From Thiolapillus brandeum (lineage in GTDB: Bacteria > Pseudomonadota > Gammaproteobacteria > Chromatiales > Chromatiaceae), in the NCBI RefSeq assembly GCF_000828615.1, contig NZ_AP012273.1:2728001-2792000 (forward strand): 64,000 nucleotides of DNA, in the 5' to 3' direction. Under the pieces are notes generated by a model. The model was not told where the DNA came from, made no database searches, and was given only the letters and a program-made list of their open reading frames with translations. The position numbers were made by a program, and so were the translations under genes. This document shows positions 1 to 64,000 of this stretch, piece by piece; the stretch's first letter is position 1, and each line of letters starts with the position of its first letter.

Positions 1-264
1 CCAGACAATATCTGCGGGACCACTCCCACCACGGATACCTACAGCCTGGAGCAGGGCCAGGATGAGTTTTATTTTGCACTTCCCTATGAACAAATGGATG
101 CCGCCCTGTGGTGTTATAACCATCAGGTTCCCGCACGGGATCTGGCTCAGTACCTGAAGATGCCTGAAGAGCAGGCCCAGGCTGTCTATCACGACATCGA
201 GTCCAAGCGCAGAACCACCGCCTATCAGCACATGCCCCCCTGCGTCATTGAAGACGTTTTCTAG
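1..264 (+). CDS. nadE: NAD(+) synthase, C-terminal part (5' end outside window)
   Basis: The reading frame is open from base 1 to TAG at 262-264 and gives 87 residues. Features such as TPTTDTYSLEQ, EFYFALPYEQMD and a late KRRTTAYQHMPP match the C-terminal part of the NAD synthase family, in which deamido-NAD is amidated to NAD in the cytoplasm. The catalytic N-terminal P-loop is off the window, so the subtype (ammonia- or glutamine-dependent) cannot be told. It ends 15 bases before the EPS sugar transferase on the same strand and may be co-transcribed with it. The family call is fairly firm; the subtype is open. Confidence 0.7.
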   Translation, partial: PDNICGTTPTTDTYSLEQGQDEFYFALPYEQMDAALWCYNHQVPARDLAQYLKMPEEQAQAVYHDIESKRRTTAYQHMPPCVIEDVF

Positions 265-279
265 TTTACGGAGTAAACC

Positions 280-1680
280 ATGCGCTTAAGCAGCTCATCG
301 ACGACCGGCATCATGCTTCCATTGATCATCATCGAGGCCATCATCTTTGGTGGTTCTGTGTATGTCGCTGTTGCTGTGCGCTTCATGGGAGCCAGCCATC
401 AGGAAATTGCGGCCAGCATAGGCTGGATTCTCCCGGAAGCATTGGCTTTCGCATCCATTATGCTGCCTTCCATGGCCGCCATGGGACTGTACCAGACACA
501 CTCCCGGGAAGAGCCTATCGGCATGTTTGCCCGGGTACTGGCTGCCTTTACCCTGGGCAGCATTCTTTCCATCGTACTTTTTTACATTTTCCCCCAACTG
601 TATCTGGGACGAGGTGTTTTTGCCCTCACCCTGCTATTCTCATTGCTGGCCATAGGCACCATACGCCCCCTGTTTTTCCAGTTCCTCGATGAACGTTCCC
701 CCGGTATGCGTCTACTCATCCTAGGTGCCGGCGAGAAAGCACAGAGCATTCCTACACGCATGCGCCGACGTACAGACCGTCGCGGCATACAAATAGTAGG
801 CTTCCTGCCTGCTGCCAGGGAGGAGATCCAAATAAACGAATCCCTGCTGCTGTCTTCCACCGGGCATTTGTTGGACCTGGTAAAGGAAAAGGAGATCGAT
901 GAGATCGTCATTGCCCAGGATGAGATGCGCGCCAATCTGAATATGGAGGAGCTGCTTGAATGCAAGCTGGCGGGAGTCGATATCATTGATCTTCCTACCC
1001 TGTTCGAACGCCAAACCGGGCAGGTAAACCTGAGGCTGCTGACACCCAGTTGGCTGATATTCTCCAAACGTTTCCGATTGGATCCGTTGTCCCAGATGCT
1101 GAAACGAACCTTCGACATACTCATGGCGGTGATCATCTGCCTTCTGACTTTGCCAATCATGTTGATTGCGGCTTTGGCCATCTGGGTGGAAAGTGGTTTT
1201 AAAGGCCCCATACTGTTTCGCCAGGAGCGGGTTGGGGAGAATGGCGAGACCTTCCCGGTTCTCAAGTTCCGCAGCATGAAAACCGATGCTGAAGCCGATG
1301 GCAAAGCCCGATGGGCTACAGAAAATGATGACCGAATCACACGGGTAGGGCGGTTCATCCGCAAGGTTCGTATAGACGAACTCCCCCAATGCTGGAATGT
1401 ACTAAAGGGGGAGATGAGCTTCGTTGGACCACGCCCGGAACGCCCGGAATTCGTGGAGCAACTGAAGCAAAGCATTCCCTACTATGATGTACGACATGCG
1501 GTCAAACCCGGTCTGACGGGATGGGCGCAACTTTGCTATCCCTATGGCGCCAGCGAAAAGGACGCCGCAGAAAAACTGAAATTCGACCTGTATTACGTCA
1601 AGCACCAGTCCCTGAGATTCGACATGATCATTCTGTTGAGCACAGTGGAAGTGGTGTTGTTTGGCAAGGGAGCCCGCTGA
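280..1680 (+). CDS. XrtA/PEP-CTERM-type EPS initiating sugar transferase (polyprenyl-phosphate glycosyl-1-phosphate transferase)
   Basis: This 466-residue inner-membrane enzyme is expected to load the first sugar phosphate onto undecaprenyl phosphate. The first ~130 residues hold four hydrophobic segments. A Rossmann-like middle domain contains LLILGAGEKAQSI near residue 144. From about residue 272 there is a bacterial sugar transferase domain with one membrane segment, then FRQERVGENGETF, LKFRSMKTDAEAD, RIDELPQCWNVLKGEMS and VGPRPERPEF, the usual catalytic signature. Length and architecture match the TIGR03013-type transferases of exosortase-linked EPS loci (family recalled, not searched). 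ATG at 280 follows a GGAG sequence. It converges with the minus-strand Wza/Wzz block. Confidence 0.88.
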   Translation: MRLSSSSTTGIMLPLIIIEAIIFGGSVYVAVAVRFMGASHQEIAASIGWILPEALAFASIMLPSMAAMGLYQTHSREEPIGMFARVLAAFTLGSILSIVLFYIFPQLYLGRGVFALTLLFSLLAIGTIRPLFFQFLDERSPGMRLLILGAGEKAQSIPTRMRRRTDRRGIQIVGFLPAAREEIQINESLLLSSTGHLLDLVKEKEIDEIVIAQDEMRANLNMEELLECKLAGVDIIDLPTLFERQTGQVNLRLLTPSWLIFSKRFRLDPLSQMLKRTFDILMAVIICLLTLPIMLIAALAIWVESGFKGPILFRQERVGENGETFPVLKFRSMKTDAEADGKARWATENDDRITRVGRFIRKVRIDELPQCWNVLKGEMSFVGPRPERPEFVEQLKQSIPYYDVRHAVKPGLTGWAQLCYPYGASEKDAAEKLKFDLYYVKHQSLRFDMIILLSTVEVVLFGKGAR

Positions 1681-1689
1681 CAGGCGAAA

Positions 1690-2580
1690 TCAATCTTTCC
1701 GTGCATCAGGCCTGTCTACGGCAAGAGGACGCAGGACGGAACTGTGCCAACGAATCACCTTGCCATTCCGAAACTCGATGAATGAGGGACCATACCCCCA
1801 GCGGCGGTCAGATTTCATCAGCGGCGGCCCCTGAAGTTTCAGGACTTTTTGTTTGGTGTCACCGAGACGAATCAGACGGATTTTACCTGCATGTGACTCG
1901 CCCGGCAGCTTCCCGTGAACATGCAGGGGACGGCCTTCCTTCTGCACCCACCCGGTCACATGACCCTCCTTGAAGTCCACCCGGGATTTACCATAAAACC
2001 AGGAGTCGCCTTTCCTCGAGGTGGGTTCGCCCTGAACCTGGAGCACCGTCATCCAGGTATCTCCATATCCAAAGAGCGACTGAGGTTTTTTTTCCGTCGA
2101 TCCCGATTTTCCTGTATCAGCCTTTACGGCCTCCCCTGCCAGGGCGGGAGGAGTGGACTCTTCTTCATCCGCAGACTGAAAGGCGAGTAGGCTAAATACC
2201 AGTATTACCAACAAGACAGGAATGGCCAGCACCAGCCACTTTGAAACGGGCAACTTGAGCACAGGCCATTGACGTGCCGGCTGTAACTGTTCACCCTTTC
2301 TCTTGAGGTCAGAAGTATCCTGAAAGTCCCAACCAGTATGCTTTGATACAGAATCCAGCGGAAGATGCTTATTGCGTTTGTAATAATCCGCCAATGCCTT
2401 GTAGGCGGCATTGAGCTTCCTGAGGTTGGCTTCCACCTCACCAAGGGCAGTGGCATCGCCCTGAAACCGGTCCGGGTGACAATGCTGGACCAGATGCTTG
2501 TACTGCTTCCTCAACTCTTCCCAGCTTGCCCCCGGATCCAGTTGCAACACTTTATAGCAGCGATGGTAGTCTACACTCAC
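1690..2580 (-). CDS. DnaJ-domain membrane protein with two C-terminal BamE-like repeats
   Basis: This 296-residue protein starts with a J domain (about residues 4-68) containing the HPD motif at 35-37 (QHCHPDRFQ), the site by which J proteins stimulate Hsp70 ATPase. A hydrophobic segment at about 114-134 (LVLAIPVLLVILVFSLLAF) anchors it. The C-terminal half has two similar units, each with a GDT start, V..V/L..QG.P, then W.YG, v.F..G.V..W; they lie at about 171-215 and 238-285. These resemble small BamE/DUF2845-like repeats, by inference only. It is the last gene of the minus-strand EPS export block, 44 bases after the outer membrane protein. The J domain is certain; the role in EPS export is a guess from position. 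Confidence 0.8.
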   Translation of the reverse strand: MSVDYHRCYKVLQLDPGASWEELRKQYKHLVQHCHPDRFQGDATALGEVEANLRKLNAAYKALADYYKRNKHLPLDSVSKHTGWDFQDTSDLKRKGEQLQPARQWPVLKLPVSKWLVLAIPVLLVILVFSLLAFQSADEEESTPPALAGEAVKADTGKSGSTEKKPQSLFGYGDTWMTVLQVQGEPTSRKGDSWFYGKSRVDFKEGHVTGWVQKEGRPLHVHGKLPGESHAGKIRLIRLGDTKQKVLKLQGPPLMKSDRRWGYGPSFIEFRNGKVIRWHSSVLRPLAVDRPDARKD

Positions 2581-2624
2581 GGTAGCATACCCCGGATGTT
2601 TTTTACCATGGAAGCTTCTGCTTC

Positions 2625-3902
2625 CTAACGATCATATCTCACCTGGAAAACCACGCCCCAGTCTTCATAATCATCATCGGGAGCATCGCTGAAACGTCGC
2701 TCCCAGTTCACACCCAGGGCGTAGGATATATGCGGTGTGCTTGCATAGTTGACACCGGCATAGAGCAGGTAGGTCTTGTCACTCAGGCCATCATCGTAAT
2801 CCGCCCAGGCAAAATCTCCAGTAACGCGGCTGCTCCAGCCGCTCCCATAGTTGGTTGTCCACCCTGCCACGACGCCCACCAGATCCCGGTCAATTTCACC
2901 ACTGGTCACGTAGTCCTGATTTTCATAGCTCCCGGACAGGTTCAGAGTGGAGGCCGCCCATGCGTAGTTATAGTTCACATCGAGTGCCGTAACCTCATAC
3001 ACATCACCGGATACCACATTGTTGCCGATGGTTTCAGGATCGGCCATGGTAGCAATGGAGAGTGCCGCATCCGTCAGACCATGACGCCCGCTGACTCTCA
3101 GCGTTGAACTGCTGGAAATCGTACGATTCCATTCCAAAAGCGCCCGCCACCCGCTCTCATTGTCGGATTCCTCGAAATCCACATTGATCAAGCCGAGTTC
3201 GGCGCGCAGGGTCGAGGTCTCTCCGGTACGCCTTTCCCACGCAGCAAAAACACTCTGCCGGCGATAGTCTTCCTGTCCTTCGTTTTGGCGAAAGTCAGTG
3301 TCGTAATAGGTGACGTGCATGGAAACATCATCGGCAGGAGTCAAACCGTAGATCCAACCCGCCCCTGCAAACCAGCGGTCAGCCTCGAAACTGTCGTCTT
3401 CCTCCGCCCATGAGTTCATGTAACGAAGATCCGCTTTCACCGTGTTCGCAGCATTGAACTGGTAGGAAAGACTGGGACCGGTGGTGAATACATTGGTCTG
3501 TTGAAGATTGGTCGGCACATTGGGCGCACGGGTATCGATGGGCTGATTGGTCAATGAATCCGTCAATACCCAGAAAAGGCGATCACTCACCAGAGCCCAG
3601 CGCAAATCCCCATCAATATATAGCCAGGTTTCATCATCAAAAACGCCACTGGGGTAGTTGACGTACTCGACGCTGGCATCAACATTTCCATCCAGGCGAG
3701 TACCATGCTCTTCATAGCCGATACCTGCTGCCAGAGTATGATAGGCGCCCGAAGTCCCCCCGTCCGGCGCCAACTCCAGGTTGTCGGAATAACCCAGTTG
3801 GTAGGAACCAAAATAGTCCCAGGTTCCTGCAGCAAAGGCCGTGGAAGCCGCCGTGCTGCATACCCAGAACAGCAATCCATATTGAATCCATTTTGTTTTC
3901 AC
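2625..3902 (-). CDS. Outer membrane beta-barrel protein of the EPS export block
   Basis: This 425-residue protein has a signal peptide (hydrophobic residues 8-24, cleavage after TAFA) followed by many short amphipathic strands rich in Y, W, D and N. It ends in FQVRYDR, consistent with an outer membrane barrel. Similar proteins accompany Wza/Wzz homologues in XrtA-type EPS loci and are thought to help polymer cross the outer membrane. The GTG start at 3902 overlaps the stop of the kinase-like gene by 4 bases (GTGA), showing tight coupling. Function in secretion is inferred from neighbours. Confidence 0.75.
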   Translation of the reverse strand: MKTKWIQYGLLFWVCSTAASTAFAAGTWDYFGSYQLGYSDNLELAPDGGTSGAYHTLAAGIGYEEHGTRLDGNVDASVEYVNYPSGVFDDETWLYIDGDLRWALVSDRLFWVLTDSLTNQPIDTRAPNVPTNLQQTNVFTTGPSLSYQFNAANTVKADLRYMNSWAEEDDSFEADRWFAGAGWIYGLTPADDVSMHVTYYDTDFRQNEGQEDYRRQSVFAAWERRTGETSTLRAELGLINVDFEESDNESGWRALLEWNRTISSSSTLRVSGRHGLTDAALSIATMADPETIGNNVVSGDVYEVTALDVNYNYAWAASTLNLSGSYENQDYVTSGEIDRDLVGVVAGWTTNYGSGWSSRVTGDFAWADYDDGLSDKTYLLYAGVNYASTPHISYALGVNWERRFSDAPDDDYEDWGVVFQVRYDR

Positions 3903-4726
3903 GGGTTCCCCTCCGTAAAGATAACGCCTACCAATTTGTCGTTGCCGAACTCTGCGGCCACCTGGGCGATTTCGCTACGCATGGATTTCCCATGGGCCAC
4001 GCACAACACAACCATATCCACGAGATCTGCCAACACCAGGGCATCCGGTGACTCGGACAATGAAGGAGCATCCACGAAAATGAAGCGATCCGGGTACCGG
4101 CCTCTGACTTCTGTAAAAAAAGCCTCCATATGCGCGGAGGAGACATACTCAAGTGACGCCTCCCGGCGCTTGCCCACTGGCACCAGCGACACTCGCTTGA
4201 TACCCGTGGGATAAATGATGTCGTCTACTGACCAGCCTTCCGGATCCATGCTCTCAGGGTTTTCGATATAGTCCGTAAGACCAATCAGTTCGCGATTCCC
4301 CCCTACCCCAAAACGTTTGTGCTGCACCGGGTTGCGCAGGTTGCAATCCACCACCAGGGCAGTCTTGGTGTCATCCAGGGCAAAAGCTGCGGCCAGATTG
4401 GTGGCATTGAAGCTGGCGCCACTACCGGGTGCCACGGACGTGATCAGGGCAATGAAATTATCTCCATTGCTGATTTGCAGGAGCTTGGTGCGCAGACGGC
4501 GAAAGGTATCCAGCACTGCCCGGTCCTTCATGCCGGGATAGATGATCTTGCGCGCCTTGAGCTGGCCAACACTCTGCGGCAACGGCTCTTTCATCATGGC
4601 TATCTGCCGCGCAGACATCAGGCGTTTTTCGAGATTGGCGCTACGCCCATGCATCAGGCCGGTTTCTGCTGCCGGCTTCTGCATTTCACCATTCTCTGCT
4701 TCGGTATTCTCTGTTTTCGAATCCAT
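3899..4726 (-). CDS. BY-kinase/MinD-like EPS protein with degenerate P-loop
   Basis: This protein of about 275 residues has the fold signature of CpsD/Wzc-type kinase domains: a Walker A' motif (VVDCNLRNP, about residue 125) and a Walker B strand (FIFVDAPSL, about 215). The P-loop position (about 99-105) reads APGSGAS: the lysine that binds ATP phosphate is absent. The C-terminus (GVIFTEGNP) has no tyrosine cluster. It is therefore probably not an active autokinase and may act as a partner of the Wzz-like chain-length protein encoded upstream. ATG at 4726 has AAGGGA before it; an upstream TTG at 4747 is also in frame. I recall similar lysine-less members in other gammaproteobacterial EPS loci. 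Confidence 0.78.
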   Translation of the reverse strand: MDSKTENTEAENGEMQKPAAETGLMHGRSANLEKRLMSARQIAMMKEPLPQSVGQLKARKIIYPGMKDRAVLDTFRRLRTKLLQISNGDNFIALITSVAPGSGASFNATNLAAAFALDDTKTALVVDCNLRNPVQHKRFGVGGNRELIGLTDYIENPESMDPEGWSVDDIIYPTGIKRVSLVPVGKRREASLEYVSSAHMEAFFTEVRGRYPDRFIFVDAPSLSESPDALVLADLVDMVVLCVAHGKSMRSEIAQVAAEFGNDKLVGVIFTEGNP

Positions 4727-4795
4727 CAATATTCCCTTGTTCGGCAATAAGCCTTTGGCCCTGTCTCACGCAACTGCAAACACCCGGGAAAATCG

Positions 4796-6352
4796 TCAGC
4801 TGACTTCCAGGGGCAGTATCAGAAGCTTATGCGTATAGCGCATGTACCCCACATATCCGTAGGTAGCAAAAACCGCCAGCACCACCGCCACGAGAACCAG
4901 GGTCACAATCCGGTTGAAAACACGCTCGGATGGCGTGTACAACGGTGGTATGGAAGCCAGCACGCGCAGTCCCAGATCCTGCCGAATGGTGGCGGGCAAC
5001 CTTACCTTCGGGTTTACCTGCATCAGGAACGCAAGATAAGCCATGGGAAGGGCAATACCCAGCACCAATCCAGCCAGGGCAAAATGCAATAGCCCCAATC
5101 CTTTGGGCTTCAGTGGAAGGCTGGCCGGTTCACGGACATTGAAGGCAATGCTTTGTCCCTTCATATCCAGTTCCATGGAGACACGCGCATTCTCCCGCCT
5201 ACGCAGAAGATCCTGATAGATATTGCGGTTCACTTCATAATCCCGGGTCAACTCGGCCAGTTGGGCTTCGGAATTGGCTACCCGGGAACTGCGATCCAAC
5301 TCGTCCGAAAGACTTTGTTCGGTAAGCCGCAGGCGGGTGCGCAAAGTGGCAATCTGGGTTCGGGTTGCCGCCAGTTGCCGGCGCAGTTCCTGGTAAAGAG
5401 GACTCCGTTGCACGGCTTTCTTCTTTTCAGAGTTGTCAGCCAGATTCTTGCGCGCTTCTATCTCCTGCTGCAAAGACTGCTCCAGTTCCTCGATCTGGTG
5501 GGTCAGGCTGACCACATCCGGATGGGTCTCATAATAGTTGAGAAGGAGATTGTCCTTTTGGTTGCGCAGTTCCGCGATGCGATCACGGATCTGTTCTTCT
5601 TTGCTCAATTGCAAGCTGAATACCGCTTCCCCGGACAATTGTTTCAGAATGGACTTTTCCCGTTCCTGCTCTTCACTGAGGCGCAGGCGAGTCTCACTGA
5701 TCTGCTGCCGCAACTGACTGATCCTGTTGTCCACATCCGTCTGCGAACCCGGCAACGCGTCTGAACTGCCGCTTCTGAACTCCTTGAGATTCTTTTCCGC
5801 TTCCAGCAGTTTCTGGTGATACTGCTTGACCTGGCTTTGAATGAATTCAAAAGCTTCCCGGCTTTCCTTGCGTTTGGCCTCAGTACTTTCCTGTATAAAC
5901 AGTTCAGAGAAACGGCGTGCCACCTTGAATGCCCTTTGCGGATCACTATCGGCATAGGAAATCTTCAGCAGGTTCGCCCCCACGTTCTGCACACGGGTTC
6001 TTCCCACGATATTTTCCATCAGGACTTCCACCTCGATGGGTGACAGTTTGTCCAGATCCCAGCCGCCGGTTTCCAGGATTTCCGTCAATACCCGGCGACT
6101 GCTGATAATCTCGAGTGCGTTGCGACCAAAGCTTCGCACTTCCGTCTGCACAGCGCGGCCTTCCATCAATGGCTCAATAATATTCTTCTCGCCAATCTGG
6201 ATGGTGGAAGAGGATTCAAAGCGCTTGGGCACATAGATGCCCACTGCCAGCATTGTCAGTGCAACCACGGCGAACATCATGACCATTTTGACCTTCTGTC
6301 GGCGAAATTCCGCCAGCAGGCCATGTATCCATTGTTCAAGAGTCAATTGCAT
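4796..6352 (-). CDS. Wzz-type polysaccharide co-polymerase (chain-length determinant, XrtA-associated type)
   Basis: This 518-residue inner-membrane protein has an N-terminal membrane segment at about 22-42 (MMFAVVALTMLAVGIYVP). A Wzz domain with the expected 'LKISYADSDPQRA' strand follows, then a long periplasmic coiled-coil stretch (about 160-380) rich in E, Q, L and R. The C-terminus carries two hydrophobic segments (near 425-447 and 480-502), more than the single one in classical Wzz. It should set EPS chain length together with the polymerase and the kinase-like protein that follows it. No kinase domain is fused to it. It lies 52 bases downstream of the Wza homologue. Confidence 0.88.
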   Translation of the reverse strand: MQLTLEQWIHGLLAEFRRQKVKMVMMFAVVALTMLAVGIYVPKRFESSSTIQIGEKNIIEPLMEGRAVQTEVRSFGRNALEIISSRRVLTEILETGGWDLDKLSPIEVEVLMENIVGRTRVQNVGANLLKISYADSDPQRAFKVARRFSELFIQESTEAKRKESREAFEFIQSQVKQYHQKLLEAEKNLKEFRSGSSDALPGSQTDVDNRISQLRQQISETRLRLSEEQEREKSILKQLSGEAVFSLQLSKEEQIRDRIAELRNQKDNLLLNYYETHPDVVSLTHQIEELEQSLQQEIEARKNLADNSEKKKAVQRSPLYQELRRQLAATRTQIATLRTRLRLTEQSLSDELDRSSRVANSEAQLAELTRDYEVNRNIYQDLLRRRENARVSMELDMKGQSIAFNVREPASLPLKPKGLGLLHFALAGLVLGIALPMAYLAFLMQVNPKVRLPATIRQDLGLRVLASIPPLYTPSERVFNRIVTLVLVAVVLAVFATYGYVGYMRYTHKLLILPLEVS

Positions 6353-6404
6353 TACTCGATTCCTCTCATTCCGGATCCTGCGAATCTGTAGTGATTCATT
6401 GGGA

Positions 6405-7037
6405 TCAGAAACTCCTCTCGGGAATTGAGATGATATCGCCAGGCAGCAGCTCGTAGTTGGTGGTCAGATCACCTTTCTGCAGTATTTGCTTGAGATGCAC
6501 GGCGTAAGCCTTGATCTGTCCATCAACCTTTCTATACAGACGCGCTTGGTCAGGCGCAGCAAAATCGGTCATGCCTCCCGCTTCAAGAACGGCATCCAGC
6601 ACTGTCATGCCGGGCCGGTGGGGGGATGATATGGGGCTGACCACAGCGCCTGTGACACGAACCCGGGTGAGAAAGGCGTTGCTCACCAGCTGAGTGACGC
6701 TTACCGCCACCTGGGGATTCCTTATATAAGCTGACAGGCGTTCACTGATATCCGAAGCCACCTCTTCAGGGGTTTTTCCAACTGCAACCACATCACCGAT
6801 TACCGGCACTGTTATCATCCCATCCGGACGCACCACGGCGGAAACCGACAATTCGGGATTTCTCCATACAGAAACAGACAAAGTGTCATCCACTCCCACC
6901 AGGTACTTGTCCACGACTTCTGAGCCTCCTGGCGGAGGCCCCTCTACAACCTCTCCCGGCTGAGTCGCACAACCGGCCATAAACAGTACCGCCACCAATG
7001 CCATGAACCGGCAGAGCCCATACCTCATCAAATCCAT
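6405..7037 (-). CDS. Wza-like polysaccharide export lipoprotein
   Basis: This 210-residue protein has a lipoprotein signal (hydrophobic stretch ending in lipobox MAGC at about 20-23). Next comes a polysaccharide export domain with YLVGVDDTLSVSVWRNPEL and VRPDGMITVPVIGDV, then a SLBB-like portion (VRVTGAVVSP, GMTVLDAVLEAGG) and a final LPGDIISIPERSF. It is shorter than E. coli Wza (about 380 residues) and lacks the C-terminal amphipathic helix, as is usual for XrtA-type export proteins. It probably forms the outer-membrane-associated end of the export channel with the barrel protein. ATG at 7037 has GGGG eight bases upstream. It is first in the minus-strand block. Confidence 0.87.
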   Translation of the reverse strand: MDLMRYGLCRFMALVAVLFMAGCATQPGEVVEGPPPGGSEVVDKYLVGVDDTLSVSVWRNPELSVSAVVRPDGMITVPVIGDVVAVGKTPEEVASDISERLSAYIRNPQVAVSVTQLVSNAFLTRVRVTGAVVSPISSPHRPGMTVLDAVLEAGGMTDFAAPDQARLYRKVDGQIKAYAVHLKQILQKGDLTTNYELLPGDIISIPERSF

Positions 7038-7394
7038 TTCATCAACCCCTGTTTCTCATTTATTAGAACCACATCAATAATCAAATGTTACCATACCCAT
7101 GAATCTAGGATATCCTGTTTCTGGAAGCAGGAAAATGGGGTAATACACTGAAGCTGTTGTAGGAAAATGACTTCCAACAATCCCCGAAAACCAACAATCG
7201 ACCAAGGCAATGGAGTTGTATGGTTCCCATATTGATCCGCCAATACTTCCGATCCAGGCACAAAACGCCCCGATCAACTCCTGGGGGCCATCCTCTCCGG
7301 GCAGCAGGCCGAAAGAGTAAGCGCCCCGAAATCCGCCACAGGCAGACCACACACCACTTTCAACCGGCAAGGACAACGGCATTTTACTGAAGCC
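7038..7394. other. Intergenic region between divergent EPS export and polymerase genes
   Basis: This 357-base stretch separates the minus-strand export block from the plus-strand polymerase. It must hold promoters for both directions, but I see no confident -35/-10 pair and no clear sigma-54 element. An open frame on the minus strand here (7074-7472) has no recognisable protein features and overlaps the start of the polymerase gene, so it is not called. Confidence 0.5.
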
Positions 7395-8840
7395 ATGAGC
7401 GAAAATAATCCTGTCTCCAAGGACGCCCCGGCTTCTGTCGAAGCCACGCCCGGGCAGCCCCCTCAAGCCCATGCCGGCCTGGCATTCTTTTTTCTGTCAT
7501 TGTACATAGTCGTACTCTTTGTCCGGCCCCAGGAATTCATACCGGCTTTCGAAGGCTGGCCGCTCATGCCGATATTGATCATTGCCGCTTTCGTGGCTTG
7601 GCTGGGCGCAGGAAAACTGCAGTTGAATGCCCCCCCTTTCTATCTTCTGACAGCACTGTTTCTGTACTCACCATTGACCGTGCTGGTAGCGGGAGAAGGG
7701 GCATCCAATGCCCTGGAAACCGTGGTCAAGCTGATCCCTCCCTATCTGACATTCCTGCTCATCAGCACCACCGCCCTTTCCCGGAAACGCATCCGGTTCA
7801 TGATGTGGCTGATGATCGGGGGAGCAGTCCTTTTCAGTCTGCACGGTATCCAGCAAAAATACACCGGGGTCGGCTGGACGGGAGAGGTGCCCATACTCGG
7901 GCGCATACGCTACATCGGAATATTCAATGATCCCAACGATGTGGGACTGTCCCTGGTCACAGCCCTGCCCATGAGCCTGTATCTGATGCGTACCAGCAAC
8001 AACACCGTACTCAAACTGCTGTTGCTGTTTGCTGCCGGATTGATCATATGGGGCATCAGCCTGACCAATTCCCGGGGCACCATTCTTGCTCTGGGCGCCA
8101 TACTTGGAGTATTTTCCTGGCGCAAATACGGCGTATTCAAAACCCTGATGGCGGGCGTCATAGCCGTCCCTCTCATGTTCACGTTGAGCAGCCGGCTCGA
8201 TACCATCAGCCCGGGAGAGGAGTCCGCTCATGGCCGGGTGGAAGCCTGGTATGAAGGTATCCAGATGCTCAAGGAAAATCCGGTTTTTGGCGTGGGATTT
8301 GATCTCTTTACCGACCACCACTTCCGAACTGCCCATAATTCCTATGTCCTGGTGCTGGCAGAACAGGGGGTGCCCGGTTATTTTCTGTGGTTCAGTTTCG
8401 TCGGCATCTGCTTCACCCTCATGTACCGTCTGCAGAAATCCCGAAAGGAACCTGAAGCACCCTATGCCGCGTGGCAATCCCTGGGATTGGAAAGGCCCCA
8501 GGGCACTGGGGCAGCAGGTGGATTTCTGCCACCGGAATCCCTGGAAAAAAAGCCGGAGGAAGAAGAAAACATCGCCCCCGAGGATCGGGCCATAGCCCGG
8601 GTGCTATTCCTTTCCCTGGTGGGGTTTGCCGTATCCTCTTTCTTCCTCAGCAGAAGCTACTCCATGCAGTTGTTCCTGTTGTGCGGAATGGCGGTAGCCC
8701 ACTACCAGGGAACCCGCCTGCGCAATCCGGATGTCACTGAATACCGTTTTCTGGATCATTTTCTGTTCTGGGGCGTTCTCTGTTGTATTTCCATCGTGGT
8801 GCTTTATTTCATCGTTTCGGCTCTGTTGAGCCTTTCCTGA
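7395..8840 (+). CDS. O-antigen ligase/Wzy-like EPS polymerase (exosortase A-associated type)
   Basis: This 481-residue protein has about ten membrane segments. Family hallmarks are VRPQEFIPAF near residue 40, NDPNDVGLSL near 178, LTNSRGTILALG near 223 and a periplasmic AHNSYVLVLAEQG near 315, typical of the O-antigen ligase (Wzy_C) fold and of exosortase-A-associated ligases. It is expected to polymerise lipid-linked repeat units in the periplasm. An acidic cytoplasmic insert (SLEKKPEEEENIAPED, about 377-395) lies before the last two membrane segments. It is followed five bases later by a glycosyltransferase, so the two are probably translated from one mRNA. Confidence 0.85.
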   Translation: MSENNPVSKDAPASVEATPGQPPQAHAGLAFFFLSLYIVVLFVRPQEFIPAFEGWPLMPILIIAAFVAWLGAGKLQLNAPPFYLLTALFLYSPLTVLVAGEGASNALETVVKLIPPYLTFLLISTTALSRKRIRFMMWLMIGGAVLFSLHGIQQKYTGVGWTGEVPILGRIRYIGIFNDPNDVGLSLVTALPMSLYLMRTSNNTVLKLLLLFAAGLIIWGISLTNSRGTILALGAILGVFSWRKYGVFKTLMAGVIAVPLMFTLSSRLDTISPGEESAHGRVEAWYEGIQMLKENPVFGVGFDLFTDHHFRTAHNSYVLVLAEQGVPGYFLWFSFVGICFTLMYRLQKSRKEPEAPYAAWQSLGLERPQGTGAAGGFLPPESLEKKPEEEENIAPEDRAIARVLFLSLVGFAVSSFFLSRSYSMQLFLLCGMAVAHYQGTRLRNPDVTEYRFLDHFLFWGVLCCISIVVLYFIVSALLSLS

Positions 8841-8845
8841 CCATT

Positions 8846-10015
8846 ATGCGTTCACGCCTGCTTATCATTACCAATCTCTATCCCACCCCCTGGGAAAACC
8901 TCCGGGGCACCTTCAATTTCCAGCAATTCAACCATCTGGCCGCACACCTGGATATCCGGATCATCGTTCCAGTCAGTTGGAAGGACCGTTTCAAACACCG
9001 CAACAGTCCAGCCAAAAAGTTGCTGGAACACCCCCTGCAAGGCAAGGTTGTGTATCCCCTGTATTGGTACACACCAGGTTTTTTCCGGGGCACCTATGGA
9101 TGGAGCATGTGGGCTTCGCTGCAACTGCAATGCCGCAAACTGATTGCCGATTTCAACCCCGATTACCTGCTCTCATCATGGGCCTATCCCGAAGGAGTGG
9201 CTGGCACCCGCATCGCACAATCCCTGGGCATTCCTGCATTCGTGAAAGTTCATGGCAGCGATGTCAACATCACCGCGCAGCATCCCCATGTAGCCCCCCA
9301 GATCCACGACTGGGGACAGAAGGTGGCAGGCGTTGCATCGGTCAGCCACGATCTGAAAAAGAAACTGAAAAAACTTGGGGTTCCGGAATCCAGAATACAT
9401 GTCATCTACAATGGCATAGACCACCAGCGCTTTCACCCGATGGCCGATGATATGGCGCGGAAATCCCTGCATCTGGACAATGCTCCATTTCTGCTATACG
9501 TGGGCGACCTGAAAGCGCGCAAGGGATGCATGGATTTGCTGCTGGCCTTTCTCAAGCTGGAAAAAAAATATCCCCGGCTGAAACTGTATATTGCCGGAAC
9601 AGGCGTGATGCAGATTCCTCTCCAGCAGCACATCGAACAGGCAGGCGTAGCGAACAAAGTGCAGCTGCTGGGAAAAGTTCAGCATGCTGACCTGAATCAA
9701 TGGTATAACGCCGCAAGTCTCACCTGTCTGCCCAGCTATAACGAAGGCGTGCCCAATGTACTGCTGGAATCCATGGCCTGCGGCACACCTGTAGTAGCCA
9801 CTGGTATTGGTGGCATACCTGAAGTCGTCAACAGCGATTGCGGCTTGCTGACGGAACCCGGCGATATTGAGGCCCTGGCCCAAAAACTGGACAATGCTCT
9901 GGAAAAGAACTGGAATCAGGAAAGAATCCATCAACATGCATCAGGATTCTCCTGGGAAGAGAACACGCGGAAGATGCTGGACATGTTCCGTGGCAATGGA
10001 GACCCCCTCAAATGA
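8846..10015 (+). CDS. Glycosyltransferase family 4
   Basis: This 389-residue cytosolic retaining glycosyltransferase has the GT-B fold. The N-terminal domain contains FVKVHGSDVNI. The C-terminal nucleotide-sugar domain contains LLYVGDLKARKG and the EGVPNVLLESMACGTPVV segment with the paired glutamates of GT4 enzymes. I chose ATG at 8846, five bases after the polymerase stop; a frame extending to 8783 lies within the polymerase gene. It overlaps the next gene by four bases (ATGA). Donor and acceptor sugars cannot be told. Confidence 0.85.
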   Translation: MRSRLLIITNLYPTPWENLRGTFNFQQFNHLAAHLDIRIIVPVSWKDRFKHRNSPAKKLLEHPLQGKVVYPLYWYTPGFFRGTYGWSMWASLQLQCRKLIADFNPDYLLSSWAYPEGVAGTRIAQSLGIPAFVKVHGSDVNITAQHPHVAPQIHDWGQKVAGVASVSHDLKKKLKKLGVPESRIHVIYNGIDHQRFHPMADDMARKSLHLDNAPFLLYVGDLKARKGCMDLLLAFLKLEKKYPRLKLYIAGTGVMQIPLQQHIEQAGVANKVQLLGKVQHADLNQWYNAASLTCLPSYNEGVPNVLLESMACGTPVVATGIGGIPEVVNSDCGLLTEPGDIEALAQKLDNALEKNWNQERIHQHASGFSWEENTRKMLDMFRGNGDPLK

Positions 10016-11184
10016 CCCTGGTTATCATCGCAGCACTGGTGCTGGCTACCGCCGCCCTGTTACTGTTGGCACTGGAACTCCGACGAAAAAACATGCAGTT
10101 GTGGCTGCCAGCCTATATGCGGCGCTCTGAGCGGCCCGCTCATGAAGGCCCGACTCATATCCTGTTTTGCTTCGTGGATCATTTTGAACCCCGCTGGGCC
10201 AATGCCGACTATGAATCGGAGGTTCGACGCGTGGATCGCTGGGCGCAGGACTATCCCCGCCTGGCGCGAAAGCACAGGGATGCCGATGGCTGCTTTCCGA
10301 AGCACTGTTTCTATTATCCTGAGGAAGAGTACCGAAAGGAGCACCTGGACAAGATAGAAGCCCTGTGCCGGGAAGGATTCGGGGAAATCGAAATTCATTT
10401 ACACCATCACAATGACACGGAAGCGGGTTTGCGGGAAAAACTGTCCCGGTTCACGCGTGAACTTCGTGATACCCATGGCGCCCTGAGCACCTGGCCCGGG
10501 AGTGACAAATTGGCCTGGGGCTTCGTTCACGGCAACTGGGCTCTGGACAACTCGGAGCCGGACGGTTCCAACTGCGGCATCAACAATGAGCTCATCATTT
10601 TGGATGACGAAGGCTGCTACGCCGATTTCACCCTTCCCTCAGCCCCCAGCGCCACCCAAACAGCCAAGATCAATTCCATCTATTACGCCAAGGATGACCC
10701 AAACCAACCCAAATCACACAACCAGGGGCGGGACGTCAGCATCGGCGGAAAGTCATGGGGCGACCTGATGATCATCCAGGGCCCTCTTATGCTGAATTGG
10801 AAAAACCGCAAATGGGGACTGCTGCCACGCATCGAGAACTCTGATATCCGCTCAAGCTCACCCCCCGATTCAAAGCGGGTGGATCTGTGGGTAAAAGCCG
10901 GCATTCATGTCAAGGGACGTCCGGAGTGGGTGTTCGTGAAAATTCATACCCATGGCACTCAGGACAATGACATGGACATGCTTCTGGGCGACCCCGTGGA
11001 CGCCATGTTCAGCACCCTTGAAACAAAATACAACGATGGTGAGAAACATGTGCTTCATTATGTATCCACCAGGGAAATGTACAATATCGTCAAGGCCGCT
11101 GAAGCGGGAAAGAAGGGAGATCCCAATAATTTCCGGGATTTCATCCTGAAACCACCACCAAATCGGGCTACAGGAGCAAAATGA
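10012..11184 (+). CDS. Membrane-anchored protein with NodB/deacetylase-like motifs
   Basis: This 390-residue protein begins with a membrane anchor (residues 3-24). The remainder is soluble and carries short motifs of (alpha/beta)-barrel carbohydrate deacetylases: FCFVDHFEPRW near residue 50 (Asp/His), IEIHLHHHND near 128, and WGFVHGNWALDNS near 168. The metal-binding layout (D, then H-x-x-H) is plausible but not textbook, so the catalytic call is inference. It sits between a GT4 gene (4-base overlap) and an unknown acyltransferase-like gene. A role in modifying the EPS at the membrane would fit. Confidence 0.55.
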   Translation: MTLVIIAALVLATAALLLLALELRRKNMQLWLPAYMRRSERPAHEGPTHILFCFVDHFEPRWANADYESEVRRVDRWAQDYPRLARKHRDADGCFPKHCFYYPEEEYRKEHLDKIEALCREGFGEIEIHLHHHNDTEAGLREKLSRFTRELRDTHGALSTWPGSDKLAWGFVHGNWALDNSEPDGSNCGINNELIILDDEGCYADFTLPSAPSATQTAKINSIYYAKDDPNQPKSHNQGRDVSIGGKSWGDLMIIQGPLMLNWKNRKWGLLPRIENSDIRSSSPPDSKRVDLWVKAGIHVKGRPEWVFVKIHTHGTQDNDMDMLLGDPVDAMFSTLETKYNDGEKHVLHYVSTREMYNIVKAAEAGKKGDPNNFRDFILKPPPNRATGAK

Positions 11185-11369
11185 CCACGGCAGAGCAACC
11201 CTCCAACAACGGGGGCACCTCTCTTTACAGTTCTGCTATGGTCCATGACGTGGCAGAACCAACCTGGCCCCTGGGACCATGTCCCGATGGATTTTCAGTC
11301 TCTGTCGCTGGAAAATCCGCCTTGGAACGGCAAATTGAAAAGGAAACCATGCCATGCGCAACCCCATAG
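11181..11369 (+). CDS. Small ORF of unknown function, possibly not real
   Basis: A 62-codon frame begins with ATG overlapping the preceding stop (ATGA) and runs through the otherwise empty 170-base gap, ending 16 bases inside the next gene. The peptide is rich in S, P, G and A with no membrane segment or known motif. The coupling-type overlap favours translation; the overlap with the next start and the lack of similarity argue against it. It could also be the remnant of a larger gene. Confidence 0.25.
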   Translation: MTTAEQPSNNGGTSLYSSAMVHDVAEPTWPLGPCPDGFSVSVAGKSALERQIEKETMPCATP

Positions 11370-12097
11370 AAAAAATCAAACACCTGTACACGGAACTTCG
11401 GGAAATACGGCATATTCCCAGGACAACCATCAATCTCATGGTGGAAACCGCAGCAGACAATCCTTTTTATCGCGACCTGACCATGGAGTACTACAAAGAG
11501 GCGCGTCAGCGGCACCCAAAATTTCTTTTGATACGGCAGATGGAGTGGGGCGTAGCCTTGTGCATTCTCCCGGAAAAATTTGATGACTATTTCATGCTTT
11601 TGGAAGGTGCTGCCAGAAGAAACTACAAAAAGGCCAAACGACTGGAATACCACTTTGGTGAACTGGACTACAACAACCATCTGGACGAAGTCACCGCCAT
11701 TCATCATTCCACCGAAACCCGCCAAGGAAAACTGCCGAAAGACTTTGTGAAATACGCTGCCACCCCCCACAGCAACCCTCCATCACTGGATAGTGAGCAC
11801 GCGTATCCCTATTTTGGTGTATTCAACAAGGAAGGCACACTGATTGCCTATGCGTCCTGCTTCGTCGCAGGTGAATACTGCAATATCCAAAGAATCTACG
11901 GCCACGCAGGCTACCAGTCGGACGGCTGTGTTCCCATGCTGATCATTTCCATTGCCGAATACCTGTACCAGCATTATCCCAAGGTTACCCATTACGCCTA
12001 TGGAACCTACTACGGCGCCAGTCAGTCAATGCAGCGTTTCAAGAGAAAATTCCATTTTCTGCCCCATCGTGTGGAGTGGAAACTCCAGTCAGACTGA
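11354..12097 (+). CDS. Hypothetical protein, GNAT-like fold suspected
   Basis: This 247-residue protein has no signal or membrane segment. I do not recognise the first half. The second half (about 140-245) has the alternation of an acetyltransferase core: FGVFNKEGTLIAYASCFVAG as paired strands, then IQRIYGHAGYQSDGCVPML and a helix IISIAEYLYQHYP, ending with strand THYAYGTYYGAS. No clear acetyl-CoA loop (Q/RxxGxG/A) is seen, so enzyme function is only suspected. Next gene downstream is the accessory island, which begins within about 70 bases of its stop. Confidence 0.55.
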   Translation: MRNPIEKIKHLYTELREIRHIPRTTINLMVETAADNPFYRDLTMEYYKEARQRHPKFLLIRQMEWGVALCILPEKFDDYFMLLEGAARRNYKKAKRLEYHFGELDYNNHLDEVTAIHHSTETRQGKLPKDFVKYAATPHSNPPSLDSEHAYPYFGVFNKEGTLIAYASCFVAGEYCNIQRIYGHAGYQSDGCVPMLIISIAEYLYQHYPKVTHYAYGTYYGASQSMQRFKRKFHFLPHRVEWKLQSD

Positions 12098-12165
12098 AAC
12101 CCATATCTCCATCAGAAGATATCGGCGACCGGTCAGCGACCTGGTGGGCGCACTGGGGGTGGGCC

Positions 12166-12853
12166 ATGGCTGAACCGCTCACCCTCCAGACGGTGCTGCA
12201 GCAGCACTGCCTGATCCCCGGCGGCGTGCTCACCGAAAAGCACCAATGGCAGGCCGCCCGCAGCACCTACCTGTTCCCGGTACGGGCATTATCCCGCCAC
12301 TTCCGGGGCAAAATGGTCAGCCGCCTGCGGCAATGCGCCAGCGCAGGCCAGCTCAACCATATCACCCGGACAGACGAAATCGACGACATCCTGAATCAGT
12401 TCATGAAAAAGGACTGGGTGGTGTACAGCAAGCCCTGCATCAATCACACCGAAACGGTGGTCCGCTACCTGGCCCGTTACAGCCACAAGATCGCCATCAG
12501 TGATGCGCGTATTGTCGGCATAGAGAATGATCAGGTGCGCTTCCGCTACCGGGACGATCAGTCCAGGGTCATAACCTTGCGCACCGACGAACTGATCCGC
12601 CGCTTTCTGCTGCATGTGCTCCCCAATGGCTTTATGCGCATCCGCCACTACGGCCTGTTGGCCAACCGGTGCCGGAACGCCTCGTTGGAGAAGATACGCC
12701 GGATACTGGCGCAACCGGCCAAGGCTGAAGAAGAGAAAAGCCAAACCGGAAGAAGCCGCCGGTTATCCCTGTCCCCACTGCCACCGGGGGCATCTGATCC
12801 CCATCTACGAACTGCCCCCGGCATGGCCGATACCCGCCAGGGCGCCGGGATGA
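12166..12853 (+). pseudogene. IS91-family transposase remnant (IS801/IS1294-like), 5'-truncated and frameshifted
   Basis: The frame to about 12740 encodes HCLIPGGVLTE, YLFPVRALSRHFRGK, VRYLARYSHKIAISDARI and LPNGFMRIRHYGLLANRCR, the hallmark C-terminal half of IS91-type rolling-circle transposases. The upstream zinc-finger and most of the HUH region are missing; the position of the first HUH histidine reads Q. Near 12740 the coding potential shifts frame: the next segment, with CPHCHRGHLIPIYEL, lies in another frame and ends at 12853. The element is therefore dead. It lies directly upstream of the integron cassette. Confidence 0.85.
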
Positions 12854-12856
12854 CGT

Positions 12857-13130
12857 AGATCACGACCGGCAGGCAGGACGAACCGATCAGGGATGAAAGC
12901 AACCGCAGGGGATCATACCCTGAGGGGTTCGTGTGGCGAATGAGCGGAAAATACCTTAGACTGACAGGGAAATAAGCCACAACCTGCAGGGAAAGCACCG
13001 AAAATGACCGGATCCATCGGCCAACACAGCGCTAAGGAAGCCATCAACCCGGTTCAAAGGCCGGTGGTCAAAGCCGCCGGTAGAATACAATCCCCTTTAT
13101 ATAGACAGTGCCAACCTGATGGGCGGCATA
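12857..13130. other. Non-coding stretch between IS91 remnant and attC
   Basis: This stretch holds no open frame of note. It most likely contains the rest of the IS91 element downstream of its transposase and possibly the tail of a lost cassette, since a complete attC follows at 13131. I could not place the IS91 terminus. Confidence 0.4.
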
Positions 13131-13189
13131 GTCCAACAGACATTTATCTGCCATGCTGCGCACGGCAGATAAATGCTTAGATGTTAGCG
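13131..13189 (+). other. Integron attC recombination site (complete, 59 bp)
   Basis: Left core GTCCAAC (13131-13137) fits RYYYAAC. Right core GTTAGCG (13183-13189) fits GTTRRRY at its conserved GTT. Between them, ACATTTATCTGCC and GGCAGATAAATGCT pair as an inverted repeat with one unpaired G, like the extrahelical bases that orient attC folding. The loop is short. The gene cassette begins at TTAGCG (13184). This is a visual match, not a covariance-model result. Confidence 0.85.
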
Positions 13190-13202
13190 GGATAAGGTGA
13201 CA

Positions 13203-13658
13203 ATGGGAATATTACTTACTTCAACGGTTATTGCGGCGATTGTTGCTGCTGCTGTAGCCTTTTGGACGGCTCAAAGAAAAATCAGCATTGAAAACATTAC
13301 ACAGGATCGTAGAGCGTGGCGTGAAAAAATCAGAAATAATGCTCTTTCAGTTCATGATGCACTTATTTCGCGAGATGAAAAATCACTAAATAAGCATCGA
13401 GCTGAGTTTGCAGCACTACTCAACCCAAACGATATAGATGATAGGGAGATTATTGGCAGTATCAAATTGCCAGTTGACGGCAGAGAAAATGAGTATGCTG
13501 ATGAGTTCTCAGAAAGAATAGCCCTGCTACTCAAACATGATTGGGAGAGGGTTAAATTAGAGGCTGGCCCTTTTTTCATGAGAATAAAAGGTGTTCGGCA
13601 GCTATTATCCAAGATCATTTATCAGCCCAATCGTGAAAAATACAAGAGAGCGCCGTGA
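13203..13658 (+). CDS. Cassette gene 1: membrane-anchored protein of unknown function
   Basis: This protein of about 151 residues has one N-terminal membrane segment (ILLTSTVIAAIVAAAVAFW) followed by a charged, probably helical cytoplasmic part (RRAWREKIRNNALSVHDAL onward). No catalytic motif is visible. I chose ATG at 13203, preceded by AAGGTG; a GTG at 13197 is also in frame. It lies about 14 bases after the attC right core, as cassette genes often do, and 22 bases before the second cassette gene. Short soluble proteins with a similar N-terminal anchor are common hypotheticals. Function unknown; a role in phage defence is only a possibility from its cassette setting. Confidence 0.75.
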   Translation: MGILLTSTVIAAIVAAAVAFWTAQRKISIENITQDRRAWREKIRNNALSVHDALISRDEKSLNKHRAEFAALLNPNDIDDREIIGSIKLPVDGRENEYADEFSERIALLLKHDWERVKLEAGPFFMRIKGVRQLLSKIIYQPNREKYKRAP

Positions 13659-13680
13659 AGGTTGTAAGGAGTAGTAGGTA

Positions 13681-14424
13681 ATGTGGCAGTTCATAGCGTT
13701 CCTGTTGATTCTGGGAATGATAGGTGCAGTACTCAAATGGATTGGTGTTGCGCTGTATATTATATTCTTCTATATAGTATTGCCTATCGTAGGGTTTTGG
13801 ATCTTGTATGTTGTAATCCGTAGTATTTACCATGCATTTAACCCCGAAGCAAAACAAGCTTATTTAGAGCGAAAGGCAAAAGAGGCTGAAGAAAACCGAA
13901 AGCGAAAAGAGAAAGAAGAGGCAGAAGCCAAAGCAAAACGGGAACGAGAAGAGGCGGAGAAACGAAGAAAAGAATACGAACGCCAACAGCACCGAGATGG
14001 TGATCAACAAACGACACCATATACATATCAAATTGGCAAACATGGTAATGAATCGCTTGCTATTAGATATGGAATTGCGAACCAAGAACGAAAAGTTAAA
14101 GAGTATTGGTATTATGCAAAAGGTGGCGAGCAGAAGAGGAACCCTGATAGGGATAAAATCTATTATGAGCCTGCGAGCAAAATTCGGTTGCAAAAAACAA
14201 GAAAGGTGAGCAAAGACCTATACGAGGTGCTTTTAACTGACTTTAGAGATCGAAAAGCTAGGGCAATTATTGAAACAGGAACAGAGTACGTTAAAACTTT
14301 CTACCCACTTGATGATAGCTGGTTTGAGAAATACGCTGACCTAGAAGAAACATTAAAGGGAAACAATTCGTTTACGTTGAAAGAATTAGCAACATTTCAT
14401 GTTCAAAAAGCAGTTGGTACTTAA
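13681..14424 (+). CDS. Cassette gene 2: membrane protein with charged coiled coil and unknown C-terminal domain
   Basis: This 247-residue protein has two close membrane segments (about 3-22 and 25-50, including VALYIIFFYIVLPIVGFWIL). A highly charged K/E/R/A coiled coil follows (about 60-105), then a folded domain (about 118-245) with motifs YWYYAKGGEQKRNPDRDKI, LYEVLLTDFRDRKARAI and TEYVKTFYPLDDSWF. The C-terminal domain looks conserved (aromatic and charged blocks) but I cannot name it. It follows cassette gene 1 closely and ends 12 bases before the second attC left core, so the two genes share a cassette and probably a transcript. Two-gene cassettes are uncommon; a membrane-bound two-component system is a reasonable hypothesis. 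Confidence 0.75.
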   Translation: MWQFIAFLLILGMIGAVLKWIGVALYIIFFYIVLPIVGFWILYVVIRSIYHAFNPEAKQAYLERKAKEAEENRKRKEKEEAEAKAKREREEAEKRRKEYERQQHRDGDQQTTPYTYQIGKHGNESLAIRYGIANQERKVKEYWYYAKGGEQKRNPDRDKIYYEPASKIRLQKTRKVSKDLYEVLLTDFRDRKARAIIETGTEYVKTFYPLDDSWFEKYADLEETLKGNNSFTLKELATFHVQKAVGT

Positions 14425-14436
14425 TCTGCAATGTTT

Positions 14437-14455
14437 CGCTAACACACGCCCTGAG
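14437..14455 (+). other. Second attC site, left part only (interrupted)
   Basis: The left core CGCTAAC (14437-14443) is followed by ACACGCCCTGAGG, which resembles an attC left arm. No matching right arm or GTT core follows; within a few bases the sequence becomes the 3' flank of a minus-strand IS110-type transposase. The site therefore appears cut by an insertion. The right limit given is approximate. Confidence 0.65.
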
Positions 14456-14478
14456 GTAGTCCGTCAAGAAAAAACCGA

Positions 14479-14965
14479 CTAATTTGCCAGCTCTTTAACA
14501 AGCGGAGACCCCTGTTTCTGTAGGGCCATCAGGTAGGTAGCCTCATCGTAGGGTTTGCGATCCTGCCAGCAGCACCAGAGGATGCGTATCCACTCGAAGG
14601 CCAGCGCCCGAATGGCCATCTGATGGGTTTTGCCCTTCTCGCGCTGGGCCTTGTAAAAGGCCCGCGCCCAGAAAGAAAAGCGCACGGTCTGGTTGATCCA
14701 TTCAACAAACGATTGCCGCAGGAATTTGGGGCAACTGTAGCGCCAGTGGACCCAGGACTTGTTGCCCGAACGTTCGGTGACAGGCGCAATGCCTGCATAG
14801 CAGCACAAGGCCTGAGCAGAAGCAAAGCGTGAGCGATCCTCACCAAAAGCCACCAGCAGGCGTGGTGCCAATCGTTTTCCGGCGCCCGGCAGATTCCGAA
14901 ACACCGGGGCGCGGCCCCGGGAATTTGTCCCTTCATCCTGTTCAGGGGAACCTTCTCCCCTATTT
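14479..14965 (-). pseudogene. IS110/IS1111-type transposase, C-terminal fragment
   Basis: The minus-strand frame encodes the C-terminal ~145 residues of a transposase normally ~340 long. It shows FRNLPGAGKRLAPRLL, CCYAGIAPVTERSGNKSW, FLRQSFVEWINQTVR, FWARAFYKAQREKGKTHQ and YDEATYLMAL, all typical of the Transposase_20 part of the IS110 family. The N-terminal RuvC-like DEDD catalytic half is absent; the frame meets a stop at about 14965. Its tail abuts a broken attC. Members of the IS1111 branch are known to insert specifically into attC sites, which makes a targeted insertion likely, followed by a deletion. Confidence 0.85.
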
Positions 14966-15247
14966 CATGTCAGACATACCCAGTTACCTGAGTCCAAGGA
15001 TTCAGGCTCAGGGATCCAGCAGAAAACCGTGGAGAAAACATCCGCTCCCATGGGGTGGCACAACCAGCCAATGCCGTATATGAGTACCAGATCCCATCCT
15101 GAGAATATTTCCACCTTCCAACCTCGCCTCCCTTCCTCTTCCGGGACCAAAACCGGAAACAAGTCACTGATTCGGCAGCATGCTTGTTGCTAGTATCGCC
15201 CCGTAGTCAGCTTCCTTGTGTCCCCAAGCATGAATGGTCAAGAAACG
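14904..15247. other. Junction region with hairpin after IS fragment
   Basis: A perfect inverted repeat CCGGGGC-GCG-GCCCCGG lies at 14904-14920, inside the remaining transposase frame. A smaller GGGGA/TCTCCCC pair lies near 14945-14960. From about 14966 to the next gene I see no coding signal or recognisable repeat. It may contain the promoter of the secreted propeller-like gene, but no convincing hexamer pair stands out. Confidence 0.4.
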
Positions 15248-16303
15248 ATGTTCCAGCAACTTTTACAAAGGATTCCCAGGGCAACGGAAATGCTCGCCGT
15301 TATCGGTGTCATTTTCAGCCTCTGCCTGGCAGCTCCGGCACAGGATGCTTCCGTCCTTTTCCACAATGATTTTGAGGCCTATGCTCTCAATGGCGTTACA
15401 AAGGTAGCCGTCTCCAGAGAGATGGGGGGCAGAACTCATGTGGGCCTGGTGAACCTTGGTACTGGTGAATGGTTCGACATGACCCAGTATCTCGATGAGA
15501 ACTACAATGATCCCGGCAACGACAGATGGTTGGCGGTCAGCAATGACCTGACCTATTACATCATGGAAACCGAACGTGCCGGCTTTGGCGGGTGGAGTGG
15601 TCTGGTTTGGGGAACACTCAATGCCAATGGTGAACCCAGCAAACCCAAAGCCGTTGATGGCATCGTCCACCCTGAAGGATCCGGCGCCATATCCCCGAAC
15701 GGCACCCATATCGCCATTACCATACGCAGTGAAATCGGCAATGGCCGCAACGATATCCTGCTGCTGGAGCGCAATGGAGACACCTGGGACAGGAACCGGG
15801 ATATTACAATTTCCGCCTCCTCCGGACGTTCGGACGACGAACCTCAGTTTTCCGTGGATGGCTCAAAAATCATTTGGACCAGCTCCAACAACTGGGACGC
15901 AGGCGGTGACAATATCGTTTTTGCCGAAAACAACCTGAACGGCAACGGCTACAAGGAGCTGATGAACGCTTCGCGTATAGGGTCCAGCGCCAAAATGCTT
16001 CGTCCCTCCTACGAGGCAGACGGAAAAATCGTATTCGAGGCAGAGGTATCCGGGGAGTATTGTTACCGATGGAATCCGGCCTCCCCCGGAAGCGATCCCG
16101 TAATTATTGACCCCAACTATCGCAATGACAACAGCTGTCATGCTTTGCCCGATGGCCGAATCGTATCCTACTGGATGGAACGCTCAGGTTCTGCCGGACA
16201 CGAACTCCGCGTCATGCTGGGAAGTGGACAACATCTGTCAGTATTGCAACCAGGAGTCGATTTCTGGGATTTCCCGCTTTCAGGGGGAACTGCTTCACAA
16301 TAG
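15248..16303 (+). CDS. Secreted beta-propeller-like protein (TolB/WD40-type repeats)
   Basis: This protein of about 351 residues has a signal peptide (MLAVIGVIFSLCLAAPAQD) and a mature part with recurring blocks such as GSGAISPNGTHIAITIR, DDEPQFSVDGSKIIWTSS and the DILLLERN strand. These are typical of TolB-like propeller blades, which usually bind proteins or carbohydrate. The mature N-terminus carries LFHNDFEAY, a short D-F-E motif also seen at the end of the next protein. I prefer ATG at 15248, which gives a clean signal peptide; ATG 15230 and GTG 15218 are in frame. A double hairpin follows it. Function is unknown; location suggests an EPS-associated secreted protein. Confidence 0.6.
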   Translation: MFQQLLQRIPRATEMLAVIGVIFSLCLAAPAQDASVLFHNDFEAYALNGVTKVAVSREMGGRTHVGLVNLGTGEWFDMTQYLDENYNDPGNDRWLAVSNDLTYYIMETERAGFGGWSGLVWGTLNANGEPSKPKAVDGIVHPEGSGAISPNGTHIAITIRSEIGNGRNDILLLERNGDTWDRNRDITISASSGRSDDEPQFSVDGSKIIWTSSNNWDAGGDNIVFAENNLNGNGYKELMNASRIGSSAKMLRPSYEADGKIVFEAEVSGEYCYRWNPASPGSDPVIIDPNYRNDNSCHALPDGRIVSYWMERSGSAGHELRVMLGSGQHLSVLQPGVDFWDFPLSGGTASQ

Positions 16304-16317
16304 TCTTGTGTGGCAAT

Positions 16318-16401
16318 CAGGCTGCCGAAAAACGGTGTTTTTCAACAGCCTGTTAAGGAATTCTGACTGGCCAAGACCCTGTGGAAACAGGGTCTTGGCC
16401 A
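16318..16401 (+). terminator. Two consecutive strong hairpins after the propeller gene
   Basis: Hairpin 1 (16318-16352) pairs CAGGCTG..GAAAAAC with GTTTTTC..CAGCCTG around GGT. Hairpin 2 (16368-16401) is a perfect 14-bp stem, TGGCCAAGACCCTG with its complement around TGGAAA. The T-tract is weak after both, so they may act as a terminator and/or mRNA 3' end barrier. Confidence 0.55.
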
Positions 16402-16517
16402 TATCCCTGTAATGATCAGTTTAAGTCATATGGTCTAAGGAAAATATCCATCAGGTTGGATGCCGAAACGCATCAAACCCAACCGGTTTCAACACGAATG
16501 AAACCTGGACTACGAGA

Positions 16518-19274
16518 ATGAACACTCCAGCAACTCCCCGTGCCATCATCACCCTGCTCTTCCTGTCAGCTTGCTTCTCTTTCTCAGGAACAACCCATGC
16601 GGGCTGGCACCCTGATCCTGACGACGACGGTATCAACAGTCAGTACGATCTGTGCCCCTATATCTACGACCCGCTACAGGGCGATGCCGATGGAGATGGA
16701 GTGGGAGACTTTTGTGATCCGGACTATGCCCCCCCCACCCTGGGGGATCGTGTTTCAGACCTGCGCATCGAACACATCACCCCATATGGTGCCTGGCTCA
16801 GTTTCACTTCTCCTTACGACAATTACACCTATGGCTGGGAAGCTGTGGCTGCCTGGTCCACCATTCCCGGTGAGCTGACTACGGTGGCGGGCTTCGACTC
16901 TGCCGCTGCCAGGGGCGACCTGATGGAACTCGGCAGAATACATGCCGACTACGGGGAAAAGAATGAAGAACCCATCATCCTCACTGATCTCGAACCCAAT
17001 ACCACTTATTACGTGGCCATCACACCGGGATCCATCAGTGACGGCTACGATCCTCGCATATCCAATATTGTCAGCTTTACCACAAGGCCCATATCCCTGC
17101 CCTCCCCACCCGACGTCCATCCCCGGGTGTACGCCACCCCAGCATTCATCACGAAACTGAAAACCCGCAGGGCAAACAATGACAGCGGCTGGACCAAGTG
17201 GGAAAACACCATCCGTGCCAAGGCCCAGTCGGAAGGAACCCGGCGCTACTGCTTCGACGCAGCCTTGCTCTATCAGGTAACCGGCAATGCCCAGGACAAG
17301 ACGACTGCCCTTTCCATCTTCAACAGCAGCATCACCTACTGGGAAAACACGGTGTTGGTAAACAACGCATTCCGGTGGGAAAACGCCCAGCTGGGCGCCT
17401 GCCTGGATCTGCTCTGGAACGACATCGACAGCTCCTTGAGAAACCGTGCCATCAGAGCTTACCTCGAGGATGATGAGTACAATATCACCGACCGTGTCCT
17501 GCGCCGGGATGATACCGACGAATTTGCCTCCTTCCCCCGCAACTGGATCGTGGATGGCCTGGTGGCCTGTGGCGCCAGCGGCATCGATCCGGCCCTGTCT
17601 GACCGCGCCTGCGCCATTCTGGAAACCGGCCACCGGCTGTGGCATGGCGTGCAACTGGTGAAAGCCCGAAGAGAACGGGGAAAATATGCCCAGAGCGATG
17701 GCCTCAAGCCGGATGGCACCGCCTATGGACAGGGCACCCAGCTCTACTGGCTGGAAATCCTCCTGGCCCTGTCAAATGCCGGCGAATCCATCGATACCTA
17801 TGGACCCCACATCGAAAATGCCCTGAAATCCATGTTCCTCTACCTGTTCACGCCGACCCGGAAAGGCTTTGTTTCCATGGGTGACGTGGAAGCCTACACC
17901 GACAACTTCAGCATCGAACCCAACAGCTACCAACTCCGGCGGGCCAATGGAGGAGTGCTGGGTCTGTTCTCGGGCGTTCTCGCCCAAACCGGGCGCACCC
18001 AGGCCGCAGGCTGGGTACAACATCTGCTGTCCAAACGATACGACGTCGATCCCGTCAACAAGGTGGATGGCACGACGGTTTACCGGCTGATGTTCGAAAC
18101 GGATGAAATCCCCAAGGTCGATTACACCAAAGCCTTGGATACCTTCTTCCATGCCGAAGGTTTTGGCGTGGTCTTCGACCGTACATCCTGGGAGGACAAT
18201 GCTTCCTACCTCATGTTCCGCGCAGGCTGGAATACGGTAGATCATGTTCATGCCGATGTGGGTCATTTCCAGTTCTTTCGTCAGGGGAAATGGCTGACCC
18301 ATGAGTCCATTGCCTATGGTGGTCTTGCCTCCTGCCTGGGACACAACATCTGGGTCATGAAAACCGGCGATACCGGTGGCGGCGCCTGCCCCGGCGGATT
18401 CGGCCAGAATTTCTTTGCCCAGAATGACAACAGCAAGTCACTGATTCTGAAAACCAGTTCCGGCTATGACTATACCTATGTCACAGCGGAGATGGCAGGC
18501 GCCTACAACATCTTCAAGGAGCACGATCTGCGGAACTTCAACAGCGTTCAGCGCTCACTGCTGTGGATCAAGGATCACAGCGGCTATGGCGTAGATACCC
18601 TGGTCATGCTGGATCGCATAGAAACTTCCGCCAACGCCGAAGCCGATGCCATTGGTTACTATCAATTGCACCTGGACGAAAACCCAAGCATAGCCGGAAA
18701 GCGTGCAACCACCACCCTTGGAAATCAACAGCTGGTCGTGGATGTCGTCACCCCAACGACAGCCGCCCTGTCAACCATCAGCCCCAGCGGTTCACCCGGC
18801 GGCAACAGCGATCAGGCCATCTACACTCATCGTCTGCGTGTCGATCCGGGGACCAACGGGCACCTGGTCAACATGATAACGGTACTGCGGGGTTCTGCTG
18901 CCGGGGTGAGCCTGGATCAGCCCATCGCCGTCAACAGCAGCACTCTCCAGGGAACCTATACCCAGGGAACCCTGGTGCTGATGCCTACCTCGCCCATCAA
19001 GGACAAAGGCGCCAGTCTTACCAATGCCTCTGCCACGGTCTCAACCACCAGCGCGTTGACGGTGTTCATCACGGGATTGAAAAAAGACACCGGCTATTCT
19101 CTACAGGCCACCCAGTCAGGCGCATCCCTGACCATTTCCGTTTCCCCCAACGGAAACCTCAAAAGCGATGAGGGAGGCGTTTTGGGTGTACGTATCGACA
19201 GCGCCAGGAACATTGTGCCCATAGAGATCTCCTACATGATTTTCAACGATGATTTTGAAGGCATGGGCAGCTGA
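16518..19274 (+). CDS. Secreted heparinase II/III-like polysaccharide lyase with thrombospondin type 3 repeat
   Basis: This 918-residue exported protein has a signal peptide to about residue 29, then a calcium-binding thrombospondin type 3 stretch (DPDDDGINSQYDLC, DADGDGVGDFCDPDY). A fibronectin III-like domain follows (about 78-192, ending NIVSFTTRP), then an alpha/alpha-toroid region from about 200. Near residues 575-595 it has HVHADVGHFQFFRQGKWLTH, the conserved block of the heparinase II/III C-terminal beta domain. Such lyases cleave uronic-acid polysaccharides by beta-elimination, which suits an EPS locus that also makes an N-acetylhexosaminuronic acid. The C-terminus ends in MIFNDDFEGMGS, a D-F-E motif. 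It could be for EPS trimming or release; the substrate is not shown. Confidence 0.8.
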   Translation: MNTPATPRAIITLLFLSACFSFSGTTHAGWHPDPDDDGINSQYDLCPYIYDPLQGDADGDGVGDFCDPDYAPPTLGDRVSDLRIEHITPYGAWLSFTSPYDNYTYGWEAVAAWSTIPGELTTVAGFDSAAARGDLMELGRIHADYGEKNEEPIILTDLEPNTTYYVAITPGSISDGYDPRISNIVSFTTRPISLPSPPDVHPRVYATPAFITKLKTRRANNDSGWTKWENTIRAKAQSEGTRRYCFDAALLYQVTGNAQDKTTALSIFNSSITYWENTVLVNNAFRWENAQLGACLDLLWNDIDSSLRNRAIRAYLEDDEYNITDRVLRRDDTDEFASFPRNWIVDGLVACGASGIDPALSDRACAILETGHRLWHGVQLVKARRERGKYAQSDGLKPDGTAYGQGTQLYWLEILLALSNAGESIDTYGPHIENALKSMFLYLFTPTRKGFVSMGDVEAYTDNFSIEPNSYQLRRANGGVLGLFSGVLAQTGRTQAAGWVQHLLSKRYDVDPVNKVDGTTVYRLMFETDEIPKVDYTKALDTFFHAEGFGVVFDRTSWEDNASYLMFRAGWNTVDHVHADVGHFQFFRQGKWLTHESIAYGGLASCLGHNIWVMKTGDTGGGACPGGFGQNFFAQNDNSKSLILKTSSGYDYTYVTAEMAGAYNIFKEHDLRNFNSVQRSLLWIKDHSGYGVDTLVMLDRIETSANAEADAIGYYQLHLDENPSIAGKRATTTLGNQQLVVDVVTPTTAALSTISPSGSPGGNSDQAIYTHRLRVDPGTNGHLVNMITVLRGSAAGVSLDQPIAVNSSTLQGTYTQGTLVLMPTSPIKDKGASLTNASATVSTTSALTVFITGLKKDTGYSLQATQSGASLTISVSPNGNLKSDEGGVLGVRIDSARNIVPIEISYMIFNDDFEGMGS

Positions 19275-19480
19275 CCCCCAACCCGCGGAAAATCCGGCCA
19301 GCGGCACCTTTCATCTGGCCAGTTGCACAGAAAGCCTCAGCCTGCTCCCCTTCCCTGTCTGAATAAACGGACAGCACTCCCCGGTGCAGGAAAAACAACG
19401 CGCCTTGTCCATACTTGCAGTTTGCCTGGATTCAGTGCACAGTTTGCCGCGTGCCTCCAGAGGAAAACGGATCCGCTGCG

Positions 19481-20929
19481 TTGAACATTACCGGGAAAGT
19501 AGTTCACTCATTGAAATGGATGTCCCTGTCCAAGCTTCTTGCCCAAGGCATACGCTGGATCGTGACGTTCATCGTCATCCGCATTCTTCTGCCCGAAGAC
19601 TACGGACTGATGGCAATGTCCGATGTCGTGATCTCCTTTTTTGCCCTGTTTGCCACGGCAGGCCTTGCCTCTGCTCTGGTGCAAGTCAAATCCTTCACGC
19701 AGATGCAGATCCGGGAACTCTTTGGCCTGCTCCTGAGCATCAATCTGGTTCTGGCAATCGCCGTGTTCCTCATTGCCCCCCAGGCCGCCGCCTTCTACCA
19801 CGAAGATCGGCTTGTTCCGGTTCTGCATGCCTTGCTGGTCGGCTTTCTCATCACTGCTATTGAGACTCTTCCTTCGGCATTGTTGAATCGGGAAATGCGT
19901 TTCAAGGCCCTGTCCCTGATCGATCTGGGCGCTGCCGTAACTTCAGCCATCGTTACCCTGACCCTGGCCCTGTCCGGCGTCGGCGTCTGGAGTCTGGTCA
20001 TCGGTTATCTCAGTGAGATGACCTTGCGCGCAGTCTTGAAGTTTTCGCTTCAGCCGGTAAGGGTCTGGCCAAAATTCTCTTTCAGGGAGTCTCTTCCCTT
20101 GCTTCAGTTTGGCGGCACCATGACCCTGGGCAGCATGGTCTGGTTTGCCTTCGTCAACACCGACATGGTGATCGGCGGCAGGCTTTGGTCTACGGAAACT
20201 CTGGGTATCTATGCCGTTGCCATGCAGATTTCCCAGATCCCCCTGAGCAAACTGACGCCCATGCTGAAACAGGTGGCCTTTCCCGCCTATTCCAATCTGC
20301 TGCACAAGGGTGACGAGATTGGTCCTTATTTCATCAAGGCCAGCGGTCTATCCATGTTCATGACCTTTCCGGTTTTCTTCGGCATGGCTTCCACGGCCAA
20401 CGCCTATGTTCCCCTGTTACTCGGCGAAAAATGGCTGGCGGTGATTCTTCCCGCAACCCTGATTCCCCTGACCCTCCCTTTCAGAGTGGCTCAGGAGCTC
20501 ATCGATCCTGCCATGCAGGCCCGGGGATATCCTCGAGGGGTGGTCATCAACTGGGCCTTCGCACTGCTGATCACGGGCCCTTCTCTCTATATAGGCGCCA
20601 GATTCTGGGGGCTGGAAGGACTTTGCTGGGCCTGGGTCATCAGTTTCCCGCTTGCCTTCCTGTTTTCCGCATCAAAAGCATGCCGGGTACTGGATGTTTC
20701 CATGGGAGAATATTTGTCTACCCTGGCAAGGCCATTGGCCTGCGCATCAATAATGTACGTTACAATCCTGGTCGAACGATATTTCACCGGGGATCTTATG
20801 CCACTGGCCGCACAGCTCGCCATGCAAATAATCACGGGTGTTATCGTTTACCTGACAGCAAGCCGTTTTCTCTGCTCCAACGAGATGCGTCATCTCCTGG
20901 ATCTGGTCAAGAACGTCCGCTCTCAATAG
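19481..20929 (+). CDS. Wzx-type oligosaccharide flippase
   Basis: This protein of about 482 residues has 12-14 hydrophobic segments and is in the MOP exporter superfamily. The N-terminal VIRILLPEDYGLMAM block and the mid-protein NTDMVIGGRL and ETLGIYAVAMQI segments match WzxC-like polysaccharide flippases, which move lipid-linked repeat units to the periplasm. The start is uncertain: no ATG is near. I chose TTG at 19481 because it gives the usual N-terminus (MNITGKVVHSLKWMSLSKLL); TTG 19415 and GTG 19451 are also in frame. The next gene, a GT2, starts 19 bases after its stop. Confidence 0.85.
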   Translation: MNITGKVVHSLKWMSLSKLLAQGIRWIVTFIVIRILLPEDYGLMAMSDVVISFFALFATAGLASALVQVKSFTQMQIRELFGLLLSINLVLAIAVFLIAPQAAAFYHEDRLVPVLHALLVGFLITAIETLPSALLNREMRFKALSLIDLGAAVTSAIVTLTLALSGVGVWSLVIGYLSEMTLRAVLKFSLQPVRVWPKFSFRESLPLLQFGGTMTLGSMVWFAFVNTDMVIGGRLWSTETLGIYAVAMQISQIPLSKLTPMLKQVAFPAYSNLLHKGDEIGPYFIKASGLSMFMTFPVFFGMASTANAYVPLLLGEKWLAVILPATLIPLTLPFRVAQELIDPAMQARGYPRGVVINWAFALLITGPSLYIGARFWGLEGLCWAWVISFPLAFLFSASKACRVLDVSMGEYLSTLARPLACASIMYVTILVERYFTGDLMPLAAQLAMQIITGVIVYLTASRFLCSNEMRHLLDLVKNVRSQ

Positions 20930-20948
20930 ACCCTCTGGTAAGTATTCC

Positions 20949-21875
20949 ATGGAACAGCAAGATTATTTTATTTCTGTCGTCATCCCCAACTACAACTATG
21001 AGAAATACGTGGGAGAAGCCATTCGCTCAGTATTGGATCAAACCTGGAACAACCGGGAAGTCGTGGTGGTCGATGATGGCTCTACAGATGATTCCGTTAG
21101 GGTGATCCGGAAGTTTGGCGATAAAGTTCGGCTCATCCGGCAGGAGAACCAGCATCTGTCCGCGGCGCGCAATACCGGGATACGGGCGGCCAAAGGGAAC
21201 TGGATTGCCTTCCTGGACTCCGACGATCTGTGGCACCCGTGCAAACTGGAACTGCAGGTTGAAGCACTGAAGAAAAATCCTGACTGGGCTTTCATCGGGG
21301 GCGATGTACTGGATGAAGGGGATTATCCTGACTTTGACAAAGCAACCATCCAGGAAGAAGAGGTAACTCTGAACGACTTTCTCGCCTACACCCCCATGTC
21401 CGGCTCCGTGGCCCTGGTCAAAACAGAGTGCTTCAACAAGGTTGGCATGTTTGACCCGGGTTTACGTTCCAGTGAAGACCTGGATATGTGGCTCAGACTG
21501 GCATCAGCCTATCGTGGTGGACGGGTCAAGGCTCCTTTGTGGCACTACCGCCAGCACCCGGACCAGATGAACCGGGATATGGGAACCATGCTGACCACCC
21601 GCAAACAGGTAATGAGCCGGTTCTTCCATAAACACCATATCCCCTTTTCCCAGCGACGCATTGCCTGGGCCCAGTACATGTACGACGCCGCAATCACCCA
21701 CCGGGACAACGGTGGAAACCTGGGCCGTTCATTGGCTTACGGGCTGGGCAGCCTCCTGTACGCGCCGGAAAGCTACCACGCGGAAGCTTCTACCGGAGAA
21801 CGGCTGAAATCCGAGATCGTCACCCTGCTGAGACTGCTGCGGATTCACAAGCCAGGTGAGACTCACGATCATTGA
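20949..21875 (+). CDS. Glycosyltransferase family 2
   Basis: This 308-residue inverting GT-A enzyme has SVVIPNYNYEKYV at the start, VVVVDDGSTDDS for nucleotide binding, FLDSDDLW as the metal-binding D-x-D region, and SSEDLDMWLRLA as the catalytic-base ED motif. No membrane segments are seen. It probably transfers one sugar of the repeat unit in the cytoplasm. It converges with the next gene (minus strand), leaving 16 bases between the stops. Confidence 0.86.
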   Translation: MEQQDYFISVVIPNYNYEKYVGEAIRSVLDQTWNNREVVVVDDGSTDDSVRVIRKFGDKVRLIRQENQHLSAARNTGIRAAKGNWIAFLDSDDLWHPCKLELQVEALKKNPDWAFIGGDVLDEGDYPDFDKATIQEEEVTLNDFLAYTPMSGSVALVKTECFNKVGMFDPGLRSSEDLDMWLRLASAYRGGRVKAPLWHYRQHPDQMNRDMGTMLTTRKQVMSRFFHKHHIPFSQRRIAWAQYMYDAAITHRDNGGNLGRSLAYGLGSLLYAPESYHAEASTGERLKSEIVTLLRLLRIHKPGETHDH

Positions 21876-21891
21876 GCATATCGCCACCGGT

Positions 21892-23490
21892 CTATTTGAG
21901 AAGAAATTTCCTGATCCTGATGTAGGTATCGCCCAGTATCCACTTCAATGCCTTTTTGAAGTTCCAGAAGGCTGTCTGGAACAACTGATGCCGGTTCAGT
22001 GTTCCCGACGCCAGATCGACCACCCGCTGGTTCCGGGTGGCATTGTTGATGGCATAACGACCTACCAGATATCCGTCTCCATCCCGCTGAATCAGCTTGT
22101 TCGGTTCAGAAGTGAAGAGATGCCGGATACCCGCCTTGAAAGCCAGCGCTTTTACCTTGTCCGAGTAGAACCCCCCCGGCACCGAAGCACAGCTGATCTG
22201 TTTGCCAATCATATCCCCCAGGATGGCGCAGCTGGTTTCCCACTCCCGGGCAATCTGTTCATCACTCAAAGCGCTGATATTGGGCGGATGGGTATGGGAG
22301 TGGGATCCAATCACATGCCCCCGGCGATCCAGCTCACGGATGTCATCCGCCGTCATAAATCCTGCCTCACCCACCTTGTCCGTGGTGATGAAGAAGTAAC
22401 CGATCCAGCCGCGGCTTTCCAGAAGATCCGCCACCTCGGTAATCGCACTCTTACCGCCATCATCAAAGGTAAACAGAATCCGCTGCGAAGCCTGTTGTGC
22501 ACGGGACTTCCCCTGGGGTAGCCGGGTATCCACCTGTGGATAGTGTTGCTGCAGCAGGTTCAACTGGCGGACAAAAGCATCCCGATCGAGTTTGTAGATA
22601 TTCGCATCCGGACTGTCGAAGCCGGAGCTCTCATATTTTCCCTGCTCCACCACATCGTGATACAGGAGTGATGGCGCCACCCGTCCTGCCTGTTGCCGCT
22701 TGCGTGCCGCCCGCTTCCATTTCAGGTACTGGCTCATCCAGGGCTGGCCCCATACTCCGGATGGTCTTCCCTGAGTGTCGATGGGGGTTGCTTTCCCCAG
22801 GTAAATCTCCTGCAGCCTCTGGCGTATGGCATCGAGGTTATCGAACACAGTCCTGTCCTGTATGGTGATATGGGAATCACGCAGCTCATCGAACTCCGGG
22901 TAGAAGTAGCCATACACGGGACCGGTATCCACGCCATCATCGATTTTCAACAGGGTCATGCCCACCTTGTCCAGGTCATTGGAGGCCAGGGCCCAGAAGC
23001 ATCCATGCGCATTCCGATACTCGGGACAAATTCCGGGATGCATGACAAAGGTTCCGGTTTTGGCCAAACCATAGATGTCCTTTTTCAACAGGGTTTTGCA
23101 CCTGGCGATAATCAGATCCGGCTGTAAGGATTGAATGAACTGGGCCACTTCCGGGGTATTGGGCGACAGGGTATGAAACTCCGCCATCGGTCCCTGGTAA
23201 TCCGGATAGGCCTCCCGGATCCTTTTCAACCGTGTGCCCTGAACTGCTTTATCCCGGGCCGAGAGAAAGATCCTGTAATAGACCCTGAACAGCAACACAT
23301 CCAGAAATCGCAGCATGCCACTTCGCCGGATTTCATTCTTGATACGCTGGACCATTCTCCCCGGGGTTTCGTCGATAAACACGATTCCGACAAGATCAGA
23401 AAACGAATCCAGCCAGGCTGGCAAGGCCTGCCCGTTCAGCAGATCATCCGAATGGCATATCAGCAGAGTCTTCATCCCATTGGCATCCAT
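21892..23490 (-). CDS. Fusion: formyltransferase-like domain plus polysaccharide deacetylase domain
   Basis: This 532-residue protein joins two enzyme domains. Residues about 5-240 resemble the methionyl-tRNA/sugar formyltransferase fold: LQPDLIIARCKTLLKKD, then FVMHPGICPEYRNAHGCFWA (the N/H-P-G region) and DDGVDTGPV. Residues about 290-480 are a NodB-type deacetylase: RILFTFDDGGKSAITEVADL gives the metal-binding DD, GSHSHTHPPN the H-x-x-x-H, and SVPGGFYSD the later motif. A deacetylase that frees a sugar amine joined to a formyltransferase that caps it would make sense on an amino sugar. ATG 23490 used; ATG 23475 is a possible start. It is nine bases downstream of a glycosyltransferase gene. 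Confidence 0.8.
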   Translation of the reverse strand: MDANGMKTLLICHSDDLLNGQALPAWLDSFSDLVGIVFIDETPGRMVQRIKNEIRRSGMLRFLDVLLFRVYYRIFLSARDKAVQGTRLKRIREAYPDYQGPMAEFHTLSPNTPEVAQFIQSLQPDLIIARCKTLLKKDIYGLAKTGTFVMHPGICPEYRNAHGCFWALASNDLDKVGMTLLKIDDGVDTGPVYGYFYPEFDELRDSHITIQDRTVFDNLDAIRQRLQEIYLGKATPIDTQGRPSGVWGQPWMSQYLKWKRAARKRQQAGRVAPSLLYHDVVEQGKYESSGFDSPDANIYKLDRDAFVRQLNLLQQHYPQVDTRLPQGKSRAQQASQRILFTFDDGGKSAITEVADLLESRGWIGYFFITTDKVGEAGFMTADDIRELDRRGHVIGSHSHTHPPNISALSDEQIAREWETSCAILGDMIGKQISCASVPGGFYSDKVKALAFKAGIRHLFTSEPNKLIQRDGDGYLVGRYAINNATRNQRVVDLASGTLNRHQLFQTAFWNFKKALKWILGDTYIRIRKFLLK

Positions 23491-23499
23491 GATGGCACG

Positions 23500-24720
23500 T
23501 CATCCGGCTGACGGTTTGGCTGCCAGCATTTCCTCGTAGACCGGTGGATACACAGCTGCAGTAGTACGCCAGTTGCGCACTTTCTCCACATATTCCAGTC
23601 CATTCGCTATCAGGGAATCCAACAGTGATGTATCCGCCAGAGTGGAAACCACGGCTTGGGCGAGGGCGTCTGGGTTCTCCGGAGTAAACAGTATGCCTGT
23701 CCTGCCCTGCTCCACCATCTCCCGGTGCCCGCCAATATCGGAGGCCAAAACCGGAATGCCCTGAGCCATGGCTTCAAGAGGTTTCAGGGGTGTGACCAGC
23801 CGGGTCAGGCGGATATCTTCCCTGGGGAAAACCAGCAGATCGACCAGACTGTAATACCGGTTGATGTCCGCATAATCGACCCGCCCGGTAAAAGTGACAT
23901 GGGCCTCTATACCCAGGTCTGATGCCAGCTTCTTCAGGTTCTCGGCTTCATTGCCGCTTCCCACCAGCAGGATATGCGCATCAGGCACCGATGCCAGAAT
24001 GGCCGGAGTCGCCTTGAGCAGGTATTCCAGTCCTTCGTACTTGAAAAATGAACCAAGAAAAGCGATGACTGTTTTTCCTTCCAGTTTCAGCGTTTTCTCC
24101 AGCGCGCTGTCACGCTCCTGCACCAGTTTGAATTTTGCAAGATCCACGGCATTGGGCGCCACCAGGAGTTTTTCAGCAGGGATTCCCCGGCCAATAATCT
24201 CATCCTTCAAGCCATTGCAAATGCAACTTACCCTGTCCACATGCTTGAATACATGCTGTTCCATGGCCCGGATGATACGGTACTGCGCACCCCACTCCCT
24301 GATCTTTCCGGTGTCCACCGCGGCATCCTCCCAGAAAGCCCTGACTTCATACAACACTGGCATACCGGTTAGTTTTCTCAGGCGCAAACCCACCAGCCCG
24401 TTCAACATGGGGGAGTGCGCATGAATCACATCGGGTTTTTCCTTTTCTATGACTTCCATGGCCCGGTCTGTCATGTGGCGCACGTGATCGATATAGGACA
24501 GCAGGGGAATCCCGGTGAACATCCCCCTGGCTCTGGTGGTTCTGTAGTAGGTGATACCTTCCACTTCCTCGACCAGATCCTCGAATTTGTCATATTTCTC
24601 ACTGGTCAACTGGCAAGTCTCAACCCCCAGGGCCATCAGATTGCGGATGATGGCATCCGACCGGGAGGAATAGCCGTTGACGCTGGGTCGTGACAAATCT
24701 AGCAGATGAAATACTTTCAT
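23500..24720 (-). CDS. Glycosyltransferase family 4 (XrtA/PEP-CTERM-associated type)
   Basis: This protein of about 406 residues has the GT-B fold. The N-terminal block FHLLDLSRPSVNGYSSRS and the DVIHAHSPMLNGLVGLR stretch look like the TIGR04063 group of exosortase-linked glycosyltransferases (recalled). The C-terminal PREDIRLTRLVTPLKPLEAM and VLASDIGGHREMV blocks are the donor site. ATG 24720 is preceded by AAGGAT; the frame also extends to GTG 24741. It reads into the formyltransferase/deacetylase gene nine bases downstream. Confidence 0.85.
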   Translation of the reverse strand: MKVFHLLDLSRPSVNGYSSRSDAIIRNLMALGVETCQLTSEKYDKFEDLVEEVEGITYYRTTRARGMFTGIPLLSYIDHVRHMTDRAMEVIEKEKPDVIHAHSPMLNGLVGLRLRKLTGMPVLYEVRAFWEDAAVDTGKIREWGAQYRIIRAMEQHVFKHVDRVSCICNGLKDEIIGRGIPAEKLLVAPNAVDLAKFKLVQERDSALEKTLKLEGKTVIAFLGSFFKYEGLEYLLKATPAILASVPDAHILLVGSGNEAENLKKLASDLGIEAHVTFTGRVDYADINRYYSLVDLLVFPREDIRLTRLVTPLKPLEAMAQGIPVLASDIGGHREMVEQGRTGILFTPENPDALAQAVVSTLADTSLLDSLIANGLEYVEKVRNWRTTAAVYPPVYEEMLAAKPSAG

Positions 24721-24827
24721 TCTTATCCTTGCAGGTTGCACACCAAAAAACCTATTCGGGGAAGAGGATTCTCATCCCCCGCATACCAGGACAAACCGTG
24801 ACTTCCGGTAAATCCTTTTGTGGAAGA

Positions 24828-25838
24828 TCACATTTTCATATCCAAACGCTTATATGCCTGCTGCACCCAGCGGCCGTAGCGTCGAAAACGGCTCCCATGG
24901 GGAAGCACATGCAAATTGTCATCGCGCATTTCAGGCAGATGCCCTGAAAGCTCCGCCACGGTTTCCACTTTGAAGCGATGGGCATTGTCGGCCAGGAAAC
25001 GGCACAGCCCCCGCAACCGGGAAAAATTGACTCGATTCAGGCGGCCGGTCCGGTTTTCCACCGACTCAAGATACATGAACTCAAATGAATGGGTGACGAT
25101 GGTCAGTTCCCGCACGCCCATTTTCTCAGCCTTGCACAGCAGGTCTTTCATCTCCGCCAGGGAAACCGCCGTGATCTGCAGGTGCCGGTATCCGCCCCCT
25201 GGTTCAACAAAATTGCTGATAGGCAGTTCCCATACCCCCTCTCCAGTATCGAACAGTTCGACTTCCAGTTCCGGCCATTCCAGCTTGCTGTTCCTGGTGC
25301 GATAGCAGGGATTGTAGTTGCTGCTGATACTCAGGCCGCATTTCGCCATTGCCCGCCAGGTATCGTTGTTCGCCCCGAAATTCCCTGCCCGGAACGAGAC
25401 AAGATTGTCCCCAGGTACGCCGCAGTCGATCAGCACCTGTTTGCCTCTGGTCAGCAGCTGCTGTTGCTGATCCAGATCATAGGCTGCCATATCATCCGGG
25501 GGGGGATCGACCTTGCGTGTGATCCAGTCGGCCTGCTGCTGCACCGGATGCGCATGCAACTGGATATCATGTCCACGTTGCATAATGGTTTCACAGACAC
25601 GCCTGAGCGCATCCCGACCGAAATAGTCCGCGCCGAAAGGATCGACATAAAAGCTGCCGCGCAAGCCACAAGCCTCGAATTCATCCATGATCAGAGGAAT
25701 GCCCAACTCCTGTTCCTGGTTGCTGAAGCGTCCCCAGACACGCATATCGTATCCTGCCGCGGGCAGCAGCCGTCCCCCACGCAGACGCTCCTCCCGGCAT
25801 TCGGTATCGATGGTGAGGTAGATCCGCATCACCGTCAT
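24828..25838 (-). CDS. Polysaccharide deacetylase-family protein
   Basis: This protein of about 336 residues begins with MRIYLTIDTECRE, a TxDxE metal-ligand strand. It continues with GSFYVDPFG, a histidine motif GHDIQLHAHPVQQQ, FRAGNFGANNDT and TIVTHSFEFMY, which together match the NodB-like barrel. It is expected to remove N-acetyl groups from sugars. Its ATG at 25838 overlaps the stop of the 2-epimerase (ATGA); the long open frame upstream of this lies in the epimerase gene and is not used. Some XrtA-locus deacetylases are periplasmic, but this one shows no signal peptide. Confidence 0.78.
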   Translation of the reverse strand: MTVMRIYLTIDTECREERLRGGRLLPAAGYDMRVWGRFSNQEQELGIPLIMDEFEACGLRGSFYVDPFGADYFGRDALRRVCETIMQRGHDIQLHAHPVQQQADWITRKVDPPPDDMAAYDLDQQQQLLTRGKQVLIDCGVPGDNLVSFRAGNFGANNDTWRAMAKCGLSISSNYNPCYRTRNSKLEWPELEVELFDTGEGVWELPISNFVEPGGGYRHLQITAVSLAEMKDLLCKAEKMGVRELTIVTHSFEFMYLESVENRTGRLNRVNFSRLRGLCRFLADNAHRFKVETVAELSGHLPEMRDDNLHVLPHGSRFRRYGRWVQQAYKRLDMKM

Positions 25839-26980
25839 TGCACCCCGAATTCCCGGGCCAGCACCGCAACAATACGTTTGGCCGCCTGTCCATCCCAGTA
25901 ACGGGGAACACGTCCCACGGGAGGATCCTGGCTGATCGCTTTCCATGAGGCACGGATGGCATCGGGATCGATACCCACCAGCCGATTGGTTCCTTCCGAG
26001 AGAGTCACCGGGCGCTCCGTATTCTCCCTGAGCGTCATACAGGGCACCCCAAGAACCGTGGTCTCTTCCTGTATGCCGCCGGAATCCGTAATCACCAGGT
26101 GTGCGCTGCTCATCAGCCTGAGAAAATCCAGGTAACCGACAGGATCGATCAGTTTCCATCGTTCCGGCGAAAGGGCCACCCCGGCATCAGCAATACGAGG
26201 TTTGGTGCGGGGGTGCACGGGAAACACAATGGGCCGTTCAGCGGCAATCTCATCCAGCGCACCCAGTATCTTTCCCAGTACCGTGGAATCATCGACATTG
26301 CTGGGACGGTGCAGGGTCAGCAACGCATATTTATCCTTCTCCAGCTCCAGCTCTTCGAGAATCCCGGACTGCATGGCTTTGTCTCTGGCGGCCAGCAAGG
26401 TGTCGATCATGACGTTGCCGACAAAATGAATTCTTTCTTCAGCCACACCTTCATTGCGAAGATTGGTTACTGCATCCATTTCCGTAACGAACAACAAGTC
26501 GGAAATCGTGTCCGTGAGACGGCGGTTGATTTCTTCCGGCATCTCCTCGTCGAAACTGCGCAGGCCCGCCTCAACATGTATCATCACCGGTCTGTGCCTG
26601 GGCTTTCCCCGCCACATGAACGGCTGCTTAAGCGGAAACTTGGAAACCACCAATGCACAGGCAATGGTGGAATTCACGTCACCCACCACCACCACGGCCT
26701 GAGGCTGTTCCTGTTCCAGTACCGGTTCGAAACGCCTCATGACTTCCGCCGTTTGCAAGGCATGGGAAGCCGAGCCCACTTCCAGGTCGAGATCAGGCTT
26801 GGGAATTTTCAGATCTTCAAAAAACACCCGGGACAAGGCATCGTCATAATGCTGGCCGGTATGCACCAGGTGCACCTCGAACCCCTCTGTTTCTCCCAAC
26901 ACCTTCATCAGCGGAGCAATCTTGGGAAAATTGGGGCGTGCCCCGGCAACACAAAGAACTTTTATGGGTAGTCCGGCCAT
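25835..26980 (-). CDS. wecB: UDP-N-acetylglucosamine 2-epimerase (non-hydrolysing)
   Basis: This 381-residue cytosolic enzyme interconverts UDP-GlcNAc and UDP-ManNAc. It shows CVAGARPNFPKIAPLMK at the start, HTGQHYDDALSRVFF, VEAGLRSFD.MPEE, ALLTLHRPSNVDD, VITDSGGIQEETTVLGVPC and REN.ERPVT, all diagnostic. ATG 26980 is favoured because AGGAGT lies just upstream; an in-frame extension reaches 27031. It supplies a ManNAc-type precursor for the EPS or another surface glycan. It overlaps the deacetylase downstream by four bases. Confidence 0.93.
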   Translation of the reverse strand: MAGLPIKVLCVAGARPNFPKIAPLMKVLGETEGFEVHLVHTGQHYDDALSRVFFEDLKIPKPDLDLEVGSASHALQTAEVMRRFEPVLEQEQPQAVVVVGDVNSTIACALVVSKFPLKQPFMWRGKPRHRPVMIHVEAGLRSFDEEMPEEINRRLTDTISDLLFVTEMDAVTNLRNEGVAEERIHFVGNVMIDTLLAARDKAMQSGILEELELEKDKYALLTLHRPSNVDDSTVLGKILGALDEIAAERPIVFPVHPRTKPRIADAGVALSPERWKLIDPVGYLDFLRLMSSAHLVITDSGGIQEETTVLGVPCMTLRENTERPVTLSEGTNRLVGIDPDAIRASWKAISQDPPVGRVPRYWDGQAAKRIVAVLAREFGVQ

Positions 26981-27020
26981 TCTGATATTCACTCCTGAGT
27001 TATTGACCCGGCATTTTCCA

Positions 27021-28133
27021 TTACCAGGCAATCTTTTGTCTGCCTGAAAGATAGCGCCACAAGCCCACTACCGCTGCAATATTGAGTACGACAAACGTCC
27101 TGGCCAGGCGTCCCAGGGCTCCAGCCCTTTCTCCCAGCAATGCCAGGACGTAGAAAACCACCTGCCCCGCCATCAACAGCTCCAGGAGGATGAAACCACG
27201 TCCCGGCTCCTGAAACAACAGTAGCAGGTTGCTGACGAACAGGGTCAGCAATGCCCAGGGGCATACCAGACGCATGAGCTTGTGGGAGAAAAACTCGAAC
27301 CAGGAGGGGTTGTGCCACGGCGACAGCAGGGCCGGCAGCCTGGCCATCAGTTGATAGTTGCCCGCCAGGGTACGCACCTTGCGTCCAAACTCCCGGCCAT
27401 CCTCCATGGCCTCATCCCAGGCTACGGCCTCGGGTTCCAGAACCACTCTGTGCTTTCTCAAGCGCTGCACTGATGGTACCCAGACATCATCGAGAATAAT
27501 ATCTTCAGGCATATCCTGCATATCCTCAGCGGCAATCACATAGAGTGAACCGGAAACACCGGTGACACTGCGAAAATCCGATTCAGACTGGCGTATCCAT
27601 CGTTCGTAGCGCCAATACAGCCCGGCTCCCGTACTCCCCCGCAGCAACAACATGCCACCCACCACACCGACACCGGGAATCTCCAGCCGGGCTACCAGTT
27701 TGCTCACACAATCCTGTTTCAAAGGCTGGCGGATGTCTGTCAGGAGCAACACCTCACCACGGGCTTCTTTCCTCAAGCGATTGAGAATAGCCGGTTTTCC
27801 ACTGCGCTGCTCCATATAAAACACCCTTACCTGATCCGGGTAGTTGCGTTCAGATTCCCGGAGAATGGCATCTGACTGGTCATCACTGGCATCGGAGCAC
27901 AGGAGAATCTCCAGTTTGTGACCAGGATAATCCTGTTGCAACAGGCTTTCGATCTTGCCCCGGATAAAATCCTGGCCGTTGTACACAGGGATCAATACGG
28001 AAACACTGGGCGTATGTCCCTGCCGGGGTTTCAGGCCAAGGGGGCAGCATCTGGCCAGGAAGGCAATGAGCAAGGGGTATCCCACATAGGTATAGACGAG
28101 GATCAACAGGGACAGGAATAGAATCCAGAGCAT
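27021..28133 (-). CDS. Membrane-bound glycosyltransferase family 2
   Basis: This protein of about 370 residues has an N-terminal membrane segment (LFLSLLILVYTYVGYPLL), a GT-A core, and two to three membrane segments at the end (about 275-350). The core has SVSVLIPVYNGQDFI, ILLCSDASDDQSD, LLLTDIRQPLKQD and an ED-containing IILDDVWVP block. It resembles processive or single-addition GT2 enzymes of EPS loci. ATG 28133 chosen; GTG 28148 lies immediately after the preceding stop and is possible. It follows the GT4 gene with about 17 bases between. Confidence 0.82.
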   Translation of the reverse strand: MLWILFLSLLILVYTYVGYPLLIAFLARCCPLGLKPRQGHTPSVSVLIPVYNGQDFIRGKIESLLQQDYPGHKLEILLCSDASDDQSDAILRESERNYPDQVRVFYMEQRSGKPAILNRLRKEARGEVLLLTDIRQPLKQDCVSKLVARLEIPGVGVVGGMLLLRGSTGAGLYWRYERWIRQSESDFRSVTGVSGSLYVIAAEDMQDMPEDIILDDVWVPSVQRLRKHRVVLEPEAVAWDEAMEDGREFGRKVRTLAGNYQLMARLPALLSPWHNPSWFEFFSHKLMRLVCPWALLTLFVSNLLLLFQEPGRGFILLELLMAGQVVFYVLALLGERAGALGRLARTFVVLNIAAVVGLWRYLSGRQKIAW

Positions 28134-28150
28134 GGTTCCGGCCCCCACCC

Positions 28151-29308
28151 TTAGGCCGTCTCTTCTCCACAGGGGCCGCCAAGGGCTTTGTCATAGCATG
28201 AGAGATAAGCCTTGATCATTCCCTCGAAGCTGAACTCATCCAGTATGCGCTGCCTGCCCCCGTTCCCAAGACTGTGCGCCAGCTCATCATCAACCAGCAC
28301 ACGAACCAGTGCAGCAGCCAGCTCTTCAGGATGGGAATGGGGCACCAGGATGCCGCTCTTTTCATCCACCAGCTCATCCACACCGGGAATCCGCGTTGCC
28401 ACGATGGGGCAGCCGCTGGCCATGGCTTCCAACAATGATATGGGCAGTCCTTCGATCAGGGAAGACAGGGTAAAGATGTCGAACACCTGCAACAATTCCG
28501 GAATGTCCCTGCGGACACCAAGAAAATGCACATGACCGCCAATTCCCAAAGCTGCGGTCTCCGCCACTATCTGTTCCTTCAGTGGCCCCTGTCCCGCCAC
28601 CAGCAACTGCGCGGCAGGCACGTCCTGCAACACCCTGGCAAACGCCCTGAGCAGAGTGACATGATCCTTGGCTTGCGTAAGGCTGGCGACAATGCCCACA
28701 ACCCTGCTATCTGCAGGCAGCCCCAGTTCTTCCAGTTTTCGTGCTCGGTCGATTTCCAGCTGATAGGGCTCAGGGTCAATCCCATTGTAAATGTTGGTTA
28801 TCCTGTCGCCGGGAATCCCCAGATCCTTTTCCAGGGAAGGAATCAGATGCTTTGCCACAGTGGTCACTTGCGCGGTCTTTCTGCCAATCCAGAAGAGAAT
28901 GGTTTTCAGCTTGCGTTGCTGTTCAGGGGTAAACTTCTCCAGGGAAGTATGCTCCGTATAGACCAGCGGCCTGCGTGCAAGAATCGCTCCCGTACCGCCA
29001 TACAGCCATGACATCTGGTTGTGGACATGCACCAGATCGTAGTGTTCCTTCCGGATCAGACGCCGTATTTTGAAAGGCAGTGAATAATCCAGGCCCGGTT
29101 TTTTGGGGATGATGTACACAGGAACTCCAAGAGCTTCATACTCATTCTGCAACACCCCTTCGGTCTCAAAAATGCAGATACCGGGTTCATAGCAACCCTG
29201 CGTCTTCATATCCCGGCACAATTCCAGCAACAGGGTTTCGATCCCCCCCATTCCCAGGGATGAATTGATGAACAGTATCTTTCGGCGGGTCTTTCCTGTG
29301 CGACTCAT
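28151..29308 (-). CDS. Glycosyltransferase family 4
   Basis: This 385-residue GT-B enzyme begins FINSSLGMGGIETLLLEL, has VHVHNQMSWLYGG and YTEHTSLEKF in the acceptor domain, and GIVASLTQAKDHVTLLRAF, VAGQGPLKEQI and SSLIEGLPISLLEAMASGCP in the donor domain. It is cytosolic and probably acts on the lipid-linked repeat. It is the first of the closely spaced minus-strand run 29308-27021. Start ATG 29308. Substrate unknown. Confidence 0.87.
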   Translation of the reverse strand: MSRTGKTRRKILFINSSLGMGGIETLLLELCRDMKTQGCYEPGICIFETEGVLQNEYEALGVPVYIIPKKPGLDYSLPFKIRRLIRKEHYDLVHVHNQMSWLYGGTGAILARRPLVYTEHTSLEKFTPEQQRKLKTILFWIGRKTAQVTTVAKHLIPSLEKDLGIPGDRITNIYNGIDPEPYQLEIDRARKLEELGLPADSRVVGIVASLTQAKDHVTLLRAFARVLQDVPAAQLLVAGQGPLKEQIVAETAALGIGGHVHFLGVRRDIPELLQVFDIFTLSSLIEGLPISLLEAMASGCPIVATRIPGVDELVDEKSGILVPHSHPEELAAALVRVLVDDELAHSLGNGGRQRILDEFSFEGMIKAYLSCYDKALGGPCGEETA

Positions 29309-29595
29309 AGCATTCCTTTTGTGATGTAGTTACCAAGCTCAGCAGGCCCTGCATTCGGGGCATGAGTGGATGCCGGAGCGACCATCGGCGGCAGGGAGGT
29401 ATTCATGGTATGTCGCTCCAGTGTCTGCCCGTAACCTGATGATCAGCTGAGGCTCGTACCCAATCACCGTCCTTTTTGGCTTATCCAACACTTCCAGTGC
29501 AAAGACGCTGGACACGAACTGTTCAAGGTGCCGACTTGTCGAATCAAAGTTCCTGCTGCCGGGGTATGCCCCCCAGCCCAACAACCGACGCCCCT
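29309..29595. other. Gap with doubtful ORF
   Basis: This 287-base stretch lies between two minus-strand genes. One minus-strand frame (29339-29629, 96 codons) spans it and overlaps the end of the next gene by 34 bases. Its peptide ends in CPECRAC and has no known motif, so I do not call a gene. No repeat or promoter is evident. Confidence 0.4.
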
Positions 29596-30654
29596 TCAAA
29601 GGTCGATTTCTCCGTCGGTAATATACCATTCCCCACTACCCAGCACCTGCTCCCATTCAATCACCCTGTCCGGATTGGACAGTACTCCCCCCCAGCGTTT
29701 GCTGGGTCGGGTGGTAAAACCGCAGCATACCAGTTTTTCCTTCATTTCCCTGCTGACCAGCAGCCCCATGTTGACTGCCACATTTCCTCCTGGCCGCATG
29801 GCTTTCCAGAAGCGGCGAAACAAGGTCGATAGCCAGGCCTCATCCAAATAGCGAAAATCATCGATCAGTACCACTTTTTCTCTAATGGAAAATACCAGAA
29901 AAGCCACCAGGTTCTGCTCTCCGTCATGCAGACAGAACAGCTGGTAATCCTGGTAGGGGCAATTGACGTAGCGCCATTCAATATAGTCAGCATCATGTTT
30001 TCCCTGAAAAATACGGGAATCACGATTGCTCCGCCACAGTTGCTGCCATTGGTCCCGCATCTGTCCCAGGGACGTACCAACGGTTGTGCTTCCCCTGGAT
30101 CGGCGCACAAGGTGCTCCACGGACAGAACGACATCCAATACGGCCGACAGGGGGCCCGCCAGCCAGACCGGCAAGCGCCGATCATTCAATCTTGGTATCA
30201 ATTTGCTATAGGTACGGATTACCTGAGTGAAACGAATGCTTTCGCCGATGCTCGTGTAGCCAACCCGCTTGAGAATGCCCTGGGAAGCAAGATTGGGGAA
30301 CCCCATGAGAAAATCCACATCCTGCTCCCAGGCTTGTTCTGCCAGTGTACGCTGAAGCTGCAACGCAGGGCCAAATACCCGGTACTCAGAATCGATAGCA
30401 AAATCTATGGCCACGCAGGCGGTATAGCATTTTCCATGCAGATAGAAATCGCGCCGCATGGCAGAAGCCATACCGACGATCTCACCATCTTCTGTCACAG
30501 CAAGGCAGGTGATTGTCTCCCCGGCCGGATTATTGAAGTAAAGCCACTCATATCGGCCAGCACCAATGTAGTGCAGATTGTTGTCCCACAACTTTTGGAT
30601 GGCGCGTCGGTGTTCGGCATTATTCTTGTCTGCAAGAACAATCTTGAAGTTCAC
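29596..30654 (-). CDS. GNAT-family acyltransferase
   Basis: This 352-residue protein carries an acetyltransferase domain in the first half: strands TCLAVTEDGEIVGMASAM, then ACVAIDFAIDSEYRVFGPAL where the acetyl-CoA loop is expected, and FLMGFPNLASQGILKRVGY. The second half (about 190-350) is a further mixed alpha/beta region of the two-domain type seen in large GNAT proteins of polysaccharide loci. It may acetylate an amino sugar of the repeat unit. It is not closely coupled to either neighbour (gaps of 287 and 177 bases). Confidence 0.7.
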   Translation of the reverse strand: MNFKIVLADKNNAEHRRAIQKLWDNNLHYIGAGRYEWLYFNNPAGETITCLAVTEDGEIVGMASAMRRDFYLHGKCYTACVAIDFAIDSEYRVFGPALQLQRTLAEQAWEQDVDFLMGFPNLASQGILKRVGYTSIGESIRFTQVIRTYSKLIPRLNDRRLPVWLAGPLSAVLDVVLSVEHLVRRSRGSTTVGTSLGQMRDQWQQLWRSNRDSRIFQGKHDADYIEWRYVNCPYQDYQLFCLHDGEQNLVAFLVFSIREKVVLIDDFRYLDEAWLSTLFRRFWKAMRPGGNVAVNMGLLVSREMKEKLVCCGFTTRPSKRWGGVLSNPDRVIEWEQVLGSGEWYITDGEIDL

Positions 30655-30831
30655 ATTCCCTCTCCCCCTGAAACATCATGTGAACCATGAGCAGACGAGC
30701 GCAGGTTCATTTCAGTGAAACCCCCAGGCTTCACCGGTATGGGCATGCGGTTGAATTCCCCACACGGCCTGATGCCGACTATTGATCTTGTTCCAACCTC
30801 CGGCAGACGCCGCCCAGCCACCGGATTTTCG

Positions 30832-31677
30832 TTATCTTCCCATAGTGGCCAGCAGTTCCAGCAGCCGCCCGGCAACAACCTGCTGACCGTAGTCGTTAAG
30901 GTGCTTGCCGTCATTCGAATACTCCGGAATCAACTCGGCATACTCTTTGCCAAACAGTTTGATACGGTGCGGCTTTCCATCAGGATAGGTGGATTCCCAG
31001 GCAGCCACATCCGCCAATCGCCCTGTCTGAGCATACTTTTTCCGGATCAGGGCATTGTACTCATTCCGCTTGATATTCGCCTCGTCCCCCCAAACATCCA
31101 TATCCAGCCAACGCTTGATCCTGGCTTTCCAGCTGTCGTTGAATACCCGCAGTGGTATCGTGGAATATATCATGAGGGTTTCCGGATGTTTTCTGCCCAC
31201 CTCTTTCAGAGACTGGTCATATTCATCGGCCAATGCGGATACATCCGTTCCCTTGTCAATATCCAGGTAACAGAACTTGAGCATCGCCATATCCGGCCTG
31301 GCATCCCCCAATCGCTCATCCAGATAGTTTTGAAACTCACTCAACTTGCTTTCGGGGTCACCATTGTTGCCCACCTTGGAATGTAACACTCCGACTTCCG
31401 GCACAGGCTGGCCAGGCTGCAGTTCCCGGATCGAGAACAATCCCGGGCGGCCCAGCCGGGCAAGCACCCTGGCAATCCCATCGACGATGTTGTAACCCAC
31501 AGACTGATGAGCAAAATAGAAGGTCTTGCCGGACAGAGCATCCAGTTGTGCATCCGTGACTTGAGGCAGTGGAGGCTCACTCCTGTTCATGGCGCTGTTC
31601 TGGTCACTGCAGGCGGACAGGCCCAACAAGATCAGGCCCAGCAGCAGACCCGGTATCGATGCTTTTCCACATGTCAT
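30832..31677 (-). CDS. Lipoprotein with SGNH-hydrolase-like features
   Basis: This protein of about 281 residues has a lipoprotein signal (IPGLLLGLILLGLSAC). The mature part begins with a block FYFAHQSVGYNIVDGIARV, where Ser in HQS may take the nucleophile position. It ends with YSNDGKHLNDYGQQVVAGR, a D-x-x-H pair as in SGNH/GDSL esterases. ATG 31677 has GGAG nine bases upstream and gives the best signal peptide; the frame extends to 31716. SGNH lipoproteins in alginate and cellulose loci take part in polymer O-acetylation, which suggests a similar role here. The catalytic assignment is inference. Confidence 0.6.
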   Translation of the reverse strand: MTCGKASIPGLLLGLILLGLSACSDQNSAMNRSEPPLPQVTDAQLDALSGKTFYFAHQSVGYNIVDGIARVLARLGRPGLFSIRELQPGQPVPEVGVLHSKVGNNGDPESKLSEFQNYLDERLGDARPDMAMLKFCYLDIDKGTDVSALADEYDQSLKEVGRKHPETLMIYSTIPLRVFNDSWKARIKRWLDMDVWGDEANIKRNEYNALIRKKYAQTGRLADVAAWESTYPDGKPHRIKLFGKEYAELIPEYSNDGKHLNDYGQQVVAGRLLELLATMGR

Positions 31678-31716
31678 GTCGATCCACTCCATTCCCGAAC
31701 CGCGCCATGCCAGCAT

Positions 31717-32760
31717 TCAGGCCAGGTGATCCAAATACCACGAGGATGCCTGATCCAGTCCTGTTTCAATGGAAAAAGCAGGGTCATAACCCAGCAATTC
31801 CCTGGATTTGCTGATATCCGCCAGGGAATGTTTGACATCTCCCACGCGGAAATCCCGGTATACCGGCTGCATGTCTTTGGCCGATGGATAAACTCGGGCT
31901 ACCCGTTCCTGTATCAGCCCAAACAGTTCATTCAGTGAGGTACGCTCACCATAAGCAACATTATAGACCTGATCCAGGGCGGCATCCTTTTGCGCAACCG
32001 CCGCAAGCAAGTTGGCCTGTACACAGTTGTCGATGTAACAGAAATCCCGGCTGGTACTGCCATCGCCATTGATGTAAAGGGTCTCTCCCTTGATCAGCGC
32101 AGCAAACCATTTGGGGATCACAGCGGCATAAGCACCATCGGGATCCTGGCGGCGGCCAAAAATATTGAAATAACGCAAACCAATGGTCTTGAAGCCATAG
32201 GTACGGGCGAATACCTGGGCATAGAGCTCGTTCACCAGCTTGGTGACTGCGTAAGGCGACAGAGGATTGCCAATCTGGTTCTCGACCTTGGGAAGACCCG
32301 GGTGATCACCATAAGTTGAACTGGAAGCCGCATACACGAAACGCTTTACACCGGCATCCCTGGCAGCAATCAGCATATTGAGAAAGCCGCTGATATTGTT
32401 CTCATTGGTCAGTGCAGGATCTTCCACGGAACGCGGCACTGACCCCAGCGCTGCTTCGTGCAGCACATAATCCACACCGGAACAGGCATTGGCACAGTCA
32501 TCCGGGTTTCTCGTATCACCTTCGATAAACCGGAAATTGTTCCACTGGGTTTCACTGACCCGGGTCTGTACTTCATCCAGATTATGTTGAAACCCGGTGG
32601 AAAAGTTATCCAGACCCACCACCTTTTGATCGAGCTTCAACAGGGTTTCCAAAAGATTCGACCCAATGAATCCGGCGACCCCCGTTATCAGCCAGACAGA
32701 CGGCGCTTCCTTCAGCCGATCCTGAAGTTTCGCATAGGCCGTAGCCTTCCCCTGGCCCAT
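31717..32760 (-). CDS. tviC: UDP-N-acetylglucosamine/glucosaminuronate 4-epimerase (TviC/WbpP type)
   Basis: This 347-residue extended SDR enzyme has [19 protein letters not shown] as NAD-binding motif, [45 protein letters not shown] and the catalytic YAVTK tyrosine-lysine pair, plus [18 protein letters not shown]. Line by line it matches Salmonella TviC closely. It inverts C4 to give the galacto form of UDP-GlcNAc or its uronic acid. It starts two bases after the dehydrogenase stop, so the pair is one operon unit that provides a UDP-GalNAc(A) donor. Confidence 0.88.
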
Positions 32761-32762
32761 GC

Positions 32763-34055
32763 TCAGAGCCGCCAGAAAGTAGTCTGTGCGGGGATTTTCT
32801 CAGGGTCCAGCATGGATTTCACATCCAGCAGGCAACCATCCTCGGACAGCATATCCATAAAAGCCCCGGCTGGCATATCCCGGAACTGTTTATGGGGCAC
32901 GGCAATGATCAGGGCACCCAGGTTCTTGAAGTCGGCGAGATCCGCCATGGTCTTGCCCATATAGGCCTCCGCCTCCTTTCTCGCGGCCACAGGATCGTAA
33001 ACCATGGGTTCGATACCATATTCCTCGAGTTCACTGATGATGTCCACGACCTTGGAATTTCTCAGATCCGGACAATCTTCCTTGAAGGTCAACCCAAGGA
33101 TACCCACCTTGCTCACCCCGGGCTGATGATTGTTGGACAACAACAGCTTCACCGTCTTCTCGGCCACAAACTTGCCCATATTGTCGTTGATGCGCCGACC
33201 CGCAAGGATAACCTGTGGGTTATAGCCCACAGCTTCCGCCTTGTGTGTCAGATAATACGGATCCACGCCAATGCAGTGCCCGCCAACCAGTCCCGGACGA
33301 AAAGGCAGGAAGTTCCATTTGGAACCAGCGGCTTCGAGGACATGCAGGGTGTCTATACCCAGGCGATCGAAGATGATGGCCAGTTCATTGATAAGCGCGA
33401 TATTCAGATCCCGCTGGGTGTTTTCGATGACTTTGGCTGCTTCGGCCTCCTTGATGGAGGCGGCGCGAAAAACTCCCGCCTCGATCACTGATTCGTACAA
33501 GGCGGCAACGGCATCCAGACATTGAGCATCATCACCGGAAACGACTTTCACGATGCGGGTCAGGGTATGCACCTTGTCACCCGGATTGATGCGTTCGGGA
33601 GAATAGCCCACGTGAAAGTCCTGCTTCCATTTCAGGCCGGATTCCTTTTCCAGGATCGGCACACAGACCTCTTCCGTCAGCCCGGGATAGACAGTGGACT
33701 CAAATACTACTGTAGCCCCCTTTTTCAACACCTGCCCGGCAGTACGGGTGGCGCCTACCAGGGGTGAAAGATCCGGTTGGTTGGCCTCATCGATAGGCGT
33801 GGGAACCGCTACAATAAGATAGTCTGCCTCTGACAGATCCCCGGCATTGGTGGTAAAAACCAGTTTTTCAGCCGCCTCGAACTCCTCGTCGTCCACCTCT
33901 CCCGTGGGATCGGAACCATCACGGTAACAGGCGATGACTTCCTCCTTGAGATCCAGGCCGATGGTCTTGTACTGTTTACCGAACTCGATGGCCAGGGGCA
34001 GTCCGACATAACCCAGGCCCACAACGCCGATAACGGATGAAGAATTCACAATCAT
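32763..34055 (-). CDS. tviB: UDP-N-acetyl-hexosamine 6-dehydrogenase (TviB/WbpO type)
   Basis: This 430-residue enzyme oxidises UDP-HexNAc to the uronic acid with two NAD. It has [52 protein letters not shown], the [11 protein letters not shown] block, and the catalytic-cysteine motif [16 protein letters not shown]; it resembles Salmonella TviB strongly. ATG 34055 follows an AGGA; an extension to 34169 is open but begins in a likely promoter area. With tviC it makes an N-acetylgalactosaminuronate donor. Confidence 0.9.
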
Positions 34056-34165
34056 TGATTCCGGTTCCTTGTCTGTGATGTTGCTCAGCACCCGAATCCT
34101 TCCTGCAAACGAGCGCACCAAATGGTAATTGTATCCCAGGTACCGGGTTGGCCACCAATACTCCT

Positions 34166-35083
34166 TCAAGGCTGGCGTATATCAGGCAATTGTGCAAAAC
34201 AGGTTCGGGACGCCTGCTGTAAAAATGCACTCAGGTAATCGGCGGAATCATCCTCTGCGCGGATACCGGCATACAAAGTGGCCCGCACTCCCGTTCTTCC
34301 CAAACGCAGCATTTGCAGCTGATTCCCTTTGCGGTATTCCTCCAATGCCCAGGCCGGCAGCGCACATACCCCCCGACCACTGGCCACCAACTGTATTATC
34401 AGGGGAGTGAGCTCCACCCGCCGGATAGCAGCGGGTTGTACCCCGGCCGGGGACAGAAAACGGGAGAACACGTCCAGCCTTGCCGGATCCACGGGATAGG
34501 TGATCAGGGTTTCATCGGCCAGATCCGCAGGCCTGACATACTCCTGTTGCGCAAGAACATGATTCGAAGCGACGGCCAACAGGGATTCATAGCTGAACAA
34601 AGGATGAAAGACCAACGCGGGATCCACCTGGGGATCAGAGGTAATGACCAGATCCACCCGACCGGAACGCAGGGCCGGCAGGGGATCGAAACTGTGCGCC
34701 TGAGTGAGATCCAGTTCCACCTCCGGCCATGACTCCCGGTAACTGTCCAGGGTCGGCATCAACCATTTGAAACAGCTGTGGCATTCGATTGCGATGTGCA
34801 GACGCCCGGTCTTTCCATGCCCCATGCGTTCCAGGGCGTATTCACAACCTTCCATCAGTGGCAGCACATCCCGGGCCAGTGACAGCAGCCGTTCTCCCGC
34901 CGGGGTCAGATTCAAGGGGCGGCTCTTGCGGCGGAACAGGGTGACACCGAAATGCTGCTCCAGCCCTTTGATCTGGTGAGACAAGGCGGATTGGGTGAGA
35001 TGCAGCCTTTGAGCCGCAGCAGTGAGGCTGCCGGTTGCCGCCAGGGCTTCCAGGCAACGCAAATGAGACACGCCAAGATACAT
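34166..35083 (-). CDS. metR: LysR-type regulator MetR
   Basis: This 305-residue protein starts with a LysR winged helix (HLRCLEALAATGSLTAAAQR, LTQSALSHQIKGLEQHFG) and a periplasmic-binding-like co-inducer domain with IAIECHSCFKWLMPTLDSY, typical of MetR, which senses homocysteine. It is divergent from metE with 94 bases between, the classic arrangement. A perfect MetR box (TGAA-N5-TTCA) was not found in that gap by eye. Confidence 0.92.
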   Translation of the reverse strand: MYLGVSHLRCLEALAATGSLTAAAQRLHLTQSALSHQIKGLEQHFGVTLFRRKSRPLNLTPAGERLLSLARDVLPLMEGCEYALERMGHGKTGRLHIAIECHSCFKWLMPTLDSYRESWPEVELDLTQAHSFDPLPALRSGRVDLVITSDPQVDPALVFHPLFSYESLLAVASNHVLAQQEYVRPADLADETLITYPVDPARLDVFSRFLSPAGVQPAAIRRVELTPLIIQLVASGRGVCALPAWALEEYRKGNQLQMLRLGRTGVRATLYAGIRAEDDSADYLSAFLQQASRTCFAQLPDIRQP

Positions 35084-35177
35084 TAATATTTCTCATATTT
35101 AATTAACTTTTTATCAATTGTAGTCCAGTTGATCCTGAAACAGAATAACGGCTTTCCCATTCAGTGAACCATCAACC

Positions 35178-37475
35178 ATGACACTTCTTCACAACTCCGG
35201 ATTCCCCCGCATTGGTCACAAACGCGAACTCAAGTTTGCCCTGGAACGCTACTGGCGCGGGGAAGACAGCCTGGAAAAACTGGAATCCACGGCTGCCGAT
35301 CTGCGCGCCAGGCACTGGCAACTGCAACAGGATGCAGGACTGGACCTGATCCCGGTGAACGATTTTTCCCTGTACGATCAGATACTGGATCACAGCCTGC
35401 TGTTGAGCGCCGTGCCATCCCGATTTGGTGACCTCTCCAGGCTCACTCATGCCGATGCAGCCTTCTGTATCGCCAGAGGCAAAAACGCCCAGGGGCAACC
35501 TGTCGCCGCCGGAGAGATGACCAAGTGGTTCGACACCAACTACCATTTCATCGTCCCGGAACTGCGGCGCGGCCAGCAGTTCCTTATCGGCAGCAACAAA
35601 CTCTTCGAGGAAGTGGCGGAAGCCAGGGCCCTGGGCCACACCAACATCAAACCCGTATTGCCCGGCCCCCTCACCTGGCTGTGGCTGAGCAAGACCGGAG
35701 AAGCTGAATTCGATCGTCTGGAGCTGCTGGACAGTCTTGTGGAAGCCTATGGGGAAATTCTCCTGAGACTTGCCGGGCTTGGCGTGGAATGGGTGCAACT
35801 GGATGAACCTGCCCTGGCACTGGATCTGCCTGCGGCCTGGAAACAAGCCTACGAAAGCGCTTACAGCCGCTTGCAGGGAACACCCGTGAAACTCCTGCTG
35901 GCCACCTATTTCGGACCATTGAAGGACAATCTGCACCTGGCGGCCCGGCTTCCCGTGGACGGCCTGCATCTGGACGCCGTACGGGCTCCCGGTGAACTGC
36001 TCAATCTGGCCGACCATCTTCCCGCCTACAAGGTATTGTCTGCCGGAATCATCGATGGTCGCAACATCTGGCGTTCAGACCTGGCACAGGCCCTGACTGT
36101 CCTGGATCCCCTGAAACAGCGCCTGGGAAAACGCCTGTGGCTGGCACCTTCCTGCTCCCTGCTGCATGTGCCCGTGGATCTGCTCTCAGAAGCCGAGCTG
36201 GACAAAGAGCTGAAAGACTGGATGGCCTTCGCCGTACAAAAACTGGACGAACTTGCCTTGTTGAAACAGGGGCTGCACGCCACCGGGGAACAACGCAGTT
36301 TACTCCTGGCGGACAACACCCGGGCAGCGCAAACCCGCCGGCAATCCACCCGAATTCACAACCCCGGGGTTCAGGAACGGCTGCAATCCCTCACCGCCGA
36401 CATGGCTCAGCGTCACAGCGACTACCGGAAACGCCGCCCACAACAGATCAGCCTGCCATTGTTTCCCACCACCACTATCGGTTCCTTTCCCCAGACAGCG
36501 GAAATCCGCCAGGCCCGCCGGAAATTCCGCCAGGGACAGATGGACGCAGCCGGTTACCGGGAAAAGATGCGCGAAGAAATCCGCAAAGTGGTGAAAATCC
36601 AGGAACGCCTGGGGCTGGACGTTCTGGTTCACGGCGAAGCGGAACGCAACGACATGGTGGAATACTTTGGCGAGCAGCTGGAGGGTTTCGCCTTCACCCG
36701 TTTTGGCTGGGTGCAATCCTATGGCTCCCGCTGCGTCAAGCCGCCCATACTGTTCGGCGATGTGAGCCGCCCCGCTCCCATGACCGTGGAATGGTCAAGC
36801 TATGCCCAGTCCCTTACAGAGCGCCCCATGAAAGGCATGCTCACCGGACCGGTCACCATTCTCAACTGGTCATTCGTACGCAATGACCAGCCCCGCGCCA
36901 GCACCTGCCGGCAACTGGCCCTGGCCTTGCGCGATGAGGTGCGGGATCTGGAACGGGCAGGTATCAGGGTGATCCAGATCGATGAAGCCGCCCTGCGCGA
37001 AGGACTGCCCCTGCGCCGCTCCGACTGGCAGGAATACCTGGACTGGGCGGTGGAGTCCTTCCGCATCAGCGCAGCCGCAGTACAGGACAGCACCCAGATT
37101 CACACCCATATGTGCTACTCGGAGTTCAACGACATCATGCCATTCATTGCCGCCATGGATGCCGACGTGATCACCATCGAAACCTCGCGTTCGCACATGG
37201 AACTGCTGGACGCCTTCCGCGACTTCGATTACCCGGCGGAGATCGGCCCCGGTGTCTATGACATCCACTCGGCCAACATCCCCCGCCAGGAAGACATCCT
37301 GGCCCTGCTGAAAAAAGCCCTGGAGCGCATTCCTGCAGAACATCTTTGGATCAATCCGGACTGCGGCCTCAAGACCAGAACCTGGGAAGAAGTACAGCCG
37401 GCACTGGAAAACATGCTGGCAGCGGCCCGCCAGCTTCGGCAGCAACACCAGAAACAGAACCGCGCCAGGGCCTGA
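35178..37475 (+). CDS. metE: Cobalamin-independent methionine synthase MetE
   Basis: This 765-residue cytosolic enzyme moves a methyl group from 5-methyl-tetrahydropteroyl-tri-glutamate to homocysteine. It has the N-terminal domain start ([20 protein letters not shown]) and [15 protein letters not shown]. The catalytic domain carries [32 protein letters not shown], zinc ligands in HTHMCYSEF (about 641-643), a Glu near 665 and Cys in NPDCGLKTR near 727. Length equals E. coli MetE. It converges with algR, leaving 18 bases between stops. Confidence 0.96.
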
Positions 37476-37493
37476 CAGTCTCCTGCAGGCAGC

Positions 37494-38225
37494 TCAGGCC
37501 GGGGTGAGCGGCGCCGCCAACAGGCGCCGCACCTGGGGCACATGCCTGCGGCTGACTTCCAGGTGGTCGTCGATATCGGCAAATCCCACTTCCACTCCGC
37601 CGTCAGGACGTTTATGCAAAGCTGCAATCATGCGCGAGCGCACCAGGGTACTGCGGTGGATGCGCAGCAATTCATCGGGAAAGCGTTTCTCCAGGGCCAC
37701 CAGGGAGTCCTCCAACAAGGCTTCGCCACCACGATACCTGGCCACCACATACTTGCTGTCAGCACGAAAGTAGTACACCTGCGACAGGGGAATACGTTGC
37801 ACCCCGCCCCGGTATTTGCTGGTGATCCATTGCTCCTCCACTTCCCCCTTTTGCACCAGAGGGCGGGTAAGGCGCGTCACCTTCTCCAGGGCCACCGCCA
37901 GTTTTTCCCGGCGTATGGGCTTGAGGAGATAATCCACGGCATGCACTTCGAAAGCATCCAGGGCATGCTCACCGTAGGCTGTGGTGAACACGATGGCGGG
38001 AGGCGGTTCCTGGCGGGATATCAATGCGGCAGCCTCCAGCCCGTCCATACCCGGCATATGAATATCCAGGAACACCAGGTCTATCTCCTGTCGTTCACAG
38101 ATTTCCACGGCCTGTTCACCATTCTCCGCTTCGGCAACCACCTGATGGCCACCCTCGAGTTCTGACAGAAGCGCACACAGGCGCTGGCGGGCCAGCCTTT
38201 CGTCATCGACCACAAGAATATTCAT
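37494..38225 (-). CDS. algR: LytTR response regulator AlgR
   Basis: This 243-residue protein has a receiver domain (ILVVDDERLARQRL, phospho-acceptor Asp in LVFLDIHMPGMDG near residue 54, FTTAYGEHAL, LLKPIRREKL) and a C-terminal LytTR DNA-binding domain (about 140-238, YFRADSKYVVARY, LLRIHRSTLVRSRM). It is the AlgR type that governs alginate, type IV pili and EPS in Pseudomonas. The gene overlaps algZ by four bases. Which targets it has here cannot be seen. Confidence 0.9.
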   Translation of the reverse strand: MNILVVDDERLARQRLCALLSELEGGHQVVAEAENGEQAVEICERQEIDLVFLDIHMPGMDGLEAAALISRQEPPPAIVFTTAYGEHALDAFEVHAVDYLLKPIRREKLAVALEKVTRLTRPLVQKGEVEEQWITSKYRGGVQRIPLSQVYYFRADSKYVVARYRGGEALLEDSLVALEKRFPDELLRIHRSTLVRSRMIAALHKRPDGGVEVGFADIDDHLEVSRRHVPQVRRLLAAPLTPA

Positions 38226-39271
38226 GCGTCCTTCTCACCTTTCACCGGAAACCAGATGCGCACCTGGTAACGATCCTCCACCATGCCCGTATGCATGCCG
38301 GCCTCCTCACCAAAGCGCACTGCCAGGCGTTGCCGGATATTCTCCAGAGCCATGTGATTCCCCTGGCGGTGAACACCCGCATCCTGCTCTGCCAGGGTAT
38401 TGCTCACCGTCAGTGCCACCACATTGTTGCGGTAACGGCCGAAGATGCAGATTTCCCCACCATGCACTGCCGGTTCGATACCATGATAGACGGCATTCTC
38501 CACCAGGGGCTGTAGCAACAAGGCTGGCATGGGCGCATCCTCGGGAAGATCTTCCAGGCTCCAGGTGATCCGCAAACGTGATCCCAGGCGCTGTTGCTCC
38601 ACAGCCAGATACTGCCGCGTCAGTTCCATTTCCCGCCCGACACTGGACATGCGACTTTCATCCCCGAGACTGGCGCGGAACAGGTCTGCCAAGTCCTGCA
38701 ATACTTCCTCAGCCTGGCCCGGATGCTGTGGAATCAGGCTGATCACCGTATTCAGACTGTTGAACAGAAAATGCGGGCGAATGCGAGCCTGCAGTGCCTG
38801 GAAGCGGGCCCGGCTTTCCGCCAGCTCTTTTTGTTTCTGCTGATGGTTTTCGTACAGGTAGCGCAGAATCAACGCCCCCAGAATGCCACTGATACCCAAG
38901 GTGCGGATCATCAGGTCTCCCAGGGACACGCCGGGAAAATACTCCATGGGAATCAGATGTCCGGCTATCAGGCTCACCAGCAAAGCGGCCAGCATGATCA
39001 ACAACCAGGCAACCAGTCCTGCCCGGCCATGAGACAGCTTTCCCAGCCAGCGCCGCAGCACGCAGATGAAGGTCGCAGCCATGAGGCCAATCCACTGCAC
39101 GTACAGGGCACCCATACTGAAGTTTTCCCAAAAGGCTTGCAGATGATCCGTGGCCGCCAGGGCCAGAACCATGGCCAAAACCGTCGTGCTCACCACGACC
39201 GCAAAGAGGGTGCGCACCCCGCAGAAATCCGGGAGAAAACTCTGCTCCGTCCTGTATTCGACCTGTGCCAT
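38222..39271 (-). CDS. algZ: Sensor histidine kinase AlgZ/FimS (LytS type)
   Basis: This 349-residue membrane kinase has four hydrophobic segments in the first ~140 residues, then a HisKA_7 domain with [20 protein letters not shown] (phospho-His region) and [19 protein letters not shown] as N box. The ATP-binding domain is short, as in this family. It pairs with AlgR (overlapping genes). It is divergent from argH with 54 bases between, a neighbourhood also known in Pseudomonas (argH-algZ-algR). Confidence 0.9.
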
Positions 39272-39325
39272 GATCAGTACAGTATAATGGTTACCTATTC
39301 ACAACGGTATGTACTCATCCGCACA

Positions 39326-40705
39326 ATGACTGACAAGAAACTCTGGGCCGGGCGCTTCAATCAGCCTACCGACGCCTTCGTCGAAGCTTTCACGGCGTCC
39401 GTGGAATTCGACCAGCGCCTCGCCGACTATGACATTCAGGGCTCCATCGCCCACGCCACCATGTTGGCGAAACAAGGCATGTTGAGCGAAAAGGAAAGGG
39501 ACGCCATCATCGGCGGCCTGGAACGCATCCGCCAGCGCATTGCCAATGGCGACTTTCCCTGGTCCGTGGCCCTGGAAGACGTGCACATGAACATCGAGGC
39601 GGTGCTCACGGAAGACATCGGCGACGCCGGCAAGAAACTGCACACGGGGCGCTCGCGCAACGACCAGGTGGCCACGGACGTGCGCCTGTGGCTGCGGGAC
39701 GAAATCGCCGCCATCCAGGCGGAGATCCGGCGCTTTCAGCTGGCCCTGGTGGAACTGGCCGAGCGCGAGGCGGACACCATACTCCCCGGCTTCACCCATT
39801 TGCAGACCGCCCAGCCGGTAACCTTCGGCCACCACATGCTGGCCTGGTTCGAAATGCTGCAACGCGATCATGGGCGCTTCGAAGACTGTGCCCGACGCAT
39901 GAATCAATGCCCCCTGGGCGCGGCCGCCCTGGCAGGTACCACTTATCCCATCGACCGGGAATACAGCGCTGAACTGTTGGGTTTCGACGCCCCCTGCGCC
40001 AACTCCCTGGATGCGGTGAGCGACCGTGACTTCGCCATCGAATTCAGCGCCGCCGCCAGCATCCTCATGATGCACCTGTCACGCATGTCCGAGGAGCTGA
40101 TCATCTGGTCCTCGGCCCAGTTCGGCTTCATCACCCTGTCCGACAGCTTCTGCACCGGCTCATCCATCATGCCGCAGAAAAAGAACCCCGACGTGCCGGA
40201 ACTGGTGCGCGGCAAGAGTGGCCGGGTATTCGGCCACCTCATGGGGCTGCTCACCCTGATGAAATCCCAGCCCCTGGCCTACAACAAAGACAACCAGGAG
40301 GACAAGGAACCCCTGTTCGACACCGTGGACAACCTCAAGGGCTGCCTCAAGGTGTTCGCCGACATGGTGCCGGAAATCACCTGTAATGCTGAGGCCATGC
40401 GCCAGGCAGCCCTCAAGGGCTTTGCCACCGCTACGGATCTGGCCGACTATCTGGTGCGCAAGGGCATTCCTTTCCGCGATGCCCATGAAGTCGTGGGCAA
40501 GGCCGTGGCTCTGTGCGTGCAACGCAACTGCGATCTGGCCGACCTGTCACTGGAAGAATTGCGCGCCTTCAGTCCGGCCATCGGCAATGATGTGTTTGAC
40601 TACCTGACCCTGGAAGGCTCGGTAGCCGCCCGCAACCATACCGGCGGCACGGCGCCCGAGCAGGTACGCAAGGCTATCGCCCGCGCCAGGGGATTGCTGG
40701 CGTGA
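39326..40705 (+). CDS. argH: Argininosuccinate lyase
   Basis: This 459-residue enzyme of the last arginine step splits argininosuccinate into arginine and fumarate. It opens [20 protein letters not shown], has [39 protein letters not shown] and the superfamily signature [19 protein letters not shown] with the catalytic Ser near residue 281. ATG 39326 gives the usual N-terminus; the frame stays open another 244 codons upstream, but that part is antisense to algZ and is not used. It overlaps the next gene by four bases. Confidence 0.95.
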
Positions 40706-41100
40706 GCAACAGCGTCCGGGTCAGCGCCACTTTCTCCTTTCGCGGCCAGTTGCTGGAACCCGAGATGCATCTCGACCTGGATCAGGCCCTGGAGCAAGGC
40801 ATGAAGCCTGAAAGCCTCTATGCCCTCCTCGGCCGCCGCAACGGCATCGATCCCTATTCCTACGAATACGAGATGCTCGAAGCCGAACCCCTGGTGTTCG
40901 ACCAACCGGAAGGCATCGCCGGCAATTTTGTCAATAATGGCCAGTTGGACTGGGAAGGGCTGGAAAAAGCCTGGAAAGAAGCCAATCTGATCGAGAACCT
41001 GAGCCGCATCGCCCGTACATACATGGACATCCGGGAGCTGGACGACGTTCCCGGACTCAGGGAAACACTGCTGGCCGTTCATCAAAACGCCAAACACTGA
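40702..41100 (+). CDS. Conserved hypothetical protein coupled to argH
   Basis: This 132-residue protein starts at GTG 40702 overlapping the argH stop (GTGA). It is soluble and acidic, with no catalytic motif visible; the centre reads [20 protein letters not shown], and the N-terminus is a possible beta hairpin ([20 protein letters not shown]). I do not recognise the family. Its tight coupling to argH suggests co-expression, not necessarily a shared pathway. Confidence 0.7.
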
Positions 41101-41101
41101 A

Positions 41102-41123
41102 AAGGCGCCCGAAGGCGCCTTTA
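41102..41123. terminator. Bidirectional terminator between argH operon and amtB
   Basis: AAAGGCGCC (41102-41110) and GGCGCCTTT (41115-41123) form a perfect 9-bp stem with a four-base loop. T-rich ends follow on both strands, so it can end the plus-strand argH unit and the minus-strand glnK-amtB unit that converge here. Confidence 0.8.
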
Positions 41124-41150
41124 TGCTTAGACAGTGTTGTTATACCGCTA

Positions 41151-42437
41151 TCAGATACCGGAGCCCTGAGCGCCAGTGAACTCGGGATAGGCTTCCATCC
41201 CGCATTCAGCCAGATCAACACCTTCGTACTCTTCCTCTTCGGATACCCGCAGGCCCATGACGATCTTGATGATCAGCCATACCACCAGGCTGGTACCAAA
41301 CACCCATCCAAAGATGGTACCGGCACCGATGAGCTGGCCGGAGAAGCTGGAATCACCATTGGTGACAGGTACCAGCATCAGCCCCAGGAAGCCACATACA
41401 CCGTGAACGGAGATTGCACCGACAGGATCGTCGATACGCATCTTGTCCAGGCCGAGGATGCTGAATACTACCAACGCACCACCAGCTGCACCGAACAAAG
41501 TCGCTTGAAGCACGGTAGGCGTGGACGGCTCGGCGGTGATGACCACCAAACCGGCCAATGCACCGTTGAGGGCCATGGTCAGGTCAGCCTTGCCAAACAG
41601 AATACGGGCTACAATGAGCGCGACCACTACGCCACCCGCTGCAGCGGCATTGGTGTTTACGAACACCATGGCCACGGAGTTGGCGCTGGCAATATCCCCC
41701 AACTTGAGTACAGAACCGCCATTGAAGCCAAACCACCCGAACCACAGGATGAAGGTACCCAGAGTCGCCAGGGGCAGGTTGGCGCCGGGAATGGGACGAA
41801 TCTCACCGTTGGGGCCGTACTTGCCTTTACGTGCACCAAGAAGCAATACACCCGACAAGGCAGCAGCAGCACCAGCCATGTGTACGATGCCGGAACCGGC
41901 AAAGTCGGACCAGCCCAGGTCACCCAGGGTATACAGGCCAAATACAGAAGAGCTGCCCCAGGTCCAGGAACCTTCCATTGGGTAGATAAAGCCGGTCATG
42001 ACCACGGCAAAGGTCAGGAAGGCCCATAGTTTCATACGCTCAGCCACGGCGCCAGAGACGATAGACATGGCGGTGGCCACGAACACGACCTGAAAGAAGA
42101 AATCGGAAGCAGTGGAATAAACCGAACCACCGCCAAAGCCGTCTTCACGACCCGCCATGGCTTTGATGGCATCAGGCACCAGGGTCTCGCTACCGGCAAG
42201 ACCACTCAGCAGATACTCGCCACCGTACATAATGGCGTAACCGGACACCATATACATAATGCAGGAAATGGCGAACAGGGCAATGTTCTTGGTGAGAATT
42301 TCCACGGTGTTCTTGGAACGCACCAAACCGGCCTCCAACATGGAGAAGCCTGCTGCCATCCACATGACCAGGGCACCCATTACCAGGAAGTAAAAGGTGT
42401 CCATGGCATACTGAAGTTCAAATATATTGTTTTCCAT
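41151..42437 (-). CDS. amtB: Ammonium transporter AmtB
   Basis: This 428-residue inner-membrane protein has about 11 membrane helices and motifs FYFLVMGALVMWMAAGFSML, FAGSGIVHMAGAAAALSG and GAISVHGVCGFLGLMLVP, holding the two pore histidines of the Amt/Rh family. It conducts ammonium and is blocked by GlnK when nitrogen is plentiful. It lies 14 bases downstream of glnK in one unit. Confidence 0.95.
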   Translation of the reverse strand: MENNIFELQYAMDTFYFLVMGALVMWMAAGFSMLEAGLVRSKNTVEILTKNIALFAISCIMYMVSGYAIMYGGEYLLSGLAGSETLVPDAIKAMAGREDGFGGGSVYSTASDFFFQVVFVATAMSIVSGAVAERMKLWAFLTFAVVMTGFIYPMEGSWTWGSSSVFGLYTLGDLGWSDFAGSGIVHMAGAAAALSGVLLLGARKGKYGPNGEIRPIPGANLPLATLGTFILWFGWFGFNGGSVLKLGDIASANSVAMVFVNTNAAAAGGVVVALIVARILFGKADLTMALNGALAGLVVITAEPSTPTVLQATLFGAAGGALVVFSILGLDKMRIDDPVGAISVHGVCGFLGLMLVPVTNGDSSFSGQLIGAGTIFGWVFGTSLVVWLIIKIVMGLRVSEEEEYEGVDLAECGMEAYPEFTGAQGSGI

Positions 42438-42451
42438 CAGTCAGATCCCCG

Positions 42452-42799
<348 letters not shown>

Positions 42800-42809
42800 T
42801 TAGGTTTGA

Positions 42810-43496
42810 TTAGAAGGATTTGGCCCAGGAGATGACAAACTTGGTGTCATCGCTGCCAGACTCTTCCTGTGCCTTGGAAACCGTCATGGTGAAATCACCC
42901 CAGTCGCCAGCAGTCTTGGTCACATCGATCTGGCCGTGTGTGTAATCCACGTCACCAAATGCCTTGCTGGTGTCAAAATCGTAGTGGCCGATAGTGGCGC
43001 CAATGCTCCAGGTTTCAGCAACGTCGAAGCCAACTGAAAGATGGTAGTAGAGATCACCATCGGAGAAGGCCGCATCGCTGTCGGCCTGGCCATTGATGGT
43101 GTAGGCAATACCAGCTTCCAGGAACTTCCAGGAACCGCTCAGGCTCAGCTCGGTAAAATCGGAATCTTCGTAACCGGAAGTGGGGTAGTAGTAATAGATC
43201 AGGCCAACGTCATAGCCAAAATCGCCAACCTCGTTGGCAAAACCGCCATAAAAATCAACCTCGGCACCGGAACCATTTCCCCAGTCGATGTTGGACGCCC
43301 AGGTGCCCAGGTAGAAACCGCTGTCATGGGCCCAATCGATACCGCCGGAAACCGCTGCATCATCACCCGTCTGAGAGGCACCACGCCACAGGTAGTTGCT
43401 GGTCACACCGATGTTGGCAGTCAGTTCAGCCTGGGCGAGGGAAGTTGCGCCCAAAAGAATGGCACCACAGGCAATAGCCAGTTTTTTTATCTTCAT
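42810..43496 (-). CDS. TorF-family putative outer membrane porin
   Basis: This 228-residue protein has a signal peptide cleaved after SLAQA, then LTANIGVTSNYLWRGASQTG, a strong hallmark of the TorF (TIGR02001, gcw_chp) family, and a beta-barrel ending in KFVISWAKSF with a C-terminal Phe. Genes of this family are often near glnK-amtB, which suggests a role in taking up a nitrogen source across the outer membrane. It is the first gene after the sigma-54 promoter. Confidence 0.87.
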   Translation of the reverse strand: MKIKKLAIACGAILLGATSLAQAELTANIGVTSNYLWRGASQTGDDAAVSGGIDWAHDSGFYLGTWASNIDWGNGSGAEVDFYGGFANEVGDFGYDVGLIYYYYPTSGYEDSDFTELSLSGSWKFLEAGIAYTINGQADSDAAFSDGDLYYHLSVGFDVAETWSIGATIGHYDFDTSKAFGDVDYTHGQIDVTKTAGDWGDFTMTVSKAQEESGSDDTKFVISWAKSF

Positions 43497-43559
43497 AATG
43501 CATTTACTCCAAATGTTGTATGTTGAATTGACGATTGATTAATATCCTGAACACGGAAT

Positions 43560-43575
43560 TGCATATATCGTGCCA
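43560..43575 (-). promoter_or_regulatory. Sigma-54 promoter for the porin-glnK-amtB unit
   Basis: Minus-strand TGGCACGATATATGCA fits TGGCACG-N4-TTGC at all but one key base, with GG and GC separated by exactly ten bases. Its -12 end is at about 43561, predicting a transcript start near 43548, about 52 bases before the porin start. Confidence 0.85.
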
Positions 43576-43648
43576 ACCACCATCATTCTTTGAAAAACAA
43601 TCACTTGAATAACACCCCCCGGCTTTTTCAGGAGCCCCACAGACCCAG

Positions 43649-43667
43649 GCGCACCAGATTGGTGCGC
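43649..43667. promoter_or_regulatory. NtrC-binding site
   Basis: GCGCACCAGATTGGTGCGC is a perfect inverted repeat containing GCACC-N5-GGTGC, the NtrC core. It is centred about 110 bases upstream of the predicted start of the sigma-54 promoter, the usual enhancer distance. It indicates induction by nitrogen limitation. Confidence 0.85.
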
Positions 43668-43761
43668 AATGCCCCCAATCTCCACCCCCCCTTTCGGGCA
43701 CTGGACAAACAAATCTTTCATGGTTTAGTCTGGTGATATATTTCCCGTTCCGGCAGACAGG

Positions 43762-44013
43762 ATGATCGACCCCAAAATACTTGACGAACTCTCCAGCAAG
43801 GTCAGCCAGACCCTTCCAAAAGGCCTGCAGGCCCTGCAAGGCGATTTGCAGCACAACCTGCGCAGCAGTCTGGAAAGCGCCCTGGCCCGCCTGAACCTGG
43901 TCACCCGGGAAGAGTTCGATGTGCAAACCGCAGTACTGGCCCGCACCCGGGAGAAACTCCAGGCCCTGGAAAAACAGGTTGCCGAACTGGAACAGAAACT
44001 GAACAACCCCTGA
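43762..44013 (+). CDS. ubiK: Ubiquinone biosynthesis accessory factor UbiK (BMFP domain)
   Basis: This 83-residue protein has MIDPKILDELSSKV at the start and a C-terminal coiled coil (VLARTREKLQALEKQVAELE), the YqiC/UbiK form. It aids assembly of the aerobic ubiquinone biosynthesis complex at the membrane. Its adjacency to comM is a recurrent gene order in gammaproteobacteria. RBS is AGG shortly before ATG. Confidence 0.9.
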   Translation: MIDPKILDELSSKVSQTLPKGLQALQGDLQHNLRSSLESALARLNLVTREEFDVQTAVLARTREKLQALEKQVAELEQKLNNP

Positions 44014-44053
44014 CTCCGGCATCCTTTGCCGGGCTCGCTGACCATGGATGGTT

Positions 44054-45562
44054 ATGTCACTCGCAACTACTTACTGCCGCGCCAGTGTTGGCATCGAAGC
44101 CCCCCTTGTTACCGTAGAAGTGCATCTGGCCAACGGCCTGCCCGCTTTCACCATCGTGGGTCTGCCGGAAAAGGCGGTGCAGGAAAGCCGCGACCGGGTA
44201 CGTAGCGCCCTGATCAATTCCGGGTACGAATTCCCGGCACGGCGTATCACGGTCAACCTGGCCCCGGCGGATCTGCCCAAAGAAGGTGGGCGCTTCGATC
44301 TGCCCATTGCCATTGGCATCCTCACTGCATCCGGCCAGATCCCTGCCGAAGCCCTGCAGGACTGTGAATTCTTCGGCGAACTGAACCTGTCCGGAGACGT
44401 GCGTCCGGTGACTGGCGTATTACCGGCCACCCTTGCCGCCAGGCAGACTGGGCACCGGCTGTTCATTCCCCGCGCCAATCTCGAAGAAGCCAGCCTGGCG
44501 GAGAATATCGAACTGTATCCCGTGGAGCACCTGCTGCAACTGAGCAATCACTTGTGCGGCCAGAACGTCATCTCTCCGCAACGGGCTGTCTTGAGCACCA
44601 CGGAAGACCGGACCAGCATTCCTGATCTGGCGGACGTACGTGGACAGGCCCAGGCCAAACGCGCCCTGATCATTGCCGCCGCCGGAAATCACAATCTGTT
44701 GTTCAGCGGACCACCGGGCAGCGGCAAATCCATGCTCGCCGCACGCCTGCCGGGGATACTGCCCCCCATGACCGACGAACAGGCCCTGGAACACGCCATG
44801 ATCCACTCCATCAGCGGACAACCCTTCGAGCCTGCCCGCTGGAAACAGCGCCAAATGAGAGCCCCGCATCACACAGCTTCCGCCGTCGCCCTGGTGGGCG
44901 GGGGCAGCAACCCAAGGCCGGGAGAGATATCTTTGGCGCACCACAACATTTTATTTTTGGACGAAGTGGCCGAGTTCCCCCGCGCTGTCCTGGACGTCCT
45001 GCGCGAACCCCTGGAAACCGGTTATATCAACATCTCCCGCGCCAGCCGCAGCGCCCGCTTTCCCGCCCGCTTCCAACTGGTGGCCGCCATGAACCCCTGC
45101 CCCTGCGGCCATCTGGGCGACCCCTTAAGGGCCTGCCGCTGCACCGCCGAGCAGGTGGCCCGCTATCAGGGACGCATCTCCGGCCCTCTCCTGGACCGTA
45201 TCGACATCCAGGTACAGGTGCCCGCGCAACCGGCGGAAGCCATCCTGTCCCCATCCGGAAAGGAAACCTCCAGCGCCCGGGTACGGGAACAGGTGACCCA
45301 GGCCCACGAGCGCCAGCTGCGCCGCCAGGGCTGCAGCAACGCCCATCTGCAAAACAGCGCCCTCGAAGAACACTGCAAACTCAATGAAGCCAGCCGCGCC
45401 CTGCTCATGCAGGCAATGAACAAGCTGGGCCTTTCCGCCCGCGCCTATCACCGCATCCTGCGGGTGGCGCGTACCATTGCCGATCTGGAAGGCATGGACA
45501 ACCTCCAGCTGCCTCATGTTACCGAAGCCATTGGCTACCGGCGCATGGACAAGGCCCGCTGA
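44054..45562 (+). CDS. comM: ComM/YifB-type Mg-chelatase-like AAA+ ATPase
   Basis: This 502-residue protein begins MSLATTYCRASVGIEAPLVT, as E. coli YifB/ComM. It has an N-terminal ChlI domain, Walker A GPPGSGKSMLAARLPGILP (near 220), Walker B NILFLDEVAEF, and a cysteine block CPCGHLGDPLRACRC followed by the Mg_chelatase C-terminal helical domain. ComM is a hexameric DNA helicase that aids branch migration in natural transformation. ATG 44054 was preferred to ATG 44048. It lies 40 bases after ubiK. Confidence 0.92.
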   Translation: MSLATTYCRASVGIEAPLVTVEVHLANGLPAFTIVGLPEKAVQESRDRVRSALINSGYEFPARRITVNLAPADLPKEGGRFDLPIAIGILTASGQIPAEALQDCEFFGELNLSGDVRPVTGVLPATLAARQTGHRLFIPRANLEEASLAENIELYPVEHLLQLSNHLCGQNVISPQRAVLSTTEDRTSIPDLADVRGQAQAKRALIIAAAGNHNLLFSGPPGSGKSMLAARLPGILPPMTDEQALEHAMIHSISGQPFEPARWKQRQMRAPHHTASAVALVGGGSNPRPGEISLAHHNILFLDEVAEFPRAVLDVLREPLETGYINISRASRSARFPARFQLVAAMNPCPCGHLGDPLRACRCTAEQVARYQGRISGPLLDRIDIQVQVPAQPAEAILSPSGKETSSARVREQVTQAHERQLRRQGCSNAHLQNSALEEHCKLNEASRALLMQAMNKLGLSARAYHRILRVARTIADLEGMDNLQLPHVTEAIGYRRMDKAR

Positions 45563-45613
45563 CTGGACGTTCAGCGTTATACTATGCCCTGATCGAATCA
45601 AGGGACGCCATCC

Positions 45614-46654
45614 ATGACAACAATGAAAGCACTGGTGAAAAAGCACGCCGAAGAAGGCCTGTGGCTGGAGGACGTGCCCCTACCCAAGGTGGGCAACAAC
45701 GACGTGCTCATCAAGATTCAGAAGACCGCCATCTGCGGCACGGATATCCATATCTACAACTGGGACGACTGGGCGCAGAAGACCATTCCCGTACCCATGA
45801 CCATCGGTCATGAGTTCGCCGGCAGCATCGTGGAGCTGGGGGCCAACGTGGAAGGGCTGGAATTGGGCGATCTGGTGTCCGGCGAGGGACACATCGTCTG
45901 CGAGCGCTGCCGCAACTGCCTGGCAGGGCGCCGCCACCTGTGCCCCAACACCATTGGCGTGGGCGTGAACCGAACAGGCTGCTTCGCGGAATATCTGTCC
46001 ATTCCGGCCAAGAATGTCTATCGCCCCAATACCCCCATCCCCCCGGAGGTGCTGGCCTGTTTCGATCCCTACGGCAACGCCGTGCACACGGCCCTGTCCT
46101 TCAACATGGTGGGCGAGGACGTACTCATCACTGGCGCCGGTCCTATCGGCATCATGGCGGCCATGGTGGCAGCGCATTGCGGCGCACGCAACATCGTGAT
46201 TACCGATCTGAACGAATACCGCTTGAACCTGGCGCGCACCATCGTGCCCAAGGCCATCCCTGTCAATGTAGCCAAGGAGACCATTACCCGGGACATGATG
46301 CGCGCCCTGGGCATACTGGAAGGTTTCGACGTGGGCCTGGAGATGTCCGGCTCCCCGGACGCCTTCCGGGAGATGCTGTCGAAAATGATCAATGGCGGCG
46401 GTATCGCCATGCTTGGCATCATGCCCAATGGCACGGGCATCAACTGGGACGACGTGGTCTTCAAGGGCCTGCACATCAAGGGCATCTATGGCCGGGAGAT
46501 CTTCGAGACCTGGTACAAGGGCACCATGATGTACCAGAGTGGCCTGCCCCTGGAGAAAATCATCACCCACCGTTTTCACTACAGCGACTTTCAGCAGGGC
46601 TTCGACGTGATGCGCTCCGGCGAATCCGGCAAGGTCGTTTTATCCTGGGAATAG
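45614..46654 (+). CDS. tdh: L-threonine 3-dehydrogenase
   Basis: This 346-residue zinc alcohol dehydrogenase-type enzyme oxidises threonine to 2-amino-3-ketobutyrate. It has catalytic-zinc motif [32 protein letters not shown], structural-zinc cysteines in [16 protein letters not shown] style (about residues 97-110), and NAD-binding [20 protein letters not shown]. It matches E. coli Tdh along its whole length. Possible start is either ATG 45614 or ATG 45623. It is followed by kbl, completing the threonine-to-glycine pathway. Confidence 0.95.
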
Positions 46655-46729
46655 TTGAAAAGCACATGAACGATTTCCACTTCTCATTCGTTGCAATCCG
46701 GCGCGTGGCAGGGAACCCCATTTCCCTCT

Positions 46730-46750
46730 CGACGCTGCCAAGCAGCGTCG
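46730..46750 (+). repeat. Hairpin between tdh and kbl
   Basis: CGACGCTGC pairs perfectly with GCAGCGTCG around CAA. No T-tract follows, so it is more likely an mRNA structure that tunes tdh/kbl expression than a terminator. It lies within the 178-base gap between the genes. Confidence 0.5.
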
Positions 46751-46832
46751 CGCACATCAAACAAACCCTACCTCCAAGCGGTACAAAACTTCGCCAAAAT
46801 ATTTGTTTCACCAACACCGGGCCAGCATAACC

Positions 46833-48023
46833 ATGAGTTTCGAATCCACAAGAGAAAGCCTGCAACAGGAACTGGACGGCATCCGTGAGGCCGGCCTGTG
46901 GAAGGAGGAGCGTGTCATCGCCTCCCAGCAGATGAACGATATCACCCTGGCGGATGGCCGCGAGGTGGTGAACATGTGCGCCAACAACTACCTGGGCCTG
47001 GCCAATCACCCTGCCCTCATCCAGGCCGCCAGGGACAGCTATGAACACTGGGGTTTCGGCCTGTCGTCGGTGCGCTTCATCTGCGGCACCCAGAGCATCC
47101 ACAAGCAGCTGGAACAGAAGGTCACGGACTTTCTCGGCATGGAGGACAGCATTCTCTACGCTGCCTGTTTCGACGCCAACGGCGGGCTGTTCGAAACCCT
47201 GCTCTCGGCGGACGACGCGGTAATCTCCGATGAGCTGAACCACGCATCCATCATCGACGGCGTGCGCCTGTGCAAGGCGGCGCGCTACCGCTACCGTAAC
47301 AATGACATGGACGATCTGCGGGACAAGCTGGAACAGGCCCGCCAGCGCGGCGCCCGGCGCATCCTCATCACCACCGACGGGGTGTTCTCCATGGACGGCA
47401 GCATTGCCCGCCTGGACGAGATCTGCGATCTGGCGGACGAATACGGCGCCATGGTGCATCACGACGACTGCCACGCCACGGGCTTCATGGGGGAAACGGG
47501 CCGCGGCATCCACGAATACCGGGGCGTCATGGGCCGGGTGGACATCATCACCAGCACCTTCGGCAAGGCGCTGGGGGGCGCTTCCGGGGGCTTCACGTCG
47601 GGACGCAGGGAAATCATCGACCTGTTGCGCCAACGCTCCCGGCCCTACCTGTTCTCCAATACCCTGGCTCCGGCCATTTGCGCAGCTTCCCTCAAGGCCC
47701 TGGAGATGCTGGAATCCTCCACCGAACTGCGCGACCGCCTGGCGGACAACACCGCCTATTTCCGCCAGGGGATGAAAGACGCCGGTTTCGAGATTGCCGA
47801 AGGCGAGCATCCCATCGTGCCGGTGATGCTGGGCGACGCCCGCCTGGCCCAGGAAATGTCCCGCCGCCTATTGGAAAAAGGCATCTACGCCATCGGCTTC
47901 TTCTATCCCGTGGTGCCCAGGGGCAAGGCGCGCATCCGCACCCAGATCTCGGCGGCTCACACCCGGGAGGATCTGGACCGGGCGATTCAGGCCTTTGCCC
48001 AGGCCCATGCCGAAATCCGCTGA
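46833..48023 (+). CDS. kbl: Glycine C-acetyltransferase (2-amino-3-ketobutyrate CoA ligase)
   Basis: This 396-residue PLP enzyme cleaves 2-amino-3-ketobutyrate with CoA to glycine and acetyl-CoA. It has [44 protein letters not shown] and the PLP-lysine motif [14 protein letters not shown] (Lys near 244). ATG 46833 gives the family N-terminus [10 protein letters not shown]; the frame runs upstream to 46803. E. coli has kbl before tdh; here tdh comes first. Confidence 0.95.
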
Positions 48024-48044
48024 CACCGGAATGCCCGGCGTTAG

Positions 48045-48191
48045 GGAAGGTCTGAAAAATTCAGACCTTCCGCGGCCCATGGATGGGGCCGCCAAAATCC
48101 ATCGCTGTAAGCGATAGATTTTGAAGCCAGCCGCAAACCGTGTTTGCGGCGCAGCGTACCCTGATAAAGCCAGGGATGGCTTTTGTCAGGG
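48045..48191. repeat. Array of five consecutive hairpins
   Basis: Five inverted repeats are packed in 147 bases. (1) 48045-48071, 12-bp perfect stem, loop AAA. (2) 48072-48092, GCGGCCC/GGGCCGC. (3) 48094-48122, AAAATC..ATCGCT with AGCGAT..GATTTT. (4) 48130-48150, GCCGCAAA/TTTGCGGC. (5) 48159-48191, CCCTGA..AAAGCC with GGCTTT..TCAGGG. It lies between the converging kbl and hybrid kinase genes. It could stop transcription from both sides, or be a decayed repeat element. Confidence 0.75.
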
Positions 48192-48196
48192 TTTCC

Positions 48197-50815
48197 TTAG
48201 CGGGACTCGCGCAGCTGTTGCAGCACTTCCAGGATATCCTGATAGCGCATGTTGTCCACCAGGTGCCTTAGTATGTCAGCCAATGCGCCATCTTCATGGG
48301 CGATCTTTTCGATCACCGGCGCCATGTCCTCCTTGCTCAAAAGAATGGCCGCGCGGCCAAGCGCTTCCTGCAAGGCTTCCGGCAGCGCTTCCAGATGCTC
48401 GCGCAGTTCCTGTACGGAGACTTCCCTTCCCGCATCCTCATCCTGTTCCTGCGGATGATCCTGGTAGCGGTATTTCAACCCCAGGTGTTTTTTCATCATC
48501 TCGAATATGGCATGGGCCGGATAGGGCTTGACCAGGAAATCATCCATGCCGGAAGCCATGATCCGTTCACGGTCGCTGGCAAAAGCACTGGCCGTGAGGG
48601 CGACGATGACCACCTTGTCGCCGCCGGGAAGCTGGCGTATGCGGCGCGTGGCCTCTTCCCCGTTCATCAATGGCATGCGCCTGTCCATCCAGATGAAATC
48701 AGGGCGCCAGTGCTGGAACATTTCCACTGCCTCCCGGCCGTTCTGCGCCTCGCGAACCTCCAGGCCGGGAATATTGAGAATACTGCGCAGCAGGAGGCGG
48801 TTATCCTGCTTGTCCTCCACCATGAGTATGCGCACCGGTTGTTGGGCATCGGCCAGGCCGATCACATCGCTGACCGGTTCCTGCCCCATCATCTGTTCCT
48901 CATCCTGAGAACAGATCCGGCATTTAATCCAGGCACTGAACACGCTGCCCTCACCCGGAGTAGAATCGACCCCGGTATCCCCTCCCATGGCCCGGACAAA
49001 CTGTCGGGTAATCGCCAAACCCAGGCCGGTGCCCGTCTGTTCGGATGCCGAGCCAACCTGCACGAAGGGTTCGAAGATACGCTGAATGTCAGCTTCGGAA
49101 ATACCCACACCCTGATCTTCCACTTCTATGCGCAACCGGTCTCCATCCGTCTTCAGGCGCAGGATGACTTTGCCCCTGTCCGAATACTTGATGGCGTTGC
49201 TCAGGTAGTTCAGCAGAATCTGGCGAAGCTTGTCTCCATCGGTGATCAGGCAGGAAGGCATACTGGCATCGGTTTCCAGTTCAAGCTGCAATCCACGCAT
49301 CCGGGCCCGCTCCTCCATGAGTGACATCACGTCACCCACGATATCCTGAATGATGACCGGTCGCTCATCGATGGTCACCTTACCGGATTCCACCCTGGCG
49401 AGATCCAGAACCTCATTGATCAGGGTCAGCAGGAAGTTGCCGCTGCGATGTACGATAGCCAGGGTTTCCCGGTGCTTTTCCGGAATTGCCGGTTCCCTGA
49501 CCAGGAGTTCCGAAAAGCCCAGGATGGCATTGAGCGGGGTACGCAGCTCATGGCTCATATTGGCGAGAAACGCCGACTTGGACCGGTTGGCATATTCCGC
49601 CGCTTCCTTGGCCCGGGCCAGTTCCAGCGTAAGGCGCTCTGCCCTGTGCTTGCTGCGATAACTGTAAACGGACAGCAGTATCAGCAAGATGACGAGTACC
49701 ACGAGGAAATAGATGCTGGTCAGTTGCCGCTCGATTTCACTGCTCTGCAGGTGCATCACTTCTTCGTGACGCTGGATGAGTTGCTGCTGTTCGCGGATCT
49801 TTGTGTCCAGATCACGGATATTTTGCTGCTGCTGTTTCAGAATCGCATTGCGGCTGCGGATCTCCTGCTGTTGAGTCTGCAACTCTTCACTACGCTTGTT
49901 CAGGGTTTCCTGCTGCTGGCGCACATTCTTCCGCAAGCGCTCGAATTCCTTACCCAATGCCGTCAGCTCCCTTGCCTTCTGTTCCACCTCCTGCTCTCTC
50001 TCGGTCAGGACACGCTTTTGTTGCTCCAGGCGCTGACTGGTATCTTTTACTTCCCGGGTACGCGCATCGAGACGTTTTTCCAGCTGCTTCAACTCCTGGT
50101 TCTTGCTCGCGATTTCGGTCTTGAGCGCCCCGATGCGGGAGCGGGACTGCTCTGCTTCCTTTTTCAGCTGCTCATTGAGCTGTGCATAATGCTGGAAACG
50201 CGCTTCCTGCTCCTTCAGCGCCGCGATGGAAGCATCGAACAGCTTGCTCACGCCAATTTCATCACCACCGGTGAGAAGGATCTTTTCACTGACGGACAAC
50301 CCACTGGCGGTGATATTGCCCCTGTTGATCCGCAAATGAATGCGGTTGTGCAGGTCATGATACAAATTGACCATGATGTCATCCCCTTTTGGGGCGTCCT
50401 CGGAAATCACCAGCACCGGCGAAGATGGCGGCAGCAACTGATGAATTTCCCCCAGCCTTTTTGCAAAACTCCGTCCTACATACAGCACCTGAAAATCCGG
50501 CTGCTCTGCCAGTTTTTTCGCACTGGATGCATGGAGAACGCGTATGGGGTATCCCTTGAGACGCATGTCCCTGGTCATGCCGGCCAGGGTGGTCGACACA
50601 CCCTGGCCTTTCTCCAACACCATGATGCGGAATTCGTCGGGACCGATTTTGCCAGGCCAGGTGGTATTCTTGCTCACAAGGAAGATATAAGCCGAAACCA
50701 CTTCCTCGCGGCTACGCGCCTGTTCCCCGGCCTGAGCGGGTAAAAACAGGACCAGGCAAGTGAAAAACAGCAGGAGCCGCCCTGTCCAGAAATGTAAAAA
50801 CGCCAAATCAGTCAC
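48197..50815 (-). CDS. Hybrid sensor histidine kinase with N-terminal YfiR-like domain and long coiled coil
   Basis: This 872-residue protein has a signal peptide, a periplasmic YfiR-like (DUF4154) domain (about 32-195, SAYIFLVSKNTTWP, LYVGRSFAKRL, VNLYHDLHNRIHLRINRG) and a long coiled coil (about 205-385, Q/E/R-rich). A membrane segment (YFLVVLVILLILLSVYSYR) follows, then HisKA (ANMSHELRTPLNAILGFSE), HATPase (VEDQGVGISEADIQRIFEPF, GTGLGLAIT) and a receiver domain (MVEDKQDNRLLL, phospho-Asp in FIWMDRRMPLMNG). A C-terminal helical domain of ~60 residues has no clear Hpt histidine. Divergent from a TonB-dependent receptor, so it may sense its cargo. Confidence 0.88.
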   Translation of the reverse strand: MTDLAFLHFWTGRLLLFFTCLVLFLPAQAGEQARSREEVVSAYIFLVSKNTTWPGKIGPDEFRIMVLEKGQGVSTTLAGMTRDMRLKGYPIRVLHASSAKKLAEQPDFQVLYVGRSFAKRLGEIHQLLPPSSPVLVISEDAPKGDDIMVNLYHDLHNRIHLRINRGNITASGLSVSEKILLTGGDEIGVSKLFDASIAALKEQEARFQHYAQLNEQLKKEAEQSRSRIGALKTEIASKNQELKQLEKRLDARTREVKDTSQRLEQQKRVLTEREQEVEQKARELTALGKEFERLRKNVRQQQETLNKRSEELQTQQQEIRSRNAILKQQQQNIRDLDTKIREQQQLIQRHEEVMHLQSSEIERQLTSIYFLVVLVILLILLSVYSYRSKHRAERLTLELARAKEAAEYANRSKSAFLANMSHELRTPLNAILGFSELLVREPAIPEKHRETLAIVHRSGNFLLTLINEVLDLARVESGKVTIDERPVIIQDIVGDVMSLMEERARMRGLQLELETDASMPSCLITDGDKLRQILLNYLSNAIKYSDRGKVILRLKTDGDRLRIEVEDQGVGISEADIQRIFEPFVQVGSASEQTGTGLGLAITRQFVRAMGGDTGVDSTPGEGSVFSAWIKCRICSQDEEQMMGQEPVSDVIGLADAQQPVRILMVEDKQDNRLLLRSILNIPGLEVREAQNGREAVEMFQHWRPDFIWMDRRMPLMNGEEATRRIRQLPGGDKVVIVALTASAFASDRERIMASGMDDFLVKPYPAHAIFEMMKKHLGLKYRYQDHPQEQDEDAGREVSVQELREHLEALPEALQEALGRAAILLSKEDMAPVIEKIAHEDGALADILRHLVDNMRYQDILEVLQQLRESR

Positions 50816-50829
50816 AAATTTATTCGCTA

Positions 50830-50858
50830 TTTCAATTACTTATGCATTCCCCTATAAT
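50830..50858 (+). promoter_or_regulatory. Sigma-70-type promoter for the TonB-dependent receptor
   Basis: TATAAT at 50853-50858 with TTTCAA at 50830-50835, spacing 17, lies 33 bases before the receptor start in the divergent gap. The -10 is perfect, the -35 weak. Confidence 0.5.
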
Positions 50859-50890
50859 ACTTTACAGGATCTCCTTTTAGCAAATCAGTC

Positions 50891-53110
50891 ATGCCATACT
50901 TGCGATTCGGTCACTGTCCATCCCCGATGCTCATTCTTCTGTCGGCAATGATGCTGATATCACGGGTTGAAGGTGCGACAAATGACCTGCTGAGCCTGGA
51001 ACTGGAAGACCTCTCCCAGGTGGCTGTCATGAACACGGCGGCCACTCTCACCGCCACAGATACCCGTCATACACCCGCCTCCATGGTGCGCATTACGCGG
51101 GAAGACATATTACGTTCCGGGGCCAGAACCCTGGATGAGTTGCTGGACATCTATGTCCCCGGCCTGGCCTACATGTACAAGCTGGAAGGCACCCAGTTGG
51201 GTATCCGCGGCATTATCAGTGATCGCAACAACAAGATCCTGCTCACCGTCAACGGGCGCAACATGAGTGTAAAAACCCGCGATGGCGGCGCCATCACGGA
51301 ACGCTGGTTCTCCACACTGGGAGACATTCGAAGCGTCACCGTGATCAGCAGCCCCGGATCGGCGGTTTACGGTCCGGGCGCTATCGCCGGCGTGATCGAC
51401 ATAGAGACCTTCGACAGCAACAGCTTCGAAGGCACCGACTTCAGCCTGCGTGGCGGTGCCGGTGAAGAATTCCTCAGCGGCGAAATGCGCTATGGCCACA
51501 AGTTCGACGAGAACACCGGTCTGTTTTTCTATTATGGCATGGATGACTATTCCGGCGCCGACGATGCGCCCCACAAACTGGCTTTCGACATGGTCAACCA
51601 GCCCTGGCCCGGGGGAAACAACATCCTCATAGAGGCCAACGAGGACTTTCCCTTCAGAACCACCGCCGATAACGGCGCTTTCGAAGACATGCTGCGCCAC
51701 AAACTGCACCTGCAGCTGGACGGGGAAAACTACTCACTCTGGGCGCGCTATACCCGCAGCGGCCTCGCCATACCCACCAGCCAGCATCAATTCCGCTACC
51801 TGAACCTGGAAAATCTGCAGCACACAGGCACCGCGAACCAGCAGCTGACCCTGTTTGGCAGCTATACCCAGGAAATCAGTGAAAAAACCCGTCTGGAGTA
51901 TTCACTGAGCTACCTGCTCAGCGATGTTCTCATCAGCAGATATGGCAGAAACTCCATTCGGGGAGGGCTGCGCAACTGGCGGGAAGACAATGCAACGCTC
52001 AACATTACTGCTCATCATTCGCCCAGCGCAGAGCAGAATATTGCCCTGGGCATGGAGTTCATATACAACCGTTTTGGTCGCCAGGGATGGTTGTACGAGG
52101 AATATGACGATACCCTGAAAACACCGCCTGGTTCGCCGGGTGTGCCCGACCCCCTGGAAGACGGCACAGAATGGCACAGTAACATGCTGTCGTTCTTTGG
52201 CGAATACCAGTGGCTCATGAATGAACAGTGGACAGCATTCGCCGGTATTCGCCTTGACAAGCACCGTTATACGCCCTGGATGTTTTCCCCGCGTCTGGCC
52301 CTGATCTATTCTCCCGACATCAACCAGTCCTACAAGCTGAGCTACGACCATTCCGTCCGCCATGCGGATGATCTTGATCTATATCTGCAGAACCAGCTCG
52401 AATCAGGAAAGGGGGATGTGGAAAAGATCGACCATCTGGAGTTCATCTACACGAAAACCCTGTATCAGAAACTGCAGTTCGATCTGTCAACCTATTTCAA
52501 TCATCACCAGGTTGTGTCCTTCAACCCGGAAAAATTCATCACCGAATACCTGGGAACACTGGATACCTTCGGAATGGAAGCACAACTGAGCTATCACCAG
52601 GACCGTTTCGACCTGTACTTTTCTCACGCCTTCACCAAACAGCTGGATTTCGACCTGGAAGATCCCCAACTGGAGGAACAGAACATTTCTGCATCGGTTT
52701 ACGGCTATGGCAACGACCTGGCCAACTGGAACAACCACATCAGCAAACTGCGCTTCGACTACCGTTTCAGTAACCGATTGACCTGGAACAACTCCCTGCG
52801 CATCTACTGGGGGATGCCGGGCGCCGTGGATATGGCTGACTACAACAGGAACAGAGAGCTGCCCTATTCATGGGAGCGATTTCGCCTGCCTCTGTATGAG
52901 GATTCCAAACGGGCATTCGAAGAAAGCCTGTTCCTCAACACCGGCCTGGATTACCGCGCGGGCAGGAATCTGTCCATCCATCTGAATGCCTACAACCTGC
53001 TGGGACTGTTCGACGAAGACTACAACAAGCGGAACTATTTCCTGCGCACCAGCCATTACCGCGACACCGAGCCTGCTATCGCCTTGCGGTTTACCTATCG
53101 TCTCGACTGA
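50891..53110 (+). CDS. TonB-dependent outer membrane receptor
   Basis: This 739-residue protein has a signal sequence (LILLSAMMLISRVEGA). A plug domain follows (about 45-165): MVRITREDILRSGARTLDEL, LGIRGIISDRNNKILLTVNG and VTVISSPGSAVYGPGAIAGV. A 22-strand barrel completes it, ending in AIALRFTYRLD. Start ATG 50891 is the longest; the in-frame ATG 36 bases downstream would also give a signal peptide. The substrate cannot be told from the sequence. A divergent YfiR-domain kinase on the left suggests linked regulation. Confidence 0.9.
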   Translation: MPYLRFGHCPSPMLILLSAMMLISRVEGATNDLLSLELEDLSQVAVMNTAATLTATDTRHTPASMVRITREDILRSGARTLDELLDIYVPGLAYMYKLEGTQLGIRGIISDRNNKILLTVNGRNMSVKTRDGGAITERWFSTLGDIRSVTVISSPGSAVYGPGAIAGVIDIETFDSNSFEGTDFSLRGGAGEEFLSGEMRYGHKFDENTGLFFYYGMDDYSGADDAPHKLAFDMVNQPWPGGNNILIEANEDFPFRTTADNGAFEDMLRHKLHLQLDGENYSLWARYTRSGLAIPTSQHQFRYLNLENLQHTGTANQQLTLFGSYTQEISEKTRLEYSLSYLLSDVLISRYGRNSIRGGLRNWREDNATLNITAHHSPSAEQNIALGMEFIYNRFGRQGWLYEEYDDTLKTPPGSPGVPDPLEDGTEWHSNMLSFFGEYQWLMNEQWTAFAGIRLDKHRYTPWMFSPRLALIYSPDINQSYKLSYDHSVRHADDLDLYLQNQLESGKGDVEKIDHLEFIYTKTLYQKLQFDLSTYFNHHQVVSFNPEKFITEYLGTLDTFGMEAQLSYHQDRFDLYFSHAFTKQLDFDLEDPQLEEQNISASVYGYGNDLANWNNHISKLRFDYRFSNRLTWNNSLRIYWGMPGAVDMADYNRNRELPYSWERFRLPLYEDSKRAFEESLFLNTGLDYRAGRNLSIHLNAYNLLGLFDEDYNKRNYFLRTSHYRDTEPAIALRFTYRLD

Positions 53111-53114
53111 TCAA

Positions 53115-53276
53115 GGGAACCTCTGAATAATTCATGGCACGGCGTCTTACGGCGCCAAATCGCCCATTTCTTCGTTGCGAATCTTCAAAATAGCTGGCTA
53201 TTCCGTGCGATTCGCGCCTCGAACTGGACGATTTTTCACCGCAATCTGCTCGCGCCAGAATTAATCAGAGGTTCCC
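53115..53276. mobile_element. MITE-like 162-bp inverted-repeat element
   Basis: Terminal inverted repeats are 19 bp (53115-53133 GGGAACCTCTGAATAATTC and 53258-53276), with one mismatch. The centre is AATAGC-TG-GCTATT (53189-53202), exactly at the middle of the element, so the whole is a large imperfect palindrome. The two flanking bases are AA on either side, a possible target duplication. No ORF inside. It fills the gap between the receptor and the HD-GYP gene. I recall similar sequences in other gammaproteobacteria; not checked. Confidence 0.8.
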
Positions 53277-53282
53277 AAGCTG

Positions 53283-54341
53283 TCAATCACTCAGTTCAAA
53301 CTGAATCTGCGCAAACTCAACCAGGTTGTCAAGGAACAGATCCACCATCGCAGGATCGAATATGGTGCCACGATTCTCCTGAATATATGCCAGTGTTTTC
53401 TCGATACTCCAAGCCTCTTTGTAGGAACGTGCGTGGGTGAGGGCATCGAACACGTCAGCCAGTATCACGATACGCCCGGCGACATGGATGTTATCCCCCT
53501 GGATACCATAGGGATAACCCCGACCATCCCAGCGTTCGTGATGTTCCTTGGCGATGATAGCGGCCATACGCAGTACCGGACGGTGAGAATGGCGAAAAAG
53601 CTCATACCCCTTGATGGCATGGGTCTTCATAATCTCCCATTCTTCGGAAAACAGCGCACCTGGCTTATTGAGAATTCGATCCGGAATGGCTACCTTGCCC
53701 ACATCGTGGAAGGGGGCTGCCTGATGGATCAGTTTCACGGTTTCATCATCCAGACCATATAGCCGGGCCAACAGGCGGGAGAACTCGGCGACCCGCTGGA
53801 CATGCTTTCCCGTCTCGATGTCCCGTTTTTCCATCAAGGCCCCCAAGGTGAACACCATCTCGTTTTGAGTCAGCTCCAGCTCCTCATTGAGCTTGCTGAT
53901 CTCTTGAACCCCTTCCTGGATACGAAACTCGAGATTATGCTGGTATTCCACCAGTTGCAGATGGGTTCTGACCCTGGCAATCACCTCCTCGTTGGCAAAA
54001 GGCTTGGAGATGTAATCCACGCCGCCGGACTTGAAAGCCTCGACCTTGGCATGGGTATCATCCTGGGCACTGACAAAGATAATAGGTACACCCATGGTAT
54101 CCGGATTGGATTTGAGCTGCCGGCACACCTCATAGCCATCCATACCAGGCATGCGTATATCCAACAACACCAGATCCGGCACGCGGGCACTCATGCTCAA
54201 CAGCGCCATCTCGCCGTTCATCGCCGTGCGCACCTGATAACCTTCGGCCACCAGAAAGCTTTCCAGCAGGCGAAGATTTTCGGGCCGGTCATCAACGATC
54301 AATATATCGTGATTCGCGGCCAGGCTACCGTTGGCCTGCAT
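53283..54341 (-). CDS. Response regulator with HD-GYP c-di-GMP phosphodiesterase domain
   Basis: This protein of about 352 residues has a receiver domain (ILIVDDRPENLRLLE, phospho-Asp in LVLLDIRMPGMDGYEV, ISKPFANEEV), a short coiled link, and an HD-GYP domain with HQAAPFHDVGKVAIPDRIL (HD), HHERWDGRGYPYG (HHE and GYP) and FDALTHARSYKEAW. All key metal residues are present, so it should hydrolyse c-di-GMP, which typically controls biofilm and EPS. ATG 54341 is preceded by GGAG; GTG 54356 is also possible. Next to a YfiR-like kinase. Confidence 0.92.
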   Translation of the reverse strand: MQANGSLAANHDILIVDDRPENLRLLESFLVAEGYQVRTAMNGEMALLSMSARVPDLVLLDIRMPGMDGYEVCRQLKSNPDTMGVPIIFVSAQDDTHAKVEAFKSGGVDYISKPFANEEVIARVRTHLQLVEYQHNLEFRIQEGVQEISKLNEELELTQNEMVFTLGALMEKRDIETGKHVQRVAEFSRLLARLYGLDDETVKLIHQAAPFHDVGKVAIPDRILNKPGALFSEEWEIMKTHAIKGYELFRHSHRPVLRMAAIIAKEHHERWDGRGYPYGIQGDNIHVAGRIVILADVFDALTHARSYKEAWSIEKTLAYIQENRGTIFDPAMVDLFLDNLVEFAQIQFELSD

Positions 54342-54513
54342 TCCCTGCTTCTCCACACACCCCCCCCTTTCAACTCAATGTCTGATAAGAAATCATACTA
54401 TCTTTTTAAGAAAACCTCGGCAATCACCCGCGAGGGTCTTCAGACTATCTGCTCTCCACTTAACCCAATTGATGTATGATCTCCGGTCTCGACTTCCGGA
54501 CCTCGATATCTTC

Positions 54514-56418
54514 ATGCTTCATTTCCAGAACCTGAGCCTGCGCCGGGGCAGCAAGCTGCTGTTCGAGGACGCCAACTTTCAGATCCATCCCGGCCAGAAA
54601 GTGGGCATCACCGGCGCCAACGGCACTGGCAAGTCCAGCCTGTTCGCCCTGATACGCGGTACGCTGCAGGCGGACAGCGGCGATCTCAAACTCCCCGGGG
54701 AATGGGTCATCGCCTGGGTAGCCCAGGAAACACCCCAGGACAGCCGCCCGGCCATGGAGTATGTACTGGATGGCGACCAGGAACTGCGCCAGATCGAAGC
54801 GGCTATCGAACAGGCGCAAACCCGGGAAGATGGCCACCAACTGGCCCTGCTGCACGGCCAGTTTGAACAGATCGGCGGCTACCAGGCCCGTAGCCGGGCC
54901 GGGCAGCTGCTCAACGGCCTGGGCTTCAAACCCGGTGATGAACAAAGGCCGGTGACAGATTTCTCCGGGGGCTGGCGCATGCGCCTGAACCTGGCCCGGG
55001 CCCTCATCTGCCGCTCGGATCTGCTGCTGTTGGACGAACCCACCAACCATCTGGATCTGGACGCGGTGATCTGGCTGGAGAACTGGCTGAAACGCTACCC
55101 CGGCACCCTGCTGCTCATCTCCCACGATCGGGAATTCCTGGACGCAGTAACAGATCACATCGCCCATATCGAACAGGGAAAGCTGACCCTGTACAGCGGC
55201 AACTACAGCGCTTTCGAACGCATCCGCGCCGAACAGCTCGCCAATCAGCAGGCGGAACATCTGAAACAACAGCGGGAAATCGCCCACATCAAATCCTATG
55301 TGGACCGGTTCCGTGCCAAGGCCACCAAGGCGCGCCAGGCCCAGAGCCGCCTCAAGGCCCTGGAGCGCATGGAACTCATCGCCCCGGCCCATGTGGATTC
55401 GCCCTTCCATTTCCGTTTCCGCGAGCCGGAAAAAACACCACACCCCCTGCTGCGCCTGGAAGACGCCGCGGCGGGCTACGGAGACAAGGCCATTGTCTCC
55501 GGCATCGGCATGAGCCTGTCCCCCGGTGATCGCATCGGCCTCCTCGGCCCCAACGGCGCGGGCAAGTCCACCTTCATCAAGCTCCTGTCCGGCAACCTGC
55601 CCCTGATGTATGGCAAGCTGGAAACCGCCCAGGATCTGAAAATCGGCTATTTCGCCCAGCACCAGGTGGAACAGCTGCACCCGGAACATTCCCCCCTGGA
55701 GCATCTCACCCAGCTCGATCCCCAGGCCCGGGAACAGGCCCTGCGCGACTATCTGGGCGGTTTCGGCTTTCCCGGCGACAAGGCGCTGGAAAAGACTGCG
55801 CCCTTCTCCGGCGGCGAAAAGTCCCGCCTGGCCCTGGCCCTGCTCATCTACCAGCGCCCCAATCTGCTGCTCCTGGACGAACCCACCAACCACCTGGACC
55901 TGGAAATGCGCCAGGCCCTGGCCACCGCCCTGCAGGATTTCACCGGCGCCATGGTCATCGTTTCCCACGACCGGCATCTCCTGCGGGTCAGCACGGATGA
56001 ACTGCTCCTGGTGCATGATGGCCGGGTGAAGGAATTCGAGGGCAGCCTGGATGACTACCCCGGCTGGCTGGCAGCGCAGCGCAGCCGGGACCCCGACGCC
56101 ACGGGAACCCGCACAGAGCCGGACAACAGCGCGCACAAGGATCGCAAACAGACCAAGCGTGAAGCCGCCGCCCGCCGCCAGGCCCTGCAGCCCCTGAAAA
56201 ACCGGGTGGCCAGCGCCGAAAAGAAGCTGGATCAGTTACACCGGCAACAGAAGGCACTGGAAACACAGTTGGCCGACAATACGCTGTATGAAACCGCCAA
56301 CAAGGACAAGCTGAAACAGTTGCTGGCGGACAAGGCTGAAGTGGATGCCCGTTGCGAGGAACAGGAGATGATCTGGCTGGAAGCCTCGGAAGCCCTGGAA
56401 TGCGCGGAATCAGCCTGA
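54514..56418 (+). CDS. yheS: ABC-F ATPase YheS
   Basis: This 634-residue soluble protein has two ABC domains: GANGTGKSSLF, FSGGWRMRLNLARALI and LLLDEPTNHLDLDAVIWLE in the first; GPNGAGKSTFIKLLSG, FSGGEKSRLALALL and LLLDEPTNHLDLEMRQAL in the second. The linker contains AKATKARQAQSRLKALERME. It matches E. coli YheS across its length, including the C-terminal coiled coil. ABC-F proteins act on the ribosome during translation. ATG 54514 gives the family start; the frame extends upstream to 54331. Its stop overlaps the end of the convergent DUF1415 gene by nine bases. Confidence 0.93.
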   Translation: MLHFQNLSLRRGSKLLFEDANFQIHPGQKVGITGANGTGKSSLFALIRGTLQADSGDLKLPGEWVIAWVAQETPQDSRPAMEYVLDGDQELRQIEAAIEQAQTREDGHQLALLHGQFEQIGGYQARSRAGQLLNGLGFKPGDEQRPVTDFSGGWRMRLNLARALICRSDLLLLDEPTNHLDLDAVIWLENWLKRYPGTLLLISHDREFLDAVTDHIAHIEQGKLTLYSGNYSAFERIRAEQLANQQAEHLKQQREIAHIKSYVDRFRAKATKARQAQSRLKALERMELIAPAHVDSPFHFRFREPEKTPHPLLRLEDAAAGYGDKAIVSGIGMSLSPGDRIGLLGPNGAGKSTFIKLLSGNLPLMYGKLETAQDLKIGYFAQHQVEQLHPEHSPLEHLTQLDPQAREQALRDYLGGFGFPGDKALEKTAPFSGGEKSRLALALLIYQRPNLLLLDEPTNHLDLEMRQALATALQDFTGAMVIVSHDRHLLRVSTDELLLVHDGRVKEFEGSLDDYPGWLAAQRSRDPDATGTRTEPDNSAHKDRKQTKREAAARRQALQPLKNRVASAEKKLDQLHRQQKALETQLADNTLYETANKDKLKQLLADKAEVDARCEEQEMIWLEASEALECAESA

Positions 56419-56961
56419 AGCGTTGCGACAGTTGTCCAGCAGGATACTGATGGCCTCCTGCCCCATGTCCCGCAGCAGCGCCACATTGCGCTGGGGAATG
56501 GACTCGGGATCGGGCCAATTCTCCAGAGCGGCCGCCAGGCCATCCTGACGAATAAGGTGAAACATGGGAAAGGGCGATCGGTTGGTGTAGTTGGCCGGAT
56601 CGTCGGCTTCCAGACCCTCGAAACAGTAGTCGGGATGAAAACTGGCCAGTTGCAGCAGGTCATCCAGCCCGGCTTCTTCCAATGCCGCCTGAGCATCTTC
56701 CAGCACATCCAGGTATTCACCGAAATCATCCAGGCCCTGGGGTACGATGAACAGTCCGGTTTCCACTTTCTCCGCCGGCTGCTGTACGAAATCCGCAACC
56801 TCTTCGATAAGTGCACGGTAGGCCTGATCCGCTTCAGCCGCCCGGCAGACCCGGTAGCGGATGGTGTCGGCCTCGAAAGGCTGGCGGGCAAAAGGACAAA
56901 GATTGAGACCGATAACCACCTCTTTAACCCAGCAGCGGGTCTGCTCCACCTCTGGGGTCAT
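56410..56961 (-). CDS. DUF1415-family protein
   Basis: This 183-residue protein begins with VEQTRCWVKEVVIGLNLCPF, matching the DUF1415 family, followed by VETGLFIVPQGLDDFGEYLD and FHPDYCFEGLEADDPANYTN. These are well conserved but functionally uncharacterised. It overlaps the MOSC gene's stop by four bases. It is likely translated with the MOSC gene. No membrane segment. Confidence 0.85.
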   Translation of the reverse strand: MTPEVEQTRCWVKEVVIGLNLCPFARQPFEADTIRYRVCRAAEADQAYRALIEEVADFVQQPAEKVETGLFIVPQGLDDFGEYLDVLEDAQAALEEAGLDDLLQLASFHPDYCFEGLEADDPANYTNRSPFPMFHLIRQDGLAAALENWPDPESIPQRNVALLRDMGQEAISILLDNCRNASG

Positions 56962-57752
56962 TCCAGTATCTCCACAGCCATGCCGTTCTTCAGTGTCCCC
57001 TGGCCGTCATGGAGCAGATTCTGACCGAAATAGACGTTGTTGCCTTCCTTGCGGTAGCTCATGAGGGTTTTCAGGGGTTCGTTGCCTTCGCGCTCGCCGG
57101 TTTCCGGATTTACCGTGGGAATCACACAACGGGAACAGGGCTTGGCCACGCGAAAATCGATACCGCCGATGCGGATGCGCTTCCAGGTATCTTCGGCGTA
57201 AGGTTCACAGCCTTCCACCACCAGGTTGGGACGGAAACGCTCCATGGGCAACTCCCGCCCCATGCGCCGGTTGAGATCATCCAGTGACGCACGGGAAATG
57301 AGCAGAAAGGGAAAGCCGTCAGCGAAACCCACCTGGTCTTCCCTGCGGGCATAGTCCTGATCCACCTGTCGCCGCTGCTCCTGCGGCAGATACACCAGCC
57401 GGCAGGCTATGCCCAGGAAATCACTCAGCCACTGATCGGCCGCCGGGTTCATCAAGCGGGCTATACAGGTATCGCGCCATATCTGGACCTGCATGGTTTC
57501 CTGGGAATCCGCCGTCACTTCCAGGTCGAACATGCCGGGAGCCTGAAGCAACAGCCCCGTTTCCATGATCCGGGGCCGTACCAGTGCCATACGCGGCAGT
57601 TCCCGCTGGGTAAGAAAACGCCCTTCCGGTGTAACCACCATCCAGTGTCTGTCATCCACGGGACCACGCGGCCCCACTTCCATGGTGTCCAGGCCCTCGC
57701 CGCCCAGGGATTTTACGGGATAGCGGTACAATCCGCTGAGCAGGATACTCAA
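56958..57752 (-). CDS. MOSC domain-containing protein (YcbX type)
   Basis: This protein of about 264 residues has the beta-barrel N-terminal part (LSGLYRYPVKSLGGEGLDTM, DDRHWMVVTPEGRFLTQREL) and MOSC domain with RPNLVVEGCEPYAEDTWKRI and the cysteine motif KPCSRCVIPTVNPETGE, as in YcbX-like molybdenum-cofactor-dependent N-hydroxylated-base reductases. TTG 57752 overlaps the preceding Slp gene stop (TTGA) and gives the usual N-terminus; an extension to 57857 overlaps that gene more. Confidence 0.87.
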   Translation of the reverse strand: MSILLSGLYRYPVKSLGGEGLDTMEVGPRGPVDDRHWMVVTPEGRFLTQRELPRMALVRPRIMETGLLLQAPGMFDLEVTADSQETMQVQIWRDTCIARLMNPAADQWLSDFLGIACRLVYLPQEQRRQVDQDYARREDQVGFADGFPFLLISRASLDDLNRRMGRELPMERFRPNLVVEGCEPYAEDTWKRIRIGGIDFRVAKPCSRCVIPTVNPETGEREGNEPLKTLMSYRKEGNNVYFGQNLLHDGQGTLKNGMAVEILE

Positions 57753-58267
57753 AAGCCGATGCCTATACCGATATTGCTGTAGCCGCCACTGCCAAAACCA
57801 AAACCGATGTTCACGCTGGGTTTGGTGTAGGGATGCCGGGACCGGGTGCTGTCCCAATGCTTGATCTGATCAGCCTGCAGTGCGGGATAGCGATAATCTG
57901 CCTCCCCCACCTTGCCATCCTTGTATCCCAGCAAGGGGCCGGTAACCGTGATCAGCTGTCCGCCGGGAAAATCCGCCGGCTCCAGAAAGCCGCGGTAATC
58001 GGCTAGAAAACGCCCCTGTGTACCAGCACCTACATCCGGCATACCCTTGCTGTCCAGGGGATAGGCCATCACTTCCACCAGGGTATGATCCTTGAGGTTC
58101 TTGATGGAAAGCACGCTGCCACCCCAGGTGAAATCCCTGCCTTTCGCGGCAGGATCAGCACTGTGTGAGAGCGCCGCAGGCATGGGGCCAGGGGGCTGCC
58201 GCACACCACCTGTGGTGTTACAGCCGGCCAACAGCAGAAGCATCAATAAAGGAAGCAGGGTTCGCAT
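57749..58267 (-). CDS. Slp-family outer membrane lipoprotein
   Basis: This 172-residue protein has a lipoprotein signal (LLPLLMLLLLAGC) and a Slp domain with FTWGGSVLSIKNLKDHTLVE, EVMAYPLDSKGMPD and FLEPADFPGGQLITVTGPL. The tail is glycine-rich (GFGFGSGGYSNIGIGIGF). It probably faces the periplasm from the outer membrane. It is a tandem paralogue of the next gene; start ATG 58267 overlaps no stop but follows the paralogue by two bases. Function unknown; E. coli Slp is a starvation lipoprotein. Confidence 0.85.
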   Translation of the reverse strand: MRTLLPLLMLLLLAGCNTTGGVRQPPGPMPAALSHSADPAAKGRDFTWGGSVLSIKNLKDHTLVEVMAYPLDSKGMPDVGAGTQGRFLADYRGFLEPADFPGGQLITVTGPLLGYKDGKVGEADYRYPALQADQIKHWDSTRSRHPYTKPSVNIGFGFGSGGYSNIGIGIGF

Positions 58268-58269
58268 GA

Positions 58270-58806
58270 TCACCACCAGTAAGGATATCGCCACCACGGA
58301 TACCCTCCGTAAGGCCCCCAGCCATAGTAGGAAGGATAATAGGGGTAATAGGGATAGTGGTCATGGTGTTTCTTCTCCGGCCAGCGGTATGATTCGATCA
58401 CCTTGACCACCGGATAGGGATAGGGATACTCACCAACCTTGCGCACTTCCACGCCCGCAACGGTACCACTCACCGTCAGTGGCTTGCCTTCGGGAAAATC
58501 CGCCGGCTCCCGAAAACCGGAAAACCGCGCGATGAAACGGGCATCCACCTGGCTGTTCTCGATGGGCTCGCCATCTTTCTCCAGCTCCCGGCCCACGACC
58601 AGGACATCCGTATGTTGTTCTGCATTGGCCACTTCCAGTATCTCACCGCCCCAGCGAACCGGCTTTCCCGCATAGGCTTCAGGCTGCTGCTGCACTGCAC
58701 TGGCGGAAATGGCTTCGGCGGGCGCCTGGGCGATGGTCTGCGGCAGCCTGGAAGCACAACCCGTCATTCCCACCAGAATCGCGGTAAAATACAGCATCTT
58801 TCTCAT
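58270..58806 (-). CDS. Slp-family outer membrane lipoprotein (paralogue)
   Basis: This protein of about 178 residues has a lipobox signal (LYFTAILVGMTGC), then VRWGGEILEVANAEQHTDVL, FSGFREPADFPEGKPLTVSG and a tail rich in Y, P, W and H (YYPYYPSYYGWGPYGGYPW). It is the tandem paralogue of the gene downstream. ATG 58806 was chosen over longer starts that lack a signal. It is divergent from the YcgL-domain gene with 19 bases between. Confidence 0.85.
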   Translation of the reverse strand: MRKMLYFTAILVGMTGCASRLPQTIAQAPAEAISASAVQQQPEAYAGKPVRWGGEILEVANAEQHTDVLVVGRELEKDGEPIENSQVDARFIARFSGFREPADFPEGKPLTVSGTVAGVEVRKVGEYPYPYPVVKVIESYRWPEKKHHDHYPYYPYYPSYYGWGPYGGYPWWRYPYWW

Positions 58807-58825
58807 GCTTCGAATAGTAGCGCAA

Positions 58826-59098
58826 ATGAGCACACCCTGCTGGATCTACAGAAGCCCCAAAAAAGATGAAATGTATCTCTACCTGGCGAAGGAAGACGGT
58901 TTTGACGCCGTACCGGAATTGCTCATGGCGCGATTCGGCACGCCGCCGCTCCTGGTGATGGAGCTGGAATTGCATGATGAACGCCGGCTGGCACGGGCAG
59001 ATGTTACGCAGGTGCTGGCGAAACTGGCCGAGGACGGTTATTACCTGCAGATGCCGCCGGAGCTGCGGCCTGACATTTATCATGGCAATGAGGCCTGA
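58826..59098 (+). CDS. YcgL-domain protein
   Basis: This 90-residue protein has the compact YcgL family form: CWIYRSPKKDEMYLYLAKED at the start, FGTPPLLVMELELHDERRLAR, then DVTQVLAKLAEDGYYLQMPP. This small fold is common in gammaproteobacteria; function unclear. ATG 58826 gives the typical length. Confidence 0.87.
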   Translation: MSTPCWIYRSPKKDEMYLYLAKEDGFDAVPELLMARFGTPPLLVMELELHDERRLARADVTQVLAKLAEDGYYLQMPPELRPDIYHGNEA

Positions 59099-59145
59099 GC
59101 CGACAGTAAACTACAGCCATTCAGACCAACGGGGGTTTCGCCTGT

Positions 59146-59316
59146 ATGTGTATCGCCTTTCCAAAGGCCGGTGACGGCAATGAAAAAACGGAACCTGCCT
59201 GGAAATCGGTGTTACTGCTGCTTCCCAGAATGCTGGGGCTGGTTTGGCTGGTGCTGAAGATCCTTGCCGGTGGACTGCGCAACTGGTTACAGGAAAAACG
59301 GCACCCGGCAGCATGA
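59146..59316 (+). CDS. Small single-span membrane protein (possible)
   Basis: A 56-codon frame from ATG (59146) to TGA (59316) encodes a hydrophobic stretch VLLLLPRMLGLVWLVLKILA and a short basic tail ending EKRHPAA. GGGGG lies about ten bases before the ATG. It is not confirmed by any family match I recall. It lies between the YcgL gene and a large inverted-repeat element. Confidence 0.35.
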   Translation: MCIAFPKAGDGNEKTEPAWKSVLLLLPRMLGLVWLVLKILAGGLRNWLQEKRHPAA

Positions 59317-59320
59317 AGCT

Positions 59321-59602
59321 ATTAACCCGGCGACCAAATATGTCGCCCTCAGTGCTTCAAACAGGGCGCGTATCAAGGCGCGGCTTGCAGGCAATGGCAA
59401 GCCCTTGTCAAAAGCCGCAACACCGATACGTGCTCTGTTTGAAGCACCTAACAAATTGAAAATAAAAAGGAAGGCTGCCCTGTCTGCGCGGGTGGACTGC
59501 GTTATCAACACTTGCTGTAGAGTGGCTACAGCGGCGCGTTGATGCCTTGCCACCCGCGCAGACAGGGCGGCTGAGGACGATATATTTGGTTGCCGGGTTG
59601 AT
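59321..59602. repeat. Nested inverted-repeat element (two hairpins inside an outer stem)
   Basis: Outer arms (59321-59352 and 59571-59602) match 28 of 32. Inside are hairpin A (59352-59374 with 59425-59447, 21 of 23, beginning GTGCTTCAAACAG) with a smaller GGCTTG/CAAGCC stem, and hairpin B (59477-59495 with 59550-59568, perfect 19 bp, beginning GCCCTGTCTG) with nested ATCAAC/GTTGAT and CTGTAG/CTACAG stems. The whole may fold as a three-way branched structure. It lies between the possible small ORF and typA, filling most of the gap. MITE or structured RNA are both possible. Confidence 0.75.
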
Positions 59603-59644
59603 AACGGGCTGAAGCCCGACAAACCCATCCTGCGGTATTTCCCC

Positions 59645-61462
59645 TCAGACATTCTCCCGGCGCGCCTTCTTGCGCTCATGCTCCTTGAGAAACTTCTTGC
59701 GAATGCGGATGGCGCTGGGAGTAATCTCCACCAACTCATCATCCTCGATGAATTCCAGGGCCTGCTCCAGGCTGAACTGCACCGGCGGCGTAAGGATCAG
59801 CGATTCATCCTTGCCCGAGGCACGCACATTGGTAAGCTGCTTGCCCTTGGTGGGATTCACCGTCAGGTCATTGTCCCGGGCATGCAGGCCGATAATCTGG
59901 CCTTCATAGACATCCTGGGCGTGTTCCACGAACAGCTTGCCTCGCTCCTGCAGGTTGAACAGCGCATAGGCCAGGGCCTTCCCCTGACTGTTGGAAATCA
60001 GCACACCGTTACTGCGGGGCGCGATTCCACCGTGCTGGGCCGGTCCATAGTGATCGAACACATGGTACATGAGGCCGGTGCCCGAAGTGCTGGTCATGAA
60101 TTCGGTCTGAAATCCGATCAGCCCCCGTGAGGGAATGATGTAATCCAGACGCACGCGACCGGTGCCGTCCGGCGTCATATCCTTGAGCTGGCCCTTGCGT
60201 GCTCCCAGGGCTTCCATCATGGCGCCCTGATGCTGTTCTTCCACATCCACGGTGAGCTGCTCGTAAGGCTCGCAGACCTCGCCATCGATCTCGCGGAAGA
60301 TAACCTCGGGACGGGAAACCGCCAATTCGAAACCTTCTCTGCGCATGTTCTCCAGCAGGATGGACAAATGCAGCTCACCACGACCGGAAACCTTGAATTT
60401 CTCCGGATCCGTACCCTCTTCCACACGCAGGGCCACGTTGGCGATGAGTTCGCGCTCCAAGCGTTCCTTGAGCTGGCGGGAGGTCAGGTACTTGCCCTCC
60501 TTGCCCGCGAAAGGCGAGGTGTTGACCTGGAAGGTCATGGACACCGTGGGCTCATCGACGGTCAGAGGCGGCAGGGCTTCCACATGCTCGGGATCACACA
60601 GGGTATCGGAGACATTGGGTGCCTCGATACCGGTAATGGCAATGATATCCCCCGCACTGGCTTCGGGGACTTCGTGGCGCTGCAGCCCCATGTAGCCATA
60701 CACGATGCCGATCTTGGCTTTGTGCTCTTCCCCGTCATATTTATGCACCATCACCTGCTGGTTGGGCCGCACCTTACCCCGGGTGATACGGCCCACGGCG
60801 ATGGCGCCCACATAGCTGCTGTAATCCAGGTTGGAAATCTGCATCTGGAAGGGGCCATCCGGGTCCACCTCCGGCGCCGGACAATTGTCCACGATAGCCT
60901 GGAACAGCGGTGTCATATCGCCATCACGGACCTCACTGTCGTCCGAAGCATAACCATTGATGGCCGAAGCAAAGATGATGGGGAAATCCAGCTGTTCATC
61001 CGTGGCACCCAAGCGATCGAACAGGTCGAACACCTGATCCACCACCCAGTCGGGACGTGCACCATCCCTGTCCACCTTGTTCACCACCACAATGGGCTTG
61101 AGACCATGCTCGAAAGCCTTCTGGGTGACGAAACGGGTCTGGGGCATGGGGCCTTCCACGGCATCCACCAGCAGCAGCACCGAATCCACCATGGACAGCA
61201 CCCGCTCCACCTCACCGCCAAAATCGGCATGGCCCGGAGTATCCACGATGTTGATGCGGTAATCCCCCCATTTGATAGCCGTGTTCTTGGACAGGATGGT
61301 GATGCCCCGCTCCTTTTCCAGATCGTTGGAATCCATGACCCGCTCCACCTCGCCAAAGCGTTCGCCCAGGGTGCCGGACTGTTTCAGGAGTTCATCGACG
61401 AGGGTGGTCTTGCCATGATCGACGTGGGCGATGATGGCGACATTTCTAAGATTTTCAATCAC
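59645..61462 (-). CDS. typA: Ribosome-associated GTPase TypA/BipA
   Basis: This 605-residue translational GTPase opens [20 protein letters not shown], with G1 [11 protein letters not shown]3 [10 protein letters not shown] and G4 NKVDRDG. Later blocks include [37 protein letters not shown] and the C-terminal [20 protein letters not shown] basic tail typical of BipA. It binds the 70S ribosome and helps ribosome assembly and stress growth. It is on the minus strand, downstream of an intergenic region with DnaA boxes and a palindrome. Confidence 0.96.
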
Positions 61463-61674
61463 AACAATACTTTCGGAAAAAGAAGGGAAGGCGGCGGATT
61501 ATACGCCTGTTCAAGCCATAACCGGGATTTTTCTTGGATGACAAGGAACCAGCCCTATCCATGGAATGCTCCATGTGAAGACAGAAAAACGCCAATCAAT
61601 GACTTACGCAAATTTTCCCAGAAACAACTTGCAGGACGAGCCACATTCCATTGTCCTGTAACCATTCTGTAACA

Positions 61675-61709
61675 ATATCCACAAATCCTGTGGATAACTG
61701 TGTGCATAA
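61675..61709. promoter_or_regulatory. Cluster of DnaA boxes
   Basis: TGTGGATAA (61689-61697) and TGTGCATAA (61701-61709) are exact complements of the DnaA box TTATNCACA. ATATCCACA (61675-61683) is one base from the same consensus on the plus strand. A further exact copy lies at 61878-61886. Spacing between the first three is 14 and 12 bases. Confidence 0.65.
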
Positions 61710-61757
61710 ACTTTGGGAAGCATCAGCAAATGCCGCAAATAACGGCTTCCCAATTAG

Positions 61758-61778
61758 TTTGTATAAAATTTATACAAA
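61758..61778. promoter_or_regulatory. AT-rich 21-bp perfect palindrome
   Basis: TTTGTATAAA-A-TTTATACAAA is a perfect inverted repeat with a single central base, of the form used by many dimeric repressors. It lies upstream of typA (about 300 bases) and downstream of the MbcA/ParS-like gene. Confidence 0.6.
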
Positions 61779-61849
61779 TTTAATATCCTTATAATTCAGG
61801 CACTTAGCAATTTCATTCTGGCAAACCACTAAAATCCTCATAAAAACAA

Positions 61850-61875
61850 GGGAAAACAGGCTGCCCTGTTTTCCC
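61850..61875 (-). terminator. Rho-independent terminator of the MbcA/ParS-like gene
   Basis: GGGAAAACAGG pairs with CCTGTTTTCCC around four bases. On the minus strand it is followed by TTGTTTTTAT, giving a typical hairpin and U-tract 28 bases after the gene's stop. Confidence 0.85.
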
Positions 61876-61903
61876 GGTGTGCATAAAAACCAGTGGAAAA
61901 TGC

Positions 61904-62326
61904 TTATTTTGCCGCGGAAACCGCCCTGGAACCCGTGCAATCCCAGGCAAAAGTACAGTCCAGTTCAGACAGGACGGTGACCAGTCCGGTTTCACCCTGG
62001 TCGAGAATCATGGAGATGGGCGTACGGCCACCAAAGCGGCGTTGGGGCTGGTGAATCCAACGGCCCGACATTTTGGGATTCATGGGATAGGCCGTGCGCA
62101 GGGCGTCGGCAATGCGCAGCAGGTACTGGGAGCGGCGCAATACATTGGGATCATTGGGAAACACCGCCTTGCCCGCACGAAAATGGGCGAAATTCCTGGG
62201 GCGCACTTCCTTGGGCATGGCCAGGATCTCATGCATGGTGCTGTTATCCAGCTTCCAGTTTTCCAGCAGGTTCATGACCGCGCGGGTAATGTCCGTCAGC
62301 GCCTGCTGTTGCTTGTCATCACTCAT
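61904..62326 (-). CDS. MbcA/ParS/Xre-type (DUF2384-like) protein
   Basis: This 140-residue protein has an N-terminal helical region (LTDITRAVMNLLENWKLDNS, with an Xre-like pattern) and a C-terminal portion including MSGRWIHQPQRRFGGRTPI, the region conserved in the MbcA/ParS toxin-binding domain. Members often act as antitoxins of RES-domain toxins. No RES toxin is next to it; the upstream gene shows none of the expected RES motifs. It could be an orphan antitoxin or a regulator. It has its own terminator. Confidence 0.7.
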   Translation of the reverse strand: MSDDKQQQALTDITRAVMNLLENWKLDNSTMHEILAMPKEVRPRNFAHFRAGKAVFPNDPNVLRRSQYLLRIADALRTAYPMNPKMSGRWIHQPQRRFGGRTPISMILDQGETGLVTVLSELDCTFAWDCTGSRAVSAAK

Positions 62327-62423
62327 TTCTCTACTCCGGGAATACTTTTTTAATAATCTAATAATTTACTATTTTACTAGGTTATTGCCCGAATGCCAAT
62401 GCAGGAAGCGGAAGGCAACGGCA

Positions 62424-62864
62424 TCAACGGCCAAACAGGCGCTTCCACCAGCGCTTGCGATTGTTCGGCAATGGCCGGTCTGCTTCCAGATCCACGGGAG
62501 GAATACGGCTGAGCACCCAGCCCGGCAAAGGCGGATTTTCGCTGTAGCCACAGACCACGCCCAGGTTGTTGGGATCGTATATTTTCACCATGGAGGGTTG
62601 CTCGAGATCATCAGCATAGACGATACCGCAGTAGTCCTCCTCATGCTCTTCCCGCAGCAGCTTGTCCAGGCTGTCGAGAAAAGCCAGAAAATCTTCGGGA
62701 CTGGCAAGCCCTTCCGGCAATGCCTCACCGATGGCATATACATACCAGCCTTGGGGATGTTCCCGCAGGCGCGCCCACAGGTCATCCAGGTGGTGCCAGC
62801 GCAGGGCAGAGGTGAAGCTGCCACGGAAAGCCTTCATATAGTCGCTGTGTGCCTGTTCATCCAT
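62424..62864 (-). CDS. Hypothetical conserved protein
   Basis: This 146-residue protein has WHHLDDLWARLREHPQGWYV, YAIGEALPEGLASPEDFLAF and a C-terminal portion CGYSENPPLPGWVLSRIPPV before a basic end (KRWWKRLFGR). I do not recognise the family but it looks compact and conserved in style. It is upstream of the MbcA/ParS-like gene on the same strand (97-base gap) and 37 bases divergent from purC. Confidence 0.7.
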   Translation of the reverse strand: MDEQAHSDYMKAFRGSFTSALRWHHLDDLWARLREHPQGWYVYAIGEALPEGLASPEDFLAFLDSLDKLLREEHEEDYCGIVYADDLEQPSMVKIYDPNNLGVVCGYSENPPLPGWVLSRIPPVDLEADRPLPNNRKRWWKRLFGR

Positions 62865-62901
62865 AGGTATAATCTCTTTTTTACCTTTTTCTGTCTGAAT
62901 T

Positions 62902-63786
62902 ATGACCGCTCTTTACCAGTCCGATATTTCAGGTCTCGAACTCATCAACCGTGGCAAGGTGCGCGATATCTATGCCGTGGATGAGCAGACCATGCTCATT
63001 GTCACCTCTGACCGACTTTCGGCCTTCGACGTGATTCTTCCCCAGCCCATTCCCGGCAAGGGCGAAGTGTTGACCCGGGTATCGACCTTCTGGTTCCGGC
63101 GCATGGCCCATGTTCTCCCCAACCATCTCACGGACATTCCTCTGCAGGACGTGGTGACAGACGCGGACGAAAGGGCGGCCCTGGGCGACCGGGCCATCGT
63201 AGTGCGGCGCCTCAAGCCCCTGCCCGTGGAAGCTATCGTGCGTGGCTACATTATCGGTTCGGGGTGGAAAGATTACCAGAAAAGCGGCCAGGTATGCGGC
63301 ATCGACCTGCCCCAGGGCCTGCAGCTGGCGGACAAATTGCCCGAGGCCATCTATACCCCCTCTACCAAGGCGGAACTGGGGGAACATGATGTCAATGTGG
63401 ATTTCGCCCACACGGTGAAACTCCTTGGCCGGGATCTCGCGGAACAGGTACGCGATGCCAGCCTGCGCATCTACACCGAAGCCGCGGCTTATGCCCTGGA
63501 GAAAGGCATCATAATCGCCGACACCAAGTTCGAGTTCGGCCTGGATGACAATGGCCGGTTGCACATCATCGACGAAGCCCTGACCCCGGATTCCTCCCGC
63601 TTCTGGCCCGCAGACCAGTACCGCCCCGGCATCAGCCCACCGAGCTTCGACAAGCAGTTCGTGCGCGATTATCTGGAGACCCTGGACTGGGACAAGACCC
63701 CTCCCGGCCCGGAACTGCCCGAGGAAATCATCCACAGGACTGCAGAAAAATATCGCGAGGCGGAGCAGCGTCTCACTGGCCGCTAG
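62902..63786 (+). CDS. purC: Phosphoribosylaminoimidazole-succinocarboxamide synthase (PurC)
   Basis: This 294-residue enzyme joins aspartate to CAIR in purine synthesis. It has [60 protein letters not shown] and [19 protein letters not shown], ending in [17 protein letters not shown]. The length is of the longer type (about 295) rather than the 237-residue E. coli form. It is followed nine bases later by a glutaredoxin-like gene. Confidence 0.96.
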
Positions 63787-63795
63787 GGCATAACC

Positions 63796-64000
63796 GTGAA
63801 GGCCAGGAAAACACCGCGCATCACCCTCTACTCCACCCACAGTTGCAGCCACTGCCGCCAACTCAGGGCCTGGTTGAAACAACAGGGCCTGGCGTTTCGG
63901 GAATTCGATATCCAGCGCAATGCGCGGGCCTTCAAGGAATTCCAGCGCCACGGCGGACGCAGCGTGCCCCTGCTGGTGGCGGGAGATCAGACCATCCGCG
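63796..64000 (+). CDS. Glutaredoxin-family protein, partial (3' end outside window)
   Basis: From GTG 63796 the frame encodes a thioredoxin fold start: RITLYSTHSCSHCRQLRAWL with a C-S-H-C active site near residue 17, then LAFREFDIQRNARAFKEFQR and GGRSVPLLVAGDQTIR, the cis-Pro region. It is cut by the window end at 68 residues. The active site C-x-x-C is glutaredoxin-like. Probably co-transcribed with purC. Confidence 0.75.
   Translation, partial: MKARKTPRITLYSTHSCSHCRQLRAWLKQQGLAFREFDIQRNARAFKEFQRHGGRSVPLLVAGDQTIR

Follow-up and report, generated by a model that had tools for sequence, protein, structure and literature searches.

A stranded gene cassette in Thiolapillus brandeum and an IS91-family lineage found at cassette R' sites

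A short segment of the Thiolapillus brandeum genome is best read as a real integron cassette of two genes, stranded in a chromosomal polysaccharide locus, with the remnant of an IS91-family element on its left and an IS110/IS1111-type element on its right, and the IS91 lineage concerned would, on the same reading, settle at the R' of gene cassettes (G|TT). We put the probability of this account at roughly 60%. The position of the lineage at R', the precision of its junction and the recurrence of both are matters of observation. The cassette itself is ordinary, and it is the flanking IS91 lineage that forms the interesting part. The window is the whole stretch of 64,000 nucleotides that was analysed (C1:2728001-2792000 within a 3.15-Mb genome), and the positions below are those of the window unless a contig or locus is named.

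Results

A two-gene cassette outside the integron platform

The cassette occupies positions 13183-14443 of the forward strand, from an R' (GTTAGCG, 13183-13189) to an R'' (CGCTAAC, 14437-14443), and direct reading of the sequence confirmed that these ends are exact complements, as had been noticed in an earlier, sequence-only reading. It carries two genes on the same strand, one of 151 aa with a hydrophobic N-terminus (13203-13658, within ORF 13197-13658) and one of 247 aa whose hydrophobic N-terminus is followed by a charged stretch (13681-14424, from the ORF list). The AT-richness ascribed to this two-gene segment is likewise borne out, as its G+C content is 40.1% compared with 55.6% across the window, a value below those of all 1255 sliding windows of the same size. 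The first gene, searched as ORF 13197-13658, matched no Pfam family above cut-off and no PADLOC or NCBIfam family. For the second, Pfam and NCBIfam returned low-scoring matches that all fall under the curated cut-offs, and the best PADLOC match was PDC-M67B, with an E-value of only 0.021.

The end-to-end match had also been taken as specific to a genuine cassette. The seven-base match alone is only moderately unlikely, with CGCTAAC turning up in 4% of shuffles of the cassette stretch, but the same logic recurs at a second locus of this genome (L009, GTTAGGC...GCCTAAC) and in relatives. Exact complementary ends are present at L009, G009C33, G001, L049 and L050, and a complete attC comes after the far end in G001, L049 and L050. 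A chance match around an AT-rich insertion unrelated to integrons would agree with the frequency in shuffles and with the fact that no complete attC is left on either side of the cassette, but it is at odds with these recurrences and with the placement of IS1111-type ends after cassette R'' in the array of this genome, and we regard such a coincidence as very improbable. The matching ends, the same pattern at the second locus and in relatives, and the presence of intI and attC elsewhere in the genome together support the view that 13183-14443, judged by its sequence, represents a genuine gene cassette outside an integron platform.

The integron integrase of this genome lies at C1:2968255-2969202 (474 bits against a cut-off of 265), ~226 kb from the cassette, and is adjoined by a cassette array whose R' forms include GTTATGC and GTTAGCC. 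Within the window there is no integron integrase match, in agreement with the sequence-only reading, which had placed the cassette away from a platform on these grounds. Its suggestion that related attC be sought across the genome was also productive: R3, a covariance model of attC built from nine training sites, lists 21 sites genome-wide at E-values up to 0.05, 20 of them below 0.001 and none within the window. In the array beside intI, R3 recovers ten sites, and five of these had no part in its training. An Rfam search of the window gave no match, and in the search for an empty site, neither the flanking genes nor the cassette matched the DNA of any of the 14 other genomes of the genus at an E-value of 1e-10. 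These genomes offered no counterpart of the region for the second refuting check of the sequence-only reading, which asked for it without attC-flanked context in relatives.

An IS110/IS1111-type fragment at the right end

A complete attC is absent at the far end of the cassette, where R'' directly precedes the left-end fragment of an IS110/IS1111-type element (14444-14903, reverse strand). The fragment measures 460 bp, includes part of a transposase gene (PF02371, 61 bits for ORF 14479-14904) and is 95.2% identical to a copy in the genome's array that scores 167 bits with NF033542. Its subterminal inverted repeats are GGTAGTCCGTC (14455-14465) and GATAGTCCGTC. Such an element directly follows R'' at this cassette and at two points of the array, and a few of 12 other ends were examined for attC. 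We read the far-end attC as once complete and now interrupted after R''; the cassette's right attC thus appears to be broken by insertion, as for IS1111-attC elements. The matching attC ends of the sequence-only reading are not supported in that form, since an IS91-family end is joined to R' on the left and the attC on the right is cut after R'' by the IS1111-type insertion. Elsewhere, IS1111-type left ends at G000:C1 884979, 1244322, 1955385 and 1596093 are shortened to ~45-65 bp, and two of these are on cassettes with an IS91 end at the opposite side.

The IS91-family remnant and its right-end hairpin

Alignment to six full-length elements identifies positions 12132-13182 (forward strand) as a decayed IS91-family remnant composed of the end of a tyrosine recombinase gene, a Y2 transposase fragment (Y2_Tnp PF04986, 171 bits for ORF 12076-12858) and a right end; the left ~925 bp are missing and ~430 bp are deleted at 12204/12205. 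Three further copies of window positions 13080-13187 exist in the genome, having the upstream part in common and each continuing into different sequence (GTTAGGC, GTTGGCT and, in a degraded copy, TAGGCAA). That upstream part corresponds to the 3' portion of the IS91-family element, and the bases that precede 13183 form the end of a repeated element of this type. Full-length elements are ~2.4 kb long, start with GTTGAACTAA.CCGC and encode a tyrosine recombinase and then a Y2 transposase, for which the intact G450 copy scores 434 bits with NF033538 (transpos_IS91). The recombinase scores 139-164 bits with the integron-integrase model, for which the cut-off is 265, and the extra IntI segment is absent. 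The left end GTTGAAC is the exact complement of the right-end R'' GTTCAAC found in G017, G125 and Vibrio, and the GTCCAAC variant is one base off.

The interval 13131-13189, previously described as a complete attC, does present GTCCAAC (13131-13137), a stem with arms CATTTATCTGCC (13141-13152) and GGCAGATAAATG (13164-13175), and GTTAGCG (13183-13189) in attC order, but its R'' and R' derive from different units: we read 13131-13182 (forward strand) as the putative right end of the IS91-family element and assign 13183-13189 to the cassette as its R'. The hairpin at 13131-13182, which is the supposed attC less its last seven bases, is kept together with its R''-like GTCCAAC in 11 aligned copies, and none of 200 shuffles folds as well, whichever strand is taken (z -3.25 and -4.27). 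With filters off and E-values up to 10, R3 lists nothing at 13131-13189, the outcome that the sequence-only reading had named as refuting, although this nine-sequence model misses some real attC. The repeated hairpin attC beside intI in G450 escapes it, and the arr attC on a Vibrio plasmid reaches only E 3.1. It also gives weak matches to the right end in two named relatives (L183 5384-5445, E 2.7; L182 5424-5487, E 3.2), so that non-canonical attC activity at the hairpin is possible.

Two candidate interpretations of the element were tried and rejected. The first was that element and cassette form one travelling unit, but near-identical elements in G222 and G455 carry different right flanks, and the cassette is therefore a target or a later arrival and not simply cargo. 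The second took near-identical, seemingly 5'-truncated copies, found in a search that had used the right end alone, as proof of rolling-circle polarity. The left ends of G222a, d and f proved to be further off and the recombinase gene of G455a to be split, which makes these cases insertions inside the element and not truncations.

Right junctions across Gammaproteobacteria

R1, a covariance model built from 11 right-end sequences that exclude R', gave matches at E-values up to 0.01, some of them weak, in 40 of 210 genomes from the family and 32 of 369 genomes sampled from the class, with two genomes common to both sets. We read 74 junctions, of which 63, mostly stronger matches, came from these searches and 11 had been found earlier; weaker matches, for example those in G188, G182, G163, G164, G205 and G206, were left out. 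Two of the 74 junctions (L049 and L051) are on contigs binned to other phyla that come from the same sample as a Sedimenticola assembly and may be misbinned. Excluding one junction without a flank and one duplicate flank leaves 72 distinct flanks, some shorter than 2.45 kb.

The right flank starts with GTT in 62 of these 72 and with other bases in ten. Base 4 is A in 49 cases, G in 8, C in 4 and T in 1, and the strict form GTTRRRY is found in only 18 of the 62 GTT flanks. An exact complement of the first seven bases is located downstream within 2.45 kb in 30 of the 62 (permuted mean 5.3, maximum 10.7, 40 permutations) and is missing in 32, and the complement occurs together with a required stem or IS1111 end in 10 of the 62, compared with 0.24 when permuted. 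Applied to 68 flank loci at E-values up to 1, R3 lists 32 sites, 31 of them in element orientation, or 27 of 28 when four training sites are removed. An R3 site is present in the right flank of 20 junctions and begins at the complementary R'' in seven. By eye, the right flanks of G455e (L126) and G222b (L133) resemble the start of a group II intron after GTTATC and GTTAGC, respectively.

Left ends

The 25 visible left ends include four from named plasmid relatives and exclude two weak matches. Six of them abut an attC body (the copy at C1:2692 kb of this genome, G455e, G125b, the second copy in G001, G450a and pTs485), and in these six cases the element sits exactly between the attC body and R'. 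Three of the six attC (C1:2692 kb, G455e and the second G001 copy) were identified with R3 and all belong to its training set; the other three (G125b, G450a and pTs485) were recognized by eye, and the sites of G450a and pTs485 recur with no element nearby. In G450b the left end lies 306 bp, and in G017c 574 bp, from where an intI match starts. Neither attC nor attI was recognized at 17 of the 25 visible left ends, and 19 left flanks tested for hairpins gave no enrichment (7.9 vs 7.4). When an empty site was sought for G450a, four of six other genomes of the genus matched in pieces and none had the left flank joined to the cassette.

Two arrays deserve mention in their own right. Beside intI in G450, positions 1633-8195 of L212 (G450:C2) hold five near-invariant hairpin attC ending in CCAGCT|GTT, which R3 misses and in which R'' ends in AAA, not AAC. 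At L030 (G000:C2, 7737-9943), attC-model matches at 7737-7796 and 9874-9943 bracket a further IS91 transposase, a distant one (ORF 7877-9106), whose reading frame enters an attC-like stem that is followed by GTTAGAA.

Plasmid relatives and an alphaproteobacterial control

Named relatives were obtained by a tblastn search of PLSDB with the G450 transposase, and four regions were opened. Plasmid pTs485 of Ca. Thiodictyon syntrophicum carries an integron integrase, one gene, an attC, the element and then further genes with attC-like repeats, to which R3 gives only ~12 bits. On pTunz3 of Thiothrix unzii, GTTGGCT and AGCCAAC enclose a DUF262 gene, and on pVb677-tet of Vibrio parahaemolyticus GTTAGAT is followed by arr and by ATCTAAC with an attC-like stem; at L184 (3100-5976), the locus from the latter plasmid, the IS91-type element is directly 5' of the arr cassette. 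In Pseudoalteromonas pPBSW1, GTTATGC comes after the element and R3 sites of 22 and 23 bits are found further along. Another 11 Vibrio plasmids have equal transposase identity according to the PLSDB listing alone.

A comparable hairpin and R''-like motif are seen in related elements at 12 alphaproteobacterial loci, which by eye give nine distinct flanks. At these loci there is no GTT at the corresponding place, R3 lists nothing at E-values up to 1 and no cassettes are visible, with 10 of the 12 reaching only ~150 bases past the matched end and the true right end being undefined. This pattern suggests that the R''-like motif could be ancestral and the cassette association proper to the gammaproteobacterial lineage. 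The alphaproteobacterial relatives (L186-L197) appear to end before GATTC...TGATTCA stretches, at L193 and L196 immediately ahead of a gene annotated as IS630-family; other insertion sequences may be the preferred targets of this lineage.

How the junctions might arise

In the mechanism that we favor, the Y2 (HUH) transposase would select the G|TT junction on single-stranded DNA. In the clearest cases the element lies precisely where the attC body of one cassette meets the R' of the following one. On the left, the first bases of the element (GTTGAAC) would there act as a new R', while a hairpin preceded by GT(T/C)CAAC is supplied by the right end; the upstream attC stays complete. In favor of this explanation are the complementary cassette ends, the GTT starts and complementary far ends of the right flanks, the R3 sites in element orientation and the left ends that abut attC or lie near intI. 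It is weakened by the 17 left ends that have neither attC nor attI, the lack of hairpin enrichment in left flanks, the ten right flanks without GTT, the 32 GTT flanks without a complementary far end, the small share of strict GTTRRRY and the four best full-length G455 copies (b, c, d and f), which have no attC match in the right flank.

Another account, which seems to us possible but doubtful, treats the IS91-type element as an integron cassette in its own right, with a working, non-canonical attC in its right-end hairpin. Under this account IntI would move the element at attI/attC and add cassettes to its right end, and the attC of the sequence-only reading would be functional. The complementary ends GTTGAAC and GTTCAAC are in keeping with such a history, as are the elements that occupy or adjoin the place of the first cassette in three integrons (G450b, G017c and pTs485), the weak R3 listing of two relatives' right ends and the detection of intI above cut-off in 7 of 10 element genomes tested; cassettes received later by a stranded element would account for the left ends that have no attC. 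However, the other three genomes lack intI above cut-off, including G455 with its 11 copies (best match 203 bits, partial), and R3 lists neither the window hairpin nor, at E-values up to 1, any element right end in the 68 loci. Moreover, the alphaproteobacterial relatives have a similar motif and hairpin and no visible cassettes, and the likeness may thus be ancestral. We favor insertion of the IS91 lineage at R', where either its own transposase, the likelier agent, or an integron integrase may make the junction.

Discussion

These findings carry a caution for cassette annotation, since what looks like an attC hairpin next to an isolated cassette may instead mark the end of a transposon. They also invite a broader conjecture, to which we give somewhat less credence than to the cassette-like account of the element and which we would call unlikely as it stands. 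The IS91 lineage could be a rolling-circle transposon disguised as a cassette, whose circle would contain a complete attC-like site and would be moved both by its own HUH transposase and by integron integrases. Each copy would then provide, away from integrons, a movable site at which cassettes could dock in chromosomes and plasmids.

Like IS91 and ISCR elements, the lineage combines a Y2 transposase (NF033538, 434 bits) with a terminal hairpin. Classical IS91 targets differ from those seen here in being GAAC/CAAG, and an upstream tyrosine recombinase is present in some IS91 members. The lineage differs from ISCR elements, with the clade Ia model giving only 27.5 bits against a cut-off of 925.

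Among mobile elements that choose attC, two kinds are well known, the IIC-attC introns and the IS1111-attC elements. If our preferred reading is true, an HUH lineage at the R' side that leaves the upstream attC complete would be a third kind of attC invader, and this would change views on how arrays are invaded and on cassettes outside integrons, including arr on Vibrio plasmids. In the literature searched, which mostly did not extend to subscription papers, we found no systematic description of an IS91 lineage at cassette junctions, and the sole link between an IS91-like element and attC was in the available text of one report (PMC9229058). There, ISShvi3 is an IS91-like element beside an attC in an integron of Shewanella sp. 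Choline-02u, which its authors describe as a new gene cassette structure. Our elements share with ISShvi3 the position of an IS91-like element adjoining an attC in a cassette array. As presented in that text, however, ISShvi3 is a single case mentioned in passing, whose sequence was outside our comparison, whereas the junction at the R' base recurs here across Gammaproteobacteria.

According to the portions of the sources available to us, IS1111-attC elements are insertion sequences that choose the attC sites of cassettes (PMC11187229, PMC12444791, PMC9229058). The IS91 lineage is also found at attC sites, and an IS1111-type element is itself present at the right end of the cassette described here. 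The two differ in that the IS1111-attC elements use an IS110/IS1111 transposase and here insert after R'', breaking the attC, whereas the IS91 lineage is located at R' and the upstream attC is complete. Group IIC-attC introns, as outlined in the accessible part of a further report (PMC7923331), target attC by insertion at TTGT/T on the bottom strand; unlike the IS91 lineage, these are retroelements that are oriented opposite to the cassettes and have no HUH transposase.
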